Below, piece after piece: positions 1 to 64,000 of a stretch of DNA of 64,000 bases; position 1 is the first letter of the stretch, and each line of letters opens with the position of its first letter. Source of the stretch: Paenibacillaceae bacterium (lineage in GTDB: Bacteria; Bacillota; Clostridia; Lachnospirales; Lachnospiraceae); NCBI GenBank assembly GCA_015057705.1, contig SVDU01000020.1:1-64000 (forward strand), read 5' to 3'. The notes beneath the pieces are model-generated. The model did not search any database. It saw nothing but the letters and a program-made list of their open reading frames with translations, and had not been told where the DNA came from. The position numbers were made by a program, and so were the translations under genes.

Positions 1-9
1 TGATAATGA

Positions 10-93
10 CATTATATCGAGCAAGTCCCTGACAAGCAAGCGGAGCAGTATTTTGTTAAAATAAATAAGCTACAACATACAGATGCACTATAA
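10..93 (+). pseudogene. C-terminal tail remnant, unknown protein
   Basis: A 27-codon open stretch, preceded in frame by stop codons, encodes HYIEQVPDKQAEQYFVKINK and seven more residues before a TAA. It has no start codon or ribosome site and reads like the charged C-terminal tail of a longer soluble protein. It may be debris of an upstream gene lying outside the window. The family is not recognised, and chance coding-like sequence cannot be excluded. Confidence 0.25.
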
Positions 94-234
94 ATATAGA
101 AGGAAAAGGTGGAATCATCTTTTTATTTATTTCTGTTTGTCAATATAATTCAGAGAAAATATATTGACAATATTCTGTTTCTGATATATATTATATTTCA
201 GAAACAGAATAATATATATATGGGAGGGATTGTT

Positions 235-582
235 TTGGAGAAGGTTAATGTTCAGCTGTTGCTAACACAAGAAGAATATGAATCACTAAAGAAAAATGCT
301 GATAAGCAGGGTCTTACAGTTCCCTGTTATATCAAAAGCGTGGTGTTGGAAGATGATTATTTTTATGGCTTTTATAAGAAATTACTTGATAAGGTGGAGC
401 AACTTCCGTCAGGAACCAAATTCAATATAAAGGCTCTTTTTGGAGTAGAATGGACGATGCCCAAAGGTATCAAGTTAACACTTGGAAGAACGTATTTCAA
501 TCGAGTCGATAAAGGAATTATTGATAATGTGATAGCTACAGGCAAAGACAGTTCCAACGTGATGTGGTATGAAAGAAAGTGA
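235..582 (+). CDS. DUF1413 domain protein
   Basis: The product is a small soluble protein of about 115 residues. Its C-terminal half (FNIKALFG, MPKGIKLTLGRTYFNRV) matches the DUF1413 pattern as I know it; the function is unknown. The N-terminal part (LLLTQEEYESLKKNADKQGLTVPCY) resembles a ribbon-helix-helix-like helical segment, so DNA binding or an antitoxin-like role is possible but unproven. The TTG at 235 is chosen because a GGGAGG ribosome site at 222-227 sits seven bases upstream; the longer upstream reading is AT-rich and unlike protein. The flavin reductase gene follows after 10 bases and may be co-transcribed. Confidence 0.7.
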   Translation: MEKVNVQLLLTQEEYESLKKNADKQGLTVPCYIKSVVLEDDYFYGFYKKLLDKVEQLPSGTKFNIKALFGVEWTMPKGIKLTLGRTYFNRVDKGIIDNVIATGKDSSNVMWYERK

Positions 583-592
583 GGAATAGATT

Positions 593-1165
593 ATGTCAAG
601 AGTAAACATTGGAACAAAACCATATATAACACCAATGCCGGTGTTAATGATTTCATCTTATGATGAGAAAGAGAAACCTTGTGCTATGTTAGCAGTTTGG
701 GGTGGTATCAGTAATGAAAAGGAGATTACCATAACAGTTGCATCACAAAGACATACATTAAAAGGTATTCTTGCCAGAGGCTCTTTTGTTGTAAGTATGG
801 CTGATGTTGAAAATGAAAAGGCATGTGATTATCTTGGAATCACAACTGGAAATAAGGTGGAGGATAAGTTTGAGAAGTCTGGATTACATACAACAAAATC
901 TGAGTTTGTTGATGCACCAATCATAGATGAGCTACCATTTGCTGTTGAATGCAGAGTAAAGAGCTATGATGAGAAAAACTGGAGACTTGTGGGAGAAATC
1001 GTGAACGTAAGTCTTGACGAGAGAATTCTTGGAGAAGATGGCAAAGTATCATTTCAAAAGTTCCATCCGATTGCATATGACTGGATGAATAAGATGTATC
1101 TTTCAATGGGAGATAGAGTCGGTGACGCATACCGTGATGGACTTACGTTGAGAGAGAAGAACTAA
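593..1165 (+). CDS. flavin reductase family protein (FMN-binding split barrel)
   Basis: A 190-residue flavoredoxin-like protein. The N-terminus carries the family pattern (PMPVLMISSYDEKEKPCAMLAVWGGISN) followed by the core with SFVVSMADVENEKACDYLGI and a C-terminal region ending in the usual HPIAYD segment. Such proteins bind FMN and act as flavin or flavoprotein electron carriers in the cytoplasm; the partner is unknown. The ATG follows a GAGGAA ribosome site. A second, broken member of the same family starts 16 bases downstream, so this was once a two-reductase unit. A third family member lies at 11793. Confidence 0.85.
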   Translation: MSRVNIGTKPYITPMPVLMISSYDEKEKPCAMLAVWGGISNEKEITITVASQRHTLKGILARGSFVVSMADVENEKACDYLGITTGNKVEDKFEKSGLHTTKSEFVDAPIIDELPFAVECRVKSYDEKNWRLVGEIVNVSLDERILGEDGKVSFQKFHPIAYDWMNKMYLSMGDRVGDAYRDGLTLREKN

Positions 1166-1181
1166 GGGGAGGTTGTTTATT

Positions 1182-1430
1182 ATGATGAAAAATTTAGATC
1201 CAAACGTTTTTTCGTATGGCTATCCTGTGCCGGTTTTAATGGTTGGCACTTATAATGATGATGGAACAGTCAATGCGATGAATTTGCATGAGTGTACAAG
1301 AACGAATGCCGGTGGTCTCGCATTATGTATTGGTCCACGTAGTAAGACGCATGAGAACATTGAAAAGAGACGCTCATTTACTGTTGCACTTGCGACAATT
1401 GCCGGACGGTTTATGAAGAAATGTCAGTAG
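1182..1430 (+). pseudogene. flavin reductase, truncated by deletion
   Basis: The first about 70 codons (NVFSYGYPVPVLMVGTYNDD, SKTHENIEKRRSFTVALA) are a clear N-terminus of a flavin reductase family protein, which is normally 180-200 residues. A good GGGGAGG site precedes the ATG. After SFTVALA the homology stops, and the frame runs 13 codons into unrelated sequence before TAG. In another frame the downstream sequence encodes an anti-sigma remnant, so a deletion joined the two genes around 1395-1400. It is very unlikely to give a folded enzyme. Confidence 0.75.
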
Positions 1431-1626
1431 TTATTCCCTAAGAAATACCGAATGAAGATAAAAATATCGATTTTCTTAAACGTTTAAAAGCAAAAATGAT
1501 ACATAAGAATATTATGGTTGCCCTTTTGACTTGTATCATCGTATTGTGCGGTTTAATTATCTTTGCAAAGAATTATCAAATACCACTCCAAATACTTCCC
1601 CCAACATTATTTTTTAATAGTACATC
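1395..1626 (+). pseudogene. remnant of zf-HC2 anti-sigma membrane protein
   Basis: Read in a different frame from the preceding reductase, this stretch encodes TCDNCRTVYEEMSVVIP, a stop, then EIPNEDKNIDFLKRLKAK and MVALLTCIIVLCGLIIFAKN. CxxC followed by VYEEM is the end of a putative zinc-finger anti-sigma domain, and the hydrophobic run is its membrane segment. The in-frame TAA, the missing N-terminus and the loss of the extracellular part show decay. The membrane segment is 20 of 26 residues identical to the one at 14616, so the genome region held at least two related sigma/anti-sigma pairs. Confidence 0.6.
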
Positions 1627-2051
1627 TCTCAGCTGGTATTGATGAAGCGCTAGTATCATTGGCAGCAAAAGCAAATCCTGTATTTGATGTCAATAATGTT
1701 ACTATAGCAGCTTAAAACACAAATTTATGTAAAGCACGCGTGATTATATCTAAAATTTATTTATCTAAATGTAATCTAAGCTGATAAATTATTCGTTATC
1801 TACAAGCTTCTTCTAAAAAAGTAGCCTTCCCCTAAAATCGTTAAACAACTTTAATCTATTAATACAATAACACTAACGTGTAAAAAATCAACACAAGTGC
1901 CAAAATTATACATGTTGAGTGCCAACATTTGCATTTTCATATCAAGATACATTAAAAACAGGGTCAATAGCATTCTGAGTATCCTGTTTTGTAAGCGAGT
2001 TTCACATTTTGAAATCACCTTCAATTTTTTGTTCGATTTTTGAAACAGAAA
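1627..2051. other. intergenic, decayed, no intact gene
   Basis: This stretch has no intact gene. A short open segment (1614-1715) encodes VHLSAGIDEALVSLAAKANP and ends in TAA without a start. It looks like a further protein fragment of unknown origin. The rest is AT-rich, with no convincing promoter or hairpin that I could see. Confidence 0.4.
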
Positions 2052-2243
2052 TTAGACAAGAATCAAAATGGAACAAAGTCTGCCCGTTCCGCCTAGTAAA
2101 CTCATAATGAATCCTCCGATAAGGCCACCAATAATACCCACTACAATATTTGCGAAAGCTCCCATTTTTTTATCGTTCCCAGTAACCATGCTCGCGAGCC
2201 AACCAGCAATAGCACCAATGATAATCCAACCAATAATTCCCAT
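2052..2243 (-). pseudogene. GlsB/YeaQ/YmgE family membrane protein, 3' truncated
   Basis: The start MGIIGWIIIGAIAGWLASMV and the following AFANIVVGIIGGLIGGFIMSLLGGTG are typical of GlsB/YeaQ/YmgE proteins, small stress-associated proteins with three membrane helices and about 80-85 residues. Here the sequence departs from the family right after LLGGTG and stops nine codons later, so the third helix is missing. The internal ATG at 2243 is preferred over the longer open frame because GGAG lies just upstream of it. Two helices could still insert in a membrane, so residual function is possible but unlikely. Confidence 0.7.
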
Positions 2244-2659
2244 AATAATCTCCTGACATAATTTATTTTCTAAATATAAAACAAACAACCTATTTAAAGG
2301 CTGCCTGGATTCCTTATATTAACAAATATATTAATAAGCCTGTAAGCGGTTTGGGGGCACATCTTAAGTCCAAAGAGCAATTTTATGAGTTACTGCTATA
2401 GTAGTTCCTCCTTTTTTATTATTGTTCTATGAAAAAAGGAAAATATGCATTATAATTTTTTTGATTGATTGTCATTTGCTCTAGAATGGATTAGGCAACT
2501 TTTTTATATATAGAATTAAATAATGTACATGTCCACGAGGAGTTGTTTTTATGGGACATTGGCTACACAGTCGGACTTTAATTCATTTTAAGGTCGTTGA
2601 TAATTGTATGTATCCTGTTAATTTGATATAATTAAGAAAAGTGTTTAGGGGGTCATACG
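2244..2659. other. intergenic with short C-terminal protein remnant
   Basis: From about 2297 to 2401 one frame encodes AAWIPYINKYINKPVSGLGA, then HLKSKEQFYELLL and a stop. It has no start codon of its own and reads like the C-terminus of a lost gene. The remainder, up to the ribosome site GGGGG before 2660, is AT-rich and should carry the promoter of the next gene; I see no clean promoter match. Confidence 0.3.
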
Positions 2660-3076
2660 ATGAAAGCATCAGATGCAGTATATAGAATGATGAAGGAACA
2701 TGGTGGCGTTTTTACAGTAACTACATTACTTGGTAATAAGCACGATTTTCATATGAGTCAGGATGATAAATATATTTATTCTGATTCAGCATTGCCAAAT
2801 CAGAAACTTGAATTTTCCGTTATTGATAAAGTAGCTGATTTTATAAGAAAAAGTGGTGGAACAGTAAGAAAAGGAAATGGACACGATTCTAAGGTCGGTG
2901 GAAAGCATTGTGGACAAGATACTATGATGTATTTTGTGGCTACAGAAATTTATGGCCATAGGGAAGGCGAATCAACATATGATCCGATATTTGCATTGGC
3001 AGCAATACTTGATAATGCTGGAGTAGTTGATAATTTACGCGGAAAGATTAAACTAAAAGCGGAATATATGAAATAA
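2660..3076 (+). CDS. hypothetical protein, 138 aa
   Basis: I do not recognise this family. It is a soluble 138-residue protein that begins MKASDAVYRMMKEHGGVF and has no signal peptide or membrane segment. A central stretch rich in Gly, Lys and His (GNGHDSKVGGKHCGQDTMMY) is followed by a helical C-terminus. Composition and codon use look genuine, the GGGGG ribosome site is well placed, and a strong terminator follows at 3198. It appears to be a single-gene unit. Confidence 0.6.
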   Translation: MKASDAVYRMMKEHGGVFTVTTLLGNKHDFHMSQDDKYIYSDSALPNQKLEFSVIDKVADFIRKSGGTVRKGNGHDSKVGGKHCGQDTMMYFVATEIYGHREGESTYDPIFALAAILDNAGVVDNLRGKIKLKAEYMK

Positions 3077-3197
3077 TTATATGGAGATTTAAGCAATAGA
3101 CTATATAAATATGATACGTGGATGCGATAAATGTGTTTAACTAATAAAGAAATGTGATACGATTTGCAGTATTTACAGATTTACATTATGACAACAT

Positions 3198-3240
3198 AAA
3201 TGAAGTGTGCCTAAAAGTTAATTTTAGGCACACTTCATTT
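3198..3240 (+). terminator. intrinsic terminator after the 138-aa gene
   Basis: A perfect 19-bp inverted repeat (3198-3216 with 3222-3240) has a five-base loop and A/T-rich ends that supply a U-run on either strand. It separates the hypothetical gene from the Nudix-GNAT gene. Confidence 0.8.
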
Positions 3241-3353
3241 TACAGTATACTATATTTTTAAATACAAGTCTATACATTTTTTGAAATTATAGTAAAATTA
3301 TTATGCTGGCAAACAATGATATTCATATTAATTTAAGAATTCGAGGGAATCAA

Positions 3354-4349
3354 ATGAGTGATAAAAATGAAAAAGCGGAATTATGGGATATATATACAAA
3401 AGAACGATTAAAGACTGGAAAATTGCAGAAAAGAGGTGAGAAACTATCTGACGATGAATACCACCTTGTGGTTCACGTATGTATTTTTAATAATAAAAAT
3501 AAGTTGTTAATTCAACAGCGTCAGCCTTTTAAAAGCGGGTGGCCAAATATGTGGGATTTATCGGTAGGAGGTTCTGCAATTGCTGGAGAGAGTAGTAGTC
3601 AAGCAGCTGAGAGAGAGTTAGCAGAAGAATTGGGATTGAAAATGAATCTGTCAGATGTGCTTCCACAGTTCACGACAACATTTCAAAATGGGTTTGATGA
3701 TTATTATATAGTAAAAAATGATGATGATCTTTCGCATATTAAATTACAGAAGGAAGAGGTTCAGGCTGTTAGATGGGCTGATAAAGAGGAAGTACTAAAA
3801 ATGCAGCAAGAAGGTACTTTTATACCATATTGGTTCTTAGATAAACTTTTTGAATTGGATAGTTGGTACAATACTTTTCGTAATAAAGATTCGGCAATTA
3901 AGATTGCATATGCGAACAATGAAAATCTTTCATCATGGATGAGTATGGTTGAAACTGTAAAATGGAATTTCCCGGGATTAGAAACAGAGGAAAAAGTAAT
4001 TGAATATAAGAATACTGTAAAGAAAAATATAGATAGAAGAACAGCCATATGTGGGTTGTTTGGGAATATGGTTGTAGGTATTCTTTTATTTTCAATAAAG
4101 CATAACATGCTTTGCTGTATGGCGGTACATCCGGAGTTTCGAAGAAAACATATTGCTTCGAAGATGGTTAAGGTTATGCTTGACAGAATGGACAAAAATA
4201 GACCGATTGTTGTGGAAACATTTCGAGAAGAAGATGAAAAGGGAACTGCCCCACGAGCTTTTTATAAAAAAGCAGGGTTTGAGGAGGGAGAATTATGCTT
4301 TTTTGAAAATGAATATCCAGAACAAAGATTTTATTTAAGGAGGTGGTAG
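3354..4349 (+). CDS. Nudix hydrolase - GNAT acetyltransferase fusion
   Basis: A 331-residue two-domain protein. Residues about 35-165 form a Nudix domain of the YfcD/IPP-isomerase-like type with a complete Nudix box (G73 to L95, ending RELAEELGL), which hydrolyses a nucleoside-diphosphate-linked substrate. Residues about 180-331 form a GNAT domain with the acetyl-CoA loop region MAVHPEFRRKHIASKMVK and the late FYKKAGF motif. Substrates are unknown. The ATG at 3354 is preferred over an earlier one at 3303 because GAGGG lies six bases before it. The next gene, a small-molecule kinase, starts three bases after the stop, so the two probably act on related metabolites or drugs. Confidence 0.82.
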   Translation: MSDKNEKAELWDIYTKERLKTGKLQKRGEKLSDDEYHLVVHVCIFNNKNKLLIQQRQPFKSGWPNMWDLSVGGSAIAGESSSQAAERELAEELGLKMNLSDVLPQFTTTFQNGFDDYYIVKNDDDLSHIKLQKEEVQAVRWADKEEVLKMQQEGTFIPYWFLDKLFELDSWYNTFRNKDSAIKIAYANNENLSSWMSMVETVKWNFPGLETEEKVIEYKNTVKKNIDRRTAICGLFGNMVVGILLFSIKHNMLCCMAVHPEFRRKHIASKMVKVMLDRMDKNRPIVVETFREEDEKGTAPRAFYKKAGFEEGELCFFENEYPEQRFYLRRW

Positions 4350-4352
4350 AAA

Positions 4353-5291
4353 GTGAATACTAATTTATATATGGATATTCCGGATTACAAATCATGGAAA
4401 GAAATTGTGTTAATTGAAAAGGGATATTCGACGGATAAAAAGTATCTTGTAACAACGGATTTAGGAAAGCATTTATTATTACGAATCTCAAATGTAAGTG
4501 AATTTGATATAAAGAAAAAAGAGTACGAAATAATTCGTAAATTTGCAACATCGGGATTCACAATGTCGGAACCACTTTCCTTTGGAATCTGTAATAATGG
4601 AAATAGTGTTTACATGGTTTTATCTTGGGTGGAAGGAAGAGATTTAGAGGACGAGTTGGGGAAATTGTCAGAACAACAGCAATATCTTTTGGGAAGACAG
4701 GCAGGGAAAATTCTTAAAGAAATTCATAGCATATATGTTGATAAAGAAGATTTACCTAAAAAAACAAAAGTAGAAAAGAAATTATTACAGCTTCAAAAAT
4801 ATGAGAATTCCAAGGTAAGAGTTCCAAATGATGAAGATGCAATACGATTTGTGAAACAAAATATTAATAAAATGTGGAGAAAACCACCCGTATATTTACA
4901 TGGAGATTATCATCCGGGAAATCTGATTTATGTACAAAATGAAAATATAGGAGTTATTGATTTTAATCGTTGGGAAGTCGGAGATCCATATGAAGAGTTT
5001 TATAAGTTAGAAAGCTTTGGGATAGAAGAGAGTATTCCATATTGCGTTGGCCAGATTGATGAGTATTTTAATGATACCATTCCAATTGACTTTTGGGAAA
5101 CTCTTGCTGTTTATGTTGCACATGCATCGCTGTATTCTGTCAAGTGGGCCGAAAAATTTGGTAGTGCGGAAATAGAGGGTATGAAGAAAAGGTGTGAAAT
5201 TGCCTTTGAAAATTATAATAATTTTAAGGAGGTTGTACCAGTCTGGTACGATCAAACGTTACGATTAAAATATGCAGAAAACATAAAATAG
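4353..5291 (+). CDS. aminoglycoside phosphotransferase (APH) family kinase
   Basis: A 312-residue protein-kinase-fold small-molecule kinase. Visible motifs are the Brenner-type HGDYHPGN (183-190, catalytic D185) and the metal-binding IDFNRWEVGDPYEE (D203). Members phosphorylate aminoglycosides, choline, fructosamines or other hydroxylated compounds. The sequence does not identify the substrate, so calling it a resistance gene would be over-reading. It starts with GTG four bases after the preceding stop, behind an excellent AAGGAGGTGG site, and is translationally linked to the Nudix-GNAT gene. Confidence 0.82.
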   Translation: MNTNLYMDIPDYKSWKEIVLIEKGYSTDKKYLVTTDLGKHLLLRISNVSEFDIKKKEYEIIRKFATSGFTMSEPLSFGICNNGNSVYMVLSWVEGRDLEDELGKLSEQQQYLLGRQAGKILKEIHSIYVDKEDLPKKTKVEKKLLQLQKYENSKVRVPNDEDAIRFVKQNINKMWRKPPVYLHGDYHPGNLIYVQNENIGVIDFNRWEVGDPYEEFYKLESFGIEESIPYCVGQIDEYFNDTIPIDFWETLAVYVAHASLYSVKWAEKFGSAEIEGMKKRCEIAFENYNNFKEVVPVWYDQTLRLKYAENIK

Positions 5292-5341
5292 CCAGTACTT
5301 AAGTTTTTTAAGATGATAGGTTAACTTTTTATATATTTCTA

Positions 5342-5370
5342 TTGACTTTATAGTTTGTATAGGGTTTACA
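5342..5370 (+). promoter_or_regulatory. probable promoter of MerR gene
   Basis: TTGACT (5342-5347) and TTTACA (5365-5370) are separated by 17 bases and lie just upstream of the MerR gene. The -10 match is modest. MerR proteins often autoregulate from the spacer. Confidence 0.35.
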
Positions 5371-5397
5371 ATCACCTCATAAAAAGGAGGTATATCT

Positions 5398-6297
5398 ATG
5401 AATATTAAAGAAGCGGAGAAAAGGACAGGAGTATCTGCACAAAATATCAGATTTTATGAAAAAACAGAGTTGTTTTCAACAAAACGTAATCCTGATAATG
5501 GATATCGAGAATATTCAGAGAATGACGTCAGAATACTAAAAGTAATTAAGATGCTTCGCATGCTTGATATGCCATTAGAACAAATTAAACTAGTTTTGCG
5601 TGAGAAGGAGAACCTGTCAAATTCCTTGGACAAACAACAGCATATATTAGAAAAAAGAATAAGTGATGACAAAAATGCGATTGAGTTTTGCAAGGCATTA
5701 AAGAAAAAGCAGATTACTATAGATGAATTAAATGTAGAAGAATATCTACAAAGTATGGAAAAAGAGCATTTTTTCACTTCATGGATTAAGGATTACATGG
5801 AAGTTATTGATTATGAACATGAGAGAGTCATTACTTTTACTCCAGATGATGCGATAATAAATAGCTATGATTTTGAAAATGTACTTTATAAATATGCAAT
5901 GGAGCGAGATATGGAGATTGAAATCACAAAGAAGGGGATGTATCCAGAATTCACGCTTGATGGGATAGAGTATAGTGCTGAAAGAAATTACGCAAGAGGA
6001 GGAGGGCTTCCGGTAGCAATCGTTAGATGTACAAGAAAAGATTTGGCAGAAACGAAAGAAGAATACAAACATGGTAGAAAAAAATGGTTACGAATTCTTC
6101 ATATTTACTTGCCGGGAATTCTTGTTGCGTTATTTATTATCGTTATAAGTGGAAAAAATAGTGTAAGACAGTTATTGTCTTCAATAGAAGGCTTGATTTT
6201 ACTGGGAGTAATTATCATTGTGTGTTTAGCCGATGCTTTTCGTAACTATTATCTTTATTGGAATCGTGACAATAAATATGAGGATAAAGAAAAATAG
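5398..6297 (+). CDS. MerR family regulator with C-terminal membrane anchor
   Basis: The N-terminal about 75 residues are a MerR winged-helix domain (NIKEAEKRTGVSAQNIRFYEK, then RNPDNGYREYSENDV), followed by a dimerisation helix. The middle (about 130-225) is a soluble domain of unknown family. Two hydrophobic segments near 235-255 and 265-285 would anchor the protein in the membrane, which is unusual for a MerR protein and suggests it senses a membrane or envelope signal. It has a strong AAGGAGG site. No obvious target gene is adjacent, since the aldo/keto reductase lies beyond a 300-base decayed gap. The full length is 299 residues. Confidence 0.8.
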   Translation: MNIKEAEKRTGVSAQNIRFYEKTELFSTKRNPDNGYREYSENDVRILKVIKMLRMLDMPLEQIKLVLREKENLSNSLDKQQHILEKRISDDKNAIEFCKALKKKQITIDELNVEEYLQSMEKEHFFTSWIKDYMEVIDYEHERVITFTPDDAIINSYDFENVLYKYAMERDMEIEITKKGMYPEFTLDGIEYSAERNYARGGGLPVAIVRCTRKDLAETKEEYKHGRKKWLRILHIYLPGILVALFIIVISGKNSVRQLLSSIEGLILLGVIIIVCLADAFRNYYLYWNRDNKYEDKEK

Positions 6298-6300
6298 GCG

Positions 6301-6487
6301 ATGAAGACATATCGATTTGACAAATAATTATTATTTTCAGTGGGATCCAAAGGGAGCAAAGCCACCCTTGGGACGCGAAATTTGTGTAAAGTCTAGTGTG
6401 CTATACCTTTGTGAAACAGCCAATCCTGATCGGTACGTTGTGGTTGTGTACCTTGGAATATTATTAATAGTCATTCACAACTTATAA
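6301..6487 (+). pseudogene. frameshifted small-gene remnant
   Basis: An ATG at 6301 opens MKTYRFDK and then a stop. Shifting one base restores a long frame encoding TNNYYFQWDPKGAKPPLGRE and running to a TAA at 6485. The coherent protein-like sequence across a single frameshift suggests a recently broken short gene. The family is not recognised. This remnant fills most of the gap between the MerR and aldo/keto reductase genes. Confidence 0.35.
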
Positions 6488-6600
6488 TTATAAAGTATTG
6501 ACTTAAAGTTAGCTTAAAGGTTTATAATAAAATATAATTAACATGGGTAAATAAGGATACTAGTGATTGTTGACATGATTGAATGAGGAGGTAAACTAAC

Positions 6601-7518
6601 ATGAGATATATTAAATTGGGTAAATCTGATTTAAAGGTGCCAACTATTGCAGTTGGCTGTATGCGTATTAATGAGCTGGGTACAACCGATGCAGAACGTC
6701 TTGTTCAGACTGCTCTGGAGGGCGGAGTGAATTTCTTCGATCATGCAGATATTTATGGCGGCGGAACATGTGAAGAAACATTTGCAGATGCCATACACAT
6801 GAACAGTACTGTCAGAGAAAAGATAATCCTGCAATCCAAATGTGGCATACGAAAAGGGATGTTTGATTTTTCAAAGGAACATATCTTAGAGGCGGTAGAC
6901 GGCAGTCTGAAACGGTTAAAAACCGATTATCTGGATGTACTTCTTTTGCATCGTCCGGATGCTTTGGTTGAGCCAGAGGAGGTTGCTGAGGCATTTGATA
7001 AGCTTTACAGCAGTGGGAAAGTACGTAATTTCGGCGTATCGAATCAGAATCCTATGCAGATACAGCTGCTTGAAAAATTTATAAACCAACCAATTATAGC
7101 AAACCAATTACAACTTAGTATCACCAATGCCACTATGATATCCGCAGGGCTCCATGTCAACATGGCAGATGACACCGCTATTAGCCGTGATGGAAGTGTA
7201 CTTGATTTTTGTCGCTTACATGATATTACGGTACAGCCATGGTCTCCATTTCAATATGGATTTTTTGAAGGAGTTTTTCTAAATAATGATAAATTCACAA
7301 AACTAAATGCGGCGATTGATAAAATAGCAGCAAATTATGGAGTGTCAAATACCACAATTGCATTAGCATGGATACTTCGGCATCCGGCACATATGCAGCC
7401 TGTGACAGGAACGATGAATGCTGACAGGCTAAAAGATTGTATGAAGGCAGCGGATATTTATCTGACTCGTGAGGAATGGTATGAAATCTATTGTGCAGCC
7501 GGTAATGTTTTACCATAG
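6601..7518 (+). CDS. aldo/keto reductase (YdhF-like)
   Basis: A 305-residue NADPH-dependent oxidoreductase with a TIM-barrel fold. The catalytic tetrad is visible: D47 and Y52 in GVNFFDHADIYG, K80 in ILQSKCG, and H117 in LLLHRPD. The C-terminus (MQPVTGTMNADRLKDC, ending AAGNVLP) is the normal end of this branch, so the gene is complete. The substrate is unknown. A GAGGAGG site lies upstream. The sequence directly after the stop is a broken acetyltransferase gene. Confidence 0.88.
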   Translation: MRYIKLGKSDLKVPTIAVGCMRINELGTTDAERLVQTALEGGVNFFDHADIYGGGTCEETFADAIHMNSTVREKIILQSKCGIRKGMFDFSKEHILEAVDGSLKRLKTDYLDVLLLHRPDALVEPEEVAEAFDKLYSSGKVRNFGVSNQNPMQIQLLEKFINQPIIANQLQLSITNATMISAGLHVNMADDTAISRDGSVLDFCRLHDITVQPWSPFQYGFFEGVFLNNDKFTKLNAAIDKIAANYGVSNTTIALAWILRHPAHMQPVTGTMNADRLKDCMKAADIYLTREEWYEIYCAAGNVLP

Positions 7519-7882
7519 TCCTGCGGAAGGTATTGAATATGGAAAAGTCCTGCTTGAATATTCATTTGCAAAAGCAAAAGAAATGTCCTACGATGTCATC
7601 GTAATTTTTGGAAATCCGGATAACTACGTTTCCCGTGGATTTAAAAGCTGTAAAAAATTTGATATTTGCGTTAGAGAAGGTATTTATCCGGCAGCCATGA
7701 TGGTAAAGGAGTTAACGGAGGGGTGTCTGGACAAGAGAAAGTGGCGCTATGTCGAAAGCGAAGTCTATGAGGTAGATGAAATTGCGGCGGAGCAGTTTGA
7801 TACGAATTTTGAAAAAATGGAAAAGAAATTCCAACCATGTCAGGAGGAGTTTTATATTCACAGTCATTCAAGAATTATTTAA
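7513..7882 (+). pseudogene. GNAT acetyltransferase, 5' truncated
   Basis: From about 7513 the sequence encodes the C-terminal two thirds of a GNAT N-acetyltransferase: EYGKVLLEYSFAKAKEMSYD, the hallmark VIFGNPDNYVSRGFKS, and a C-terminal extension ending HSHSRII. The N-terminal strands and the acetyl-CoA loop are absent, and the homology begins at the aldo/keto reductase stop codon. The frame extends back to 7469 only through reductase sequence. This points to a deletion that removed the 5' end. A terminator follows. Confidence 0.7.
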
Positions 7883-7920
7883 AGTTATGGAATTATAATG
7901 AACATAATGGAAGTATAAAA

Positions 7921-7973
7921 ACAAATGCATCTTGAGAAAGCTTTTAAAAGCCCATTCAAGATGCATTTGTTTT
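7921..7973 (+). terminator. intrinsic terminator
   Basis: A perfect 15-bp inverted repeat (7921-7935 with 7956-7970) has a 20-base loop and is followed by TTTA. It closes the aldo/keto reductase and GNAT region. Confidence 0.7.
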
Positions 7974-8006
7974 ATACTGAGATTATATTACAGCTAAAGA
8001 GGAATT

Positions 8007-8245
8007 ATGGCACCTGGTTTTGATTTCTCGTTGATGATCGAACAATCAGATTAGGAAGAGTTACAAAGGATTGAACTTGAAGCCCCGGATGGGATATAAA
8101 CTATATTTATAGATTTAATGGAAAGCGGTATTTTGCCATTTGTTCGAATTATCAATGGCAGGGTATCGTTTTTTTGATTGGTCAACAAGATACCAGGGTA
8201 ATTGCATGGTACACTTTCTCTGTTGTAAATGATATTTTATTATGA
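8007..8245 (+). pseudogene. short gene with two in-frame stops and a frameshift
   Basis: After a GAGG site an ATG opens MAPGFDFSLMIEQSD, then TAG. The same frame continues EELQRIELEAPDGI, TAA, then TIFIDLMESGILPFVRIING. A frame change near 8162 then continues as GIVFLIGQQDTRVIAWYTFS to a TGA at 8243. The coherent reading despite three lesions suggests an old pseudogene of a roughly 80-residue protein. I do not recognise the family. The rest of the gap to 8422 shows nothing else except a GGAG site for the next gene. Confidence 0.35.
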
Positions 8246-8421
8246 TAATATAGCAGTATTCTTGCTGCATTTCATAGTAATTGCAGCTTTAATTTTTTAA
8301 GTGACACTGGAGCACCGCATAAAATAGGGGCTTTTCGTTGATGATAATGCTGTGTCTGCTTCGTCATAATAAGTTATATCAGATTATACTTTACTACAAT
8401 CAGCAATAAGGAGATAAAACT

Positions 8422-9342
8422 ATGAATCCAATCATTCAGGTTAAAAACTTCACAAAAAAATATGGTGACTTTGTCGCAGTAAAAGATATATCTTTTGATG
8501 TGGAAGAAGGCAGTGTATTTGCATTTCTGGGACCAAACGGTGCTGGAAAAAGCACAACCATTAATACGTTATGTACCATTTTTGAAAAAACTTCCGGTAC
8601 GTTATTGATCGATGGAAAAGATGTGAGCAGGCAAAAAAGTGAGGTACGGTCTTCCATTGGAGTTGTATTTCAGGATTCCACTCTTGATGCGAAAATGACT
8701 ATTGAAGAGAATTTAAAAATGCACTGTGTATTTTATAACATTCCAAACAAGGAAGTAGAAGAACGAATTAAGTTTGTTTTAAACCTTGTAGATTTAACAA
8801 ATGAAAGAAAGAAAATGGTTTCCGCTTTATCGGGAGGAATGAAACGACGTGTTGAGATTGCCAGAGGCCTGGTGCATTATCCAAAGGTTTTATTCCTTGA
8901 TGAGCCAACAACAGGGCTGGATCCCCAGACCAGGGCACATATATGGGAATATATTATGAAGCTTCAAAAAGAAAGGAACATTACAATCTTTCTAACCACC
9001 CACTACATGGAAGAAGCCGAGATCTGCAATAAGATAGCGATAATGGATGGCGGGGTAATTGTAGCACATGATACCCCTTACGCATTGAAGAAAAAGTATA
9101 CGAAGGATAAAGCTTATATTAATACAAATGATGAAGAAGGGTTTGAACGCCTGCTAACGGAGCATCAATTAAACTATTCAAAAAAAGATGGTTATTATAA
9201 GGTGGAAGCAGAGTATCTGGACCGCCTGCTGGAGGTGTTAAGCGTTCATAAGGAGCACATTACCAATATTGAAATTAAAAAAGGAACCTTTAATGATGTG
9301 TTTTTAGAGATAACAGGAAAAAAGATCAGGGAGGAGGGATAA
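8422..9342 (+). CDS. ABC transporter ATP-binding protein (DrrA-like)
   Basis: A 306-residue ATPase of the drug-export (daunorubicin-type) class. Walker A GPNGAGKST is near residue 39, the signature LSGGMKRR near 135, Walker B VLFLDEPTTGLD near 156, and the H-loop in LTTHYMEEAE near 192. A C-terminal domain of about 90 residues follows, as in DrrA-type subunits. The permease gene starts two bases after the stop, so together they form a complete exporter. The exported compound cannot be told from sequence. Confidence 0.9.
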   Translation: MNPIIQVKNFTKKYGDFVAVKDISFDVEEGSVFAFLGPNGAGKSTTINTLCTIFEKTSGTLLIDGKDVSRQKSEVRSSIGVVFQDSTLDAKMTIEENLKMHCVFYNIPNKEVEERIKFVLNLVDLTNERKKMVSALSGGMKRRVEIARGLVHYPKVLFLDEPTTGLDPQTRAHIWEYIMKLQKERNITIFLTTHYMEEAEICNKIAIMDGGVIVAHDTPYALKKKYTKDKAYINTNDEEGFERLLTEHQLNYSKKDGYYKVEAEYLDRLLEVLSVHKEHITNIEIKKGTFNDVFLEITGKKIREEG

Positions 9343-9343
9343 T

Positions 9344-10180
9344 ATGAATACAGTATTCGCCTTATGGAAAAGAGGACTAAAAGCATTTGTACGAAATAAA
9401 ACCGGGTTAATATTTTCGCTAATATTTCCTTTTTTCTTTGTATATGTATTTGGTGCAATATTTAAAAATGATTTCATTGAAAATCCCATCGCTTACATGC
9501 TTTCAGGTGTTATTATCACCACTGTATTTGAAAGTGCGCTAAACCTTGCGTCTTCAACGGTTGATGATATGGTCAGTGGTTTTATGAAAGAAGTTTTGGT
9601 GTCCCCGGCAAAGAGAGTTTATGTTGCAATGGGACAATTACTGTCTGCAGCAACGGTAGCCACCTTGCAGGGTATCCTGATCCTGGTAATTGGTTTATTT
9701 ATCGGTATAAAGTTTACCAGCTGGAAAACTCCACTGTTGGTCCTCGTATCCATGATTTTTATCGGCATCGTATTCTCTGGCGTTGGGTTATTTTTAGCCA
9801 CGAAGGTACGCAACGGTCAGACCTTCCAGATCGTCAAAACAGCAGTAACGATGCCCCTCACATTCCTGTCCGGTGCCTATGTTCCGTTGTCCATGCTGCC
9901 AGGCTCTCTGAAGTTTGTAGCTTACCTTAATCCAATGACTTATGCCACAGCATTTTTTAGAATGATCGTCTTGGAAAAAGGGAATCTTCCTGTTTCCGAA
10001 CTGATTAAAGAAGGATTGGTGGTTGAAATAAATGGGTTTGCAATTACTCCGATTATGACATTTGGAGTTATTCTGGTCATTGGTTTGGTGTTCCTGCTTC
10101 TTTCAACAATATCCTTTGTTAAGACAGATTTTTCCCGTCTGAACCGAAGTGCCACCGATGCCAATGCGCTTTGGGGATAA
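9344..10180 (+). CDS. ABC-2 type transporter permease (DrrB-like)
   Basis: A 278-residue integral membrane protein with about six hydrophobic segments. The ABC-2 family pattern is visible around TFLSGAYVPLSMLPGSLKFVAYLNP. It is the membrane partner of the preceding ATPase, with an intergenic spacing of one base and GGAGGGAT as ribosome site. The unit ends in a terminator at 10220. Confidence 0.88.
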   Translation: MNTVFALWKRGLKAFVRNKTGLIFSLIFPFFFVYVFGAIFKNDFIENPIAYMLSGVIITTVFESALNLASSTVDDMVSGFMKEVLVSPAKRVYVAMGQLLSAATVATLQGILILVIGLFIGIKFTSWKTPLLVLVSMIFIGIVFSGVGLFLATKVRNGQTFQIVKTAVTMPLTFLSGAYVPLSMLPGSLKFVAYLNPMTYATAFFRMIVLEKGNLPVSELIKEGLVVEINGFAITPIMTFGVILVIGLVFLLLSTISFVKTDFSRLNRSATDANALWG

Positions 10181-10219
10181 CAAGTCAAGCCCTTAACGTT
10201 TAAACTAAGCTGGTTATAA

Positions 10220-10259
10220 CAAGCCTTGGGAGTATGTCGCCTCAAGGCTTGCTTTTTTT
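10220..10259 (+). terminator. intrinsic terminator of the ABC exporter operon
   Basis: An 11-bp stem (10220-10230 with 10241-10251, one G-U pair) with a ten-base loop is followed by seven T residues. Confidence 0.8.
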
Positions 10260-10385
10260 ATATCAGTTACCAATCACATACCAGTTGACATCTGGTTTAA
10301 TCAGGTTATAATTGTTTAAGGAGAATAGTCTAATTAGACTAATGATGTATTGAATAATTATAAACAAAAGAGAGGATAAAAAATA

Positions 10386-11216
10386 ATGAAATCTTTTTTA
10401 ATGATAGGGCAGTCTAATATGGCTGGACGAGGTTTTATTCATGAGGTGCCGCCCATTTATAATGAAAGAATACAGATGTTACGTAATGGCAGATGGCAGA
10501 TGATGACCGAACCCATTAATTATGATCGTCCTGTTTCAGGAATAAGTCTCGCTGGTTCTTTCGCAGATATGTGGTGTCGTCAGAATCAGGAAGATGTGAT
10601 TGGCCTGATTCCCTGTGCGGAAGGTGGCAGCATGCTGGAAGAGTGGGCTGTGGACGGGGTGCTATTTAAACATGCCATAACAGAAGCTGAATTTGCGATG
10701 CAAAGCAGTGATTTAGCAGGAATTCTGTGGCATCAGGGAGAAAGCGACAGCGCTAATGGCAACTATAAAGTATATTATAATAAATTATTACGAATCATTG
10801 AGGCGCTAAGAAAAGAGTTAAATGTCCCCAATATTCCAATTATGATTGGCGGCTTAGGTGATTTTTTGGGTAAAGAAGGTTTTGGGAAAAGTTGAACGGA
10901 ATTTAAATATGTTAATCAGGAATTAGAAAGATTTGCATTTGAACAAGATAATTGTTACTTTGTCACAGCAAAAGAATTAACATCAAATCATGATGGGATA
11001 CATTTTGATTCAATTTCTCAAAGGAAATTTGGGGTACGATACTTTGATGCATTTTCTAATAAGCATCATGTATTAGAGCCATTGATGAATGAAAACGAAC
11101 TGGTAAGCCTTATTCAATCCAGAACATATACCAAAACAGAAAAAAATTATATAAAAAGTATGGAGTTTGCATTGGGGAAAATATCATATGAGGAATTTAT
11201 ATCGCATGTTATGTAA
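10386..11216 (+). pseudogene. sialate O-acetylesterase/CE6-like esterase, interrupted by TGA
   Basis: The frame opens with FLMIGQSNMAGRG, the catalytic serine block of the SASA/CE6 esterases, and carries ILWHQGESD near residue 120. A TGA at 10893 stops it after GKEGFGKS. The same frame then continues without interruption for 106 codons to TAA, including the late NHDGIHFDSISQRKFG, which supplies the catalytic Asp and His. The short product would therefore lack two thirds of the triad. A single-base change from a Cys or similar codon is the simplest cause. The PadR gene follows after 28 bases. Confidence 0.8.
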
Positions 11217-11244
11217 ATCAATCATATTTTAGAGGAGGTATTTC

Positions 11245-11760
11245 TTGATACCATTACTAATTTTAGGTTTATTGAAACAAAACCCCGGATCTCATGGTTA
11301 CGAATTATTATCCTTAATGGAAGAGAGGCATTATAAATATATTGTTAATTTCACCAAAGGATCCTTTTATTACAATCTTCAACAATTAGAAGAGAAAAAA
11401 TACATTGAGAAAGTTAACCAGTCAGAGAGTACAAGAGAAACGAATAATTATATTATCACTGAATCGGGTAATAGGGAATTTGAAAAGCTGATGTTTAAAT
11501 TTGGTTCTAAAACCGATTATATAAATTTATCATTTTATATAGCCATGTTATTTGGCAATGAGTATAATGATAATGAGCTGAAAAAATTAATAGAAATACA
11601 GATTGAAGAAACTAAAAAGAAAATATTTCTATTAGAACAATCAATTCAGCACGATGAAACTATCCCTGATTATTTTAGAAAGATGCTGGAAAATTCACGT
11701 TCTCATCACTTGGTAAATGTTCAGTGGTTTGAAGGTTTGCTAAAAGATATGGAACTTTAG
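11245..11760 (+). CDS. PadR family transcriptional regulator
   Basis: A 171-residue repressor. The N-terminal winged helix (LLILGLLKQNPGSHGYELLS, GSFYYNLQQLEEKKYIEK) is typical of PadR, and the C-terminal part is a coiled-coil dimerisation helix bundle (Vir_act_alpha_C-like). It starts at TTG 11245 behind AGAGGAGG. It lies between the broken esterase and a flavin reductase with spacings of 28 and 32 bases, so it probably regulates this small unit. A second PadR gene at 42850 is a separate paralogue. Confidence 0.85.
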   Translation: MIPLLILGLLKQNPGSHGYELLSLMEERHYKYIVNFTKGSFYYNLQQLEEKKYIEKVNQSESTRETNNYIITESGNREFEKLMFKFGSKTDYINLSFYIAMLFGNEYNDNELKKLIEIQIEETKKKIFLLEQSIQHDETIPDYFRKMLENSRSHHLVNVQWFEGLLKDMEL

Positions 11761-11792
11761 GGGTAAGTGTTTAGAAGGGGGTATCTAAATAT

Positions 11793-12359
11793 ATGGAGAA
11801 GGTTAATATTAATCCGGATTGGGTGTTTAGTCCACAGCCAATGTATATCATTGGAACAAAAAGCGAAGATGGTGCTCCAAATTTTTGTATCATCACATGG
11901 ATAGGATTTTCATTTGATAAGACACCACATTTAATGATGACTATAGGCGGAAGCAAGCTTACCAAGTCAAACATACTTCGGGATAAAAAGTTCTCTGCTA
12001 ACATGATTACTGAGGATAATCTTTGGCTTGCAGATTACTTTGGTAATACGCAAGGTGAAGAAGCGGTGAAAAATAAAGTGTCTTACAGCTATGAATGGGG
12101 TAAATGCCTGGAAGTTCCTATCGTAGAAGAATGTCACTGGGCATATGAATGTGAAGTTTCCAAAATAATTGAGCTTGATGGTGCCCATCTATTTTTGGCT
12201 GAAATAAAAAATATCCAAATTGATAAAAAATATGAAACCATGGATCTGAAAAAAATTGATTTAACTGAATTGAGACCAGTGATTTATGCACCTTATAATT
12301 ATTTTTCCATCGGAACGAAATTAGGTGAGATGGGTGATTGGGAACAATACATTGAGTAA
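11793..12359 (+). CDS. flavin reductase family protein
   Basis: A 188-residue FMN-binding split-barrel protein (PMYIIGTKSEDGAPNFCIIT near the N-terminus, KSNILRDKKFSANMITEDN in the middle, PVIYAPYNYFSIG near the C-terminus). It is complete, unlike the copy at 1182. It sits directly downstream of a PadR regulator, an arrangement typical of redox-stress or phenolic-stress units. The electron acceptor is unknown. Confidence 0.85.
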   Translation: MEKVNINPDWVFSPQPMYIIGTKSEDGAPNFCIITWIGFSFDKTPHLMMTIGGSKLTKSNILRDKKFSANMITEDNLWLADYFGNTQGEEAVKNKVSYSYEWGKCLEVPIVEECHWAYECEVSKIIELDGAHLFLAEIKNIQIDKKYETMDLKKIDLTELRPVIYAPYNYFSIGTKLGEMGDWEQYIE

Positions 12360-12398
12360 AGTTATATGTAAACAGGATATAAGAAGCCTGGGGGCTGC

Positions 12399-13322
12399 TT
12401 ATATCCTGCATTCGATTGCTAATTTATCGTCTCTGATACCTTTAAATACTGGCTGCCGGAAGCTGTCTTTTTCGGTTGGCATAGACTCAACAATACATAC
12501 CAGCTCTGGCGCCAGCCAAACAGCATCTTCATTACCTTTAGGCACATATCCAAAAGGTGAATAGTCAATAATCTGATACTTATGATCATTTAAAATCCTG
12601 AGACTTACTCCCAGAGTAACATGTCCCTTGTACACTAGTAAATCATCGTCGTATTGACCCAGTATAAGGCTGGTCATGTTATTTTCCTTTGGTATATAAC
12701 CGCAGATAACACAATCATCAGAAGCCATTATTTTACACTTAATCCAATCTTTCGATCGATTCCCCTGCCAGTAAAGGCTGTCTTTTCTTTTTGCAACAAT
12801 TCCTTCTAACCCTTTTTCTTTTACAAGGTTAAATAGCATAATTCCATTATTCTCGACGTACCGGGATACTGAGATCAGATTATTCTCAATAATCGCATCA
12901 TCTAAATATTTCTTGCGTTCCATAAGTGGGAGCATGGTGATATCTTTATCTTTGTAATATAAGATATCGTAGGCAATAATACTGGCGGGATATTTACTGG
13001 CAGCTAATTTGATCTTAAACTGATTACTCATTAAAGCTCTTTTCTGGACTTCGTAGAAATCGGGTATTCCGTTTCTAAGGACTAGTAATTCATGGTCCAG
13101 GATGCACTTTACTTTTACCTGTTTATATAAGTCTTCTAATTCCGGAAAGAGAGGTATCATTAATTTATTTCTTTTATTGCGCATATCAGTTTTATCGCTT
13201 AAAAATGATATGCATCGGATACCGTCCCATTTTATTTCATAGATATGATCTGGTGAGTCAAATGGGGCTTTCATCTCAGATATCAGCATGGGACTTACAT
13301 TCTTACTGTCGAATAGATCCAT
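12399..13322 (-). CDS. ATP-dependent DNA ligase (LigD ligase-domain type)
   Basis: A 307-residue NHEJ-type ligase made of the adenylation domain and a C-terminal OB domain only. The catalytic lysine is K31 in EIKWDGIR; later nucleotidyltransferase motifs are visible in LEGIVAKRKDSLYW and KDWIKCK. The polymerase and phosphoesterase modules found in multidomain LigD proteins are absent. It overlaps the Ku stop codon by one base, so the two are translated together. The role is sealing double-strand breaks held by Ku, probably in spores or stationary cells (inference from Bacillus subtilis YkoU/YkoV). Confidence 0.88.
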   Translation of the reverse strand: MDLFDSKNVSPMLISEMKAPFDSPDHIYEIKWDGIRCISFLSDKTDMRNKRNKLMIPLFPELEDLYKQVKVKCILDHELLVLRNGIPDFYEVQKRALMSNQFKIKLAASKYPASIIAYDILYYKDKDITMLPLMERKKYLDDAIIENNLISVSRYVENNGIMLFNLVKEKGLEGIVAKRKDSLYWQGNRSKDWIKCKIMASDDCVICGYIPKENNMTSLILGQYDDDLLVYKGHVTLGVSLRILNDHKYQIIDYSPFGYVPKGNEDAVWLAPELVCIVESMPTEKDSFRQPVFKGIRDDKLAIECRI

Positions 13323-14098
13323 CAGGCTAACCCTTTTGTACCTTTTGCCATTTCAACTGTTCTCTTCATGGCTTCCATCAGGTCAATGATATTGTTCTGA
13401 CTTTCCGTATCTGCGTTTACAATCTCTTTGCCTGCTATTTTTGTTTCAATCGCCTGACGCAGTCTTTCCTGGTATTCATCATGATAAAGACCAGGATCGA
13501 AAGTAGAAGTCATGGAATCAATTAAAGTTTTCGCCATATCTATTTCTGCCTTATTAACTTCCGCCTTAGCTGTTGCAACAGGTACTGCCTGAATTTCTGC
13601 CTGGTAAAATAGAGTTTTTGCAATAATTCCATCTTTCGTCGGGTACAAAACCATTAAATTCTCAGTCGATCCGATTACTGTTTTTGCAATACCAACTTTC
13701 TTTTGTGAAAGCATCGCCTGACGCAGTAATTCACAGGCTTTTTCTGCTCCCGGCTCAGGAACAACATAATAATTTTTCTCATAATAAATTTGATCCACGT
13801 CTGTTAATTTTGCAAAATGCTCAATATGGATTGTTTTATCTTTCTTGGTCTTGATTTTTTCCAGTTCATCCTCGGTAAATGTAACATACTTACCCTTTTC
13901 ATATTCATAACCTTTAATGATTCCGTCAGGTTCCACCTCTTTATTACAGGAGGGACAGATCTTTTTGTATTTTACCCGTTCATGAGTATCTTTACAAAGC
14001 TGATTAAAACTAACAGAAATATCTTTTGTGGTTTTATATAATCCAACGGGGATATAGAGCATTCCTACACTAATTGCACTTTTATGAGCTACGGCCAT
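13322..14098 (-). CDS. ku: Ku protein (non-homologous end joining)
   Basis: A 258-residue bacterial Ku homodimer subunit that rings DNA ends. The core is recognisable from AISVGMLYIPVGLYK through the strand-rich barrel to the C-terminal tail. A CPSC motif near residue 48, with another cysteine at about 35, hints at a small metal site. The C-terminal tail is short and only mildly basic. The gene starts behind GGAGG and overlaps the ligase by one base. No other NHEJ gene is nearby. Confidence 0.9.
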   Translation of the reverse strand: MAVAHKSAISVGMLYIPVGLYKTTKDISVSFNQLCKDTHERVKYKKICPSCNKEVEPDGIIKGYEYEKGKYVTFTEDELEKIKTKKDKTIHIEHFAKLTDVDQIYYEKNYYVVPEPGAEKACELLRQAMLSQKKVGIAKTVIGSTENLMVLYPTKDGIIAKTLFYQAEIQAVPVATAKAEVNKAEIDMAKTLIDSMTSTFDPGLYHDEYQERLRQAIETKIAGKEIVNADTESQNNIIDLMEAMKRTVEMAKGTKGLA

Positions 14099-14304
14099 TG
14101 TAACGCCTCCTTTTATTTTTATTATTGTTTGATAAAAGATTGAAAATATTCATTTCTATTCCGGCAAGCATCATAATTCTTGGATTAACAGGTATTTTCA
14201 TGATAATATAATGAGTGTGAAGTTAAAATATTTTTTATTTTCCTGTAACGAAACTCTGTTTTTCAGGATATATAGGTAAGAACAAAAGACTGGAGGCAGC
14301 AGCT

Positions 14305-14622
14305 TTGAATGATATTGAGAGAGCCTACACGCAACATGCTAAAGATGTATACAGATACCTGCTTAGTCTGTCGCATAATGAAGATCTGGCAGAAGATCTG
14401 ACACAAGAAACTTTTTTTCGTGCTATGCGGACAATGAGCAATTACGATGGAAGTTGCAAATTATCGGTTTGGCTCTGTCAAATAGCTAAGCACATTTGGT
14501 ACCAATGGTTGGAGAAGCACTCCCGTTTCAAGCAGGTTGAACTTACCGATGATATGCCGGGGGATGAATCACCGGAAAGAAGCACATTACTTCGAATGGA
14601 GAAAACAGCCACATTATGGTAG
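14305..14622 (+). pseudogene. ECF sigma factor, truncated before region 4
   Basis: The 105-residue reading contains sigma region 2 (YRYLLSLSHNEDLAEDLTQE, FFRAMRTM, LSVWLCQIAKHIW) and the linker, then ends abruptly in KTATLW. Region 4, which binds the -35 element, is missing, and full-length relatives have 160-190 residues. Just past the break, in another frame, lies the membrane part of the partner anti-sigma protein. A single internal deletion has therefore fused the pair. It starts at TTG 14305 behind GGAGG. It probably no longer works as a sigma factor. Confidence 0.75.
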
Positions 14623-14882
14623 CCTTTTTGACGTGCTCTATCATATTATGCGGCTTAATTATTTTTGCAAAGAATTACGAATTACCACTTCCCTTTGATT
14701 CTAATCGGATGTTTGTGGAGTTATGTCCTTCCATGGTTGTAACCAGTAAAGATGGCAGAATTATATGGAAGGAATTAAAACCTTCAAAAGCTGGAGACGA
14801 CGGGCAAAAAGATTCAGGAGATGTAATTAATTTCGATGGTCTGAAAGAAAAGGGTACATTGGTATGGAGTGGAGTTAATTAA
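14616..14882 (+). pseudogene. anti-sigma (zf-HC2-type) protein, membrane and external part only
   Basis: The reading encodes a membrane helix (MVAFLTCSIILCGLIIFAKN) and a short external region with ELCPSMVVTSKDGRIIWKEL, ending TLVWSGVN. The cytoplasmic zinc-finger domain that should bind the sigma factor is gone. It overlaps the sigma remnant by seven bases, at the inferred deletion junction. The membrane segment is 20 of 26 identical to the remnant near 1516. The ATG at 14616 has no ribosome site, so expression is doubtful. Confidence 0.6.
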
Positions 14883-14966
14883 TTTCCGTAATTATTTCAC
14901 CTCCGGTTCGCAGATCTGTTAATAAAGATGTCAATAGTTAAATAATGATTTTATTCCTTTTGGTAT

Positions 14967-15003
14967 AAGGCATCTGCCAAGTTAAGTAGCAGATGCCTTT
15001 TAA
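14967..15003. terminator. bidirectional hairpin terminator
   Basis: A perfect 11-bp inverted repeat (14967-14977 with 14989-14999) has an 11-base loop. It lies between the sigma/anti-sigma remnant and the convergent WYL gene and could serve both strands. Confidence 0.7.
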
Positions 15004-15009
15004 GAATGA

Positions 15010-15984
15010 TCATTTCCTCACCGGTAACTGCTGCCGGTTAACCCGCTCCATAACCTGTTTTAAAAATGGAGCTGGACCAACCACTCTTATTACCGGACCG
15101 AATGCCAACACTTGAATTAACAGTTCGGTTTCTCTGGTTTTGTCATAGTAAATGGAACAGAGGTATTTTCCCGTTTCCTCCATCCGTTCAACTTTTTTCT
15201 GATAACTGGAAAAATGAAGCATAGTTCTTTCCAATGCATTGCGCTCATCTGAAATTTCCATAACCAACGGTTCCTGACAGAGTGTATCATCTGCAAGTCT
15301 GTCTATTTGAACTGGTTCTTTGATGTAATATCCTGTTTCTTCTATTTTAACAATTCGTCCAATATGTAAAACATCCATGCGCCAGCCATTTCTTCGTCTA
15401 TAAAGGGCGTAAAGCCGAAACTTGCCATCTTTGGCGGAATATTCAATCCAGCAGGGAAGATAAGTAAATTCAATCAGCCGCTGTTTGACAGAATAATAGG
15501 AGATTTTAAGCGTCTGATGTTGTTCCACCGCCTTTAAAATCAGCTGGAAATGATGCCGGAAAGAGATGTTTATCACATCTTGATCCTGAAATTGGTCAAA
15601 ATAGTGAAATGCTGATGGATCATAAAGCGGTGAAGTATCTGCTAAATCCTGCCAAAGCAGTTCCAGTTGTTCGTCAGTAAAAAACAGACTGATCCGTTCG
15701 TCATTAAGGAGAACTTTCAGCCAGGATTTTTGAAGAGAAGTTAGCGGAAAACGAACGGGATTGCACAGACGTGAAGTGTAATTTTTTCCGCTGTCATCAG
15801 GTGAAAATAAAGCCCAGTCCCCACTTAGCAGATGAGGGATGATTGACAATGCGCTTTCGTCGTAACCATATTTTTGGGCAATTTCCGTCATCTCGTTCTG
15901 GCTGACAGGCTTAAGGGATGCTTCCTCCAGTATTCGGGCGACAATCTGATAATAGCAATTATATATTTCTGAAAAGAGTTCCAT
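15010..15984 (-). CDS. WYL domain-containing regulator (downstream gene of pair)
   Basis: A protein of about 324 residues. The C-terminal half carries a WYL domain (LKISYYSVKQRLIEFTYLPC, then FRLYALYRRRNGWRMDVLHI), an SH3-like fold that in other regulators senses nucleic acid or nucleotide ligands. The N-terminal part is helical with no clear winged helix, so DNA binding may come from its partner. The ATG at 15984 follows AGGAGG and lies one base after the stop of the other WYL gene, so the earlier ATG at 16029 inside that gene is rejected. It is likely a co-regulator of the divergent rtcB operon. Confidence 0.78.
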   Translation of the reverse strand: MELFSEIYNCYYQIVARILEEASLKPVSQNEMTEIAQKYGYDESALSIIPHLLSGDWALFSPDDSGKNYTSRLCNPVRFPLTSLQKSWLKVLLNDERISLFFTDEQLELLWQDLADTSPLYDPSAFHYFDQFQDQDVINISFRHHFQLILKAVEQHQTLKISYYSVKQRLIEFTYLPCWIEYSAKDGKFRLYALYRRRNGWRMDVLHIGRIVKIEETGYYIKEPVQIDRLADDTLCQEPLVMEISDERNALERTMLHFSSYQKKVERMEETGKYLCSIYYDKTRETELLIQVLAFGPVIRVVGPAPFLKQVMERVNRQQLPVRK

Positions 15985-15985
15985 G

Positions 15986-17251
15986 TTACTGTCCTCCTGA
16001 AGGTATTGTATCAATATTTTCCCAGACATACATCTGCTGCATTTTCTTCATATCGTTCCAGAAACGTTGTTCCACCTGTTTATTTGAGCAGGTGAAATCA
16101 AGAATTCGTCCGGTGAAAGTTCTGATCCAGGGGAGTATTTCGGCGCTGTCCCAACATTCAATGGTATATTCGTAAATATCTGGCTGTATCCGCTTTAGCT
16201 GGCCTTGTCGGCCTTCCCGGTTGATCCTGTTAATTAGATAGCTTTCCGTCTTTTCTTCTATACTGAGCTGCAGGCATACCTGTTCCGGTTCCCGGCGGCA
16301 GCCAAACGAAACGCCCCAGATATAATCGCTGTTATTCTCATAACCCGCCAGATACCGGTCGTAATTTATATCTGATTTAAGAAGAGATACATTTTGTATG
16401 CTGTCCAGCCGATACGAAGCCAAACGACCGTTTGTCAGTCTTCGTACACATACGTAGCGGCGGCCGGTCTGGGTACTGATCCGTATTTTTAAAGGCACAC
16501 ACTCAAATTCATTGATATTACCGCTTCGAATATATTTGATCTGCATTCGTACTCGCTGTTTCTCCCTGATGGCCGTAAGAAGCGGAAGCAAAATCTCATC
16601 CTCCAGGGTGTGGGCCAGATAATCGTGTCGAAACCGAAAGTGGTCGTTTCGGCATCGCAGTGAATCCAGTATGGTGCTTCCAATAAAACCAAAGGGAGCA
16701 GCAGTCTGATAATAGGAGGCCGCTTCTTTTAGACCATGATATAAATCAGGATGGCTGGTCAGCAAATCCGTGCAAGCTGTATACAAGTGCTGACGGCCAT
16801 CTTTTTTTACTGAGAACAATCCGTTCTGCTCATATTCAATCAGTTTCTTGCGAACAGTCTGCACCTCAAACAGAGTCTGGTAGCGTTCCTGTAATTCATC
16901 ATTTATTGTTTCCACACTGCGTGATTTTCCATCCTGCATTAGATCCAGAAGAAAAAAGTGCAGCATGATATCATTATTTGTAAAGCTTTTGCTTTTCCAT
17001 ACATGAAATAAGGGGTTACTGTCAATTCGGTTACTGTCCATGGTGATGGCAACTGATTTCTTATGGCTGGAATCATAATCATACTGAATGTAATCAGCAA
17101 ACCAGCTTTCTATCCGCCTCCGTTCATTATCATAAGTGCGTCTGCCAGATTCCGGATAATCCATACGGGATTTAAACCCATAGACATAGAAATCACGTAC
17201 ATAAGTGCGTACTTTATTAAAATGTTTGATCAATTCATTAAATTCTGCCAT
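15986..17251 (-). CDS. WYL domain-containing transcriptional regulator
   Basis: A protein of about 421 residues. The N-terminal about 180 residues include a helical region and a probable winged helix (DELQERYQTLFEVQTVRKKL). A WYL domain follows (RVRMQIKYIRSGNINEFECV, ISTQTGRRYVCVRR, RLASYRLDSI) with a C-terminal extension near residues 330-400. The ATG at 17251 is chosen for its AGGAG site; the upstream ATG at 17269 has none. It faces rtcB across a 147-base divergent region and is translationally linked to the second WYL gene. It probably controls RNA-repair genes in response to RNA damage, as proposed for WYL-RtcB neighbourhoods (inference). Confidence 0.8.
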   Translation of the reverse strand: MAEFNELIKHFNKVRTYVRDFYVYGFKSRMDYPESGRRTYDNERRRIESWFADYIQYDYDSSHKKSVAITMDSNRIDSNPLFHVWKSKSFTNNDIMLHFFLLDLMQDGKSRSVETINDELQERYQTLFEVQTVRKKLIEYEQNGLFSVKKDGRQHLYTACTDLLTSHPDLYHGLKEAASYYQTAAPFGFIGSTILDSLRCRNDHFRFRHDYLAHTLEDEILLPLLTAIREKQRVRMQIKYIRSGNINEFECVPLKIRISTQTGRRYVCVRRLTNGRLASYRLDSIQNVSLLKSDINYDRYLAGYENNSDYIWGVSFGCRREPEQVCLQLSIEEKTESYLINRINREGRQGQLKRIQPDIYEYTIECWDSAEILPWIRTFTGRILDFTCSNKQVEQRFWNDMKKMQQMYVWENIDTIPSGGQ

Positions 17252-17293
17252 GTATTTTAGCTCCTGCATGATTAAATTGTGTTTATTTAATCT

Positions 17294-17323
17294 ATTATAT
17301 ATGGATAATAGTTAAGTTCGCAA
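17294..17323 (-). promoter_or_regulatory. promoter of the WYL gene pair
   Basis: On the minus strand TTGCGA (17318-17323) and TATAAT (17294-17299) are 18 bases apart, 43 bases before the chosen start. The region is shared with the divergent rtcB promoter. I see no sigma-54 -24/-12 element in front of rtcB, unlike the enterobacterial rtcBA operon. Confidence 0.55.
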
Positions 17324-17398
17324 CTTTTTTTAAATGATTAATAGTATTTACAGTGCTATGATATAGCCATGGTAAGAAATGGAAACGGAGGAATCAAT

Positions 17399-18631
17399 AT
17401 GTTTGTTATTTATAATGAAAAAACAAGAAGGCCGATTAAGGTATGGCTGGAGAATATAGATCAGATTGAAAAAAGCTGTTTGGAGCAGGCGTATCACCTG
17501 GCTGATCTGCCATTTATACATAAGTGGGTTTGCCTGATGCCAGATACACATGCCGGAATGGGAATGCCCATCGGCGGAGTGATCGCTACCGAAGGTGTTA
17601 TTATACCCAATGCCGTTGGAGTGGACATTGGCTGTGGAATGAATTTCATCTCCACAAATATTAAAGCTGCAGCGCTAAAAGAAGTGGTAATTGGGAATGG
17701 CACGCTTGTGCAGACCATAATTGCAGATATAATGGGGGATATTCCTGTTGGCTTTAATTCACATATTGAAAAACAGACTTCCCATGTACTGGATCAGGCA
17801 CTTGAGCAGGCCGAAAAATATAAGAGCAATCAGGAATTGTTTCCCTTAATTGAATCTGCCTATTATCAGGTGGGAACTCTGGGAGGCGGAAATCATTTTA
17901 TAGAGCTTCAGGAAGATCAGGACGGCTATTTGGGAATTATGCTTCATTCCGGCAGCCGTCACTTTGGCAAACGTATCTGTGATGCTTATCATAAGAAAGC
18001 AAGAGCTCTAAATGAGATGTGGTATTCACACGTTCCTGATGAGTACCGTCTGGCATTTCTTCCGGTTGATTCAGAAGAAGGGCAGCAATACATTGCATGG
18101 ATGAATCTGGCTATGGATTATGCCTTTGAAAACCGGGCCAGAATGATGCAACGTGTAAAAGATATTGTGACAGAGAAAATTCAGAAATATTCAGATCAGA
18201 AGGTTGTTTTCGGTGAGGAAATTAACTGTCACCATAACTATGCGTCTTTGGAGAATCATTATGGTAAAAATGTCTGGGTACACAGAAAAGGTGCCACCAG
18301 AGCACGAAGCGGTGAGCTGGCAGTGATTCCCGGTGCAATGGGATCTTATAGCTATGTGGTAAAAGGCAGGGGCAATGAAGAAAGCTTTTGCACCTCTTCT
18401 CATGGTGCCGGACGTGCTTATTCCCGTAAGGGTGCAATGGAAGCATTTAGCTGTGAAGCCGTATTAAATGATCTGAAAGAACAGGGTATCGTTCTTGGTA
18501 AAACAAAAAAGGCAGATGTGGCAGAAGAAAGCCGCTTTGCTTACAAAGATATTGAAATTGTAATGGATAATCAAAATGATCTGGTTGAGATTGTTTCTAA
18601 ATTAAAGACCATTGCAGTAGTAAAAGGATAA
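17399..18631 (+). CDS. rtcB: RtcB family RNA ligase
   Basis: A 410-residue RNA ligase that joins 2',3'-cyclic phosphate or 3'-phosphate ends to 5'-OH ends using GTP and Mn2+. Visible active-site groups are D76 and C79 in GVDIGCG, N165/H166 in GGGNHFIEL, H183 in MLHSGSRHFG, H278/H279 in NCHHN, and the guanylylated H335 in SSHGAGRAYS. All expected residues appear present, and the length is normal for the bacterial clade. The ATG at 17399 has an ACGGAGG site and is preferred to the one at 17369. It heads a unit with a structured RNA, slipin and two nucleotidyltransferases. No archease or RtcA gene is visible. Confidence 0.92.
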   Translation: MFVIYNEKTRRPIKVWLENIDQIEKSCLEQAYHLADLPFIHKWVCLMPDTHAGMGMPIGGVIATEGVIIPNAVGVDIGCGMNFISTNIKAAALKEVVIGNGTLVQTIIADIMGDIPVGFNSHIEKQTSHVLDQALEQAEKYKSNQELFPLIESAYYQVGTLGGGNHFIELQEDQDGYLGIMLHSGSRHFGKRICDAYHKKARALNEMWYSHVPDEYRLAFLPVDSEEGQQYIAWMNLAMDYAFENRARMMQRVKDIVTEKIQKYSDQKVVFGEEINCHHNYASLENHYGKNVWVHRKGATRARSGELAVIPGAMGSYSYVVKGRGNEESFCTSSHGAGRAYSRKGAMEAFSCEAVLNDLKEQGIVLGKTKKADVAEESRFAYKDIEIVMDNQNDLVEIVSKLKTIAVVKG

Positions 18632-18645
18632 TTATCTGCTATATA

Positions 18646-18826
18646 CCAGCGTTAAATGCTGGATGGTGCCGGCTGTAATACAGTTCGGTATGCCGCAGAA
18701 ATTATATAAATGCGAGGTGTGGGAAAAACCACATTCGCCCAAATGATTATTTGCAGGTTCGAATCCTGCCGGTTATGAAACCGATTCTCAATGGTGGAGA
18801 GATCATACAGACACCTACCAAGTGTC
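18646..18826 (+). ncRNA. tRNA-like / Y-RNA-like RNA element between rtcB and slipin
   Basis: No protein-like open frame lies here. The sequence folds into consecutive hairpins. One is 18646-18662 (5 bp). A second at 18665-18694 has an inner CTGT/ACAG and an outer TGCCG/CGGTA. A third at 18712-18738 pairs GCGA with TCGC and TGTGG with CCACA. A perfect tRNA T arm follows (stem 18753-18757 with 18765-18769, loop TTCGAAT), then 18770-18783 and 18810-18826. The T arm is preceded by a small AAAT/ATTT stem, as in a long variable arm. No 7-nt anticodon loop, clean acceptor stem or CCA is present, so it is not a normal tRNA. T-arm mimicry next to rtcB recalls the YrlA module of bacterial Y RNAs (inference). 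Confidence 0.6.
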
Positions 18827-18847
18827 CAACTTAATGATATGTAAATA

Positions 18848-19102
18848 TGATATCTGCCAGTCAGTTTGCTTTCAGTGCCAGAAAACCGGCATTCTCAGTT
18901 TTTTGGAGATCTCCGGTGCTGGTATATGATGCAGGTATGACAGCAGAGCGGCAGTTTTGTACTGGTCGTTTCCTTCCGTACAGTTTCTGGTCTCATTTCC
19001 TGGGGGATGGAGAGTCAAAAGAAGGCTTTCCGGGCAGCAGGTAACCGGATCAGAAACCAGGCTAAGGCCGGTCAGTCCGCAGCTTCTCTGAGGCAGATAT
19101 CA
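18848..19102 (+). ncRNA. candidate structured RNA domain, 255 nt
   Basis: The ends of this non-coding block form an 11-bp perfect long-range helix (18848-18858 with 19092-19102). Inside, several further helices are compatible: 18885-18891 with 18917-18923 (7 bp), 18983-18992 with 19048-19057 (10 bp, one G-U), and 19009-19016 with 19024-19031 (8 bp, seven-base loop). Local GC is higher than in nearby intergenic DNA. It ends about 50 bases before the slipin start, where the sequence becomes A-rich and unstructured. It may be one transcript with the tRNA-like part. I do not recognise a known RNA family. Confidence 0.5.
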
Positions 19103-19154
19103 GACTTACATTTACAAACAAAAAACAAATAATATAAATAAGAGGCGACAAACT

Positions 19155-20258
19155 ATGAAATATATAATCAATCAGAATGAATGTGGTTATTTAATGAAAA
19201 ACGGTATTTTTATCAAAACCTTATACTACGGTAAGCATCGCTATTCCAGAACGTTTGGCTATCAGGTTATAATTGAAAAGATGGAAAACATGGTTGATTT
19301 TGAAATATTGCCCATAGAGGTATTGTTAAAGGATCAATCATTTGCTGATAGAATTTTACATATTAAGATTCCGGAGGGACACATCGGTATTTTGCGATAT
19401 AATGGTGTGGTACAAAAGGTGCTGACTGAGCCTGTATATCTGTATTGGAATAACTGGAAACAATATGAGTATGAGCTCTTAGATATGAGAGAGGCGAAAA
19501 CGAAATCAGAAATCACAAAATCCCGTCTGACTCATATTCCGCTAAAATATTATAAGAAAGTGGAGATTAAAACAGGTGAAACCGGTATTTTATTTTTCGA
19601 CAATCAGATTGTGGAAGAATTAGCGGCAGGTACTTATTATTACTGGACGTATGCCAAGGATGTATTATGCCAGGTGATTGATTTGAAAACCAAAACATTA
19701 GAGATAAACGGTCAGGAGATCCTGACGGCCGACCGAATCGGCATCAGAGTTAATCTGCTTTGTACATACCGGGTTACTCAGGCACAAAGAATGCTTGAGA
19801 CCATAAAGAATCTGGAAACTCAGCTGTATGCCTGCGCGCAGCTGGTGGTAAGAGAATATATCGGTTCCTATCGTCTGGATGAGATTTTAGAGCAGAAAGA
19901 AGAGATCTCAGGTTTTATCTTTGCACGGCTGAAAGAGGTTCAGGAGGACTACTGTGTGGAATATTTGACTGCTGGTATCAAAGATATCATATTACCAGGC
20001 GAGATCCGGGATATTATGAATACTGTACTGATAGCTGAGCGGAAAGCACAAGCCAATGTTATCACCAGGCGGGAGGAGGTGGCTTCCACCCGGTCACTGC
20101 TCAATACGGCAAAATTAATGGATGAGAACAAAACTCTCTATAAACTAAAGGAGTTAGAGTGTCTGGAACGTATCTGCATGCAAGTAGGTAATATCAATGT
20201 AGCAGGCAGCGGCGCATTGCTGGGACAGCTCAGGGAGTTAATGGGCAGCGGTGTATAA
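19155..20258 (+). CDS. slipin / SPFH domain protein
   Basis: A 367-residue member of the stomatin/slipin group. The N-terminal about 130 residues are a diverged repeat-rich region. A clear SPFH/band-7 core follows (VEIKTGETGILFFDNQIVEE, TYYYWTYAKDVLCQVIDLKT, ILTADRIGIRVNLLCTYRV), then a helical part (AERKAQANVITRREEVASTR) typical of oligomerising slipins. No long N-terminal membrane helix is obvious, so membrane association would be peripheral or through partners. SPFH proteins are recurrent neighbours of RtcB; the mechanism is unknown. It follows the structured RNA spacer directly. Confidence 0.85.
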   Translation: MKYIINQNECGYLMKNGIFIKTLYYGKHRYSRTFGYQVIIEKMENMVDFEILPIEVLLKDQSFADRILHIKIPEGHIGILRYNGVVQKVLTEPVYLYWNNWKQYEYELLDMREAKTKSEITKSRLTHIPLKYYKKVEIKTGETGILFFDNQIVEELAAGTYYYWTYAKDVLCQVIDLKTKTLEINGQEILTADRIGIRVNLLCTYRVTQAQRMLETIKNLETQLYACAQLVVREYIGSYRLDEILEQKEEISGFIFARLKEVQEDYCVEYLTAGIKDIILPGEIRDIMNTVLIAERKAQANVITRREEVASTRSLLNTAKLMDENKTLYKLKELECLERICMQVGNINVAGSGALLGQLRELMGSGV

Positions 20259-20289
20259 TTAAAAAACAGTTAGGGGGAGATAAGAGAAT

Positions 20290-21312
20290 ATGAAAGACTT
20301 CAAAAAATTAATTAATTCAGCTGACTATGATTTCCTTAGAAAACACGAAAGATTGGGAAATAATATTATCCTTCTTGGTTTGGGCGGCAGTCACGCATAT
20401 GGAACAAACAATGAGAACAGTGATATTGATTTCCGCGGTATTACTCTCAATTTACCATCTGATCTGATTGGTTTAACAGAATTCCAACAGTATGAGGATT
20501 TAAAGACAGATACAGTCATTTATTCATTTAATAAGATAGTAAGATTGCTGCTTGAGTGTAATCCAAACACATGTGAGATTCTTGGACTGGATGAAGACCA
20601 GTATTTTATTAAAACAAAACTGGGTCAGGAATTACTTGAAAATAAGGGACTTTTTCTCTCCAAAAGGGCGGCGAAATCTTTTGGGGGATATGCAGGTGCA
20701 CAGCTGAGACGTCTTCAAAATGCTATAGCCAGGGATTCTATGCCTCAGACAGAAAAGGAGATACATATCTTAAATTCCGTCAAGAATGCACTGGAGGATT
20801 TTCAGCGGCGTTATGACAGCATTGATCAGGGAAGCATTCATCTTTATATTGATACAGCTGTAAACCGTGAATTTGACACAGAGATATTTGTAGATGCCTC
20901 GTATAAGCACCTGCCGCTGCGTGATTATGAAAACATGTGGTCCGTTATGCATAATGTTGTTAAGGATTACGATAAGATAGGAAAACGGAACAGAAAAAAG
21001 GATGACAATCATCTGAACAAGCACGCCATGCATTTAATCAGGCTGTTTATGATGGCAATTGATATATTGGAAAAGGGTGAGATTAATACCAGCCGGAAGA
21101 ATGACCTGGATCTGCTTAAAAAGATAAGGAGCGGCAGTTTTCAACGGGATGATAAAACATTTGACAGTGAATTCTATGATATACTCGCAGATTATGAAGG
21201 CAGGCTTGAGAAAGCAATAAAGGTAAGCGTTTTACCAGATAATCCGGATATGGATAAAGTTGAGGCGTTCGTTGAATATATCAACAAGAAAGTGATAGAG
21301 GGTGATTATTGA
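20290..21312 (+). CDS. pol-beta-type nucleotidyltransferase (YcgL-like), long form
   Basis: A 340-residue protein. The nucleotidyltransferase motif is GLGGSHAYGTNNENSDIDFR near residues 31-50, with the GS and DxD metal-binding pair that define the pol-beta superfamily. The remaining about 270 residues are helical, with a conserved-looking HLNKHAMHLIRLFMMA segment. Families with this layout (COG3541-like) are predicted nucleotidyltransferases of unknown substrate. In an RtcB operon an RNA 3'-end or tRNA modification role is attractive (inference). It starts after an AGGGGGAG site, and the next gene starts on its stop codon. Confidence 0.82.
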   Translation: MKDFKKLINSADYDFLRKHERLGNNIILLGLGGSHAYGTNNENSDIDFRGITLNLPSDLIGLTEFQQYEDLKTDTVIYSFNKIVRLLLECNPNTCEILGLDEDQYFIKTKLGQELLENKGLFLSKRAAKSFGGYAGAQLRRLQNAIARDSMPQTEKEIHILNSVKNALEDFQRRYDSIDQGSIHLYIDTAVNREFDTEIFVDASYKHLPLRDYENMWSVMHNVVKDYDKIGKRNRKKDDNHLNKHAMHLIRLFMMAIDILEKGEINTSRKNDLDLLKKIRSGSFQRDDKTFDSEFYDILADYEGRLEKAIKVSVLPDNPDMDKVEAFVEYINKKVIEGDY

Positions 21313-22073
21313 TGTTTGATATCAGAAGTGAAATTCAACAAAAGTTGTTGGAAATTGAAAAGAAAGAGAATGTAAAAATTTTGCATGCAGTGGAGTCAGG
21401 AAGCCGAGCATGGGGGGTTGCATCGCCGGATAGTGATTATGATGTCCGATTTATTTATATCAGGAGAAAGGAAGATTATCTTAAATTAAATGAATCAAAG
21501 GATGTGATAGATTGGCAGCTTGATGAAGTGCTGGATATCAATGGCTGGGATTTAAAAAAAGTATTAAAACAGTTCTACCGGGGAAATGCAACTTTATTTG
21601 AATGGAGTAATTCCCCGATTGTATATAAGACAACTGAATTATGGAAACAGATATATGATGAAGCAAAAGGCTGCTTTTCAATAAAAGCAGCGGCATACCA
21701 TTATTATGGTACTGCAAAAAACACATATATCAAGTATTTGCAGGAAGAGTCTGTGAAGTATAAAAAATATTTCTATGCATTAAGACCTTTGCTTGCAGGA
21801 AAGTATATACAGGAATTTCAGTGTCCGCCTCCTGTATTATTTGATGATCTTATGAAAATGAATATTCCGGCAGAACTTCGTAATGGAATTGATGAGCTGT
21901 TAGAAATCAAAAAAAAGAGTGATGAAAAAGAAAAGGGTGCACAAATTTCAGTGATTCAGGATTTTATCAACAACGAATTAGAAAATCAAAAAGCTTATGT
22001 GGAAAGCATTTCGGATGATAGAAAACATGAGTGGGATGATTTGAACCATATTTTTTTGAAAACGTTCAGTTAA
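21312..22073 (+). CDS. pol-beta-type nucleotidyltransferase (YcgL-like), short form
   Basis: A 253-residue second nucleotidyltransferase with the motif VESGSRAWGVASPDSDYDVR near residues 27-46, again with the GS and DxD residues. It then has LDINGWDLKKVLKQFYRGN and a helical tail. It is a different subfamily from its neighbour (GSRAWG rather than GSHAYG), so the two are not a recent duplication. The ATG shares its A with the upstream TGA (TGATG), indicating coupled translation. It is the last gene of the rtcB unit; a weak terminator follows. Confidence 0.8.
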   Translation: MFDIRSEIQQKLLEIEKKENVKILHAVESGSRAWGVASPDSDYDVRFIYIRRKEDYLKLNESKDVIDWQLDEVLDINGWDLKKVLKQFYRGNATLFEWSNSPIVYKTTELWKQIYDEAKGCFSIKAAAYHYYGTAKNTYIKYLQEESVKYKKYFYALRPLLAGKYIQEFQCPPPVLFDDLMKMNIPAELRNGIDELLEIKKKSDEKEKGAQISVIQDFINNELENQKAYVESISDDRKHEWDDLNHIFLKTFS

Positions 22074-22133
22074 AGATGTAAAGCGCAGGCAGGTTATTTT
22101 ATTTCGTTATTTACCGATATAATAAAATAGAAG

Positions 22134-22169
22134 GCAGTGATAATAATGTATATATAAACTGCTTTTTTT
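22134..22169 (+). terminator. weak intrinsic terminator of the rtcB unit
   Basis: GCAGT (22134-22138) pairs with ACTGC (22158-22162), and seven T residues follow. The stem is short and the loop is 19 bases, so efficiency may be low. Confidence 0.45.
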
Positions 22170-22201
22170 GTACAAAGTTTTTTAAAATCAGGGGGAAAAG
22201 T

Positions 22202-22679
22202 ATGAGAAAGGGAAAAATGATATTAATTGCTTTACTAGTTATTTTTGCAACAGCCTTCGGGCATCAGACCATTTCGCAGGCATCACAGACAAGTACAACC
22301 GTATCTGTTACAGATTCGATCCAGAGGTATTGAATATTTCTTGTTAACGGATAATTTTGAACTGTATGAAGTAGATGGAGCCAGACTTGATGGCAATACT
22401 CTGAACTTTAATGCGGTCTATACATTTACCATTGCAGATATTTATGGAACCAGCCGATCACTGCTTTATACAAAGTTTGTTTATCAATATGCAGATGGTC
22501 AATGGCACTTAATTGCAAGTGGGGAGGAGGCGGATCCATCAATGTCTGGCAAGCCTAACCGAGTGGCAATTTTATATGCTAAGCAGGATAAAACCAAAGA
22601 ACAGTTTGGAGTCGATAATATTATGGATCTGTTTGAATTCAACAAAGTGAATTATCGTAAAAAGTATCTGAATCAGTAA
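22202..22679 (+). pseudogene. secreted protein gene with frameshift
   Basis: After an AGGGGG site the ATG at 22202 opens a signal peptide (MRKGKMILIALLVIFATAFG) and 20 more residues, then stops at TGA near 22331. In another frame a coherent domain begins at once, IEYFLLTDNFELYEVDGARL, and runs to 22679 with strand-rich sequence (TKFVYQYADGQWHLIASGEE). A frameshift or small deletion near 22320 has separated the signal peptide from the mature domain. The alternative start in the second frame lacks a ribosome site. The family is not recognised. Confidence 0.65.
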
Positions 22680-22712
22680 AGAAAAAATCCAGCCCAAAAG
22701 AGGTGATACAAA

Positions 22713-22916
22713 ATGAGTAAATACAATGCTTTATGGGAATACGTCCAGAAAAATGGCAGCCCGTCCTTTAAACTGACGTTTGATGAAATCGGCGAGATCG
22801 CAGGAATACCTCTAGACCACTCTTTTTTAACATATAAAAAAGAACTGGCTGAATATGGATATCAGGTAGGAAAGATATCCATGAAAGAAAAAACGGTTAT
22901 CTTCAATATTTTATAA
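22713..22916 (+). CDS. small conserved protein, 67 aa
   Basis: A 67-residue protein (MSKYNALWEYVQKNGSPSFK, then LTFDEIGEIAGIPLDHSFLT and a basic C-terminus). The pattern resembles a family of small proteins often annotated as DUF7662-like in Firmicutes, with a helix-turn-helix-like core. Function is unknown. The AGAGGTG ribosome site is well placed. The product could bind DNA or a protein partner. Confidence 0.6.
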   Translation: MSKYNALWEYVQKNGSPSFKLTFDEIGEIAGIPLDHSFLTYKKELAEYGYQVGKISMKEKTVIFNIL

Positions 22917-22933
22917 GTAAGGGGGAATCTTCT

Positions 22934-23014
22934 GTGGAGGAAAAAGCAAAAATTAAGGGGAAATTTACTGATGGTGATCTTTACTGGATCAGAGAAGGAA
23001 CACATATAAGTTGA
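22934..23014 (+). CDS. possible 26-aa peptide
   Basis: A GTG start preceded by AGGGGG opens 26 codons (KGKFTDGDLYWIREGTHIS at the end) directly after the 67-residue gene and before a strong terminator. The good ribosome site argues for translation, but the sequence also looks like the tail of a longer, lost protein. Confidence 0.3.
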   Translation: MEEKAKIKGKFTDGDLYWIREGTHIS

Positions 23015-23021
23015 TTTTGAG

Positions 23022-23055
23022 AAAACCTTGAGTAGAAAGACTCGGGGTTTTTCTG
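23022..23055 (+). terminator. intrinsic terminator
   Basis: A 12-bp stem with two G-U pairs (23022-23033 with 23040-23051) and a six-base loop ends in TTTTT. Confidence 0.8.
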
Positions 23056-23215
23056 TTTTCAGAGGTAACAGATAAGAAATTCGGGCAGAAAATATCCCCT
23101 CCCCTGGCTTGTGGGTAAATTCACATTAAAGTATAATTGCAGCTATGTGAAAATGGTTCATTTGCGTAGATTTACAGGATAGAAAAATGTACAGACAGAA
23201 CTGGGGGCAGAATCA

Positions 23216-23950
23216 ATGAACAGAGATGAACGACAGAAACCATGGGGAGATGGGGAGGACTATAACCGTTACATAGTTTCAGAACTGGCATCCTTTCGGA
23301 AAGATGCATGGAAAAGGCAGATTGGAAAACATCTGAATGGAAGAAGAGAATTAAAAATATTGGATGCCGGCACAGGACCCGGTTTTTTTGCGTGTATTCT
23401 TTCAGAGGAAGGACAACAGGTGACTGGAATTGACTATTCGGATGGCATGATTGCATGTGCCAAAGATAATGCAGAAAAACTGGGAGTGTCTGCAGATTTT
23501 AAGAAAATGGATCTCAATCAGCTGGAGTTTAAGGATGAAGAATTTGATGTGATTGTTACAAGAAATGTAACTTGGACATTGGAGCATCCCAAACAAGTCT
23601 ACAATGAATGGAAGCGGATTTTAAAGAAGAACGGAAAGCTCTTAATTTATGACGCCAACTGGCATCTCCATTTCTTTGATGAAGAAAAACTCAAGCGTGT
23701 CAGAGAAAGAGAAGAGCGTTACTTACATAAATATGGAAAAAAAGAGGTAGTAGCAATTGAAAATATGGAATTCTTTGCAGCCTCTCCGCTGACAAGTACA
23801 CTGCGTCCGGTATGGGATAAACAGACACTTGAGAATATTGGCATGAGTGTACAGATAAAGGATAATATTGGTGAAAACGTGTATGAAGAATGGGAAAAGG
23901 ATCTGTACGGGGAGTCTCCCTTATTTGAGATTTGTGCCACAAAATGTTGA
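23216..23950 (+). CDS. class I SAM-dependent methyltransferase (first of pair)
   Basis: A 244-residue enzyme with a Rossmann SAM-binding fold: motif I ILDAGTGPGFFACIL near residue 49, acidic loop GIDYSDGM near 73, and motif IV region VIVTRNVTWTLEHP near 118. Its closest relative in the window is the gene at 29143, with which it shares the unusual RNV-WTL motif and the distal RPVWDKQTLENIG segment. The two flank the ABC importer genes. The substrate is unknown, but the context suggests modification of the imported ligand or a metallophore. Confidence 0.82.
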   Translation: MNRDERQKPWGDGEDYNRYIVSELASFRKDAWKRQIGKHLNGRRELKILDAGTGPGFFACILSEEGQQVTGIDYSDGMIACAKDNAEKLGVSADFKKMDLNQLEFKDEEFDVIVTRNVTWTLEHPKQVYNEWKRILKKNGKLLIYDANWHLHFFDEEKLKRVREREERYLHKYGKKEVVAIENMEFFAASPLTSTLRPVWDKQTLENIGMSVQIKDNIGENVYEEWEKDLYGESPLFEICATKC

Positions 23951-23969
23951 TGAAGGGATTGTATAAAAG

Positions 23970-24905
23970 GTGACAAAGAAAACCATAACCAGTCGCATCT
24001 TACAGATTATCATCGTATTGTTTGGAATTGGCTTTTTGACATTCGGCCTTACTTACCTTGCACCCGGTGATCCTGTAAAGGCAATGTATGCCTCAAATGG
24101 AGGTGTTCCCAGTGAGGAAGTGATGGAAGCCATGCGGGAGAAAATGGGATTAAACAAACCATTTCCGATACAGTATTTCAACTGGTTATTCAGCTGTCTA
24201 CACGGAAATCTGGGTACTTCCTATTCACTGAATAAACCGGTTGTGTCTGTGCTGCTTCAAAGACTGTGGCCCACATTAAAACTTACACTGTTTTCAATGA
24301 TGATCATGCTTGCAGTATCCGTTCCATTTGGTGTTCTTTCAGCAGTAAAACACAATAAGGCAGCTGACTATATCATACGAGCCTTCTCATTTGTGGGAGT
24401 TTCATTGCCAAGCTTCTGGCTTGGTGTTATGCTGATTTACATTGTTGCACTGAAGTTTAAGCTGCTTCCTGTCATATCCTCTGACACTGGGTTTAAGAAA
24501 ATGATTCTTCCGGCTGTTACCCTCGCTTTTCCCATGACAGCAAAATATACCAGGCAGATACGTGCTGCTGTATTGGAAGAATTACATCAGGATTATGTTG
24601 TAGGTGCACGGACCAGAGGGTTAAAGGAAAGTACGGTTCTCTTTGGGCATGTCCTTCCTAATGTACTACTTCCGTTAGTCACATTGCTGGGGTTATCCTT
24701 TGGGTCGCTTCTTGGAGGAACCGCAGTTGTGGAAGTCATCTTTTCTTACCCGGGGTTAGGCAATCTGGCTGTATCGGCAGTAGCTGCCAGAGATTATCCG
24801 CTGATTCAGGGGTATGTTCTATGGGTTGCCCTGATCTATATGGTGATCAATCTGATTGTTGATATTGCCTATGAGAAGCTGGACCCCAGAACGAAAGTGA
24901 GGTGA
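23970..24905 (+). CDS. ABC importer permease, DppB/NikB type
   Basis: A 311-residue binding-protein-dependent permease with six predicted membrane helices. It has the N-terminal LAPGDPVKAMY typical of DppB/NikB proteins and the cytoplasmic coupling loop EELHQDYVVGARTRGLKEST. It begins at GTG, 20 bases after the methyltransferase stop, and overlaps the next permease gene by four bases. It belongs to a five-gene importer of the peptide/nickel family. Confidence 0.88.
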   Translation: MTKKTITSRILQIIIVLFGIGFLTFGLTYLAPGDPVKAMYASNGGVPSEEVMEAMREKMGLNKPFPIQYFNWLFSCLHGNLGTSYSLNKPVVSVLLQRLWPTLKLTLFSMMIMLAVSVPFGVLSAVKHNKAADYIIRAFSFVGVSLPSFWLGVMLIYIVALKFKLLPVISSDTGFKKMILPAVTLAFPMTAKYTRQIRAAVLEELHQDYVVGARTRGLKESTVLFGHVLPNVLLPLVTLLGLSFGSLLGGTAVVEVIFSYPGLGNLAVSAVAARDYPLIQGYVLWVALIYMVINLIVDIAYEKLDPRTKVR

Positions 24906-25738
24906 GAGACATACAGAAGATACTTGCATTTTGCAAAAATCATAAACAGTTTACGGTCTTTTGTATCTTAGCTCTTGTTGTTATTGGGGCAGCTGTTTTT
25001 GCTCCTTTTATAGCTACCCATAATCCGTATGAAGCGGTGATAGCAAACGCAGAACAACCGCCGGATGCAAAACACTGGTTTGGAACAGATAAACTGGGAC
25101 GAGATCTGTTTTCCCGAGTTATATATGGAACACGAACGTCTCTGACTTCGGCACTGCTCTTGGTGGTGATTACACTTTTTGTTGGATCGGCACTTGGCAT
25201 TTTTGCAGGCTATTTCGGTGGAGTCACTGATTCTGTTATTATGAGAATTTCTGATATGATGATTTCATTTCCCGGACTTGTACTGGCAATCGCAATTGCC
25301 GGAATTCTCGGCCCCAGTCTTTTGAATGCCATCATTGCAATTGTAGCTGTCAGCTGGACAAAGTATGCGCGTCTCGCCCGGAGCCTTGTACTTAGAATAA
25401 AGCATAAGGATTATATGTCAGCAGCTGTACTGACTGGATCGAAGACTGGTTATATCCTTAGAAACTATATATGTAAAATGACTATGCCTATTTTGATTGT
25501 TACGGCTGCTACAGATATGGGCACGATGATGCTTGAAATAGCTGCACTTTCCTTTCTTGGATTTGGAGCACAGCCACCAATTCCTGAATGGGGAATGATG
25601 CTGAGTGAGGGACGTTCTTATTTACAGACCGCCCCCTGGATGATGTTTTTTCCAGGTCTGGCTGTATTTATTGTTGTTGCTGTATTTAATTTGCTGGGGG
25701 ATAGTCTGAGAGATATCATGGATCCGTTGAGTGATTGA
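24902..25738 (+). CDS. ABC importer permease, DppC/NikC type
   Basis: A 278-residue permease with the family signature HWFGTDKLGRDLFSRVIYGT near residue 59 and a coupling segment LVLRIKHKDYMSAAVLTGSK. It pairs with the upstream permease, sharing GTGA at the junction. The ligand class (peptide, nickel or metal chelate) cannot be decided from the permease. Confidence 0.88.
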   Translation: MRDIQKILAFCKNHKQFTVFCILALVVIGAAVFAPFIATHNPYEAVIANAEQPPDAKHWFGTDKLGRDLFSRVIYGTRTSLTSALLLVVITLFVGSALGIFAGYFGGVTDSVIMRISDMMISFPGLVLAIAIAGILGPSLLNAIIAIVAVSWTKYARLARSLVLRIKHKDYMSAAVLTGSKTGYILRNYICKMTMPILIVTAATDMGTMMLEIAALSFLGFGAQPPIPEWGMMLSEGRSYLQTAPWMMFFPGLAVFIVVAVFNLLGDSLRDIMDPLSD

Positions 25739-25764
25739 TAAAAGACCGGCAGCAGGAGGAAATT

Positions 25765-26553
25765 ATGCTGGAAATACAAAATATTACGGTTAATTATAAT
25801 ATAAGCGGCAAACCAGCAGTTGAAAATTTCTCCCTGGCTGTAAAACAGGGAGAAATCTGTTGCCTGGTGGGAGAAAGCGGAAGCGGGAAAACTTCTGTTA
25901 TCCGTGCAGTTATGGGGAATCTGCCGGGACAGGGAAGGGTAGCACAGGGAGACATCTTCTTTGAGGGAGAATCCCTTTTAACCTATACTGCAAATGACTG
26001 GAGAAAAATTTACGGCACAGAAATTTCCATGATTTTTCAGGATTCAGGAGCCATGTTGAATCCAATCCGTACAATCGGTTCCCAGTTTGTTGAATATATC
26101 CGAGCCCATAGAGCTTATAGCAGAAAAGATGCATGGGAAAAAGGTGTAAAGATGCTGGAACGCGCGTGTCTGCCTGATGGGGAGCACATTATGAAATCCT
26201 ATCCGTTTCAACTTTCAGGCGGTATGAAACAGCGTGTTGGAATTGCGTTTGCCATGGTTTTTAAGCCAAAGCTGCTGCTTGCCGATGAGCCTACCAGCGC
26301 ACTGGATATCACAATGCAGGCGCAGATGATCCGACAGATGATGAAACTGAGAGAGGAGTACGGCACCAGCATTATTATGATAACCCATAACCTGGCTCTT
26401 GCGGCATATATGTCAGATCATATCGTGGTGATGAAAGATGGAAAAATAGCAGACAGCGGTGACAGAGACCATATTTTGTATAAATCTCAGGCTGAATATA
26501 CAAAGAAACTCTTATCTGCAGTGCCGTCACTGGGAGGTTATTATTATGTTTGA
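25765..26553 (+). CDS. ABC importer ATPase, DppD/NikD type
   Basis: A 262-residue ATPase with Walker A GESGSGKTS, signature LSGGMKQR and Walker B LLLADEPTSALD. The ATG at 25765 is chosen because a GCAGGAGG site lies before it; the open frame begins earlier at TTG 25735 without one. It lacks the long C-terminal oligopeptide-binding extension of Dpp ATPases, so it is short, as in NikD. It overlaps the next ATPase gene by eight bases. Confidence 0.87.
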   Translation: MLEIQNITVNYNISGKPAVENFSLAVKQGEICCLVGESGSGKTSVIRAVMGNLPGQGRVAQGDIFFEGESLLTYTANDWRKIYGTEISMIFQDSGAMLNPIRTIGSQFVEYIRAHRAYSRKDAWEKGVKMLERACLPDGEHIMKSYPFQLSGGMKQRVGIAFAMVFKPKLLLADEPTSALDITMQAQMIRQMMKLREEYGTSIIMITHNLALAAYMSDHIVVMKDGKIADSGDRDHILYKSQAEYTKKLLSAVPSLGGYYYV

Positions 26554-27529
26554 ACCGGCTGATCTGATTATTGAAGCCAGGCATCTTACAAAGTCATATC
26601 AACTATCCGGGCATAGAATTCTGACCGCCTGTGATGATGTCAGCCTTAATTTCTACAAGAACCGGACGATTGGTATCGTTGGAGAGAGTGGTTGCGGAAA
26701 AAGTACTTTTATGCGAATGGCAGTAGGGCTGGAAAAACCGACTTCCGGGGAAATATTATTTCATGGGAAAAATATCACAGAGCGAAAAGGCGAAGAACTG
26801 CGTCTAAGCCGCAAAAATATTCAGATGATTTTTCAGGATCCTGGGGAAGCATTTCACCCGCGGATGAAAGTGAAAGAAATAATTTGTGAACCGCTTTTTA
26901 ATTATAATCTGATTAAGAAAAATGAAATGGATTCAAAAGCCAGAGAACTTCTTGAAATGGTAGAACTTCCGGGAAGCTTTGCAGAGCGTTATCCCCATGA
27001 CATGAGCGGTGGTCAGCGGCAGCGTATCGGTATTGCCAGAGCATTGGCACTGGAGCCAGAAGTGATTATTTGTGATGAAATAACATCGGCACTTGATGTT
27101 TCAGTGCAGCAGACGATTGTAGAACTGCTTTTAGATCTGCAAAAGAGGAAACAGATATCCATAGGCTTTATCAGCCATGATCTGGCATTGGTACAGCAAT
27201 TTGCACACCAGATAGCAGTTATGTATTTGGGCAATGTTGTTGAGATTTTAAACGGAAAAGAAGTCAGCACAAATGCCGCACACCCGTATACACAGGCGTT
27301 ACTGGATTCTATTTTTGACCTTAACATGGATTTTTCAAAGGAAATAGTCAGCATGGAAAGTGAAATACCAAGTCCATTTAATATACCAGATGGCTGTCCT
27401 TTCCAAAATCGCTGTATTCATTGTATGGATGTATGCAGGGCAGAAAAACCAAGGTTATGGGTGTTAGAACCCAATCATCTGGTAGCATGCCATCAATTTA
27501 ATCGTTTTAAATACCGGGAGGATAAATGA
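26546..27529 (+). CDS. ABC importer ATPase, DppF/NikE type
   Basis: A 327-residue ATPase with Walker A GESGCGKST, signature MSGGQRQR and Walker B VIICDEITSALD. The C-terminal extension has the cysteine-containing CPFQNRCIHCMDVCRAEKP of the oligopeptide/dipeptide transporter C-terminal region. The ATG at 26546 has a GGGAGG site; the longer open frame into the upstream gene is spurious. It shares ATGA with the binding-protein gene. Confidence 0.87.
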   Translation: MFEPADLIIEARHLTKSYQLSGHRILTACDDVSLNFYKNRTIGIVGESGCGKSTFMRMAVGLEKPTSGEILFHGKNITERKGEELRLSRKNIQMIFQDPGEAFHPRMKVKEIICEPLFNYNLIKKNEMDSKARELLEMVELPGSFAERYPHDMSGGQRQRIGIARALALEPEVIICDEITSALDVSVQQTIVELLLDLQKRKQISIGFISHDLALVQQFAHQIAVMYLGNVVEILNGKEVSTNAAHPYTQALLDSIFDLNMDFSKEIVSMESEIPSPFNIPDGCPFQNRCIHCMDVCRAEKPRLWVLEPNHLVACHQFNRFKYREDK

Positions 27530-29118
27530 AGAAAAAAGAAGTTAAAAAAATATTTGCAGTTTTTGTATCAGTAGCCGTATGGGGCAGCTTGTTGTCTGGA
27601 TGCGGGGCAGCGACCGGCACTGGGAAGACATCAACTGGCGCAGCGGAAAATAAAAAGACACTGGTGATCGGAAGCGGTCAGTCAGCGGGTACTTTGGACC
27701 CCATTAAGGCTTATAATGGCTGGTATCCGGTACGTTATGGCATTTGCCAGACTTTAACTAAAATGAATGATGATTATTCCATAACCGGCTGGCTTACAGA
27801 GGATGATTATTCCTCCAATGAGGACAATACGGTATGGACTTTTACCATAAAAGATAATGTGACATTTTCCAACGGAAACAAGCTGGATGCAGAGAACGTA
27901 AAAAAATCTCTGGAGAATGTCTTTGAGAACGGAGAAAGAGGTGTGGAGTATTTCACCCCTGTTTCCATAGAAGCTGACGGCCAGAAACTGGTGATTACCA
28001 CTCAAAAGCCGGAGCCCATCCTGCCCAATAAGCTGGCTGATCCATTATTCTGTATCATAGACACATCGGTTGATAACAGCAAAATCGGGGATAACGGTCC
28101 AATCGGAACTGGTCCGTATGTATGTGAATCGTTTGATACTGCCACAAAAAAATGTGTGGTAGTTAAAAACGAGAATTACTGGAATGGTGAAGTAAAGACG
28201 GATCGGATTGAATTCATTTATTCTGAGGACCAGTCCACAATCAGTATGGGACTTCAGTCAGGTGACTTCGATGCGGTCTATAATGTCAGCATGAATGATA
28301 TTGGTACATTTGAAAAAAACAGCGATTATAAAATTAAAACAAACCCCAGTGGGCGTACCACCATTGGCTTTATGAATCAGAACGGACCGTTGGGCGACAA
28401 AGTACTTCGTGAGGCAGTCCTTCAAATGCAGGACAAAGATTCTTACTGCAAAATTTTGCTGAAAAATCAGTATGTTCCAGGGAAAACACTGATAACCTCC
28501 GCCTCTGATTATGGATATGATACGCTGACGGATCCCAACGCATACGATCCTGAGAATGCAAAAAAACTGTTGGATGAAGCAGGCTATACCGATACGGACG
28601 GAGATGGTTTCCGTGAAACTTCGGCTGGAGAGCCATTAAGTCTTCGTTTCATCTATTATACCGGACGCCCGGAACAGCAGATCGTTGTGGAGGCAGCTCA
28701 GGCAGCAATGGCCAAGGTGGGAATCAAAGTTACCCCGGAAGTCCATGATACCCAGACCGTTATGGATATGCAAAAAACGGGGGATTATGATTTGCTTTGT
28801 ATGAGCATTAACATCATGAACTGCGGAGACCCTGAGAATCAGATCAATACCTATTTTAAAGAGGGCGGTACCTATAATGTGACTGGATATAACAGCGAAG
28901 AGTTTAATTCTCTTATGGACCAGGTGCATGTAAGCGCAGATCCGAAACAGAGAAAAGATTTGATCAAACAGGCAGAGCAGGTTCTGTTAAATGATGGAGC
29001 AGCCATTTATTTTTGTTATCCCATAATGAACTTTGTTATGAAAAATCATGTTGACGGAATTAATTCCACCCCTGCAGATTTCTACTGGGTTGATGAAAAT
29101 ACAACAATTAATAATTAG
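27526..29118 (+). CDS. ABC importer substrate-binding lipoprotein (SBP_bac_5)
   Basis: A 530-residue lipoprotein with a lipobox LLSGCG near residue 26 after a short hydrophobic signal, a Gly/Thr-rich linker, and a DppA/NikA-like fold (LDPIKAYNGWYPVRYGICQT, DNVTFSNGNKLDAENVKKSL, NGPIGTGPYVCESFD). It has the normal length for the family. The conserved His residues used by classical NikA could not be assigned by eye, so nickel, peptide and metallophore ligands all remain open. The second methyltransferase follows 24 bases later. Confidence 0.87.
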   Translation: MKKKEVKKIFAVFVSVAVWGSLLSGCGAATGTGKTSTGAAENKKTLVIGSGQSAGTLDPIKAYNGWYPVRYGICQTLTKMNDDYSITGWLTEDDYSSNEDNTVWTFTIKDNVTFSNGNKLDAENVKKSLENVFENGERGVEYFTPVSIEADGQKLVITTQKPEPILPNKLADPLFCIIDTSVDNSKIGDNGPIGTGPYVCESFDTATKKCVVVKNENYWNGEVKTDRIEFIYSEDQSTISMGLQSGDFDAVYNVSMNDIGTFEKNSDYKIKTNPSGRTTIGFMNQNGPLGDKVLREAVLQMQDKDSYCKILLKNQYVPGKTLITSASDYGYDTLTDPNAYDPENAKKLLDEAGYTDTDGDGFRETSAGEPLSLRFIYYTGRPEQQIVVEAAQAAMAKVGIKVTPEVHDTQTVMDMQKTGDYDLLCMSINIMNCGDPENQINTYFKEGGTYNVTGYNSEEFNSLMDQVHVSADPKQRKDLIKQAEQVLLNDGAAIYFCYPIMNFVMKNHVDGINSTPADFYWVDENTTINN

Positions 29119-29142
29119 CAGGCATCTAAGGAGCAGTTACTT

Positions 29143-29892
29143 ATGAGTGATGTGAATGATATAAATATAAATTTTAATAAAAAGATAAAAGAAGAGGTGA
29201 CGGACTACTGGTCCTCACGGGCAGAGATATTTAATGAACTGAAAATACAGGAGCTGAATTCTGATATGCGCGGGCGATGGCTGAAGGAACTTCAAACCTA
29301 TCTTCCTGCTAAAAAAGGTCTCAAAATACTTGATATTGGTACAGGAACAGGTTTTTTCTGCTTTTTACTTGGGGCGGAAGGCCATAATCTTACGGGGATT
29401 GATCTCACTGAGAAAATGATTCTCGAAGCAAGAAAATCATCGGCAATTCTTGGAATACCTGCTGAGTTTTATGTGATGGATGCTGAGATGCCGGATTTTC
29501 CAGATAACAGCTTCGATGCGATTGTCACCCGCAATGTGGCATGGACATTGCCGGATCTTAAAAAAGCTTATGAGAAATGGCATAATCTTTTGAAAGAGGA
29601 TGGCATCCTCATTAATTTTGATGGAGATTACAGCAGAGAGAATGATCAGCAAAAACTACCGGAAAATCATGCACATTCAAAGATTACACAGGAACAGTGG
29701 AGTGCATATGAACATTTAAAAACGGAACTGCGTCCCATCTCAAATCCAAGACCTGCATGGGATGTTCAGCTTCTGAAATCTGCAGGATTTAAGGAGATCA
29801 GGCTGGATGAACAGGTGGGAGACAGAATTTACAGTGAAATAAACCAATTCTATAATCCTACCCCTATTTTCACAATAGCAGCAAGAAAATAA
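29143..29892 (+). CDS. class I SAM-dependent methyltransferase (second of pair)
   Basis: A 249-residue relative of the enzyme at 23216, with motif I ILDIGTGTGFFCFLL, GIDLTEKMI, and VTRNVAWTLPDLKKAYEKWH. It ends with the same type of distal segment (RPAWDVQLLKSAGF). It is the last gene of the importer operon, behind AAGGAGC. Two divergent copies bracketing one importer suggest a two-step or two-substrate methylation linked to the imported compound (inference). Confidence 0.82.
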   Translation: MSDVNDININFNKKIKEEVTDYWSSRAEIFNELKIQELNSDMRGRWLKELQTYLPAKKGLKILDIGTGTGFFCFLLGAEGHNLTGIDLTEKMILEARKSSAILGIPAEFYVMDAEMPDFPDNSFDAIVTRNVAWTLPDLKKAYEKWHNLLKEDGILINFDGDYSRENDQQKLPENHAHSKITQEQWSAYEHLKTELRPISNPRPAWDVQLLKSAGFKEIRLDEQVGDRIYSEINQFYNPTPIFTIAARK

Positions 29893-30013
29893 TAACAGAT
29901 TGAGTTATTCCGTATGTTTCTCCTGCATACATGCTTGACCTGCCGATGGTGTTGAATTAATATGGTATTAATTGTATAATATTACAAAGCATGTCAGCAA
30001 GCAGGAGGATAAG

Positions 30014-30709
30014 ATGTTCAGCCCAATTAAAAACACGAAGGTTTATGAACAGGTAATGGATCAGATCAGGGAAATGATTGACAACGGAGTTTTGAAAAAA
30101 GGAGACAAGCTTCCTTCTGAGAGAGATTTAGTTGAAGAATTACAGGTGAGCAGAGCGTCAATCCGGGAAGCTCTTCGGGCATTGGAAGTCATTGGATTAA
30201 TCGAGTGCAGGCAGGGAGAAGGAAATTTTATTAAATCAAGCTTTCAGGATAATTTGTTTGAACCTTTATCTATCATGTATACGCTGGAAGGAACCAATCC
30301 GGAAGATATACTGGAATTAAGAAAGATTATGGAAGTAGAGGCTTCCGGTCTGGCTGCAAAGAGAATAACGGATGAACAATTAGGTGAATTAAAAGAAATC
30401 ATGGAACGGTTTGAAAACTGTACAGATGAAAAAATGAATGCAATGATTGATAAAGAACTGCATTATAAGATTGCAGAGTACTCAGGAAATGTGTTGATTT
30501 TTAATATTCTAAGAACTGTTTCGCATTTAGTAGATGATTTTATTAAAGATACAAGGAAATTAATCATAGCGGACCAGGAAAAGAAAAAAATACTTTTGTT
30601 ACAACACAAGAAAATCTATATGGCCATTGAAATGCACAGCTCTGTTGCAGCACGTAAAGCGATGCGTCAGCATCTTGATTACACCAACAAGTATATTAAA
30701 ATGATCTGA
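30014..30709 (+). CDS. FadR/LldR-type GntR regulator (FCD domain)
   Basis: A 231-residue regulator with an N-terminal winged helix (LPSERDLVEELQVSRASIRE, LRALEVIGLIECRQGEGNFI) and an all-helical FCD ligand domain (ILELRKIMEVEASGLAAKRI). FCD proteins use a metal-coordinated carboxylate pocket and commonly sense lactate or other organic acids. The ATG at 30014 follows GCAGGAGG. It precedes the xdhC gene and the etf-lct-lar operon, where a perfect FadR-family operator is found at 31908. It corresponds in position to LctA of Acetobacterium. Confidence 0.87.
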   Translation: MFSPIKNTKVYEQVMDQIREMIDNGVLKKGDKLPSERDLVEELQVSRASIREALRALEVIGLIECRQGEGNFIKSSFQDNLFEPLSIMYTLEGTNPEDILELRKIMEVEASGLAAKRITDEQLGELKEIMERFENCTDEKMNAMIDKELHYKIAEYSGNVLIFNILRTVSHLVDDFIKDTRKLIIADQEKKKILLLQHKKIYMAIEMHSSVAARKAMRQHLDYTNKYIKMI

Positions 30710-30726
30710 TGATAAGGAGAAATAAT

Positions 30727-31773
30727 ATGTTGGAACTATACAAAGCCATTGCAGACTGCAATCCCAATAAAAGAAATATGGTTGCGACAGTGATAGATGG
30801 AGAAGCATTGGGACAGAAGGCATTATTTTCTGATGAGATGCTTATCTGTGAAACGAAAGAGTCCGGTTATTTTTCTGGGCATGCTGAAACGATATGGAAC
30901 GTGGCAAGTGATAAAAATCAATGCAGAAAAGGGTTGATTACTCTTGATGGCAGGCGTATTTACTGTGACTGGCTGGGTCAGGAGATTCATCTGGTGATAT
31001 GTGGTGCAGGTCATGTCTCAATTCCGGTGATACAGATTGGTCTCATGATGGGATGTGAAGTCACCGTGCTTGAAGACCGCCCCCAATTTGCAGACAATGC
31101 AAGGCGGGCAGGAGCGACAACGGTTATTTGCGAACCTTTTGAGCAGGGTCTGAGCCAAGTGGAGGGCAGCAGTAATACGTATTTTGTTATTGTAACAAGA
31201 GGCCACCGCTATGATCAGACGTGTCTGGAACTGATTGCCAGGAAAAAACATGCCTATATTGGAATGATTGGAAGCCAGGCACGGGTGGCAAAGGTAAAAG
31301 AGACCGCATTGTTAAACGGCTGCGATAATACAGTTCTTGATCAGTTATACAGTCCCATAGGCCTGAGTATCAATGCGGAAACTCCGGTTGAAATCGGAGT
31401 TGCTATTATGGCAGAAATCATTGAAGTGAAGAACAAGAAGATACGTTCCAGCGGATACTCCAAAGATATATTGCACGCCATTTTAAAGCCGGAAGAAAAA
31501 CCAGGACGAAACGTTCTGGTTACCATTGTGGCAAGAAAGGGGTCGGCTCCCCGGGATGTTGGTACTAAGATGCTGGTAACGCCGGAAGGAAGGTGTATTG
31601 GAACCATTGGCGGCGGTTGCATGGAGTCTGAGGTTCTTCAGATCGCATTCCAGATGCTTCACAGTGACAGAGAGAAGTCCCAGCTTTTCCATGTGGATAT
31701 GACCGGTGCAGATGCGGAGGAAGAAGGCATGGTGTGCGGCGGGGTTATTGATGTATTGCTAGAAGTTATCTGA
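30727..31773 (+). CDS. XdhC family protein, Rossmann half first
   Basis: A 348-residue XdhC/CoxI-type protein. In other systems such proteins insert the sulfurated molybdenum cofactor into hydroxylases. Here the Rossmann half (LVICGAGHVSIPVIQIGLMM, VLEDRPQFADNARRAGATTV, YIGMIGSQARVAKV) comes before the CoxI-like half (TIVARKGSAPRDVGTKMLVT, CIGTIGGGCMESEV), the reverse of the usual order. The about 80-residue N-terminus is unassigned. The ATG at 30727 follows AAGGAGA. No molybdenum hydroxylase lies in the window. A terminator separates it from etfB. Confidence 0.75.
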   Translation: MLELYKAIADCNPNKRNMVATVIDGEALGQKALFSDEMLICETKESGYFSGHAETIWNVASDKNQCRKGLITLDGRRIYCDWLGQEIHLVICGAGHVSIPVIQIGLMMGCEVTVLEDRPQFADNARRAGATTVICEPFEQGLSQVEGSSNTYFVIVTRGHRYDQTCLELIARKKHAYIGMIGSQARVAKVKETALLNGCDNTVLDQLYSPIGLSINAETPVEIGVAIMAEIIEVKNKKIRSSGYSKDILHAILKPEEKPGRNVLVTIVARKGSAPRDVGTKMLVTPEGRCIGTIGGGCMESEVLQIAFQMLHSDREKSQLFHVDMTGADAEEEGMVCGGVIDVLLEVI

Positions 31774-31790
31774 ATGTGATGGTACAAGGT

Positions 31791-31837
31791 CAGAACGGCT
31801 TAAAATCAAAATGATGAGCCGCTCTGGCTTTTTTCTT
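31791..31837 (+). terminator. intrinsic terminator after xdhC
   Basis: A 10-bp stem with one mismatch (31791-31800 with 31817-31826) is followed by a T-rich run (CTTTTTTCTTTTT). It makes the fadR-like/xdhC genes a separate unit from etfB. Confidence 0.75.
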
Positions 31838-31907
31838 TTTATATTTTTACTATAATTTTTTAAAATGTATAGATGTTTTTCTAATATTGTGATATTATGG
31901 CAATAAG

Positions 31908-31918
31908 TGGTCAGACCA
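31908..31918. promoter_or_regulatory. FadR/LldR-family operator
   Basis: TGGTCAGACCA is a perfect palindrome that matches the FCD-type consensus TNGTNNNACNA. It lies ten bases downstream of a plausible -10 (TATTAT, 31893-31898) and 85 bases before etfB, the right place for repression. The regulator at 30014 is the obvious candidate. Confidence 0.75.
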
Positions 31919-32003
31919 TTATACCAATAAAGCAATACAAATTCATATTACGTTTGTATGATTTGCCACACTATATTTAATACATAGAAAGAGAGGGATA
32001 CGA

Positions 32004-32792
32004 ATGGATATTTTAGTCTGTATCAAGCAGGTTCCGGATACATCAAAAGTTGAAGTGGATCCGGTAACTGGTGTTTTAAAGAGAGATGGTGTAGATTCAA
32101 AAATGAACCCCTATGACTTGTATGCTTTGGAAACCGCACTGAAAATGAAAGAGCAGCAGGGCGGATTGGTAAATGTGATCAGCATGGGACCGCCTCAGGC
32201 GAAAGAGGTTATTAAAGAAGCATATATGATGGGGGCAGACGACGGAGCTTTAATAACGGACAGAAAGTTTGCAGGAGCAGATGTACTTGCTACCTCATAT
32301 ACCATTTCCCAGGGCGTGAGAAAAATGGGGGATTTTGATCTTATTTTATGCGGAAAGCAGACAACAGATGGTGATACCGCTCAGGTAGGACCAGAGATGG
32401 GGGAATATCTTGGAATCCCGCATATTACCAACGTTTTAAAAATTGTAGAAATAAAAGAAAAATCAATCATAGTAGAAATGGATATGCCAGACACCATTGA
32501 AGTCGCTGAAATCCAGTTTCCATGTTTAATTACCGTCGAGAAAGATATTTTTCAGCCAAGACTGCCATCTTACAAGAAAAAGTTAGAGGCAAAAGACAAG
32601 GAAATCAAAATCCTGACCATCAATGATTTTGAGGATAAAAATGAGATGAAATATGGGTTAAATGGTTCCCCTACACAGGTAGAGAGAATATTCCCCCCAT
32701 CCGTCAACAATGACAGAGAGATATGGACCGGAACCGGCGATAAACTCAGCTTACAAATGGCAACAAAACTGAAAGAGTTAAAATTCATATAA
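32004..32792 (+). CDS. etfB: electron transfer flavoprotein subunit beta (LctB-like)
   Basis: A 262-residue EtfB/FixA protein ([20 protein letters not shown], then [16 protein letters not shown] and [20 protein letters not shown]). It binds FAD in bifurcating Etfs; the segment [10 protein letters not shown] is the usual flavin/nucleotide loop. It is followed at 17 bases by etfA and then an FAD-linked dehydrogenase gene, the layout of the lactate dehydrogenase/Etf complex of Acetobacterium woodii. The promoter carries the FadR-type operator. Confidence 0.92.
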
Positions 32793-32809
32793 AGAGGGGT
32801 GGGGATTTT

Positions 32810-34003
32810 ATGGGCAAGTTAATATGTAACCAGGAAAATGTGAATGAGTCAAATATCGAAGAATTATTAAAAGTCTGTCCTTTTGGAGCAATTGAATACA
32901 CGGACGGAAAAGTACAGGTGAATGCAGGCTGTAAGATGTGTAAGATATGTGTGAAAAAGGGTCCGGCAGGGGTAATGGAATTTGTTGAAACAGAGACAAA
33001 AAAGGTTGATAAGAGTCTGTGGAGAGGAATAGCCGTCTATGTTGATCATGTAGAAGGAACCATTCATCCGGTGACAATGGAGCTGATCGGAAAAGCCAGA
33101 GAGCTTGCCTCAGTTGTTGATTTCCCAGTGTATTGCGTTTTTATCGGTCACAATATAAAAAAGAAAGCAGAAGAGCTGCTGCATTACGGTGTGGACGAAG
33201 TCTTTGTATACGATAACAAAGAATTAAAGGATTTCAGAATCGAAACTTACACGGCAGCCATGGAAGACTTTATAAATAAAGTAAAACCATCTTCCATACT
33301 GGTGGGTGCCACCACCACAGGAAGATCTCTTGCTCCCAGAGTAGCTACCAGATTCAGAACCGGATTAACTGCTGACTGCACCATACTTGAAATGAAGGAA
33401 AACACAGATCTTGTTCAGATCAGGCCGGCGTTTGGCGGCAATATTATGGCTCAGATTATATGCCCCAATACAAGACCTCAGATGGCAACCGTAAGATATA
33501 AGATTATGAATGCACCGGAAAGGCAGAGGGATCAAAAAGGAACAATAACGGTATGTGAACTGGAAGAAGAAAAATTAAAATCCCAGATAGAGGTTTTAAA
33601 GGTTACAAAGAAAAAAGTAGAAGAAAACATATCTGACGCGGAGGTGATCGTTGCAGTAGGCAGAGCCATAAAATCAGAAAAAGACATGGCTATGGTGCAG
33701 GATCTGGCAGATCTGCTCCATGCTCAGATAGCAGGAACAAGACCTCTTGTGGAGGCAGGGCTGATTCCGGCAAAGAAGCAGATTGGTCTTTCCGGAAGAA
33801 CGGTGAAACCAAAACTGATCATCGCCCTGGGAATATCCGGTGCCGTTCAGTTTGTGGCAGGAATGAATCACTCAGATCGTATTTTTGCTATCAATAAAGA
33901 CGAAAATGCCTCGATCTTTCATACAGCACATTATGGAATCGTAGGAGATATTTATGAAATCGTTCCCCAGCTTGTGAAAGAATTAAAGTGTACAGGAGCA
34001 TAG
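32810..34003 (+). CDS. etfA: electron transfer flavoprotein subunit alpha with ferredoxin domain (LctC-like)
   Basis: A 397-residue EtfA with an N-terminal ferredoxin-like extension. Four cysteines (C23 in VCPFGAI, C41, C44 and C47 in [12 protein letters not shown]) can hold one 4Fe-4S cluster. The Etf core follows, with the FAD-binding C-terminal part [20 protein letters not shown]. The extension is diagnostic of the LctC group, which delivers or takes low-potential electrons from ferredoxin during confurcating lactate oxidation (established for A. woodii; inferred here). Confidence 0.9.
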
Positions 34004-34076
34004 TAAACAATTTATACATAGAATGCGGGTCGATTTATTGATAGAAAAATTACGAATCAAGGAGGGAATAAATGTG

Positions 34077-35474
34077 ATGGATTATAAAAAAATTGATACC
34101 GGAGACGTGGAATATCTGGTAACTCAGCTAGGCAGAGACAGAGTATTTACCGATGATGAAATTAATGATGACTTCAGTCATGATGAAATGGGCGGAATAA
34201 GCCGGAAGCCAGATGTACTGGTGGATGTTCTTACAACAGAAGAAGTATCAAAGATCATGAAATATGCCTATGACCATAGAATTCCTGTTGTAGCCAGAGG
34301 ATCAGGTACTGGTTTAGTGGGAGCATCTGTTCCGGTTTACGGCGGAATTATGATCAATATGTCTAAAATGAACCGGATACTGGAAATAGACGAAGAAAAT
34401 CTCACACTGACTCTGGAACCGGGAGTCTTATTAATGGAGATCAGTGAATTTGTTGAAGAACATGATTTATTCTATCCCCCAGATCCAGGTGAAAAATCAG
34501 CGACGATTGCCGGTAACATCAATACCAACGCAGGAGGCATGAGAGCGGTTAAGTATGGAGTTACCAGAGATTACGTGAGAGGGCTGGAGGTTGTACTTCC
34601 AAACGGGGAAATCCTTGAAATCGGTGGCAAGGTGGTAAAAAACTCCTCTGGCTATAGTATAAAAGACTTAATATGCGGGTCAGAAGGAACCCTGGGAATT
34701 GTAACAAAGGCCATTTTAAAACTCCTTCCCCTGCCTAAAAAGGCGATTTCCCTGTTAATTCCATTTCCCAGCCTGGATATGGCAATCAGTACGGTTCCGG
34801 AAATCGTGAAATCAAAAGCTTCCCCCACTGCCATAGAATTTATGCAGAGAGAAGTAATTCTGGCAGCCGAGGAATACTTAGGAAAGAAATTTCCTGACAA
34901 TTCTTCCGATGCATATCTCTTACTGACATTTGACGGAAATACCAGGGAGGAAATCGAACGGGCATATGAAAAGGTAGCGGATATCTGCCTGAAGGAAGGT
35001 GCCTGCGATGTATTTATTGTTGATACGGATGAGAGAAAGGACTCTGTCTGGTCTGCCAGAGGAGCATTTCTTGAAGCTGTGAAAGCATCAACCACAGATA
35101 TGGATGAATGTGACGTAGTAGTTCCAAGAAATAAAGTTGCCGAGTTTATTAAATATACCCACGAACTTCAAGACAGATTTCAAGTAAGAATCAGAAGTTT
35201 TGGTCATGCAGGAGATGGGAATCTTCATGTATATGTATTAAAGGATGAACTTTCAGAGGAAGCCTGGAAAAAGAAACTTTCAGAAGTATTTGAAGCTATG
35301 TATAGTAAATCAAGGGAGCTAAACGGCCTGGTATCCGGAGAACATGGAATTGGTTTTGCCAAGAAAGCATATATGCTGGAACAATATAGTCAAGAATATG
35401 TAGAACTGATGAAGAATATAAAACTGGCATTTGATTCCAGAAATATTTTAAACCCTGGGAAGATTTTTCAGTAA
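34077..35474 (+). CDS. FAD-binding 2-hydroxyacid (lactate) dehydrogenase, LctD/GlcD type
   Basis: A 465-residue VAO-family flavoprotein. The PP-loop FAD site is [19 protein letters not shown] near residue 80, followed by [15 protein letters not shown] and [20 protein letters not shown]. The C-terminal substrate cap ends in [16 protein letters not shown] and [11 protein letters not shown], with the metal and substrate histidines. The ATG at 34077 follows AAGGAGGG; the frame opens earlier at 34023 without a site. It passes electrons to EtfAB. Glycolate or another 2-hydroxyacid is possible, but the LarA gene next door favours lactate. Confidence 0.88.
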
Positions 35475-35507
35475 ATCAATCTGATAAAAAGATCGTGAGG
35501 GAATCTT

Positions 35508-36782
35508 ATGGCCAAAATAAAAATACCGTATTCAAATAGACTTTTAGAGGTTGAAATTCCAGATCATAATCTGGCTGGAATATTAGAATCAAAAGCCCAT
35601 GCTTTTCACGTCAGTGGCAGTCAGGAAGAGATTGTAAACAGGGCTTTGGATCACCCAATCGGAAGTGCCACCTTAGAAGAACTGGTTCAGGGCAGGAAAA
35701 ACATGGTTATTATAACCAGCGATCATACAAGACCGGTACCAAGTAAAGTGACAATGCCGATCCTTCTCAAACGGATCAGAAAGGCCAATCCTGATATTGA
35801 CATTAAAATATTAATTGCTACCGGATTTCACAGACCTGATACGACGGAAGAACTGATTCATAAGTTTGGGCAGGAAATAGCAGACCATGAAGTGATCATT
35901 AATCATTTATCAGAAGACGAAAACAGCGTAGTGAGAGTGGGAACTCTACCTTCCGGCGGAGAACTTTGGCTTAATAAGCTGGCAATGGAGACGGAGTTAT
36001 TGATTTCGGAAGGATTTATAGAACCTCATTTTTTTGCGGGATTTTCTGGAGGAAGAAAGAGTGTACTTCCAGGCGTGGCATCGGCGAAAACCGTAATGGC
36101 AAACCATTGCTCCGAATTTATAGCGAGCGAATACGCCAGGACTGGAGTCATTCATAACAATCCCATTCATAACGATATGCTTTATGCAGCCAAACAGGCA
36201 AAGCTTGCCTTTATACTGAATGTTGTGATTGACAGTGAAAAAAATATTATTAATGCCTTCGCAGGAGACAGCGAACAGGCACACGCAGAAGGCTGTAAAT
36301 TTGTTATGGATCTGGCTTCCGTCAAGGCTGTAAAAGCAGATATCGCCATAACTTCCAATGGAGGATATCCTCTTGACCAGAATGTATATCAGTCTGTGAA
36401 AGGAATGACGGCAGCAGAAGTTGTGTGCAAAGAGGGCGGTGTTATTATTATGGTCTCGGCCTGTAATGACGGGCATGGAGGGAAGTCCTTTTATGAAAAC
36501 ATGGCAAATGCAAAGAGTCCGGATGAAGTTCTTTACCGTGTGATGAAGACCGGAAGAACTGAAACAATACCGGACCAATGGGAGTTCCAGATACTTGCAC
36601 GGATACTTAAAAAGCATACAGTCATTCTAGTTTCCGATCTATGTGATCCGGAAATGATTAAAAAAATGCATATGCAGCATGCATATACATTTGAGAAAGC
36701 ACTTAAAATGGCTTTCAAAATAAAAGGGTCAGATGCGGACATAACAGTCATACCCGATGGGGTGGGAGTAGTAGTGAAATGA
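35508..36782 (+). CDS. larA: nickel-dependent lactate racemase family protein (LarA)
   Basis: A 424-residue LarA-fold protein whose key residues fall at the same numbers as in Lactobacillus plantarum LarA: R75 in SDHTRPVP, H108 in GFHRP, H174 and K184 in EPHFFAGFSGGRKSVLP (K184 attaches the pincer cofactor), H200 in ANH, and Q295 and K298 in QNVYQSVKG. The numbering agreement is from memory of the characterised enzyme. It needs the nickel-pincer nucleotide cofactor made by LarB, LarC and LarE, none of which is in the window. It would interconvert D- and L-lactate for the adjacent dehydrogenase. Confidence 0.9.
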   Translation: MAKIKIPYSNRLLEVEIPDHNLAGILESKAHAFHVSGSQEEIVNRALDHPIGSATLEELVQGRKNMVIITSDHTRPVPSKVTMPILLKRIRKANPDIDIKILIATGFHRPDTTEELIHKFGQEIADHEVIINHLSEDENSVVRVGTLPSGGELWLNKLAMETELLISEGFIEPHFFAGFSGGRKSVLPGVASAKTVMANHCSEFIASEYARTGVIHNNPIHNDMLYAAKQAKLAFILNVVIDSEKNIINAFAGDSEQAHAEGCKFVMDLASVKAVKADIAITSNGGYPLDQNVYQSVKGMTAAEVVCKEGGVIIMVSACNDGHGGKSFYENMANAKSPDEVLYRVMKTGRTETIPDQWEFQILARILKKHTVILVSDLCDPEMIKKMHMQHAYTFEKALKMAFKIKGSDADITVIPDGVGVVVK

Positions 36783-36825
36783 ATCAGGGAAAGGAGTTCT
36801 CTTTGGAGAGCTCCTTTCCCTGATT
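36782..36825. terminator. long hairpin after larA
   Basis: A 20-bp stem with a single G-U pair (36782-36801 with 36806-36825) and a TTTG loop begins at the last base of the larA stop codon. There is no downstream T-run, so it may protect the mRNA 3' end or act as a factor-assisted terminator. Confidence 0.65.
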
Positions 36826-36897
36826 GACGTTCATAACAATTATGTAGTTACCGTTCCTGCTGGCTTGACGAAACCGGGTTATCACAGTACTTCTCCA

Positions 36898-37203
36898 TCA
36901 CAGCGGCGTACCTGCCCCAATCAAAATCATTGTAAAAATATTTGCCGTCAACGTTTTAAAATCGTTGCCCCCATAAGAAGTCCATGAAATTTCATTAGGC
37001 GGGGGATTACTGAGTGTTAACTCGCTGAATATTTCCTCTCCAGTTAATAAATCCACTATGCGTATTTTTAACACTGTTTCTGATTTCGTGTTATACTGGC
37101 TATCACGCGGCCAATCATCATAATATGGATTGTCAGTCGCAGCTTTGGACCGCAGCCCCTCTGCAATAAAGTCAAAATTTCCAAGCTTAATTAGCAGTTC
37201 CAC
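36898..37203 (-). CDS. hypothetical protein, probably a C-terminal fragment
   Basis: A 101-residue open frame on the minus strand starting at GTG 37203 with no convincing ribosome site. The sequence is protein-like (NFDFIAEGLRSKAATDNPYY, VLKIRIVDLLTGEEIFSELT, PPPNEISWTSYGG) and reads like the end of a longer beta-rich protein. It may be a 5'-truncated remnant. No family is recognised. It lies between larA and gapN, facing larA. Confidence 0.35.
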   Translation of the reverse strand: MELLIKLGNFDFIAEGLRSKAATDNPYYDDWPRDSQYNTKSETVLKIRIVDLLTGEEIFSELTLSNPPPNEISWTSYGGNDFKTLTANIFTMILIGAGTPL

Positions 37204-37275
37204 ATTCTTTCGTGTATCTCTGTCAGGAAAATCATGGTCTGATAGATAGTATTTCCAATTGTATCATATATATTG

Positions 37276-37345
37276 CTGTTAGCATATAATTTATAAAAAA
37301 TTTATTGCATTAGAAACTAATGTTCTGTATACTGTTAGCATATAA
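37276..37345. repeat. 14-bp direct repeat upstream of gapN
   Basis: CTGTTAGCATATAA occurs identically at 37276-37289 and 37332-37345, 56 bases apart, in the AT-rich region before gapN. Repeat spacing of about five helical turns suggests regulator sites, though a promoter-region duplication is an alternative. Confidence 0.45.
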
Positions 37346-37424
37346 AATCATTGGTATTTGATTTTATATTTTTGGTATATTATAGTCAGATGGTAATTAT
37401 AAAGAAATGAGAGGAGAGAATCAT

Positions 37425-38879
37425 ATGGCTGGATTATGCAGTGAGAATCTTATATATAACAATTTAATCAATGGGCAGTGGACAGAATCTGCATCAGGAG
37501 ACGTCATCACCATTACATCACCTGCAGACGGTTCTTTCGTAGGTAAGATACAGGCGATCAGTAAGGAAGAGGTAGATGAAATTGTTCGGTTTTCCAAAGC
37601 TGGTCAATCACAGTGGGCTGCTGTACCCATATACGAAAAAGCAGCGATCCTTTATAAGGCTGCAGCGCTCCTGGAAGAACGGACTGAAGAAATTTCAGAT
37701 ATCCTCATGATGGAGATCGCAAAAGATAAGAAATCTTCCGTATCAGAAGTCAAACGAACTGTGGATTTTTTACGTTTTACTGCAGATGCTGGGAAAAGTC
37801 TGGAAGGAATTGCAGTGAGTGGTGAGAATTTTCCAGGGGGCTCACGAAATAAGATGTCCTATATAAAGAGAATTCCCCTAGGTACCGTATTGGCAATATC
37901 CCCCTTTAACTATCCAATTAATTTATCGGCATCTAAGATAGCACCAGCTTTAATGGGAGGCAACGCAGTCATATTGAAACCGGCAACACAGGGCGCCATC
38001 AGTGCACTTCACCTTGTAAAGGCATTGCAGGATGCAGGACTTCCGGCAGGGGTGATGCAGACAGTAACCGGAAAAGGAAGTGAGATCGGCGATTACATTG
38101 TAACCCACCAGGGTATTGATTTTATTAATTTTACAGGCAGCACGGAGGTGGGCAGGCACATATCCCAAATTTCCTGTATGACGCCCTTGCTTCTGGAACT
38201 TGGCGGCAAGGATGCGGCTCTTGTACTGGAAGATGCAGATTTGGAGTATGCGGCAGATAATATTGTGGAAGGCGCATTTTCCTATTCCGGACAGCGCTGT
38301 ACAGCGGTGAAACGGATTATTACCACAGATAAAGTTGCAGATCAGTTAGTCACCATGTTGAAATCAAGAATTGAAAAATTATCCGTAGGAGATCCTAGAA
38401 ATTCTGCGGTTGTTACGCCCCTGATTGATCAGAAAGCAGCGGATTTTGCTGTATTTTTAACTCAGGATGCCATTGACAAAGGGGCTGAACTGATTGTGGG
38501 TAATAAACGAGAGGGGAACCTGGTTTATCCTACCTTATTAGATAAGGTGACAGTGGATATGGAGATCGCGTGGAAAGAACCATTTTCCCCGATTCTGCCG
38601 ATTATCCGGGTAAAAAATATGGATGAAGCAGTGGAAATCGCCAACCGTTCCGAGTACGGTTTACAATCTTCTGTATTTACAAAAGACATTAACAAAGCTT
38701 TTCTCATTGCTGAAAAATTAGAAGTGGGGACAGTTCAGATTAATAATAAGACAGAACGAGGACCAGATCATTTTCCGTTCCTGGGAGTAAAGGCTTCCGG
38801 TATGGGAACTCAGGGGGTAAGATATTCCATAGAAGCTATGACAAGACCAAAAGCTGTTACCATTAATGTCACACAATAA
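37425..38879 (+). CDS. gapN: NADP-dependent non-phosphorylating glyceraldehyde-3-phosphate dehydrogenase
   Basis: A 484-residue aldehyde dehydrogenase of the GapN group, oxidising glyceraldehyde-3-phosphate directly to 3-phosphoglycerate with NADP+. Diagnostic stretches are SPFNYPINLSASKIAPALMG, TGSTEVGRHI, the Glu in LLLELGGKDAA, the catalytic Cys in FSYSGQRCTAVKR, and the C-terminal TVQINNKTERGPDHFPFLG. The ATG at 37425 follows GAGGAGAG. It is monocistronic, between a repeat-containing promoter region and a strong terminator. It supplies NADPH while bypassing one ATP-forming step of glycolysis. Confidence 0.92.
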   Translation: MAGLCSENLIYNNLINGQWTESASGDVITITSPADGSFVGKIQAISKEEVDEIVRFSKAGQSQWAAVPIYEKAAILYKAAALLEERTEEISDILMMEIAKDKKSSVSEVKRTVDFLRFTADAGKSLEGIAVSGENFPGGSRNKMSYIKRIPLGTVLAISPFNYPINLSASKIAPALMGGNAVILKPATQGAISALHLVKALQDAGLPAGVMQTVTGKGSEIGDYIVTHQGIDFINFTGSTEVGRHISQISCMTPLLLELGGKDAALVLEDADLEYAADNIVEGAFSYSGQRCTAVKRIITTDKVADQLVTMLKSRIEKLSVGDPRNSAVVTPLIDQKAADFAVFLTQDAIDKGAELIVGNKREGNLVYPTLLDKVTVDMEIAWKEPFSPILPIIRVKNMDEAVEIANRSEYGLQSSVFTKDINKAFLIAEKLEVGTVQINNKTERGPDHFPFLGVKASGMGTQGVRYSIEAMTRPKAVTINVTQ

Positions 38880-38885
38880 AAACTA

Positions 38886-38930
38886 AAAATTGCAGCCTGC
38901 CCGTTTGAACCGGGCAGGCTGCAATTTTAT
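38886..38930. terminator. bidirectional intrinsic terminator
   Basis: A perfect 18-bp stem (38886-38903 with 38911-38928) has a seven-base loop. It ends in TTTT on the plus strand and has an A-run at its 5' edge, so it can serve gapN and the convergent cupin gene. Confidence 0.9.
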
Positions 38931-38947
38931 GTCTGATAAGAACCGGA

Positions 38948-39412
38948 TCAGCTTTCATCGTTGGAAATGCTGTCGGCCTTGGTTGGATGTACGGTGCCCC
39001 ATTCGTAGTGAGGAGGAGCATAAACAGAAGTCATTCTAAGGGGCTGGTTTCCAATATTAACAATATTATGCCAGATTCCTGCAGGAACAAATATGCTGTA
39101 ATTGTCAAATACCAGATATTGGGAATCCATGGAAAGCTTTGAAGTTCCAAGCTGAACCAGACCCAGGCCTTCCTCCACTCTCAAAAACTGGTCAAGATCT
39201 GAATGGACTTCCAGTCCCACGGTCCCTTTCACTGGTATGTTCATCAGTGTGACCTGAAGATGGTCTCCGGTCCACAATGTAGTGCGAAAATTGTCATTTT
39301 GTCTGGCTGCTTTTTGCATGTCAATAATAAATGGATTTGGTCCGAAATCCGAAGGAAATTCCGGCAGATTCGTCATTTCAGAATCGAATTCGGTTTTGTC
39401 ATTTTCAAACAT
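38948..39412 (-). CDS. cupin domain protein
   Basis: A 154-residue single-domain cupin. The two motifs are visible as GLEVHSDLDQFLRVEEGLG and FVPAGIWHNIVNIGNQPLRM, with His and Glu residues placed to bind a metal. The C-terminus HYEWGTVHPTKADS is common in this group, often annotated as a mannose-6-phosphate isomerase-like cupin. The start at ATG 39412 is chosen by family length; the upstream open extension is AT-rich and unlike protein. The ribosome site is weak. Its role is unknown. Confidence 0.78.
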   Translation of the reverse strand: MFENDKTEFDSEMTNLPEFPSDFGPNPFIIDMQKAARQNDNFRTTLWTGDHLQVTLMNIPVKGTVGLEVHSDLDQFLRVEEGLGLVQLGTSKLSMDSQYLVFDNYSIFVPAGIWHNIVNIGNQPLRMTSVYAPPHYEWGTVHPTKADSISNDES

Positions 39413-39623
39413 AGCATCATTCACCGATATAATCGTTTCTATTATTATATGAGCTGTAAAATAGGAGTGATACCGTTTTTGGTGATATTTGGAAAAAATA
39501 CGACTTAATAAACGAACCTTTGTAATCGGGCAAGTAAACCTTTTGACAAAATACGCCATTATATGATATTGTTGTATAATACAAAAGGTAATAATCATTA
39601 TTAATTACAGGAGGCTTTATTCT

Positions 39624-40487
39624 ATGGCGGGTACAAAAGTTGTTATAGTTGATGATTCTCCCTTCTCTATCGCGTTTATCAAAGGAATTCTTGTTAGAAA
39701 CGGTCTTGAAGTAGTTGGAGAAGCAGGGACACTGGAAGAAGTAAAACAGGTGATACAGGAAACAAAGCCTCAGCTTGTGACGATGGATATGACACTGCCT
39801 GGAACAGATGGATTGGAGTGCACGCGTGCAATTCATGAAATTGACAGAAACATTAAAGTTATTGTTATCAGTTCCATGATGGATGATGAAATTGTGAAAG
39901 AAGCAAAAGAAAACAAGGTTTCTGCTTATGTCCAGAAGCCAATTGATGAAGACGAGCTGATGACTGCGGTAAACCGTGTTATGTCATCGGAAGAGCTGTT
40001 TCGCTTTTTATCAAGTGAGTATATTAAGATTTTTAAAGAAGCACTTCTTGACGGAACAAACAAACTTACAAAGTCGCTGATCCAGTATAAGGAAGAACAT
40101 GTCTGCAGCCAGGAATTTCAGTCAGAAGGTCTGGCGGTAATCGTAGGTATTATCGGTAAATTTTCCGGAAGAATGCTGATTGATGTAAAGATGGAGACAG
40201 CTTATAAGCTGACAGCTTCCATTATGAAAAGAGAGGCTTCGGGCATTGATGAGGTGCTTGCAGTACTTGGAGAGTTTACCAACATAGTATCCGGGAATGC
40301 CTGCTCTATCATAAACAGAATGAATAAGGCCTATGGGCTCCGGGTGGCACCACCGACAATCATGCATGGTGAAAGTATCCATATTACTGCTCCTGCATAT
40401 ACAACAACAAACATACTGGCAGATTCCGATTTTGGAGAAATTTTGTTAAATATTGGTTTTCAAAGGGGTGATGATCAGTGGATGTAA
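39624..40487 (+). CDS. response regulator with C-terminal CheX-like domain
   Basis: A 287-residue protein. Residues 1-120 form a receiver domain with D10/D11, the phosphoacceptor D55 in LVTMDMTLPG, S83 or S84, and K105 in VQKPI. Residues about 135-287 form a CheX-type domain (AVLGEFTNIVSGNACSIINR holds the E-N phosphatase-like pair). Such fusions could catalyse their own dephosphorylation or act on CheY. It overlaps the next gene, a stand-alone CheX, by ten bases. No kinase or flagellar gene is near. Confidence 0.85.
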   Translation: MAGTKVVIVDDSPFSIAFIKGILVRNGLEVVGEAGTLEEVKQVIQETKPQLVTMDMTLPGTDGLECTRAIHEIDRNIKVIVISSMMDDEIVKEAKENKVSAYVQKPIDEDELMTAVNRVMSSEELFRFLSSEYIKIFKEALLDGTNKLTKSLIQYKEEHVCSQEFQSEGLAVIVGIIGKFSGRMLIDVKMETAYKLTASIMKREASGIDEVLAVLGEFTNIVSGNACSIINRMNKAYGLRVAPPTIMHGESIHITAPAYTTTNILADSDFGEILLNIGFQRGDDQWM

Positions 40488-40936
40488 AATACATAAATCC
40501 TTTTATTGAAGCATTTCTATCTGTTATGCCGCAGCTGGGATTTGAAAAAGTTGAAAAAACCAATTTAAGCCTCAAAGATTGCAATCTGACTTATACAGGG
40601 GTCATTATGACAGTTGGTATTGTCGGAGAGATAAAAGGAAATGTTGTCTATTATCTGGATCTGGAAAGCGCAAAAAAAGTAGCATCTACCATGATGATGG
40701 GTATGCCAGTGGATGATTTTAATGAAATGGCGCAGAGTGCAATTTCAGAACTTGCTAATATGCTTACAGCCAATGCTGCTACATATTTTTCCAACATTGG
40801 TATTACGGTAGATATCTCAACTCCTACGCTGCTTTATGGAGATCAGGTTTCTGTGAAGATGAATTCCAATCAGATACTTTGTATTCAGTTGCTGGCAGAT
40901 AATATTCCATTTGATATTAATATTGCATTTTCATAA
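40478..40936 (+). CDS. cheX: CheX-type chemotaxis phosphatase
   Basis: A 152-residue CheX/CheC-family protein (MSAISELANMLTANAATY-like core: QSAISELANMLTANAATYF has the E and N residues that place the attacking water in CheX). It starts at GTG inside the end of the receiver-CheX gene. The adjacency suggests that the two CheX domains form a heterodimer. A terminator follows. Confidence 0.82.
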   Translation: MDVKYINPFIEAFLSVMPQLGFEKVEKTNLSLKDCNLTYTGVIMTVGIVGEIKGNVVYYLDLESAKKVASTMMMGMPVDDFNEMAQSAISELANMLTANAATYFSNIGITVDISTPTLLYGDQVSVKMNSNQILCIQLLADNIPFDINIAFS

Positions 40937-40943
40937 AGTAATT

Positions 40944-40989
40944 AAAAAGACCTGTGAATGAGGAAGAATCCGCATTCACAGGTCTTTTT
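40944..40989. terminator. bidirectional intrinsic terminator
   Basis: A perfect 17-bp stem (40944-40960 with 40973-40989) has A- and T-runs at its ends. It serves cheX and the convergent S8 gene. Confidence 0.9.
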
Positions 40990-40993
40990 CCTA

Positions 40994-42670
40994 TCAGGTA
41001 AAAGTAGAGATCTGTTCAAAAAAATGATGCATGTCTATTCTCCCATAACCCCATATATTATTTGGATAGAAGTAAGCGTTATCACGTTTTGCGCAGCGTA
41101 TAATCATACGGTTTACCTTCACCCCAGTGATCGGAGTATGGTTGCCTCTGATAAATCCCCATTCCATTATCATTGCTGCAGCTCCTGCGGCGTGAGCTGC
41201 AGCGGCGCCGGAGCCAGTAAGCGTACCGTACCGGTTTTCCGGCAGAGCGCAGGGAATTTTAAAACCAGGGGCAGAAACATCTGGAACAATCTCACCAAAC
41301 CGGGAGAATCCTCTGCCGGATTCTTCCAGAAAACAGTTGTCGAGTTGATTATAAGCCGCTACTGTCAGGGGAACACGCGCATCACCCGGGGTTGTAATGG
41401 TTGTATTCGGATCTGACTGATAAAAGCAGGTATCAGCAGTGATAAGGCTTCCTGAAGGGAGCCAGCAGTGGAATGAAAAGGGCTCATTTCCCTCGCTTTT
41501 AACCCTGCAGTGCCAGATGCCGGGTGAGGGATTGTTGAAACGTACCAGAATCACCTGATCTCCTGTAGAGCCTTCCAGAATAATATTATTGATTAAGACA
41601 GAACTCTGTCCCTGCAACAAAAGGAACGTCTGACAGGTATTAATGGAAGTATACTGACTGCTTACTATTTCACAATCGGGAGAGTAAAGCTCAAGGGTGA
41701 TCCGCCCCGCTGGAAATGGCCAGATTTCCATGGAGAACATTCGATCCTCAGTTCCTACTTTTAAGTCAAAGCTGCTGTAAAAGGGCGGTGTATGAGAATA
41801 ACAATAATAATGCCGCTTAAGTGCTGCTTCGTTACCTGCTGCAATGACAGTACCAATACGTGGCTGTCTGGTCAGCTGGTCTAAATAAGACCCAAGGGGT
41901 CCACGCCCATCATGCCCTCCCTGGCTGCTGCCCATGCAGATACAAAGAATCAGAGGCCGGTTTAACTGTTCCGCCACACCCAGAAGATACCGGATACCAA
42001 GCATAATATCAGATTCCTGATAACACAGGGAATATTTTGGAATAAAAAAAATCTGCTTTAAATTATCTTTTGCTTCTTTTAATTTTACAACAGCCAGTTT
42101 ACTCTGTGGAACAATTCCCATAAAAGAATTTTCCTCATTATGGCTTCCTGATATGATACTTGAAATGGCTGTTCCGTGTCCGATCGTATCGACTTCAGGG
42201 ACAATATTTAATGGAAGAGGAGATTTTAAAGCGGTATTAATATGATTCTTTGTATATTCAGAGCCAAACGCAAAACCGGATGGAGGCTTTCCGGTCTGGT
42301 CAGTCTGATCCCAGATTGAAAGTATTCTGGTTGTTCCATCGTGATTCTGAAAAGCAGGGTGGGAATAATCAATGCCTGTGTCTATGATACCAATTACAAT
42401 TCCAAGTCCCATGTAATTGGAAAGAAGCTGGTCAGCAAGGGCGGCACTGTCGGGAGGATCCGTGGATATGGTGGAAGTCAGTGTAAAAATGGATGGAAAA
42501 TTTTCGTATGGATGTAAGCCTAAATCGCAGGCCTGCATGTTTTTTTTTGCCAGATGAAGCAGAGAATAATCACTGTTTAATTTTGTGGCATTTTCTGAAA
42601 AGTCATTAGAAGGGATCAGGGAGTTGCTTATGATAAAGTCATAATAATCATTATCCAGTATTTTGTTCAT
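40994..42670 (-). CDS. Csp-like subtilase (S8), probable pseudoprotease
   Basis: A 558-residue cytosolic-type subtilase with a short N-terminal prodomain, resembling the clostridial Csp germination proteins. D97 (GIIDTGIDYSHPAF) and H165 (DTIGHGTAIS) are in place. The serine block reads LTGSGAAAAHAAGAAAM; aligned without gaps to the usual TGTSxAAPxxAG, the nucleophile position is Gly488 and Ser falls one residue earlier. An insertion domain with a jelly-roll-like stretch (about 300-420) separates the blocks. It could be an inactive, sensor-like protein as CspC is in Clostridioides difficile, or a protease using a shifted Ser. Confidence 0.8.
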   Translation of the reverse strand: MNKILDNDYYDFIISNSLIPSNDFSENATKLNSDYSLLHLAKKNMQACDLGLHPYENFPSIFTLTSTISTDPPDSAALADQLLSNYMGLGIVIGIIDTGIDYSHPAFQNHDGTTRILSIWDQTDQTGKPPSGFAFGSEYTKNHINTALKSPLPLNIVPEVDTIGHGTAISSIISGSHNEENSFMGIVPQSKLAVVKLKEAKDNLKQIFFIPKYSLCYQESDIMLGIRYLLGVAEQLNRPLILCICMGSSQGGHDGRGPLGSYLDQLTRQPRIGTVIAAGNEAALKRHYYCYSHTPPFYSSFDLKVGTEDRMFSMEIWPFPAGRITLELYSPDCEIVSSQYTSINTCQTFLLLQGQSSVLINNIILEGSTGDQVILVRFNNPSPGIWHCRVKSEGNEPFSFHCWLPSGSLITADTCFYQSDPNTTITTPGDARVPLTVAAYNQLDNCFLEESGRGFSRFGEIVPDVSAPGFKIPCALPENRYGTLTGSGAAAAHAAGAAAMIMEWGFIRGNHTPITGVKVNRMIIRCAKRDNAYFYPNNIWGYGRIDMHHFFEQISTFT

Positions 42671-42764
42671 GACAAGCCTGCCTTTCTATATACAGTATAT
42701 AACCATTTTATGCCAATGAAGGAACCAAATACCTAACAAATAGCGGAATACAGGAAAAAACGAA

Positions 42765-42773
42765 CCCCCCCCC
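42765..42773. repeat. C9 homopolymer beside PadR promoter
   Basis: Nine consecutive C residues end one base before the -35 hexamer of the PadR promoter. Such tracts can slip in length during replication. Confidence 0.5.
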
Positions 42774-42774
42774 A

Positions 42775-42830
42775 TTGACAATTAGTCAGTACTGAGTATA
42801 ATTAGAATTATAAATAGTCAGTACTGACTA
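42775..42830 (+). promoter_or_regulatory. promoter with tandem PadR operators
   Basis: TTGACA (42775-42780) and TATAAT (42797-42802) are 16 bases apart. TAGTCAGTACTGAGTA (42783-42798, one mismatch from a palindrome) lies in the spacer, and the perfect 16-bp palindrome TAGTCAGTACTGACTA lies at 42815-42830, 32 bases on, three helical turns. The layout predicts tight autorepression by the PadR protein encoded next. Confidence 0.85.
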
Positions 42831-42849
42831 AAAAAAGGAGCAAATTCTT

Positions 42850-43413
42850 ATGATACCATTGTATATACTTGGAATATTACTGCGCTTTGGACCGCAGCAC
42901 GGCTACCAGATTAAAAAAATCATGGAAGAGCAGCTGAAGGATTTTACAAAGATCAAATTACCCAATGTGTATTACCATCTTGAGAAGATGGAAGCTTCCG
43001 GCATTTTAACAGCCATCAGAGATAAGCAAAGTGCCAGACCTGAAAAAACTGTTTACTTTGTGGGAGAAAGCGGTGCAGAAAAATTTAAGGAGTTGCTAAA
43101 GCAGACTCTGGACATGAACTACCGTCCGGTTTTTGACGCAGACGCCGCATTCTATTTTTCTGAATATCTGACTGCATCTGACTTTTTACAGAGTCTGACT
43201 CTTCATATGAGCAAGCTGAAAAAGGTGATTGCGGGAATTGAAGATCACAGAACAGAGATGGAAAAAGTAATACCGGAAGAGATGAAGATTTATGCTGATA
43301 TTATATTTAATCACCATCTGATGCATTACAAGGCTGAGCTAAAATGGGCCGAAGAATCCATAGATGCGATTGGGAAGAAAGGAGCAGGTTATGACAGTAG
43401 CAAGAATAATTGA
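42850..43413 (+). CDS. PadR family transcriptional regulator
   Basis: A 187-residue repressor: winged helix (LYILGILLRFGPQHGYQIKK, LPNVYYHLEKMEASGILTAI) plus a helical C-terminal dimerisation domain. It starts after AAGGAGC and overlaps the downstream methyltransferase start by 23 bases. Two palindromic sites overlap its promoter. In PadR-methyltransferase pairs the regulator often responds to a toxic small molecule (general family knowledge); the inducer here is unknown. Confidence 0.88.
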   Translation: MIPLYILGILLRFGPQHGYQIKKIMEEQLKDFTKIKLPNVYYHLEKMEASGILTAIRDKQSARPEKTVYFVGESGAEKFKELLKQTLDMNYRPVFDADAAFYFSEYLTASDFLQSLTLHMSKLKKVIAGIEDHRTEMEKVIPEEMKIYADIIFNHHLMHYKAELKWAEESIDAIGKKGAGYDSSKNN

Positions 43414-44044
43414 AACCAATGAGGGAATCCAGAGTGAAGTGACTGCAGAGATATTCGATGAGTTTGCAAAGGGTATGAGGGATAAGGGATGGAATGGTGT
43501 GGCTGAGATGATAGCTTCCGGGATAAATGGGGGAGATATACTGGAAATAGGCCCCGGCCCTGGTTACGTTGGCCTGGAGCTGGCGAAACAGGTAAATCCA
43601 AGAACATTTACTGGCTGTGAGATCAGCCCTGCCATGATTCGTATTGCAGAGAAAAATGCCAGGGAATATGGAATTACAGCTTGTTATGTACAAGGCAATG
43701 GAATGAATATGCCTTTTGAGGATGACGCATTTGATGGTGTAGTATCCAATGGATCCCTCCATGAGTGGGAAAATCCGGTTCAGGTTTTTAACGAGATTTA
43801 CCGGGTTCTGCGCATGGGAGGAAGATATTGCATCACAGATATGAGACGGGATATTGGTTTTATTAAAAAATATATGATATATTTCAGTACAAAGCCCAAA
43901 GAATTAAGACCTGGATTTCTTTCCTCCCTGTATGCCTCTTATACTCAGGAAGAGATGGAGAAACTTATAAACAGCAGCAAGCTTAAAGGTGGAGTAGTGA
44001 TAAAGGATTTTATGGGATTAAGTATAACCGGTGAGAAACAATAG
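43391..44044 (+). CDS. class I SAM-dependent methyltransferase
   Basis: A 217-residue methyltransferase: ILEIGPGPGYVGLELAKQV (motif I), GCEISPAM, GMNMPFEDDAFDGVVSNGSL (post-motif region) and VLRMGGRYCITDMRRD. It is ubiquinone/menaquinone-type in overall pattern, but a small-molecule O-, N- or thiol-target cannot be excluded. The ATG at 43391 follows AAAGGAGC and lies within the end of the PadR gene. The pair forms a short autoregulated operon, possibly a detoxification unit. Confidence 0.82.
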   Translation: MTVARIIETNEGIQSEVTAEIFDEFAKGMRDKGWNGVAEMIASGINGGDILEIGPGPGYVGLELAKQVNPRTFTGCEISPAMIRIAEKNAREYGITACYVQGNGMNMPFEDDAFDGVVSNGSLHEWENPVQVFNEIYRVLRMGGRYCITDMRRDIGFIKKYMIYFSTKPKELRPGFLSSLYASYTQEEMEKLINSSKLKGGVVIKDFMGLSITGEKQ

Positions 44045-44084
44045 CCGGTTCCTTTTGGATCATAATTATTTTTTAATAAAAATG

Positions 44085-44128
44085 TTGACAAGAGAGAAAA
44101 AAAAGATTATATTGAGTATATACTCAAT
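44085..44128 (+). promoter_or_regulatory. promoter with TetR operator
   Basis: TTGACA (44085-44090) and TATATT (44108-44113) are 17 bases apart. An 18-bp perfect palindrome, ATTGAGTATATACTCAAT (44111-44128), overlaps the -10 and start site, as expected for repression by the TetR protein at 44147. Confidence 0.8.
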
Positions 44129-44146
44129 GAGCTGGTGGTCATTAAT

Positions 44147-44728
44147 ATGAAATCAAAAAGACAGATACAAAAAGAAAGTACCAGGCAGAAAATTATTGAT
44201 ACTGCTTACCGGATCTATGCAACGGAAGGTTTCTCCGCTTCAACAGCGAGAATTGCCAAAGAGGCCGGGGTCTCACATGGGACTGTTTTTGCCCATTTCC
44301 AGTCCCTGAATGATTTACTGGAGTGCATCATAGGTGAGTTTCAGATCAGCCTTGCCGCTGAATTTCACAATATGGTAGAATCCAGTGCCAGTGTCAGTGA
44401 CTTTCTGGATGCACATTTAAAGGTTCTCATTGCTCATGAGGAGTTTTATCTGCGCCTGATTACGGAGAGAAGCCTTTTGCCAGAAGAGGTACAGTATGTG
44501 TATGCGGATAATCAATCCACAATTGCCCATCATTTCAATCTCCTGATGTCAGGGGAAATAAAGAATGGGATTGTAAAAGAAGTTCCTGTCCATATGCTTT
44601 TTAATACCTGGCTGGGCATGATCCATTATTATTTATGGAATAAGGATTTCTTTTCCCCGGACGAACCGGTTTTAGCCCGCCATGCAGGAGAATTGAAACA
44701 CACATTTATTAGTCTGATTATGAAGTAG
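44147..44728 (+). CDS. TetR/AcrR family regulator
   Basis: A protein of about 193 residues with the TetR helix-turn-helix (IIDTAYRIYATEGFSASTAR, IAKEAGVSHGTVFAHFQS) and a helical ligand domain. Start choice lies between GTG 44135 and ATG 44147; the ATG is preferred because the preceding GGTGG is better spaced. An 18-bp palindrome overlaps its promoter. It heads an operon with a zinc ribbon protein (14 bases) and an AhpD-like protein. Confidence 0.82.
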   Translation: MKSKRQIQKESTRQKIIDTAYRIYATEGFSASTARIAKEAGVSHGTVFAHFQSLNDLLECIIGEFQISLAAEFHNMVESSASVSDFLDAHLKVLIAHEEFYLRLITERSLLPEEVQYVYADNQSTIAHHFNLLMSGEIKNGIVKEVPVHMLFNTWLGMIHYYLWNKDFFSPDEPVLARHAGELKHTFISLIMK

Positions 44729-44742
44729 AGGAGGAGAACAAC

Positions 44743-44994
44743 ATGAAGGTATGCATCGCCTGCGGTATGCCTATGGAAAAGAAATCGGATTTTCCACTGG
44801 GCGACGAGCAGAAAGAATATTGTGTTTATTGTGCCAGACCCGATGGAACCATGCGGTCTTTTGAAGAGGCAAAGGCCGGTATGACAAAGTTTATTATGGA
44901 AACACAGGGGTTTGATGAGTCAGCTGCAGAAAAAATTGCAGTGAGCAGTATGAAGAAGCTGCCCGCTTGGAAGAATCAGTTTTCTAAAGAATAA
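44743..44994 (+). CDS. small zinc ribbon protein
   Basis: An 83-residue protein with two CxxC knuckles (CIACGMPM and YCVYCARPDG) that form one putative zinc ribbon, followed by a helical tail (SAAEKIAVSSMKKLPAWKNQ). This matches the small 'putative zinc ribbon' proteins of Firmicutes, of unknown function. It sits between the TetR and AhpD-like genes behind GAGGAGG. Confidence 0.78.
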   Translation: MKVCIACGMPMEKKSDFPLGDEQKEYCVYCARPDGTMRSFEEAKAGMTKFIMETQGFDESAAEKIAVSSMKKLPAWKNQFSKE

Positions 44995-45026
44995 GCAGAG
45001 TCACACAGAAAGAGAGGATTAAAAGT

Positions 45027-45335
45027 ATGCAGGTAAGCAATGCATTTTCAGTATTTGCACAGGAGGTACCGGAGGTTCAGACCCCGTGGATGGAGATGAT
45101 CCACAAGCTGGATTCAGTGAGCAGCCTTGATAAAAAGACAGAGGAACTTGCATATATAGCCGTTATGGCTGTTATGCGGCTGGAGAGCGGTTTGCCTTTC
45201 CACGTTCAGATGGCAAAAGCCCATGGAGCCTCAAGAGAGGAAATAATCAGCAGCATTCTGGTAGGACTGCCTGCAGCAGGAAATGTAGTAATACAGGCGC
45301 TGCCCGTTGCACTGGAAGCGTATGATAAAGAATAG
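45027..45335 (+). CDS. carboxymuconolactone decarboxylase (AhpD-like) family protein
   Basis: A 102-residue all-helical CMD-domain protein (KKTEELAYIAVMAVMRLESG, LPFHVQMAKAHGASREEIIS). The CxxC or E-C-H proton relay of AhpD is not present: the usual cysteine positions read ESGLPFH, so peroxidase activity is unlikely. It is the last gene of the TetR operon. A gamma-carboxymuconolactone decarboxylase role is not supported by any neighbour. Confidence 0.8.
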   Translation: MQVSNAFSVFAQEVPEVQTPWMEMIHKLDSVSSLDKKTEELAYIAVMAVMRLESGLPFHVQMAKAHGASREEIISSILVGLPAAGNVVIQALPVALEAYDKE

Positions 45336-45344
45336 AGGAAAGAT

Positions 45345-45388
45345 AGGAAAAGGGAGAAAGCCATGATTTCGGCTTTCTCCCTTTTCCT
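45345..45388. terminator. bidirectional intrinsic terminator
   Basis: An 18-bp perfect stem (45345-45362 with 45371-45388) with an eight-base loop lies between the TetR operon and the convergent GH94 gene, touching the GH94 stop codon. Confidence 0.85.
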
Positions 45389-47823
45389 TATTCCAGTGTA
45401 AGATCTACACGATATTCTGTTTTTCCAGCCTGGAAGGGAATCTCATTACCCTCAATGGCAGAACCATCTACCAGGAAGGAAGAAATCTTATTGCCTGTTT
45501 CCCCTTTTCTTACTACATGAATGTGATAGGCAGCACCCCTGAATTTGCGGATCGCAGAAAATTCTCCGATTGAATCCGGAAGACAAGGGTTAACAATCAG
45601 CCCATGGAAACCGGGACGTATTCCCAGGATGTGCTGGGAGATACAGACAAAGGTCCAGGCAGCTGTACCAGTCAGCCAGCTGTTCTTTGCTTCACCGAAA
45701 TTAGCAGCATCCTTACCGGCGATCATCTGGGAATAGCAGTAAGGCTCTGTTTTATGGATCTCACTGATTTCCTCAGTATAAGCAGGAGCTGTTTTCCGGT
45801 ATACTTCAAATGCACGGTTTCCTCTGCCAATCATGGTTTCTGCAATGGAAATCCACGGGTTATTGTGGCAGAATATGCCGGCATTTTCTTTGTATCCTGG
45901 CGGATAGGAAGAAATCTCACCCAGCTCCTTATGGTAAGTCTGATATGCCGGCTGATGCAGAACGATTCCATAGGTGGTATCAAGTCGTTCCTGTACGCTG
46001 TCAAGAGCTTTCTTAGCCAGGCCTTCTTCAATTCCGATACCGCCCATTACGCAGAATCCCTGAGGTTCAATAAAGATCTGTCCCTCTCTGCATTCTTTTG
46101 AGCCAACTTTATTGCCAGCAGCATCATAGGCTCTCAGGAACCATTCTCCATCCCAACCGGATTTGAGGACTGCGTCATAAACCTCTTTTACAGAAGTTTC
46201 TGCTTCAATGGCTTCTTCTTCCAATCCCGTCAAACGGCAGATTTCTGCGTATTCTTTTCCATACTTTACATACATTCCTGCAATCATCAGAGATTCCGCA
46301 ACAGGTCCTTCGGATGGTCCGGTGGTCTGAAATGATTCCCCTGGCTCCGTTGAGAAGCAGTTTAAATTCAGACAGTCATTCCAGTCGGCACGGCCGATAA
46401 GTGGAAGTCCATGAGGCCCTAAATGGGATTTTGTAAATCCAAAGGAACGTCTTAAATGTTCCATTAAAGTCTGGCTCCTGTCGGCATCATTATCGAAAGG
46501 AACATCTTCTTTCAGAATATCCCAGTCGCCGGTTTCCCGTATGTATGCACTGACACCTGCGATAAGCCAGAGAGGATCGTCATTAAAACCGCTTCCAATA
46601 TCCATGTTTCCTCTTTTAGTAAGAGGCTGATACTGGTGATAAGCACTTCCGTCTTCAAACTGGGTAGAGGCAATATCGATGATCCGCTCTCTGGCCCGTT
46701 CCGGTATCATGTGTACGAAACCGAGCAAATCCTGGCAGGAATCCCGAAAGCCCATACCTCTTCCTGTTCCGGATTCGTAATAGGAGGCAGAACGGGACAT
46801 GTTAAAGGTAACCATACATTGATACTGGTTCCAGATGTTAACCATGCGTGCTGTTTTTTCCTCTTTCAGCGATACACTGTAGGTGGATAGAAGATCTGTC
46901 CAATACTGTTTCAGCTTTTCCAGTGCAGCCTCAATGTCAGCAGCAGTGCGGTATTTTTTCAGAACAGCATCAGATGGTGCTTTGTTAATAACATCTGGTG
47001 CACTCCATTTTGAATCTGGTTCATTCTCGGCATAACCAAGAACAAAAACAAAGGTTTTTTCCTCTCCGGGCTCTAAATGGAGTGTGATCCGGTGAGAACC
47101 GATGGGAGACCAGCCGCTTGCCATGGAATTACCGGAAGCATTTTTTTCCACCATAGCTGGGTTCTGATTGGAGCCATAGACGCCTACAAAGGTATTCCGG
47201 TCAGTATCAAATCCCTGGATCTGTGAATTGACGGAATAATAGGCATAATGATTTCGTCTTTCTCTGTATTCTGTTTTATGGTAAATAACAGAACCTTCCA
47301 CCTCAACTTCACCGGTACTGAAATTCCGCTGAAAATTGGTCATATCATCCATGGCATTCCACAGACAGAATTCCACATAAGAATACAGGGTAAAATCTTT
47401 GGACTCGTTGCTTTCATTCTTTAATGTTACCTGGTTGATCTCGCAGGGGTCTCCCAGTGGTACAAAGGATGTCACATTGGCTTTTAAACCATTCTTCTTT
47501 CCAGTGAAACGGGTCACTCCAAGTCCATGACGGCATTCATAAAAATCCAACGGAGTCTTTGAAGGCTGCCAGCCCGGATTCCAAATAGTGCCGTTTTCAT
47601 TAATGTAGTAGTAGTGTCCGTTGCTGTCCAGAGGAACATTATTGTAACGGTACCTTGTAAGCCGGAGCATCTTGGCATCTTTATAGAAGCTGTATCCCCC
47701 TCCGGTATTGGAAACCAGCGAAAAGAAATTCTCGCTTCCCAGATAGTTGATCCACGGCAGAGGAGTATCTGGAGCAGTAATTACATATTCTTTGTCCTGG
47801 TCATTAAAATATCCATATTTCAT
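45388..47823 (-). CDS. cellobiose phosphorylase (GH94)
   Basis: An 811-residue GH94 enzyme that splits cellobiose with phosphate into glucose-1-phosphate and glucose in the cytoplasm. The N-terminus [15 protein letters not shown] and [20 protein letters not shown] is typical of cellobiose phosphorylases. The catalytic acid lies in [12 protein letters not shown], and [18 protein letters not shown] and [19 protein letters not shown] are conserved subsite blocks. The ATG at 47823 has AAGGAG upstream; the earlier in-frame ATG at 47856 has none. A LacI-type box is located 55 bases before the start. Laminaribiose or another beta-disaccharide is a minor alternative. Confidence 0.9.
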
Positions 47824-47877
47824 AGTTGAATAACTCCTTCCTGTTGGATGACCCAAATCCCTAAAAACGACATTTTT

Positions 47878-47891
47878 CGAAAACGATTAAG
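47878..47891. promoter_or_regulatory. LacI-family operator at GH94 promoter
   Basis: CGAAAACGATTAAG is identical to the box at 48095-48108 in front of the lacI-type gene. The inner CGAAAACGATT has the central CG typical of LacI-family sites. Confidence 0.65.
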
Positions 47892-48058
47892 AAAGATTAT
47901 AGGGAGTTATACGGTCATAATAGCGCGGGATGAGAAAAAAAACAAGAGGAATCTTTGAAATTATAAAAGAAAAAATATATCAGGCTTTTTAATGTTGTAA
48001 ATATGCACAAAAACAATTGATAAAAACTATTTAAACTAGACAAAAAAGAAAAAACATA

Positions 48059-48108
48059 TTGATTTTTGCCAAAGAAAGGGGTATAGTGAAATCACGAAAA
48101 CGATTAAG
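48059..48108 (+). promoter_or_regulatory. promoter and LacI-family operator of the sugar operon
   Basis: TTGATT (48059-48064) and TATAGT (48082-48087) are 17 bases apart. The operator CGAAAACGATTAAG (48095-48108) lies at the expected transcription start. The same box occurs 217 bases upstream at the GH94 promoter, so one repressor can silence both directions, perhaps by looping. Confidence 0.7.
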
Positions 48109-48125
48109 TTAAAAGGATGAGACAT

Positions 48126-49145
48126 ATGATTTCTATGAAAGAACTGGCACAGCACTGCGGGGTTTCCGTTGCCACAGTAAGCAAGGCACTTAATGATCAG
48201 AGTGACATCGGGGAGAGTACTAAAATAAGAGTTAAGCAGGCAGCGGAAAAGCTGGGGTATTTTCCCAATGCTGCAGCAAGGTCCTTAAAGACAAACAGAA
48301 GCTATAACATAGGGGTTCTGTTCGTTGATGAGGCTAACAGCGGTCTGACACATGAATATTTTGCCGCGGTTCTTGAAGGGTTTAAGGTAGAGGCGGAAAA
48401 GCAGGGTTATGATATCACGTTTATTAATGGGCAGATAGGAAAAAAGAAAGTCTCCTATTATGAACACTGCAAATACAGAAATGTAGACGGAGTGGTGATT
48501 GCCTGTGTTAAATTTGATAACCCTGAAGTGGTAGAGCTGTTAAACGGGGACATTCCCGTTGTAACAATCGATCACATCAATGAAAACTGTTCTTCTGTAT
48601 TGTCCGATAACGTAAAGGGCATTGAGAGCCTGATGGATTATGTTTATGAAAAAGGACATAGAAAGATTGCTTACATACACGGACAGGCGAGCACTACCGT
48701 TACAAAAGCCAGACTCACCAGCTTCTATCGATTTCTTGAAAGCCGGGAACTTTCAGTACCAGATGATTATGTACTGGAAGCAGATTATCTGGATGTCAGC
48801 CAGGCTATGGCATGTACCAGTGAGTTATTAGACAGAAAAGATCCACCAACCTGTATTCTATATCCGGATGATACCGCACTGATCGGCGGACTCAATGAAA
48901 TCCGGAGGAGAAATTTAAGGGTTCCAGATGATATTTCAATTGCCGGATATGACGGCAGCAGATTATCACAGATATTAAACCCAAGGCTTACTACCATTCG
49001 CCAGGATACATCAGCAATTGGTATGCAGGCCGCTAAAAAACTGATAAGCACGATCGAAAAACCCAAGACGACTTTCACGGAACAGATTATTGTGGAAGGC
49101 GAACTGATTACGGGGGAATCGGTTGGTAATGCTAATATTTCATGA
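48126..49145 (+). CDS. LacI family transcriptional regulator
   Basis: A 339-residue repressor with the LacI helix-turn-helix and hinge (MKELAQHCGVSVATVSKALN, then AEKLGYFPNAAARSLKTNRS) and a periplasmic-binding-protein-like sensor domain. The start at 48126 leaves the usual short MISMKELA lead; 48117 and 48135 are alternatives. It lies directly upstream of the sugar ABC genes and divergent from GH94, and two identical operators flank it. The inducer is probably cellobiose or a derivative. Confidence 0.87.
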   Translation: MISMKELAQHCGVSVATVSKALNDQSDIGESTKIRVKQAAEKLGYFPNAAARSLKTNRSYNIGVLFVDEANSGLTHEYFAAVLEGFKVEAEKQGYDITFINGQIGKKKVSYYEHCKYRNVDGVVIACVKFDNPEVVELLNGDIPVVTIDHINENCSSVLSDNVKGIESLMDYVYEKGHRKIAYIHGQASTTVTKARLTSFYRFLESRELSVPDDYVLEADYLDVSQAMACTSELLDRKDPPTCILYPDDTALIGGLNEIRRRNLRVPDDISIAGYDGSRLSQILNPRLTTIRQDTSAIGMQAAKKLISTIEKPKTTFTEQIIVEGELITGESVGNANIS

Positions 49146-49173
49146 TAGTAATATCAGAAAAGGAGAGGGAAAT

Positions 49174-50589
49174 ATGAAGAAGAAAGTTGTAAGCGGATTA
49201 TTATGCGCGGTGATGGCAGCTTCACTGGTTGCCGGATGCTCCTCAAAGAGCGCACCGAGCGAAAGCGGAAGCAAAACTGCAGACACGACCACTGCCAAGG
49301 AAACTGAGGCAACGACGGAGACGCAGAAAGAAGCTGGTGGTGAAGGAGGAAAAGTGATTAATATTTATGTCTGGAACGATGAATTCAAAGCCAGATATGA
49401 AGATTATTATGCTTCCAAGCTTCCGGCAGGTTATAAGGTTAATTTTGTGACAACTCCCAGTGAGAACAACGCCTATCAGAATGCTCTTGATGAAGCACTG
49501 TTAAATCAGAATGACGCAAAGCCTGATGATAAAGTGGATATGTTTCTGGTTGAAGCAGATTACATTCTGAAGTATGTAAATTCCGATTACACCATGGATT
49601 TAAAGGATGTTGGTGTTACGGAACAGGATATGTCAAAGCAGTATGACTATACCAAAGTAATCGCTAAGGATTCCAAGGGAGCACAAAAAGGTATTTCATG
49701 GCAGGGCTGCCCAGGACTTTATATCTATCGCCGTTCCGTTGCCAAGGATGTACTTGGAACCGACGATCCTGCAGAAGTTCAAAAAGCTATTAATGACTGG
49801 GACTCTTTTGACAAAACAGCTGCTAAGATGAAAGACAAAGGTTATTATATGCTTTCCGGTTTTGATGATTCTTACCGTACTTTCTCTAACAATGTAGCAG
49901 CTCCATGGGTAAATGGAAAGAAGATTGCTATTGATCCAAGCCTTGAAAAATGGGTTGATCAGACAAAGAAATACACAGACAGTGGTTACAATCAGAAAAC
50001 CACACTCTGGGCAGCTGAATGGGCTTCCGGACAGGGTCCTGAAGGAAAAGTATTTGGTTATTTCATGCCTGCATGGGGCGTAGATTTCGTACTTGCTAAA
50101 AACTCTCTTGCAAAAGCAGAAGCAGATGGTGGAAAGCAGGAAGTAGGAAATGGTGTTTACGGTGACTGGGCTGCAACCATTGGACCAGAGTCCTATAACT
50201 GGGGCGGAACCTGGCTGTGTGCAGCTAATGGTACTGATAACCCTGATATCGTAGCAGATATCATGAAGACAATCTGCTGTGATGATGCAACCATGAAGAA
50301 AATTGTAGAAGAGAAGAATGACTTTGTTAATAACAAGACAGTTATGGAAGCTCTTGCAAAGGGCGATTACAAGTCAGCTTTCCTTGGCGGACAGAATCCT
50401 CTTCAGATGTACTGTGACGCTGCAGAGAAGATCGATATGAGCAAGATTTCTCCTTATGATCAGGGTCTGAATGAAAGCTTCCAGAATGCTATGCATGATT
50501 ATTTTAACGGTACTGTAGACAAAGATACAGCACTTAAGAATTTCTACACTTCAGCACAAGAGAAATATCCGGAATTAGAAGTAAAGTAG
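49174..50589 (+). CDS. sugar ABC transporter substrate-binding lipoprotein
   Basis: A 471-residue lipoprotein (signal MKKKVVSGLLCAVMAASLVAG with lipobox VAGC, then a Ser/Thr/Glu linker) of the carbohydrate uptake CUT1 class (VINIYVWNDEFKARYEDYYA, AATIGPESYNWGGTWLCAAN). By context it binds cellobiose or cello-oligosaccharides. A 13-bp hairpin directly after the gene separates it from the permease genes. The ATG at 49174 follows GGAGAGGG. Confidence 0.87.
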   Translation: MKKKVVSGLLCAVMAASLVAGCSSKSAPSESGSKTADTTTAKETEATTETQKEAGGEGGKVINIYVWNDEFKARYEDYYASKLPAGYKVNFVTTPSENNAYQNALDEALLNQNDAKPDDKVDMFLVEADYILKYVNSDYTMDLKDVGVTEQDMSKQYDYTKVIAKDSKGAQKGISWQGCPGLYIYRRSVAKDVLGTDDPAEVQKAINDWDSFDKTAAKMKDKGYYMLSGFDDSYRTFSNNVAAPWVNGKKIAIDPSLEKWVDQTKKYTDSGYNQKTTLWAAEWASGQGPEGKVFGYFMPAWGVDFVLAKNSLAKAEADGGKQEVGNGVYGDWAATIGPESYNWGGTWLCAANGTDNPDIVADIMKTICCDDATMKKIVEEKNDFVNNKTVMEALAKGDYKSAFLGGQNPLQMYCDAAEKIDMSKISPYDQGLNESFQNAMHDYFNGTVDKDTALKNFYTSAQEKYPELEVK

Positions 50590-50596
50590 CAGCAAA

Positions 50597-50625
50597 ATAC
50601 AGGGCGGGATTTTCCCGCCCTGTAT
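50597..50625 (+). promoter_or_regulatory. intercistronic hairpin (mRNA stabiliser/attenuator)
   Basis: A perfect 13-bp GC-rich stem (50597-50609 with 50613-50625) with a three-base loop has no T-run. It lies between the binding-protein and first permease genes, where such hairpins usually raise the relative level of the binding protein. Confidence 0.65.
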
Positions 50626-50644
50626 GAAAACAGGAGGCTCCATC

Positions 50645-51580
50645 ATGGTAAGAGAAAAAAAGGCAAAAGCCAGAAAGAAAGTCAGCTATTCAAAATGGGG
50701 ATATATTTTTTTAATACCTTTCTTTGTTACATATTTAGTATTTTCCTTTATCCCCCTGGTAACTACGTTTTATAACAGCATGTTTGAAAATTACCGTTCA
50801 GGGTTAACCCAGATCGGACCTAATTTTGTGGGATTTGAAAATTATATTTCTATTTTCCAGAGTGATCTCCTTAAATACCTGGGCAATACGATGGTTCTCT
50901 GGATAATCGGTTTTATTCCTCAGATTTTCTTTTCCCTGATTCTGGCGGTTTGGTTTGCTGATTTCAGAATGAAGCTAAGAGGAAGTACTTTTTTCAAGAC
51001 AATTATTTACCTTCCTAATGTAATTATGGCAGCGTCTTTTGCCATGCTGTTTTTTGCCCTGTTTTCAGATGACGGTCCAATGAACAATCTTATGATAAGA
51101 ATGGGGCTGATCGACAGTCCGATCCGTTATCTCACCACAGTATGGGGAACCAGGGGACTGGTCGGTTTTATGAATTTTATGATGTGGTTTGGAAATACGA
51201 CCATCCTTTTGATGGCGGCTATTTTAGGAGTAGATTCTGCTTTGTTTGAAGCTGCGGCCATTGATGGGGCGAAATCGCTTCAGATATTTACCAAAATCAC
51301 CATGCCTACAATTAAACCCATATTTATTTATGTGCTGATTACTTCACTCATTGGCGGACTGCAGATGTTTGATGTACCCCAGGTACTTACCAATGGTAAA
51401 GGTACACCTGACCGGACCAGTATGACGTTAATTATGTTTCTGAACAATCATTTATACAGCAAAAACTACGGTATGGCAGGTGCTTTATCTGTAATACTCT
51501 TCATTATAACAGCAGCACTCAGTCTCGTAGTATTTTTCATACTTACCGGTTCCGGTAAAGAGAAAGGAGGATCAAGATAA
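50645..51580 (+). CDS. sugar ABC transporter permease (MalF/UgpA type)
   Basis: A 311-residue CUT1 permease with six predicted helices and the EAA loop EAAAIDGAKSLQIFTKITMP near residue 202. A Lys-rich N-terminal cytoplasmic tail precedes the first helix. The ATG at 50645 follows ACAGGAGG. It shares its stop codon base with the next permease start (TAATG). Confidence 0.88.
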   Translation: MVREKKAKARKKVSYSKWGYIFLIPFFVTYLVFSFIPLVTTFYNSMFENYRSGLTQIGPNFVGFENYISIFQSDLLKYLGNTMVLWIIGFIPQIFFSLILAVWFADFRMKLRGSTFFKTIIYLPNVIMAASFAMLFFALFSDDGPMNNLMIRMGLIDSPIRYLTTVWGTRGLVGFMNFMMWFGNTTILLMAAILGVDSALFEAAAIDGAKSLQIFTKITMPTIKPIFIYVLITSLIGGLQMFDVPQVLTNGKGTPDRTSMTLIMFLNNHLYSKNYGMAGALSVILFIITAALSLVVFFILTGSGKEKGGSR

Positions 51581-52419
51581 TGGGAAAAGTGAAGAACTTA
51601 AAAAAGGCAGTAGCCTATATTGTATTATCGCTCTTATCTTTTTTGTGCCTTTTTTTCTTTTATTGCCTGATCATCAATGCGACCAGATCCCATCCGGAAA
51701 TAGCTAAGGGATTCTCATTTTTACCGGGAAAATCATTTGGTCCTAACTTATTTAACGTACTGCACAACAAGAATCTGCCGGTAGTACATGGAATCGTAAA
51801 CAGTTTATTCATTGCCAGTGCTTCTGCAGCTCTTTCCGTATACGTATCAGCACTGACTGCATATGCAATTCACGCCTATGATTTTAAGTTCAGAAATGCT
51901 GTTTATCTTTTTATCATCCTGATTATGATGATTCCGACACAGGTAACCACCCTTGGATTTTTAAGCCTGATTGGTAAAATGGGACTTATGGACAGTTTTG
52001 TTCCCCTGATTCTTCCATCTATGGCTGCGCCAGTCGTATTTTATTTTATGGTTTCTTATTTCCAGAGCAATTTACCCTTAGAAATCGTGGAATCAGCCAG
52101 AATCGATGGATCCAATGAATTTTTCACCTTTAATTATATTGTAATCCCGATTGTAAAGCCTGCTCTGGCTGTACAGGGTATCTTTGCATTCGTGGCTTCC
52201 TGGAACAATTATTTTGTTCCTTCCCTTGTACTTAAATCCAATACGAGAAAAACACTTCCAATCCTGATTGCCCAGCTGCGAAGTGCAGATTTCTTAAAAT
52301 TTGACATGGGGCAGGTTTATATGCTGATTACCATTGCCATCGTTCCGGTTGCAATCATCTATCTGTGCCTGTCAAAATTCATCATTGGCGGTGTAACAGC
52401 GGGAAGTGTGAAAGGATAG
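51580..52419 (+). CDS. sugar ABC transporter permease (MalG/UgpE type)
   Basis: A 279-residue partner permease with about six helices and the EAA-type loop VESARIDGSNEFFTFNYIVI near residue 170. No ATPase gene is present in the operon, so the transporter probably borrows a shared MsmX/MsiK-type ATPase encoded elsewhere, as is common for Firmicutes CUT1 systems. Confidence 0.88.
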   Translation: MGKVKNLKKAVAYIVLSLLSFLCLFFFYCLIINATRSHPEIAKGFSFLPGKSFGPNLFNVLHNKNLPVVHGIVNSLFIASASAALSVYVSALTAYAIHAYDFKFRNAVYLFIILIMMIPTQVTTLGFLSLIGKMGLMDSFVPLILPSMAAPVVFYFMVSYFQSNLPLEIVESARIDGSNEFFTFNYIVIPIVKPALAVQGIFAFVASWNNYFVPSLVLKSNTRKTLPILIAQLRSADFLKFDMGQVYMLITIAIVPVAIIYLCLSKFIIGGVTAGSVKG

Positions 52420-52425
52420 ATTACG

Positions 52426-53766
52426 ATGGACTGGAAAAAAGACTTTATATGGGGAACGGCGACTTCATCCTATCAGATAGAAGGGGCAGCTTTTGAGGAT
52501 GGAAAAGGGCTGTCTGTATGGGATGTCTTTGTAAGAGAGAAAGGCAGAATTTTTGAAGGGCATACAGGAGACGTGGCATGTGATCATTACCATCGGATGA
52601 AAGAGGATGTAGCCCTGCTTGCTGAACTTGGGGTAGGGGCTTACCGCTTTTCCGTTTCCTGGCCAAGAATTATGCCTAATGGTACCGGAATTGTCAATGA
52701 AAAGGGGCTTAAATTCTATTCAGATCTGATTGATGAACTGTTAAAGCATCATATTACTCCATATGTTACCTTGTTTCATTGGGATTATCCCAATGAACTG
52801 GAGATGCAGGGCGGATGGTTAAATCCCAGCAGCCCTGATTGGTTTGCCGAATATACAGCAGTTGTAGCAAAAGCATTTGGAAACCGGGTAAAGCATTACA
52901 TTACGTTTAACGAGCCGCAGATATTTACCTGGCTTGGATATGATAGATGCACCCATGCGCCTGGAATCAAATATCCGGTCAGCAGAATCCTTGCCATGTG
53001 CCGGAATATTGCTTTGGCACATGGGAAATCTGTGCAGAAATTACGGGAACTGGTACCAGATTGCCGGGTAGGATATGCACCTACCTGTGGCAATGCTTAC
53101 TGGCCTGTGGAAGAAACTGATTTGCTGGCTGCAAAAGCAAAGGAGCTGCAGGACTCCATAGGAGAGAAAGACTGGATTCATTCTTCCGCATTCTGGAATG
53201 AACTGTTTATAAAAGGAAGATTTCACCGGCAATGTCCTCAATTATTCGGGGAAGACTTACCAGAATTATCCGAAGGGGACCGGCTGCTGATCAGCCAGCC
53301 TCTTGATTTTTGTGGGATGAATCTCTACCAGGGAACCTCTGTTTGTTTATCCGACACAGGTGAGTTAATTCTTGGTAAACTTCCTGCCGGGCATGGGAAG
53401 ACCGGAATGGGCTGGCCCATTACTCCCAAAGCCATGTACTGGGCAGTAAAGAACTTTTACGATACATACCAGTTGCCTTTGTTTATTACAGAGAATGGTA
53501 TGTCAGCCCTGGATGTAATATCCTTAGATGGCGGTGTTCACGATCCATGCAGAATTGATTACCTGGAGCGCCATCTGTCTGAACTGAAGCGCGCAGTATC
53601 AGATGGGGCGAAAGTGGAAGGGTACTTTTTGTGGAGCTTTCTGGACAATTTTGAATGGGAAAAGGGTTATGACGACCGGTTTGGAATTGTTTATGTAGAC
53701 TATGAAACTCAGAGAAGAGTACCAAAGGACAGCTTTTACTGGTACCAGAATATAATCAGATCATAA
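52426..53766 (+). CDS. GH1 beta-glucosidase
   Basis: A 446-residue cytoplasmic GH1 enzyme. The acid/base E163 is in TFNEPQ, and the nucleophile E356 in ITENGM; the N-terminal FIWGTATSSYQIEGA and C-terminal FLWSFLDNFEWEKGY are family hallmarks. No signal peptide is present. It starts seven bases after the permease stop. Together with the GH94 enzyme it gives both a hydrolytic and a phosphorolytic route for imported beta-glucosides. A phospho-beta-glucosidase role is less likely because the cluster uses an ABC importer rather than a PTS. Confidence 0.9.
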   Translation: MDWKKDFIWGTATSSYQIEGAAFEDGKGLSVWDVFVREKGRIFEGHTGDVACDHYHRMKEDVALLAELGVGAYRFSVSWPRIMPNGTGIVNEKGLKFYSDLIDELLKHHITPYVTLFHWDYPNELEMQGGWLNPSSPDWFAEYTAVVAKAFGNRVKHYITFNEPQIFTWLGYDRCTHAPGIKYPVSRILAMCRNIALAHGKSVQKLRELVPDCRVGYAPTCGNAYWPVEETDLLAAKAKELQDSIGEKDWIHSSAFWNELFIKGRFHRQCPQLFGEDLPELSEGDRLLISQPLDFCGMNLYQGTSVCLSDTGELILGKLPAGHGKTGMGWPITPKAMYWAVKNFYDTYQLPLFITENGMSALDVISLDGGVHDPCRIDYLERHLSELKRAVSDGAKVEGYFLWSFLDNFEWEKGYDDRFGIVYVDYETQRRVPKDSFYWYQNIIRS

Positions 53767-53773
53767 TATAATT

Positions 53774-53828
53774 AAAAAGGACCATTGCTCCATATGTGTA
53801 AATCACTTATGGGCAATGGCCTTTTTTA
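53774..53828. terminator. bidirectional intrinsic terminator
   Basis: A stem of about 14 bp with one bulge (53774-53788 with 53813-53827) is flanked by A- and T-runs. It separates the sugar operon from the convergent gene at 53829. Confidence 0.75.
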
Positions 53829-54890
53829 TTACCCCAGTGGGGTGGTCTGTCCGGTTACCTCGTCATATTGAAATCCTACGCTGTTGTCGTTGCAATCACA
53901 TAAATAGGTGGCAACATAGGCTAGCGTACTGTCCGGAAGACGTTTGTAAGTCCGTACCGTGTAGTAGTTCTTTCCTTCGATTTTAGTTATTCCGGGAGAA
54001 GCTATAAACTGATAGGAATCTGCACTTTCTTTAAGCTTTAATTTTTCCTGCCCCTGAGAACGAACTGTGTTCTCTGCCTTTTCAATGGAAGTTTCTGACT
54101 TGGGCTGCTTTTGTATATCGGATATTACTTTTTTCTGCTCATTCCACTGGTTTTTGAAAAAGTCGTTCCAGGATTCGCTGCCTTTGCCTGCTGTTACAGT
54201 CACACTGTCGCCTGCAGTTTCCAGTGTGATAGAGAGGTAGGTCTTGGAGTCGGAAGAAGGACCGGCCAGCTGATAACATTCTGCATTCTCGCTTTTGGTT
54301 TCACTTTCCGTGCTTTCTGCCGTTGTGTTTTCCTTTGTCACATCGATAAAACTTTTCTGGGTTTCCAGGTAATCCTTATAGGTTTTTAAATCGGCTGAGG
54401 CATTCTCCAAATGTACATATTTGTATGTGTCTTTTGCTTCATCTGAAGCGGCTGTATCACCTTCGGAAGCTGCCTTGCCTTCTGCCTCTGTACCAGACTT
54501 TGCGGCATCGCCGGATTCCTTCTTTTCAGCCCCAGATTTTTTTGTCTCCTCTGAGCTTTCCGGAACAGGTGCTGGTTCTTCGTAAGTACGTTCCCCTACA
54601 ATTGTAGTGAAAGAGGAGATGTCCTCATCTTTTGAAAAATAATAATCCGGTGCTTTGGCTACCTTTTCTTTTACCGTATTCTTATTTTTCATGGATAATA
54701 AAATTATGGCTTGCGCGGCGCCGATAATAACAATGAACAGGGCTGCTACCAATAGGATAACGACTCGTTTATTTTTCGGCAATAAAGATTTTTTACCAGT
54801 TTTTGCAGGCTTTTCTTTCTTTACTCTTGCAGCTTTTGTTTTTTTTAGTTTTGTTTTAGGTACTTTTTCTTTCGTTTTCTTTGTAGGCAT
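53829..54890 (-). CDS. membrane-anchored protein with Lys-rich tail, unknown
   Basis: A 353-residue protein of unrecognised family. Residues 1-42 are a highly basic cytoplasmic tail, and residues about 43-67 form one membrane helix (VVILLVAALFIVIIGAAQAI). Residues about 110-155 are a low-complexity Glu/Lys/Ser/Ala linker, and the rest is a soluble external domain (TYLSITLETAGDSVTVTAGK, SYQFIASPGITKIEGKNYYT, VGFQYDEVTGQTTPLG) that looks beta-rich. The layout suggests a cell-envelope protein. The gene stands alone between a terminator and the TetR gene. Confidence 0.65.
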   Translation of the reverse strand: MPTKKTKEKVPKTKLKKTKAARVKKEKPAKTGKKSLLPKNKRVVILLVAALFIVIIGAAQAIILLSMKNKNTVKEKVAKAPDYYFSKDEDISSFTTIVGERTYEEPAPVPESSEETKKSGAEKKESGDAAKSGTEAEGKAASEGDTAASDEAKDTYKYVHLENASADLKTYKDYLETQKSFIDVTKENTTAESTESETKSENAECYQLAGPSSDSKTYLSITLETAGDSVTVTAGKGSESWNDFFKNQWNEQKKVISDIQKQPKSETSIEKAENTVRSQGQEKLKLKESADSYQFIASPGITKIEGKNYYTVRTYKRLPDSTLAYVATYLCDCNDNSVGFQYDEVTGQTTPLG

Positions 54891-55009
54891 AATGATCGTC
54901 CTTATGTAATATTTAATGCAAAAGATTAGATACAGTTACAAAATCTAACTAACCATATATCGGTCAGTACTTATTGAAACATAAGGATTGTCTTATATTT
55001 ATCACACAA

Positions 55010-55591
55010 TTATGCGGTTAAAAGATTTTTTGCAGTTCCCATTATAACTTTATCCACGAATTCTGCAACTTCTTCTTTCGGCTGTTGCATATCGGTATTG
55101 AGCCACTGTTTAAAAACTCCGGTAAGTCCGTAGGTTATGAATTCCAGAAAATAGTTTAAGGTTACATCCTTTGCGTTGGGGTATTGCTCTTTGATAATGG
55201 CAGTTCCGTTTTTTAAGATAAGAGTATGGAAGCGATTAACAAAATCATTGGATGAACTATTCTCAAAAAGGATTTTACATATCTTTTTGTTTTCTTCAAT
55301 ATATTGAATGATGGGAATTGTTACTGGCATTAGAGAAGCCTTTTTAAAAGCGTCCCGATAGCCGTTTACCATGTTTTGAAAGTCTCTTAATACTTCTGTT
55401 TCCATTTCCTGCAGAAGACTGTAAGTATCTGCGTAATGGAGATAAAAGGTTCCGCGGTTTAAATCTGCCAGCTCGGTAATATCCTTTACGGATATATTTT
55501 TAAAATCCTTTTTTTCCATAAGTTCAAGAAGACTTTCTTTTAATAATCTTTGAGTTTTTCGTATGCGTCGATCCTGCTTTTGCATGTCCAT
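55010..55591 (-). CDS. TetR/AcrR family regulator
   Basis: A 193-residue TetR protein (ISVKDITELADLNRGTFYLH is the recognition region) with a C-terminal domain like that of the DhaS/AcrR-type TetR_C_8 group. It begins behind GGGGGAGG. It is divergent from the MMPL operon, whose promoter lies 127-155 bases away, so it is the likely repressor of that operon. Confidence 0.85.
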   Translation of the reverse strand: MDMQKQDRRIRKTQRLLKESLLELMEKKDFKNISVKDITELADLNRGTFYLHYADTYSLLQEMETEVLRDFQNMVNGYRDAFKKASLMPVTIPIIQYIEENKKICKILFENSSSNDFVNRFHTLILKNGTAIIKEQYPNAKDVTLNYFLEFITYGLTGVFKQWLNTDMQQPKEEVAEFVDKVIMGTAKNLLTA

Positions 55592-55717
55592 ACAATTCCT
55601 CCCCCTCGCGCTTTGAGGCGCCTTTTGATTTTGATTGACGAAATTCTAAATGGTGTTGAGTATTATGCTGGAAAATATTCAGTGATTATTAATAGATGTA
55701 TCAAAATAGATTGATTA

Positions 55718-55746
55718 TTGAATGTTATGTACACTAGTATTATAAT
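55718..55746 (+). promoter_or_regulatory. promoter of the MMPL operon
   Basis: TTGAAT (55718-55723) and TATAAT (55741-55746) are 17 bases apart. A 10-bp palindrome TATTATAATA (55738-55747) covers the -10 and could be part of a TetR operator. Confidence 0.55.
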
Positions 55747-55811
55747 ATACACGTGTTCAAAAGTCAATAAAGTATCCATTAGTAGATTAACGATTATAAA
55801 TGGAGGGGGAT

Positions 55812-57995
55812 ATGGAAAAGAATAGAAGTTTTTTTGACAAATTTGTTCATTTCGTTGTATTTAAAGGAAAATTGATTGAGAGTGTTTTTTTTGCAGGGAC
55901 CATAATCTGCGCAGTGTGCTTTCCTTTTGTGAAAGTCAACTATGATTTAAGTAAGTATCTTCCGCAGTTTGCCCAGACGAAACAGGCTTTGGATGTGATG
56001 GAGGATGAGTTCGGATACCCTGGCATGGCCCGGATTATGGTAAAGAACGTAAGCCTTCAGGAAGCGAAACGGATCAGGAGTAAAATCTCAGATCTGGAGG
56101 GCGTGGATGTGGTAATAGGACCTGATCTTACAACAGATGTATACATGGGAGCTTCCTTTGCAAATGAGGGACTGACGGATATGTCTTCACTTGATTCCTT
56201 CTCTATGAATAACTATTACCGTAATGGAAATGCACTGATGGATGTGATTTTTAAAAAAGGAGATGACAATCCGCTTACCCGTTCCGGTATAAAGGAAATA
56301 TACCGTATTGTTGGAAAGGATCGAGGGTGTTTTGCCGGAAGCGCAATATCAAGTAAAGAGAGGGAGGAATCAATTACACATGAGATAACCATAGCCATTG
56401 GTATGGCACTGGTTATTATCTGGCTGATACTGGCGCTTACGACCACATCCTGGATGGAACCATTTTTATTTATTTTAATTATGATAATTGCAATTATACT
56501 GAATATGGGATCTAATCTGATGTTTGGTACAATATCATTTTTTACATTTTCAACAGCGGCTATTTTGCAGCTGGCGGTTTCTATGGATTATTCAATCTTT
56601 CTCTTACATACGTTTACTGCCATTAAAAAAACGGGAGTAGAAATACATAAAGCCATGGAAATGGCGGTGAAGGAATCCTGCAGTTCTATTCTGGCCAGCG
56701 GAGCAACTACGATTGTTGGATTTATAGTCATCGCATTTATGCGTTTTACCATTGGCCGTGATGTGGGGTTTGTTTTGACAAAGGGAATTCTCTGCAGCCT
56801 TGCAACCGTACTTTTTCTGATGCCGACCCTGATCCTGCATTTTGATAATATGATAGAGAAAACGGCCCATAAACCCTTCGTACCACCCTTTGACCGGTTT
56901 GCAAAGCTGATGAACAGGTTAAGAAAACCTGTGTTTATTATAGCAATGATCCTGGCTGTTCCCTGTTACTTTGGTCAAAACATGAATGCCTTTTACTATG
57001 GCGATGATGCCATCGGCGCTGGCCCGGGAACAAGAGTCTATGAAGATACCAGAAAAATCAATGAGGAGTTTGGAAAATCCAATATGATAATCGGGATTGT
57101 GCCAAATGGTTCGGTCGTAACGGAAAGACAACTAACAGATGCGTTGGAGGATCTGGATTTTGTTAATTACGCCATTTCCATGTCAGGTACAATACCCAGA
57201 GGAATTCCGGAAAGTTTTCTTCCGGATAAGGTGAGCAAGCAGTTGAGAAGCAGCCGGTATGCCAGATTTTTAATATCCATGAATACGGTTCAGGAAAGCC
57301 AGTATGCCTTTGACTGCAGCCAGAAGCTTGAGAATGTAATACGAGAATTTTACCCTGATGATGCTTATGTGATTGGTATGACTCCCACAACCATTGATAT
57401 CCGTGATATCCTCACAGATGATTATAATAAGGTATCGCTCCTTTCACTTGCGGGGGTTGCGCTTGTGGTATTAGTAACATTTCAGGCGGTTCTGGTGCCG
57501 ATTCTTGTTATTATCCCCATTGAGGTGGCAATCTACTTGAATATGACTTTGCCTTACGTTATGGGAGATAGTATGGTTTATATTGGCTATATTATCGTCA
57601 GCTGCCTTCAGCTGGGTGCCACCATTGACTACTCCATATTGATGACCAACAATTATCTAGGGTTTAGAAAAACCATGAATAATACAGATTCAGCAATGGC
57701 GGCTATTTCAAAGAGCACCTTATCCATTCTCACTTCAGGTGGCATTCTGACAGTGGTGGGATATCTTCTGTTTTTTACTTCCTCCATTCAGGCGATCTCC
57801 CAGGTGGGAAGGCTTGTGGGCAGAGGGGCATTACTTAGTATGATATTAGTATTATCTCTGTTACCGGCACTTCTTAGTTTGTTTGATAAACAGATCCAAA
57901 AACAGCAGGAACGCTCCATAAAACGAAAAGAAAGGCGTCGCTTAAAATATACAAAAGTGAGAGGAACGTTAAAAGGAGGGGATGTAAATGAATAA
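55812..57995 (+). CDS. MMPL/RND-superfamily transporter
   Basis: A 727-residue RND-superfamily transporter with the duplicated layout: one helix, an external loop (about 45-195), five helices, then the same again. Predicted helices number twelve. Conserved-looking intramembrane acidic motifs are in QLAVSMDYSIFLLHTF and QLGATIDYSILMTNNY. Related transporters move lipids, siderophores or drugs. The ATG at 55812 follows GGAGGGGG. It overlaps the next gene by eight bases, and the TetR protein encoded divergently is its likely repressor. Confidence 0.85.
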   Translation: MEKNRSFFDKFVHFVVFKGKLIESVFFAGTIICAVCFPFVKVNYDLSKYLPQFAQTKQALDVMEDEFGYPGMARIMVKNVSLQEAKRIRSKISDLEGVDVVIGPDLTTDVYMGASFANEGLTDMSSLDSFSMNNYYRNGNALMDVIFKKGDDNPLTRSGIKEIYRIVGKDRGCFAGSAISSKEREESITHEITIAIGMALVIIWLILALTTTSWMEPFLFILIMIIAIILNMGSNLMFGTISFFTFSTAAILQLAVSMDYSIFLLHTFTAIKKTGVEIHKAMEMAVKESCSSILASGATTIVGFIVIAFMRFTIGRDVGFVLTKGILCSLATVLFLMPTLILHFDNMIEKTAHKPFVPPFDRFAKLMNRLRKPVFIIAMILAVPCYFGQNMNAFYYGDDAIGAGPGTRVYEDTRKINEEFGKSNMIIGIVPNGSVVTERQLTDALEDLDFVNYAISMSGTIPRGIPESFLPDKVSKQLRSSRYARFLISMNTVQESQYAFDCSQKLENVIREFYPDDAYVIGMTPTTIDIRDILTDDYNKVSLLSLAGVALVVLVTFQAVLVPILVIIPIEVAIYLNMTLPYVMGDSMVYIGYIIVSCLQLGATIDYSILMTNNYLGFRKTMNNTDSAMAAISKSTLSILTSGGILTVVGYLLFFTSSIQAISQVGRLVGRGALLSMILVLSLLPALLSLFDKQIQKQQERSIKRKERRRLKYTKVRGTLKGGDVNE

Positions 57996-60237
57996 GCATA
58001 AAAAAATATTATCCATAGGGCTGGCTGCTGTTTTTTCTATGCAGTCTGTACTGATGCCGCTGGCATCGCAGGTTCAGCCTCCATACGATGAAACTCTTTA
58101 TGTAACAATGGATCCCTATGGTGAAATAAAAGAAAGCAGTATTGTAAAGATTTATAAAACAGATGGAAATGAATCACTGGTGGATTATGGAAATTATGAA
58201 AAGGTTATTAATCTGACTGATCATTCTCAGCCAGTAATCGGAGAAGACGGGTCGGTTACGTTTACTCCGGAAGCAGGAGAGAAGAGGTTTTATTTTGAGG
58301 GGCAGACAAAGACAGAAAAAAAAGAACTGCCCTGGGATATTACAGTCAGTTACAGGCTTAACGGAGTAGAGAAAAAAGCAGAGGAACTGGCGGGTGAAAA
58401 AGGTCTGGTAGAAGTAAATGTGGATCTTAAGCCCAATGAAGGACTTTCGGATTTTTACAAAAATAATATGACATTGATGGGCAGTGTTGTGGTAGATATG
58501 GATAAAAACTTAAGTCTGGAAGCAGAAGGCGCTCAGGTACAGACGGTTGGTAATTTAAGCACGGTTGTTTTCTTTGCGCTTCCAGGCGAAGACGGACATT
58601 ATTCCATCCGCATCGGAACAGATGATTTTAAATTTTCCGGCGTTGTTTTTGCCATGGTTCCGCTGACAGTGAGCCAGCTTGACAAAGTTAAAGATCTGCG
58701 GGAAGCAAAGGAAACCATGGAAGATTCCGCTGATGCAATCAGTGACAGCCTTAATGTAGTGCTAAATACCATGGATCAGATGAAGAACAGTATTGACAAC
58801 ACATCGGATGGAATCAGAGGTCTTGATAAAACCAGACAGATTGTCGCGGATTCCAAAGGAACGGTTTATCAAAACGCCGATGATGCCCTTACTGCACTGG
58901 ATGGACTGTCTCAGACAATGCGGCCGTTTTACAATCACACGGAGAATGCCAAGACAGCGTTAAATGATTTAAGAGGCCAGACCAATCACCTGACTGAAAT
59001 CCTTAGTGATCTTACTCCGGATTTAAACGATCTTCAGGAAGGAGTAAGAGATTTAAGAGATGAACTGAAGGAATTGCAGAAACTGGTAAATTCTCCGGAA
59101 ACAGGAATGAAGACCCAGATGGTTTTAAAGCAGCTTGATAAAACACAGGACCATTTAAACACACTGACAAACCAACAGCAGACACTGGCTAAGGAGCTGG
59201 AACAGCTGGCAAAGATACTCCCCCAGATGGTGTCTTTAAGCGGCTCACTAAGCGTTTCGGCACAGGCACTTGAAGATGAGGATCTGGAAGACTTACTTGA
59301 GGATATCAAGGCAGAAGATCTGGCAGACAGTGACGAGATTTCCTCATATTTATTTAATGAGAAAGGCTATTCTGTTACAGAAATCAATACATTAACCAAT
59401 TATTTATCCTCTGCACTGGGAGCCGAAAATATTGCTTCCCCCAGTTCTGCAACAAATGCTGCAACAAAGGCTGCCATGCAGGCAGCAGCGCCACTGGCAC
59501 AGCTTCTGCCCCAGCTGGCAGGAAGCGGGGCAGGACTCTCCGACGATATGTCAAAGTTCCTTGGATTGACAAAAGCACTTCTTGGTGACCTTTATGCGGA
59601 AGGAAACCATATTAACGGGGCAACAGGCGGGGTAATAAAAACCACGGATGCCGTTGGGAAACTTTGTGATACTGCAGATGATCTGATTGGAAATGCAGAA
59701 GAACTCAATGGAATTTTAAACCGTCATCATGATGAGATGCTTAATACGCTGACTGATATGGGGAAAATGACAGACAGTGCATCAAGGAGTATTGATTCCA
59801 TGGATGTATTCTTCCGTTCTCTGGAGAGTCAGTTAAAGACGGTGGGAAACTCGTTAAACGGCAGTACACAAAAGACGTTAAATGGGCTGGCTGATACCCT
59901 GGATATTGCAGGAAACGGACTTGATCAGACTGAAGTTCTAAGAAATGCTAAGGATACAATTAAAAATATGATTGATGATAAGTGGGATGAATATACCACA
60001 GAGGATACAACCCTGTTAAATATCGATTTAGAAGCAAAGCCGGTTTCCATGACGTCGGTAAAGAACCCATCACCAAAGAGCATTCAGATCATACTGAGAA
60101 CAGGGGAAATTAAACAGGACGAAGAAGACAGGGACAGTAAAGTAGATGAAGATTTTCATCCCGATGGTAATGTGCTAACCCGCATAGGAAATATTTTTAA
60201 CAAAATTTTCGGATTTTTTACTTCTATATTTAAATAG
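57988..60237 (+). CDS. large secreted coiled-coil protein paired with MMPL transporter
   Basis: A 749-residue protein with an N-terminal signal (KKILSIGLAAVFSMQSVLMP). A beta-rich part (about 30-225) includes WDITVSYRLNGVEKKAEELA. A very long helical and coiled-coil segment (about 235-650) is rich in Asp, Leu, Thr and Gln, and the C-terminal tail is hydrophobic-amphipathic (VLTRIGNIFNKIFGFFTSIF). It resembles the external part of YhgE/Pip-type proteins. Translational overlap with the MMPL gene implies a joint complex, perhaps an extracytoplasmic adaptor anchored at both ends. The function is not established. Confidence 0.75.
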   Translation: MNKHKKILSIGLAAVFSMQSVLMPLASQVQPPYDETLYVTMDPYGEIKESSIVKIYKTDGNESLVDYGNYEKVINLTDHSQPVIGEDGSVTFTPEAGEKRFYFEGQTKTEKKELPWDITVSYRLNGVEKKAEELAGEKGLVEVNVDLKPNEGLSDFYKNNMTLMGSVVVDMDKNLSLEAEGAQVQTVGNLSTVVFFALPGEDGHYSIRIGTDDFKFSGVVFAMVPLTVSQLDKVKDLREAKETMEDSADAISDSLNVVLNTMDQMKNSIDNTSDGIRGLDKTRQIVADSKGTVYQNADDALTALDGLSQTMRPFYNHTENAKTALNDLRGQTNHLTEILSDLTPDLNDLQEGVRDLRDELKELQKLVNSPETGMKTQMVLKQLDKTQDHLNTLTNQQQTLAKELEQLAKILPQMVSLSGSLSVSAQALEDEDLEDLLEDIKAEDLADSDEISSYLFNEKGYSVTEINTLTNYLSSALGAENIASPSSATNAATKAAMQAAAPLAQLLPQLAGSGAGLSDDMSKFLGLTKALLGDLYAEGNHINGATGGVIKTTDAVGKLCDTADDLIGNAEELNGILNRHHDEMLNTLTDMGKMTDSASRSIDSMDVFFRSLESQLKTVGNSLNGSTQKTLNGLADTLDIAGNGLDQTEVLRNAKDTIKNMIDDKWDEYTTEDTTLLNIDLEAKPVSMTSVKNPSPKSIQIILRTGEIKQDEEDRDSKVDEDFHPDGNVLTRIGNIFNKIFGFFTSIFK

Positions 60238-60280
60238 AAGAAATCAAGATAAAAATCATAGGTTTTTAAGAAATTCTACA

Positions 60281-60309
60281 TTGTTATTTTTTGATTTCCT
60301 GCTTATAAT
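60281..60309 (+). promoter_or_regulatory. galE promoter
   Basis: TTGTTA (60281-60286) and TATAAT (60304-60309) are 17 bases apart, 33 bases before the galE start. Confidence 0.65.
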
Positions 60310-60341
60310 AGTTTCAGGACATTTAAAAGGAGGAAGTTAAC

Positions 60342-61361
60342 ATGGCGATATTAGTGACCGGTGGTGCTGGATACATAGGAAGTCATACCTGCGTAGAGCT
60401 GCTGAATGCCGGCTTAGAGGTAGTGGTAGTTGACAATCTGTGCAATTCCAGCAGGGAATCCATGAATCGTGTTATGGAAATAACAGGAAAAAAACTGAAT
60501 TTTTATGAGGCTGATTTATTGGACCAGGAAGCGCTGGACCAGATTTTTAATAAAGAGACGATTGATGGCGTCATTCATTTTGCAGGGCTGAAGGCGGTTG
60601 GTGAATCAGTTTATAAGCCTCTTGAATATTATCATAATAACATTACAGGAACGTTAGTACTCTGTGATGTTATGAGAAAGCACGGAGTGAAGAATATTGT
60701 GTTTAGTTCTTCTGCTACCGTTTATGGAGATCCTGAATTCGTGCCCATTACAGAAGAATGTCCCAAGGGAGAAATCACAAATCCATATGGAAGAACCAAG
60801 GGAATGTTAGAACAGATGCTGACGGATTTAAATACCGCAGATCCAGAGTGGAATGTTATGTTATTACGTTACTTCAACCCCATCGGCGCTCATGAATCCG
60901 GCCGGATCGGAGAAGATCCAAAAGGCATTCCTAACAATCTTCTTCCTTATATTACTCAGGTAGCGGTAGGAAAACTGGAACGCCTGGGAGTGTTTGGAAA
61001 GGATTACGATACTCCGGATGGAACCTGTGTCCGTGACTACATTCATGTTGTTGACCTGGCATTAGGCCATGTGAAGGCATTAAAAGCCATGTCAAGGCAG
61101 TCAGGCGGAGTACGGGTTTATAATTTGGGAACAGGAATCGGATATAGTGTTCTGGATGTGATCGGCGCATTTGAAAAAGCAAATAATTTAAAGATTCCAT
61201 ATACGATTATGGATCGCAGAGCAGGAGATATTCCCACATGCTATGCTGACCCTTCCAAAGCAGAGAAGGAGCTTGGCTGGAAGGCAGAGCGGGGAATTAT
61301 TGAGATGTGCCGTGATTCCTGGAACTGGCAGAAGAATAATCCAGGTGGATTTGAAAAATAA
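60342..61361 (+). CDS. galE: UDP-glucose 4-epimerase
   Basis: A 339-residue extended SDR enzyme that interconverts UDP-glucose and UDP-galactose with bound NAD+. The dinucleotide motif is GGAGYIGSH at residues 7-15, the serine block [10 protein letters not shown] is near 124, and the YxxxK pair lies in NPYGRTKG. The C-terminal [20 protein letters not shown] is typical of GalE. The length is normal. It is monocistronic with its own promoter and terminator. Confidence 0.93.
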
Positions 61362-61391
61362 GTTTAAATAATGGGCTTAATCAGCAGATAG

Positions 61392-61416
61392 AGACGGGGA
61401 ACTTCGCCGTCTTTTT
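61392..61416 (+). terminator. intrinsic terminator of galE
   Basis: AGACGG (61392-61397) pairs with CCGTCT (61407-61412) around a nine-base loop, followed by a T-run. Confidence 0.7.
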
Positions 61417-61524
61417 CTGTTACCTGTTACCTGTATGAAGTAAGAACAGAAATTACCAGAAAAAGAAAACATATATTCGGTAAGTACTTGAAATAATTTA
61501 GAATATATGATAATATTCATGGTA

Positions 61525-61538
61525 AGAACAAATGTTCG
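61525..61538. promoter_or_regulatory. LexA (SOS) box
   Basis: AGAACAAATGTTCG matches the Gram-positive LexA consensus CGAACRNRYGTTYG at nearly every defined position; GAAC-N4-GTTC is a perfect dyad. It lies ten bases before the start codon of the radical SAM repair gene and predicts DNA-damage induction of the operon. Confidence 0.7.
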
Positions 61539-61548
61539 AGGTGAAGAG

Positions 61549-62877
61549 ATGCTAATACAGGAATCATTAAGTGTTCAGGAAAAATTAGAGATATTGTCGG
61601 ATGCAGCCAAGTATGATGTGGCATGTACTTCCAGTGGAGTAGACCGTAAGGGGAAGGCGGGTACTATCGGCAATGCCAGTAAAGCAGGTATCTGCCATAG
61701 CTTTTCAGCAGATGGCAGATGTATCTCTTTGCTTAAGATATTATTTACAAATCAGTGTATTTACGATTGCAAATACTGCATCAACAGATCATCCAATGAC
61801 GTGGTACGCACTGCGTTTACTCCGGAGGAGGTTTGCCAGCTTACCATACAGTTTTATCGACGCAATTATATTGAGGGATTATTTTTAAGCTCTGGTGTAC
61901 TGACCAGTGCAGATTATACCATGGATCTTATCTATCAGACGTTAAAAAAGCTGAGGGAAGAGTACCACTTTCATGGATATATTCATGTAAAAGCCATTCC
62001 CGGTGCAGATCCCCTGTTAATTGAGAAAACAGGTTTTCTTGCAGACCGTATGAGCATCAATTTGGAACTTCCCACTGCAGAAGGGTTAAAAAAACTGGCT
62101 CCAGGTAAAAATCGTGACAAGATATTAAAACCCATGAAGCAGATTCAGAACGGGATTGTAACCAATCGCTTTGAGTTAATGGAATATAAAAAGGCTCCTG
62201 CCTTTGTTCCGGCTGGTCAAAGTACTCAGATGATTGTAGGTGCCACACCTGAGAATGACTACCAGATGATGATGGTTGCTGAGGCATTGTACAAAAACTA
62301 CGACTTAAAAAGGGTGTTTTATTCTGCGTTTGTACCGGTTAATCAGGACAGCAGCCTGCCTGCACTTCCGGGAGGACCGCCGCTTTTAAGAGAACACAGG
62401 CTTTATCAGGCAGACTGGCTAATGCGTTTTTACGGATTTCAGGCCCAAGAACTGCTATCAGAAGACCGCCCTAATTTTAATGTCCTTCTGGATCCCAAGT
62501 GCGATTGGGCACTGCGGCATCTGGAACAGTTTCCGGTGGAGGTGAACCGGGCCGATTATTTTACCCTTTTAAGGGTTCCGGGTATGGGAGTGAAGTCTGT
62601 AAAGCGGATTATTGCGGCCAGACGAAGTGGGATTTTAGATTTTGAGGCCCTAAAGAAGATGGGAGTTGTACTAAAAAGAGCACATTATTTTATTACCTGC
62701 TCTGGGAGGATGATGTACCCTGTAAAGATTGAAGAGGATTATATATCCAGACACCTGGTGGGAGAAGAAAGAAGAAGTGTCTGGGATATCAGCTCTACCA
62801 ATACGTACCGGCAGCTGTCTCTGTTTGACGATACCAGTCTGTCGACGCAGGTGAATTCCGGAGGTATTGTGGTATGA
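61549..62877 (+). CDS. putative DNA modification/repair radical SAM protein
   Basis: A 442-residue radical SAM enzyme. The iron-sulfur motif CxxxCxxC is C70, C74 and C77 (NQCIYDCKYCIN). The C-terminal part contains a helix-hairpin-helix DNA-binding motif (LLRVPGMGVKSVKRIIAARR). This combination, with SSGVDRKGKAGTIGNASKAG near the N-terminus, matches the TIGR03916-type family, which is distantly like spore photoproduct lyase. The ATG at 61549 follows GAGGTGAAGAG. The partner gene overlaps it by four bases, and an SOS box precedes it. Confidence 0.9.
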   Translation: MLIQESLSVQEKLEILSDAAKYDVACTSSGVDRKGKAGTIGNASKAGICHSFSADGRCISLLKILFTNQCIYDCKYCINRSSNDVVRTAFTPEEVCQLTIQFYRRNYIEGLFLSSGVLTSADYTMDLIYQTLKKLREEYHFHGYIHVKAIPGADPLLIEKTGFLADRMSINLELPTAEGLKKLAPGKNRDKILKPMKQIQNGIVTNRFELMEYKKAPAFVPAGQSTQMIVGATPENDYQMMMVAEALYKNYDLKRVFYSAFVPVNQDSSLPALPGGPPLLREHRLYQADWLMRFYGFQAQELLSEDRPNFNVLLDPKCDWALRHLEQFPVEVNRADYFTLLRVPGMGVKSVKRIIAARRSGILDFEALKKMGVVLKRAHYFITCSGRMMYPVKIEEDYISRHLVGEERRSVWDISSTNTYRQLSLFDDTSLSTQVNSGGIVV

Positions 62878-63653
62878 AGACGATATATCTTTGCGACAGC
62901 AGTATAGAAGGGATTTTAAGTGGTGTTTATACTGCGTGGGCCAGCGGGAAGGGGCATGACAATGGCAAGCTCCGTCTGAAAGATGACGGTGCAACCATGG
63001 AGTTGTTTTGCCAGTATGAAGAAGTACCCGTTGATTCTCTAAAAGCGGATAAGGTGATTACGGCAATCCGGAAAAAGATTTCTGAAGAAGTTTATGAAGT
63101 TGTTTACAAAGCGGCTCTGAGCAATGATGTGGAGCGGGCAGATAAGATTTATCGATTTCTGATCTATGGCTTTCGTGTGGGAGCCGGGGTTATCAGTATG
63201 CTACAGAACCAGGCTGTTTATGATATTTTTCAAATGTGCCGATTTGTGGATAATGAGACTCACCTATTGACTGGATTTGTTCGCTTTTCAGAGATGGAGG
63301 GGGATTTACTGGTAGGAAAAATTGGCCCTAAGAATGATGTGATTGTTCTTCTTGCACCCCACTTTGCAGATCGTTTGTCTGGTGAGAACTGGGTGTTATA
63401 TGATGTTAATAGAAAAAAAGCAGTCCTTCACCCGGCATACCGTCATTGGTATCTGACTGATTTTTTACCATCTGATTGGGAAGATAAGATTGTAAAAACA
63501 TCGGTGGAAGATGAATATGAAGACCTTTTTAAACGTTTCAGAAAGAGCATTTCTATCAGGGAACGTACCAATCCCATATGCCAGCTGAATCATATGCCGC
63601 TTCGTTACAGGCCATATATGCCAGAATTCTCTCAGGGATTAAGAGACGTCTGA
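62874..63653 (+). CDS. TIGR03915 family putative DNA repair protein
   Basis: A 259-residue protein with the DUF4130-type layout: N-terminal YLCDSSIEGILSGVYTAWAS, central VDNETHLLTGFVRFSEMEGD, and C-terminal LAPHFADRLSGENWVLYDVN. This family almost always accompanies the radical SAM protein just upstream, and the two overlap at ATGA. A role in repairing or modifying DNA is inferred from that linkage; the chemistry is unknown. Confidence 0.88.
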   Translation: MKTIYLCDSSIEGILSGVYTAWASGKGHDNGKLRLKDDGATMELFCQYEEVPVDSLKADKVITAIRKKISEEVYEVVYKAALSNDVERADKIYRFLIYGFRVGAGVISMLQNQAVYDIFQMCRFVDNETHLLTGFVRFSEMEGDLLVGKIGPKNDVIVLLAPHFADRLSGENWVLYDVNRKKAVLHPAYRHWYLTDFLPSDWEDKIVKTSVEDEYEDLFKRFRKSISIRERTNPICQLNHMPLRYRPYMPEFSQGLRDV

Positions 63654-63687
63654 CCATATTTGACAGTTATTTCGTTTATAATTCAAA

Positions 63688-63730
63688 AAAGCAGAAAAAG
63701 CAAGAAAACAGTTGTTTTTTTCTGCTTTAT
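63688..63730 (+). terminator. intrinsic terminator of the DNA repair pair
   Basis: A perfect 12-bp stem (63688-63699 with 63717-63728) contains a T-run in its 3' arm. It is AT-rich. Confidence 0.55.
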
Positions 63731-63827
63731 AAGTTATCATAAATCTAATCCGATTCCGGATATTCTAAGTGCATTTCTGCATAAATTTCCAATTTTATTT
63801 CCTTTATATGTTGAAAGGAGCATTCAA

Positions 63828-64000
63828 TTGTATAGTAAAGTTCATAGTATAGGCATTATCGGTGTAGAGGGCGTCCCCATACTTGTGGAAGCAGATGTGA
63901 GTGATGGGCTGCCGGGTTTTTCCATGGTTGGATATCTTTCTTCCCAGGTGAAAGAAGCTCAGGACCGTGTCAGAACTGCCCTCAAAAACTCTGGTTTTCG
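63828..64000 (+). CDS. YifB/ComM family Mg chelatase-like ATPase, 5' part
   Basis: The first 57 codons of a gene cut by the window end. The N-terminus (LYSKVHSIGIIGVEGVPILV, then EADVSDGLPGFSMVGYLSSQ, VKEAQDRVRTALKNSGF) is the highly conserved start of the YifB/ComM AAA+ ATPases, which act as branch-migration helicases during transformation. It begins at TTG 63828 behind AAAGGAG. Confidence 0.85.
   Translation, partial: MYSKVHSIGIIGVEGVPILVEADVSDGLPGFSMVGYLSSQVKEAQDRVRTALKNSGF

Follow-up and report, generated by a model that had tools for sequence, protein, structure and literature searches.

The window (the whole 64,000-nucleotide stretch of DNA that was analysed) carried an RNA ligase gene followed by a slipin gene and two nucleotidyltransferase genes, with two regulator genes on the opposite strand:

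15010..16029, minus strand: second WYL-type regulator (no Pfam match; PADLOC WYL, E 3.1e-10)
15986..17269, minus strand: divergent WYL-type regulator (Pfam WYL, 20 bits against a cut-off of 21.8; PADLOC WYL, E 6.2e-11)
17369..18631, plus strand: rtcB, RNA ligase (listed open reading frame; Pfam RtcB, 375.3 bits)
19155..20258, plus strand: slipin, SPFH/Band-7 protein (Pfam Band_7, 85.7 bits)
20290..21312, plus strand: nucleotidyltransferase, RlaP family (60.6 bits)
21309..22073, plus strand: nucleotidyltransferase, RlaP family, RNA repair pathway (290.2 bits)

The family search for rtcB used a later ATG at 17399. The RNA element described here occupied the spacer between the end of rtcB at 18631 and the start of slipin at 19155. 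A promoter-like match was located upstream of it on the plus strand (18552-18580), and no strong terminator was found between the element and slipin, where one weak candidate lay at 18874-18893.

Positions 18632-18850 had a predicted fold of -65.8 kcal/mol (z -3.55), which none of 200 shuffles equalled. For the whole spacer (18632-19154) the z score was -6.0, and none of 100 shuffles was as good. The following parts, all on the plus strand, were distinguished:

18635..18699: 5' domain, three-way junction (predicted fold)
18635-18639/18695-18699: P1 helix of the 5' domain (fold of the window sequence only)
18646-18662: P2 hairpin of the 5' domain (fold of the window sequence only)
18665-18694: P3 hairpin of the 5' domain, GGUGC ... 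GUAUGCC (fold and covariation)
18742..18806: permuted tRNA core, YrlA-like (62.4 bits, E 3.4e-19 in its own genome with our covariance model R1, partly a self-match since the window sequence is one of the 29 in that model; Rfam YrlA below gathering score)
18753..18769: T arm, GCAGG-TTCGAAT-CCTGC (sequence; T arm in 79/81 loci)
18770..18783: acceptor-like stem capped by a tetraloop, CGGTT-ATGA-AACCG (fold; pairs covary)
18786..18800: D arm, TCTC-AATGGTG-GAGA, with GG in the loop (fold; pairs covary)
18810..18826: anticodon-arm-like hairpin, GACAC-CTACCAA-GTGTC, 7-nt loop with the triplet ACC at 18817-18819

According to the fold and the comparison of loci, a closing helix (18743-18748 with 18801-18806) enclosed the T arm, the capped acceptor-like hairpin and the D arm, and the order of these parts was that of a rotated tRNA, namely T arm, acceptor and D arm. 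Since the acceptor-like stem was closed by a tetraloop, it had neither a free 3' end nor a CCA, and no CCA was present in the sequence 3' of the T arm. The initial annotation had correctly placed the T arm at 18753-18769 and had noted the missing CCA, which agreed with the closed acceptor end. It had also denied an anticodon arm of tRNA type and a clean acceptor stem; both statements had to be revised, since a hairpin with a 7-nt loop resembling an anticodon arm lay at 18810-18826 and the acceptor-like stem was the capped hairpin directly following the T arm (18770-18783). The D arm, the capped acceptor and the anticodon arm were all absent from its description.

ARAGORN predicted no tRNA gene in the window and Rfam at gathering cut-offs reported nothing there, the Rfam tRNA model reaching 15.9 bits against a cut-off of 29. 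Accordingly, matches below the thresholds were checked by comparison. By eye, we also considered a long-range helix pairing the 5' end with the end near slipin, and did not retain it.

The comparison was based on 81 loci, namely the window and the best 80 of 104 relatives that were obtained by scanning public genomes with the slipin protein. These clostridial loci carried varied labels (Lacrimispora, Hungatella, Lachnospiraceae, Clostridiaceae and others), and 47 of them (L001-L045, L059 and L065) were assigned by us to the window's group. A T arm with four inner pairs was located upstream of slipin in 79 of the 81 loci and was not found under this rule in L071 and L078; a rule of five pairs left 73. 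In 50 mononucleotide shuffles it occurred in 0.06 loci on average and in 1 at most. At least two T arms were present in 21 of the 81 spacers, and none was found in the 30 other Band-7 loci of the genus that were the best-scoring of a longer list. The distance from the T arm to slipin varied between loci from about 250 to more than 1100 nt, and the spacers of close relatives had conserved patches near slipin.

The neighbouring genes were kept less regularly. Counting loci cut by contig ends, rtcB was found in 50 of the 81 loci, 33 of these copies reaching at least 60% identity, and was not seen in 31; WYL-type regulators occurred in 61, and tblastn relatives of the window's two nucleotidyltransferases were found in 4 and 6. 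Thus, with rtcB not seen in 31 of 81 loci and few relatives of the nucleotidyltransferases, the RNA tracked slipin and not the remaining genes. In five loci without rtcB (L006, L007, L009, L010 and L012) divergent WYL genes were followed by the RNA, and a conserved TTTTTGAAATGA stretch was visible by eye upstream of it. This stretch may be the RNA's own promoter in these five loci.

For the core we built an alignment (A1) from 32 of the 81 loci chosen by hand; L042, for which the wrong T arm had been picked, and L025 and L036, which had long acceptor loops, were dropped, leaving 29 sequences. Compensatory changes on both sides with pairing kept were observed in 14 of 17 pairs, and 95.7% of the cells were paired. 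The covariation score was 0.659, compared with 0.171 +/- 0.018 after shuffling and a maximum of 0.178 for slid alignments; four of five measures were matched by none of 500 shuffles and the fifth (further pair types) by 6. Retention of the T arm in related spacers had been set beforehand as a test of the element, which came through it with the arm in 79 of 81 loci and this excess of covariation in the core (0.659 versus 0.171). The P3 hairpin was aligned in 38 of 44 sequences (A3; 8 loci were skipped by hand, as were all those without the motif). In these 38 loci 98.1% of the cells were paired and the covariation was 0.533 versus 0.111 when shuffled, with two of the five measures not above the shuffles (pair counts and type counts, matched by 227 and 103 of 500). 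GGTGC/GTATNCC had served to select the loci, so part of the invariance of this motif was a product of selection. Within the 5' domain covariation appears to argue for P3 alone, and P1 and P2 are helices of the predicted fold.

The covariance model R1, built from A1, found 16 further loci at 59.9 bits or more among the 52 others, which brought the total to 45 of the 47 loci in the window's group (29 of these match by construction; L034 and L035 were missed). Outside this group R1 gave 12-31 bits, and 20 loci had 20-31 bits at the T arm on the slipin side. Since 12-31 bits was within the range of tRNA arrays, the full core was, among the 81 loci, recovered only in the window's group. In its own genome the element scored 62.4 bits and the next place, a tRNA array, 42 bits. 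All 15 lower-scoring loci that were checked (L083-L089 in the own genome, L105-L112 in others) held at least three tRNA genes. Adjacent tRNA genes imitate the rotated order, and therefore only matches of at least 54 bits were counted. Taking all R1 matches as real was rejected: at E 0.001, 249 of 250 genomes contained a match. As a practical point, tRNA arrays gave R1 matches up to about 50 bits, so any scan for permuted tRNA-like RNAs has to exclude such arrays.

We also searched 250 family genomes, chosen by even sampling and scored under stricter filters; some of their species were shared with the relatives from the slipin scan. Of these genomes 16 (the own genome included) had matches of at least 54 bits. 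Nine of these were located beside slipin and rtcB, one beside slipin at a contig end and six elsewhere; of these six, two adjoined a distant RtcB and one a DUF2828/DUF7788 protein. Within the genus, a close copy of the RNA was present in 7 of 25 genomes, the own genome included, and we infer that such a patchy distribution fits a defence or repair island.

The main rival to a bait or decoy function, which is discussed below, was a cis-acting leader, in which the tRNA-like fold belongs to the rtcB-slipin mRNA and would regulate slipin, for instance through binding or cleavage of the fold by tRNA enzymes upon tRNA damage. The T arms were upstream of slipin on the same strand, the only terminator candidate before slipin was the weak one at 18874-18893, and the spacer was structured all the way to slipin with conserved patches near it in close relatives, all of which would be expected of a leader. 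However, a distance to slipin that ranged from about 250 to more than 1100 nt, a core with the closed, rotated tRNA form of YrlA, and the location of the R1 core away from slipin in 6 of the 16 high-scoring genomes spoke against it, and we consider control of slipin in cis rather unlikely.

The relation to YrlA was apparent from Rfam under permissive settings, where YrlA (RF02553) was the best match in the spacer (18745-18805, 27.4 bits, E 0.0011), covering only model positions 23-86 of 114. At the core, YrlA was also the top Rfam match of all 15 loci that we picked for scanning (9 linked to slipin, including the window, and 6 other R1 matches). With scores of 27.3-53.6 bits, all 15 stayed below the gathering cut-off of 69 bits; the best scores belonged to L100 (53.6 bits) and L022 (44.2 bits). 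By set, YrlA matched seven of seven slipin loci picked by hand, L024 at E 0.12 only, and eight of eight loci in a further set that included the window. Model coverage, which bears on the basal stem that binds Ro in YrlA, extended over positions 1-114 in seven loci (L032, L033, L094, L095, L100, L102 and L103). The core thus had the feature of the YrlA type, a rotated succession of T arm, capped acceptor and D arm, as in the YrlA RNA of RF02553 and PDB 6CU1. In the passages available, 6CU1 is described as circularly permuted relative to tRNA (PMC11472068), and the tRNA-like domain of YrlA with mention of D, T and acceptor arms only (PMC8394870). In contrast to YrlA, the partner here was slipin and not Ro60, and the RNA had an extra 5' hairpin domain as well as an added mimic of the anticodon arm, of which the passage in PMC8394870 makes no mention.

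A search for the TROVE (Ro60) gene found none in 25 genomes of the genus, the own genome included, and was positive in the control genome of Deinobacterium chartae. Since the scores were below the cut-off and Ro was not found in these genomes, the RNA fell outside the tests for the YrlA family despite its likeness to the tRNA-mimicking half. An ordinary Y RNA serving a Ro60 protein encoded elsewhere would account for the YrlA-like core, but the TROVE result, obtained with a positive control, and the YrlA matches, all under the gathering score, made this quite improbable. The comparison with YrlA proposed in the initial annotation was borne out by the core matches in the window and in all 14 other loci, each below the cut-off, and its statement that no TROVE gene was present was extended from the locus to the own genome and the 25 genomes of the genus that include it. 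Its suggestion of a tRNA mimic belonging to an RtcB system is in line with a Y-RNA-like core in an RtcB/slipin/RlaP locus without Ro, as far as sequence comparison can tell.

Several YrlA-like RNAs had other neighbours. Those in L095 (1501-1568, minus strand, R1 61.7 bits) and L098 (1501-1571, minus strand, R1 58.9 bits) had a distant RtcB on one side and, on the other, a protein of roughly 420-455 aa without a Pfam match; the L095 protein also had no match in PADLOC or NCBIfam. This protein is possibly another Ro-free partner. In L097 (1452-1523, minus strand) and L102 (1501-1570, minus strand) the RNA adjoined long proteins without a Pfam match, and the one in L097 resembled the MXAN_6230/SCO0854 RING-domain family (341.8 bits, below the cut-off of 600). 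The RNA of L103 (1501-1564, plus strand) was upstream of a DUF2828/DUF7788 protein, which may be TROVE-like. In L100 (1501-1570, plus strand, YrlA 53.6 bits) the flanking reading frames looked transposase-like by eye, and some such RNAs may therefore travel with mobile elements.

The anticodon-like arm was searched for in all 81 spacers with a strict rule for its loop (C/U, U, three free bases, A, A/C), T arms being excluded. There were 44 such arms in 42 of the 81 spacers, compared with a mean of 2.6 and a maximum of 6 in 100 shuffles and with 2 in slipin coding sequence of equal length. The triplets were GTC (16), GTT (6), GTA (4), TAA and TTC (3 each), ACC, TCC and TTT (2 each) and six others once; near-identical loci were counted singly, so these counts were not independent. 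Position 34 was G or T in 41 of 44 arms versus 148 of 258 in shuffles. Moreover, 42 of the 44 triplets were usual bacterial anticodons according to a list that covers 30 of the 64, and the two exceptions were the ACC triplets of the window and L004. ACC is not known as a usual bacterial anticodon. The GUN triplets (27 of 44) and the Lys, Glu and Gly triplets belong to tRNAs that known anticodon nucleases attack.

In seven copies from the Lacrimispora group the 14 other arm positions were invariant and all three triplet positions varied, the triplets being ACC, GTC, GTT and GCT; the probability of this pattern by chance was 0.0085 in a hypergeometric test made after the pattern had been seen. 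On a tree of 22 sequences, from which L018 (arm degenerate by eye) and L120-L123 (apparently the same genomes as L002-L005) were left out, the triplet columns changed 6, 6 and 3 times, the stem columns 0-2 times and one loop-flank column 4 times. Elsewhere 17 of 163 columns changed at least 6 times, and thus fast change alone was not special to the triplet. The contrast between the triplet and the rest inside the arm was clear. A constant loop frame combined with a triplet that switches between close relatives suggests a bait for anticodon nucleases. A role of the triplet in a kissing interaction or pseudoknot was considered by eye and dropped, ACC and GTC being found in nearly identical RNAs. 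A fixed position of the arm was likewise rejected: in loci of the window's type it came 3' of the core, and other loci had it upstream of the T arm. In L049, L050, L056 and L064 only 5-6 nt separated the anticodon arm from the T arm behind it, a spacing like that of tRNA, and a capped acceptor came next, which made these RNAs a nearly full tRNA in rotated order. Under a relaxed rule an arm directly before the T arm was present in 6 of 81 loci, a weak signal given a mean of 1.2 and a maximum of 6 in shuffles.

Circularly permuted tRNA genes give chargeable tRNAs, and the element resembled them in having the 3' half encoded before the 5' half. A permuted tRNA gene whose transcript is cleaved and then joined by RtcB to give a working tRNA would agree with the rotated order, the adjacent RtcB and the anticodon-like loop, and also with the arrangement in L049, L050, L056 and L064, which are outside the window's group. 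However, the acceptor end, from which a functional permuted tRNA would have to yield a CCA end, was here a closed loop capped by a tetraloop and had no CCA, the acceptor-like stem often had 4-5 pairs and a short closing loop, the anticodon hairpin was outside the closing helix in the window's type, and the triplets differed within one genus. A working tRNA of this origin therefore seemed very improbable. T arms also occur in tRNA remnants, as is generally known, but the compensatory changes and the wide conservation contradicted both tRNA decay and a chance origin of the T arm, which hardly need to be considered.

Burroughs and Aravind (NAR, 2016) reportedly described RtcB repair systems with a Band-7 scaffold, an RlaP-type nucleotidyltransferase and "a novel tRNA-like molecule". 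All four components of this reported system were present at the window locus. Here, too, the RNA-repair locus contained a tRNA-like RNA next to an SPFH/Band-7 gene, and the reported 2016 prediction places it within an already known kind. The term "uncharacterised" used in the initial annotation is, we believe, still right for experiments, but not for prediction, a tRNA-like RNA with Band-7 repair having reportedly been predicted in 2016. We know of no experimental test of the tRNA-like RNA of Band-7 repair systems. Novel features may be the rotation of the YrlA-like core and the switching of the triplet. Among the matches listed, no paper described the window's RNA in the passages available; one of them cites the 2016 survey for RNA-repair systems and RlaP (PMC6514570).

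Related arrangements have been reported in other bacteria. The rsr-yrlBA-rtcBA operon of Salmonella similarly combines an RNA ligase with a tRNA-like non-coding RNA, but it has Ro (Rsr), RtcA and the RtcR regulator where the window had slipin, RlaP and WYL regulators (according to the passages available from PMC7790460). According to the same passages, the tRNA-like domain of Salmonella YrlA was suggested to be a competitive inhibitor of an anticodon nuclease, and YrlA fragments were not detected when tRNAs were cut, so YrlA was judged not to be a nuclease substrate (PMC7790460). In Pseudomonas aeruginosa, PaFlo8 is an SPFH gene within an RtcA/RtcB/RtcR RNA-repair locus, similar to the window, and the passage describing it, unlike the window locus, mentions no RNA (PMC13086221). 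In Anabaena, a slipin-type gene and rtcB are both listed, at 42- and 77-fold, in the table that accompanies the section on the genes under control of the TrcR repressor (PMC10272220). Together, as far as these excerpts go, the Anabaena table and the P. aeruginosa rtc locus were two independent hints that slipin-type genes are linked with rtcB.

In our main reading, the spacer encodes a non-coding RNA of about 200 nt that would be part of an RtcB-slipin-RlaP RNA-repair system; judging from sequence and gene context, we assign it a probability of about 0.5. Since related bacteria retain such an RNA next to genes of this kind, the tRNA mimic is probably a functional component of a decoy system or of one that repairs tRNA damage. 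The closed acceptor end would rule out charging, and since it is closed the RNA would remain uncharged and act by being taken for a tRNA, that is, as a tRNA stand-in. The 5' domain or the core might dock on the SPFH/slipin assembly, which would then have the role that Ro60 has for Y RNAs, and the tRNA face would be shown to enzymes that recognise the tRNA elbow and the anticodon loop. Most likely, the RNA would retain or attract nucleases that cut tRNA, together with tRNA-repair enzymes, at a single site. Cuts within its anticodon-like loop would be harmless to the cell, RtcB could reseal cut ends with a 2',3'-cyclic phosphate and a 5'-OH, and RlaP could rebuild trimmed ends. We tentatively propose, as a possibility that we would not yet favour, a Ro-free Y-RNA-like decoy held by slipin and resealed by its own ligase after every cut, with an interchangeable bait triplet that would be swapped within short evolutionary spans to match or dodge anticodon nucleases. 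The reported lack of YrlA fragments in Salmonella, as far as the excerpts describe it, argues against a simple transfer of the bait idea.

The element bears on what bacterial RtcB repairs and on why scaffold proteins and tRNA-like RNAs adjoin it. With a conserved tRNA mimic whose loop is constant and whose triplet changes, a decoy or bait function could be put to a direct test. The covariance model is available to annotate such RNAs, which were missed in the window by ARAGORN and by Rfam at its cut-off. Finally, the RNA would show that tRNA mimicry of the Y-RNA type is possible without Ro60.
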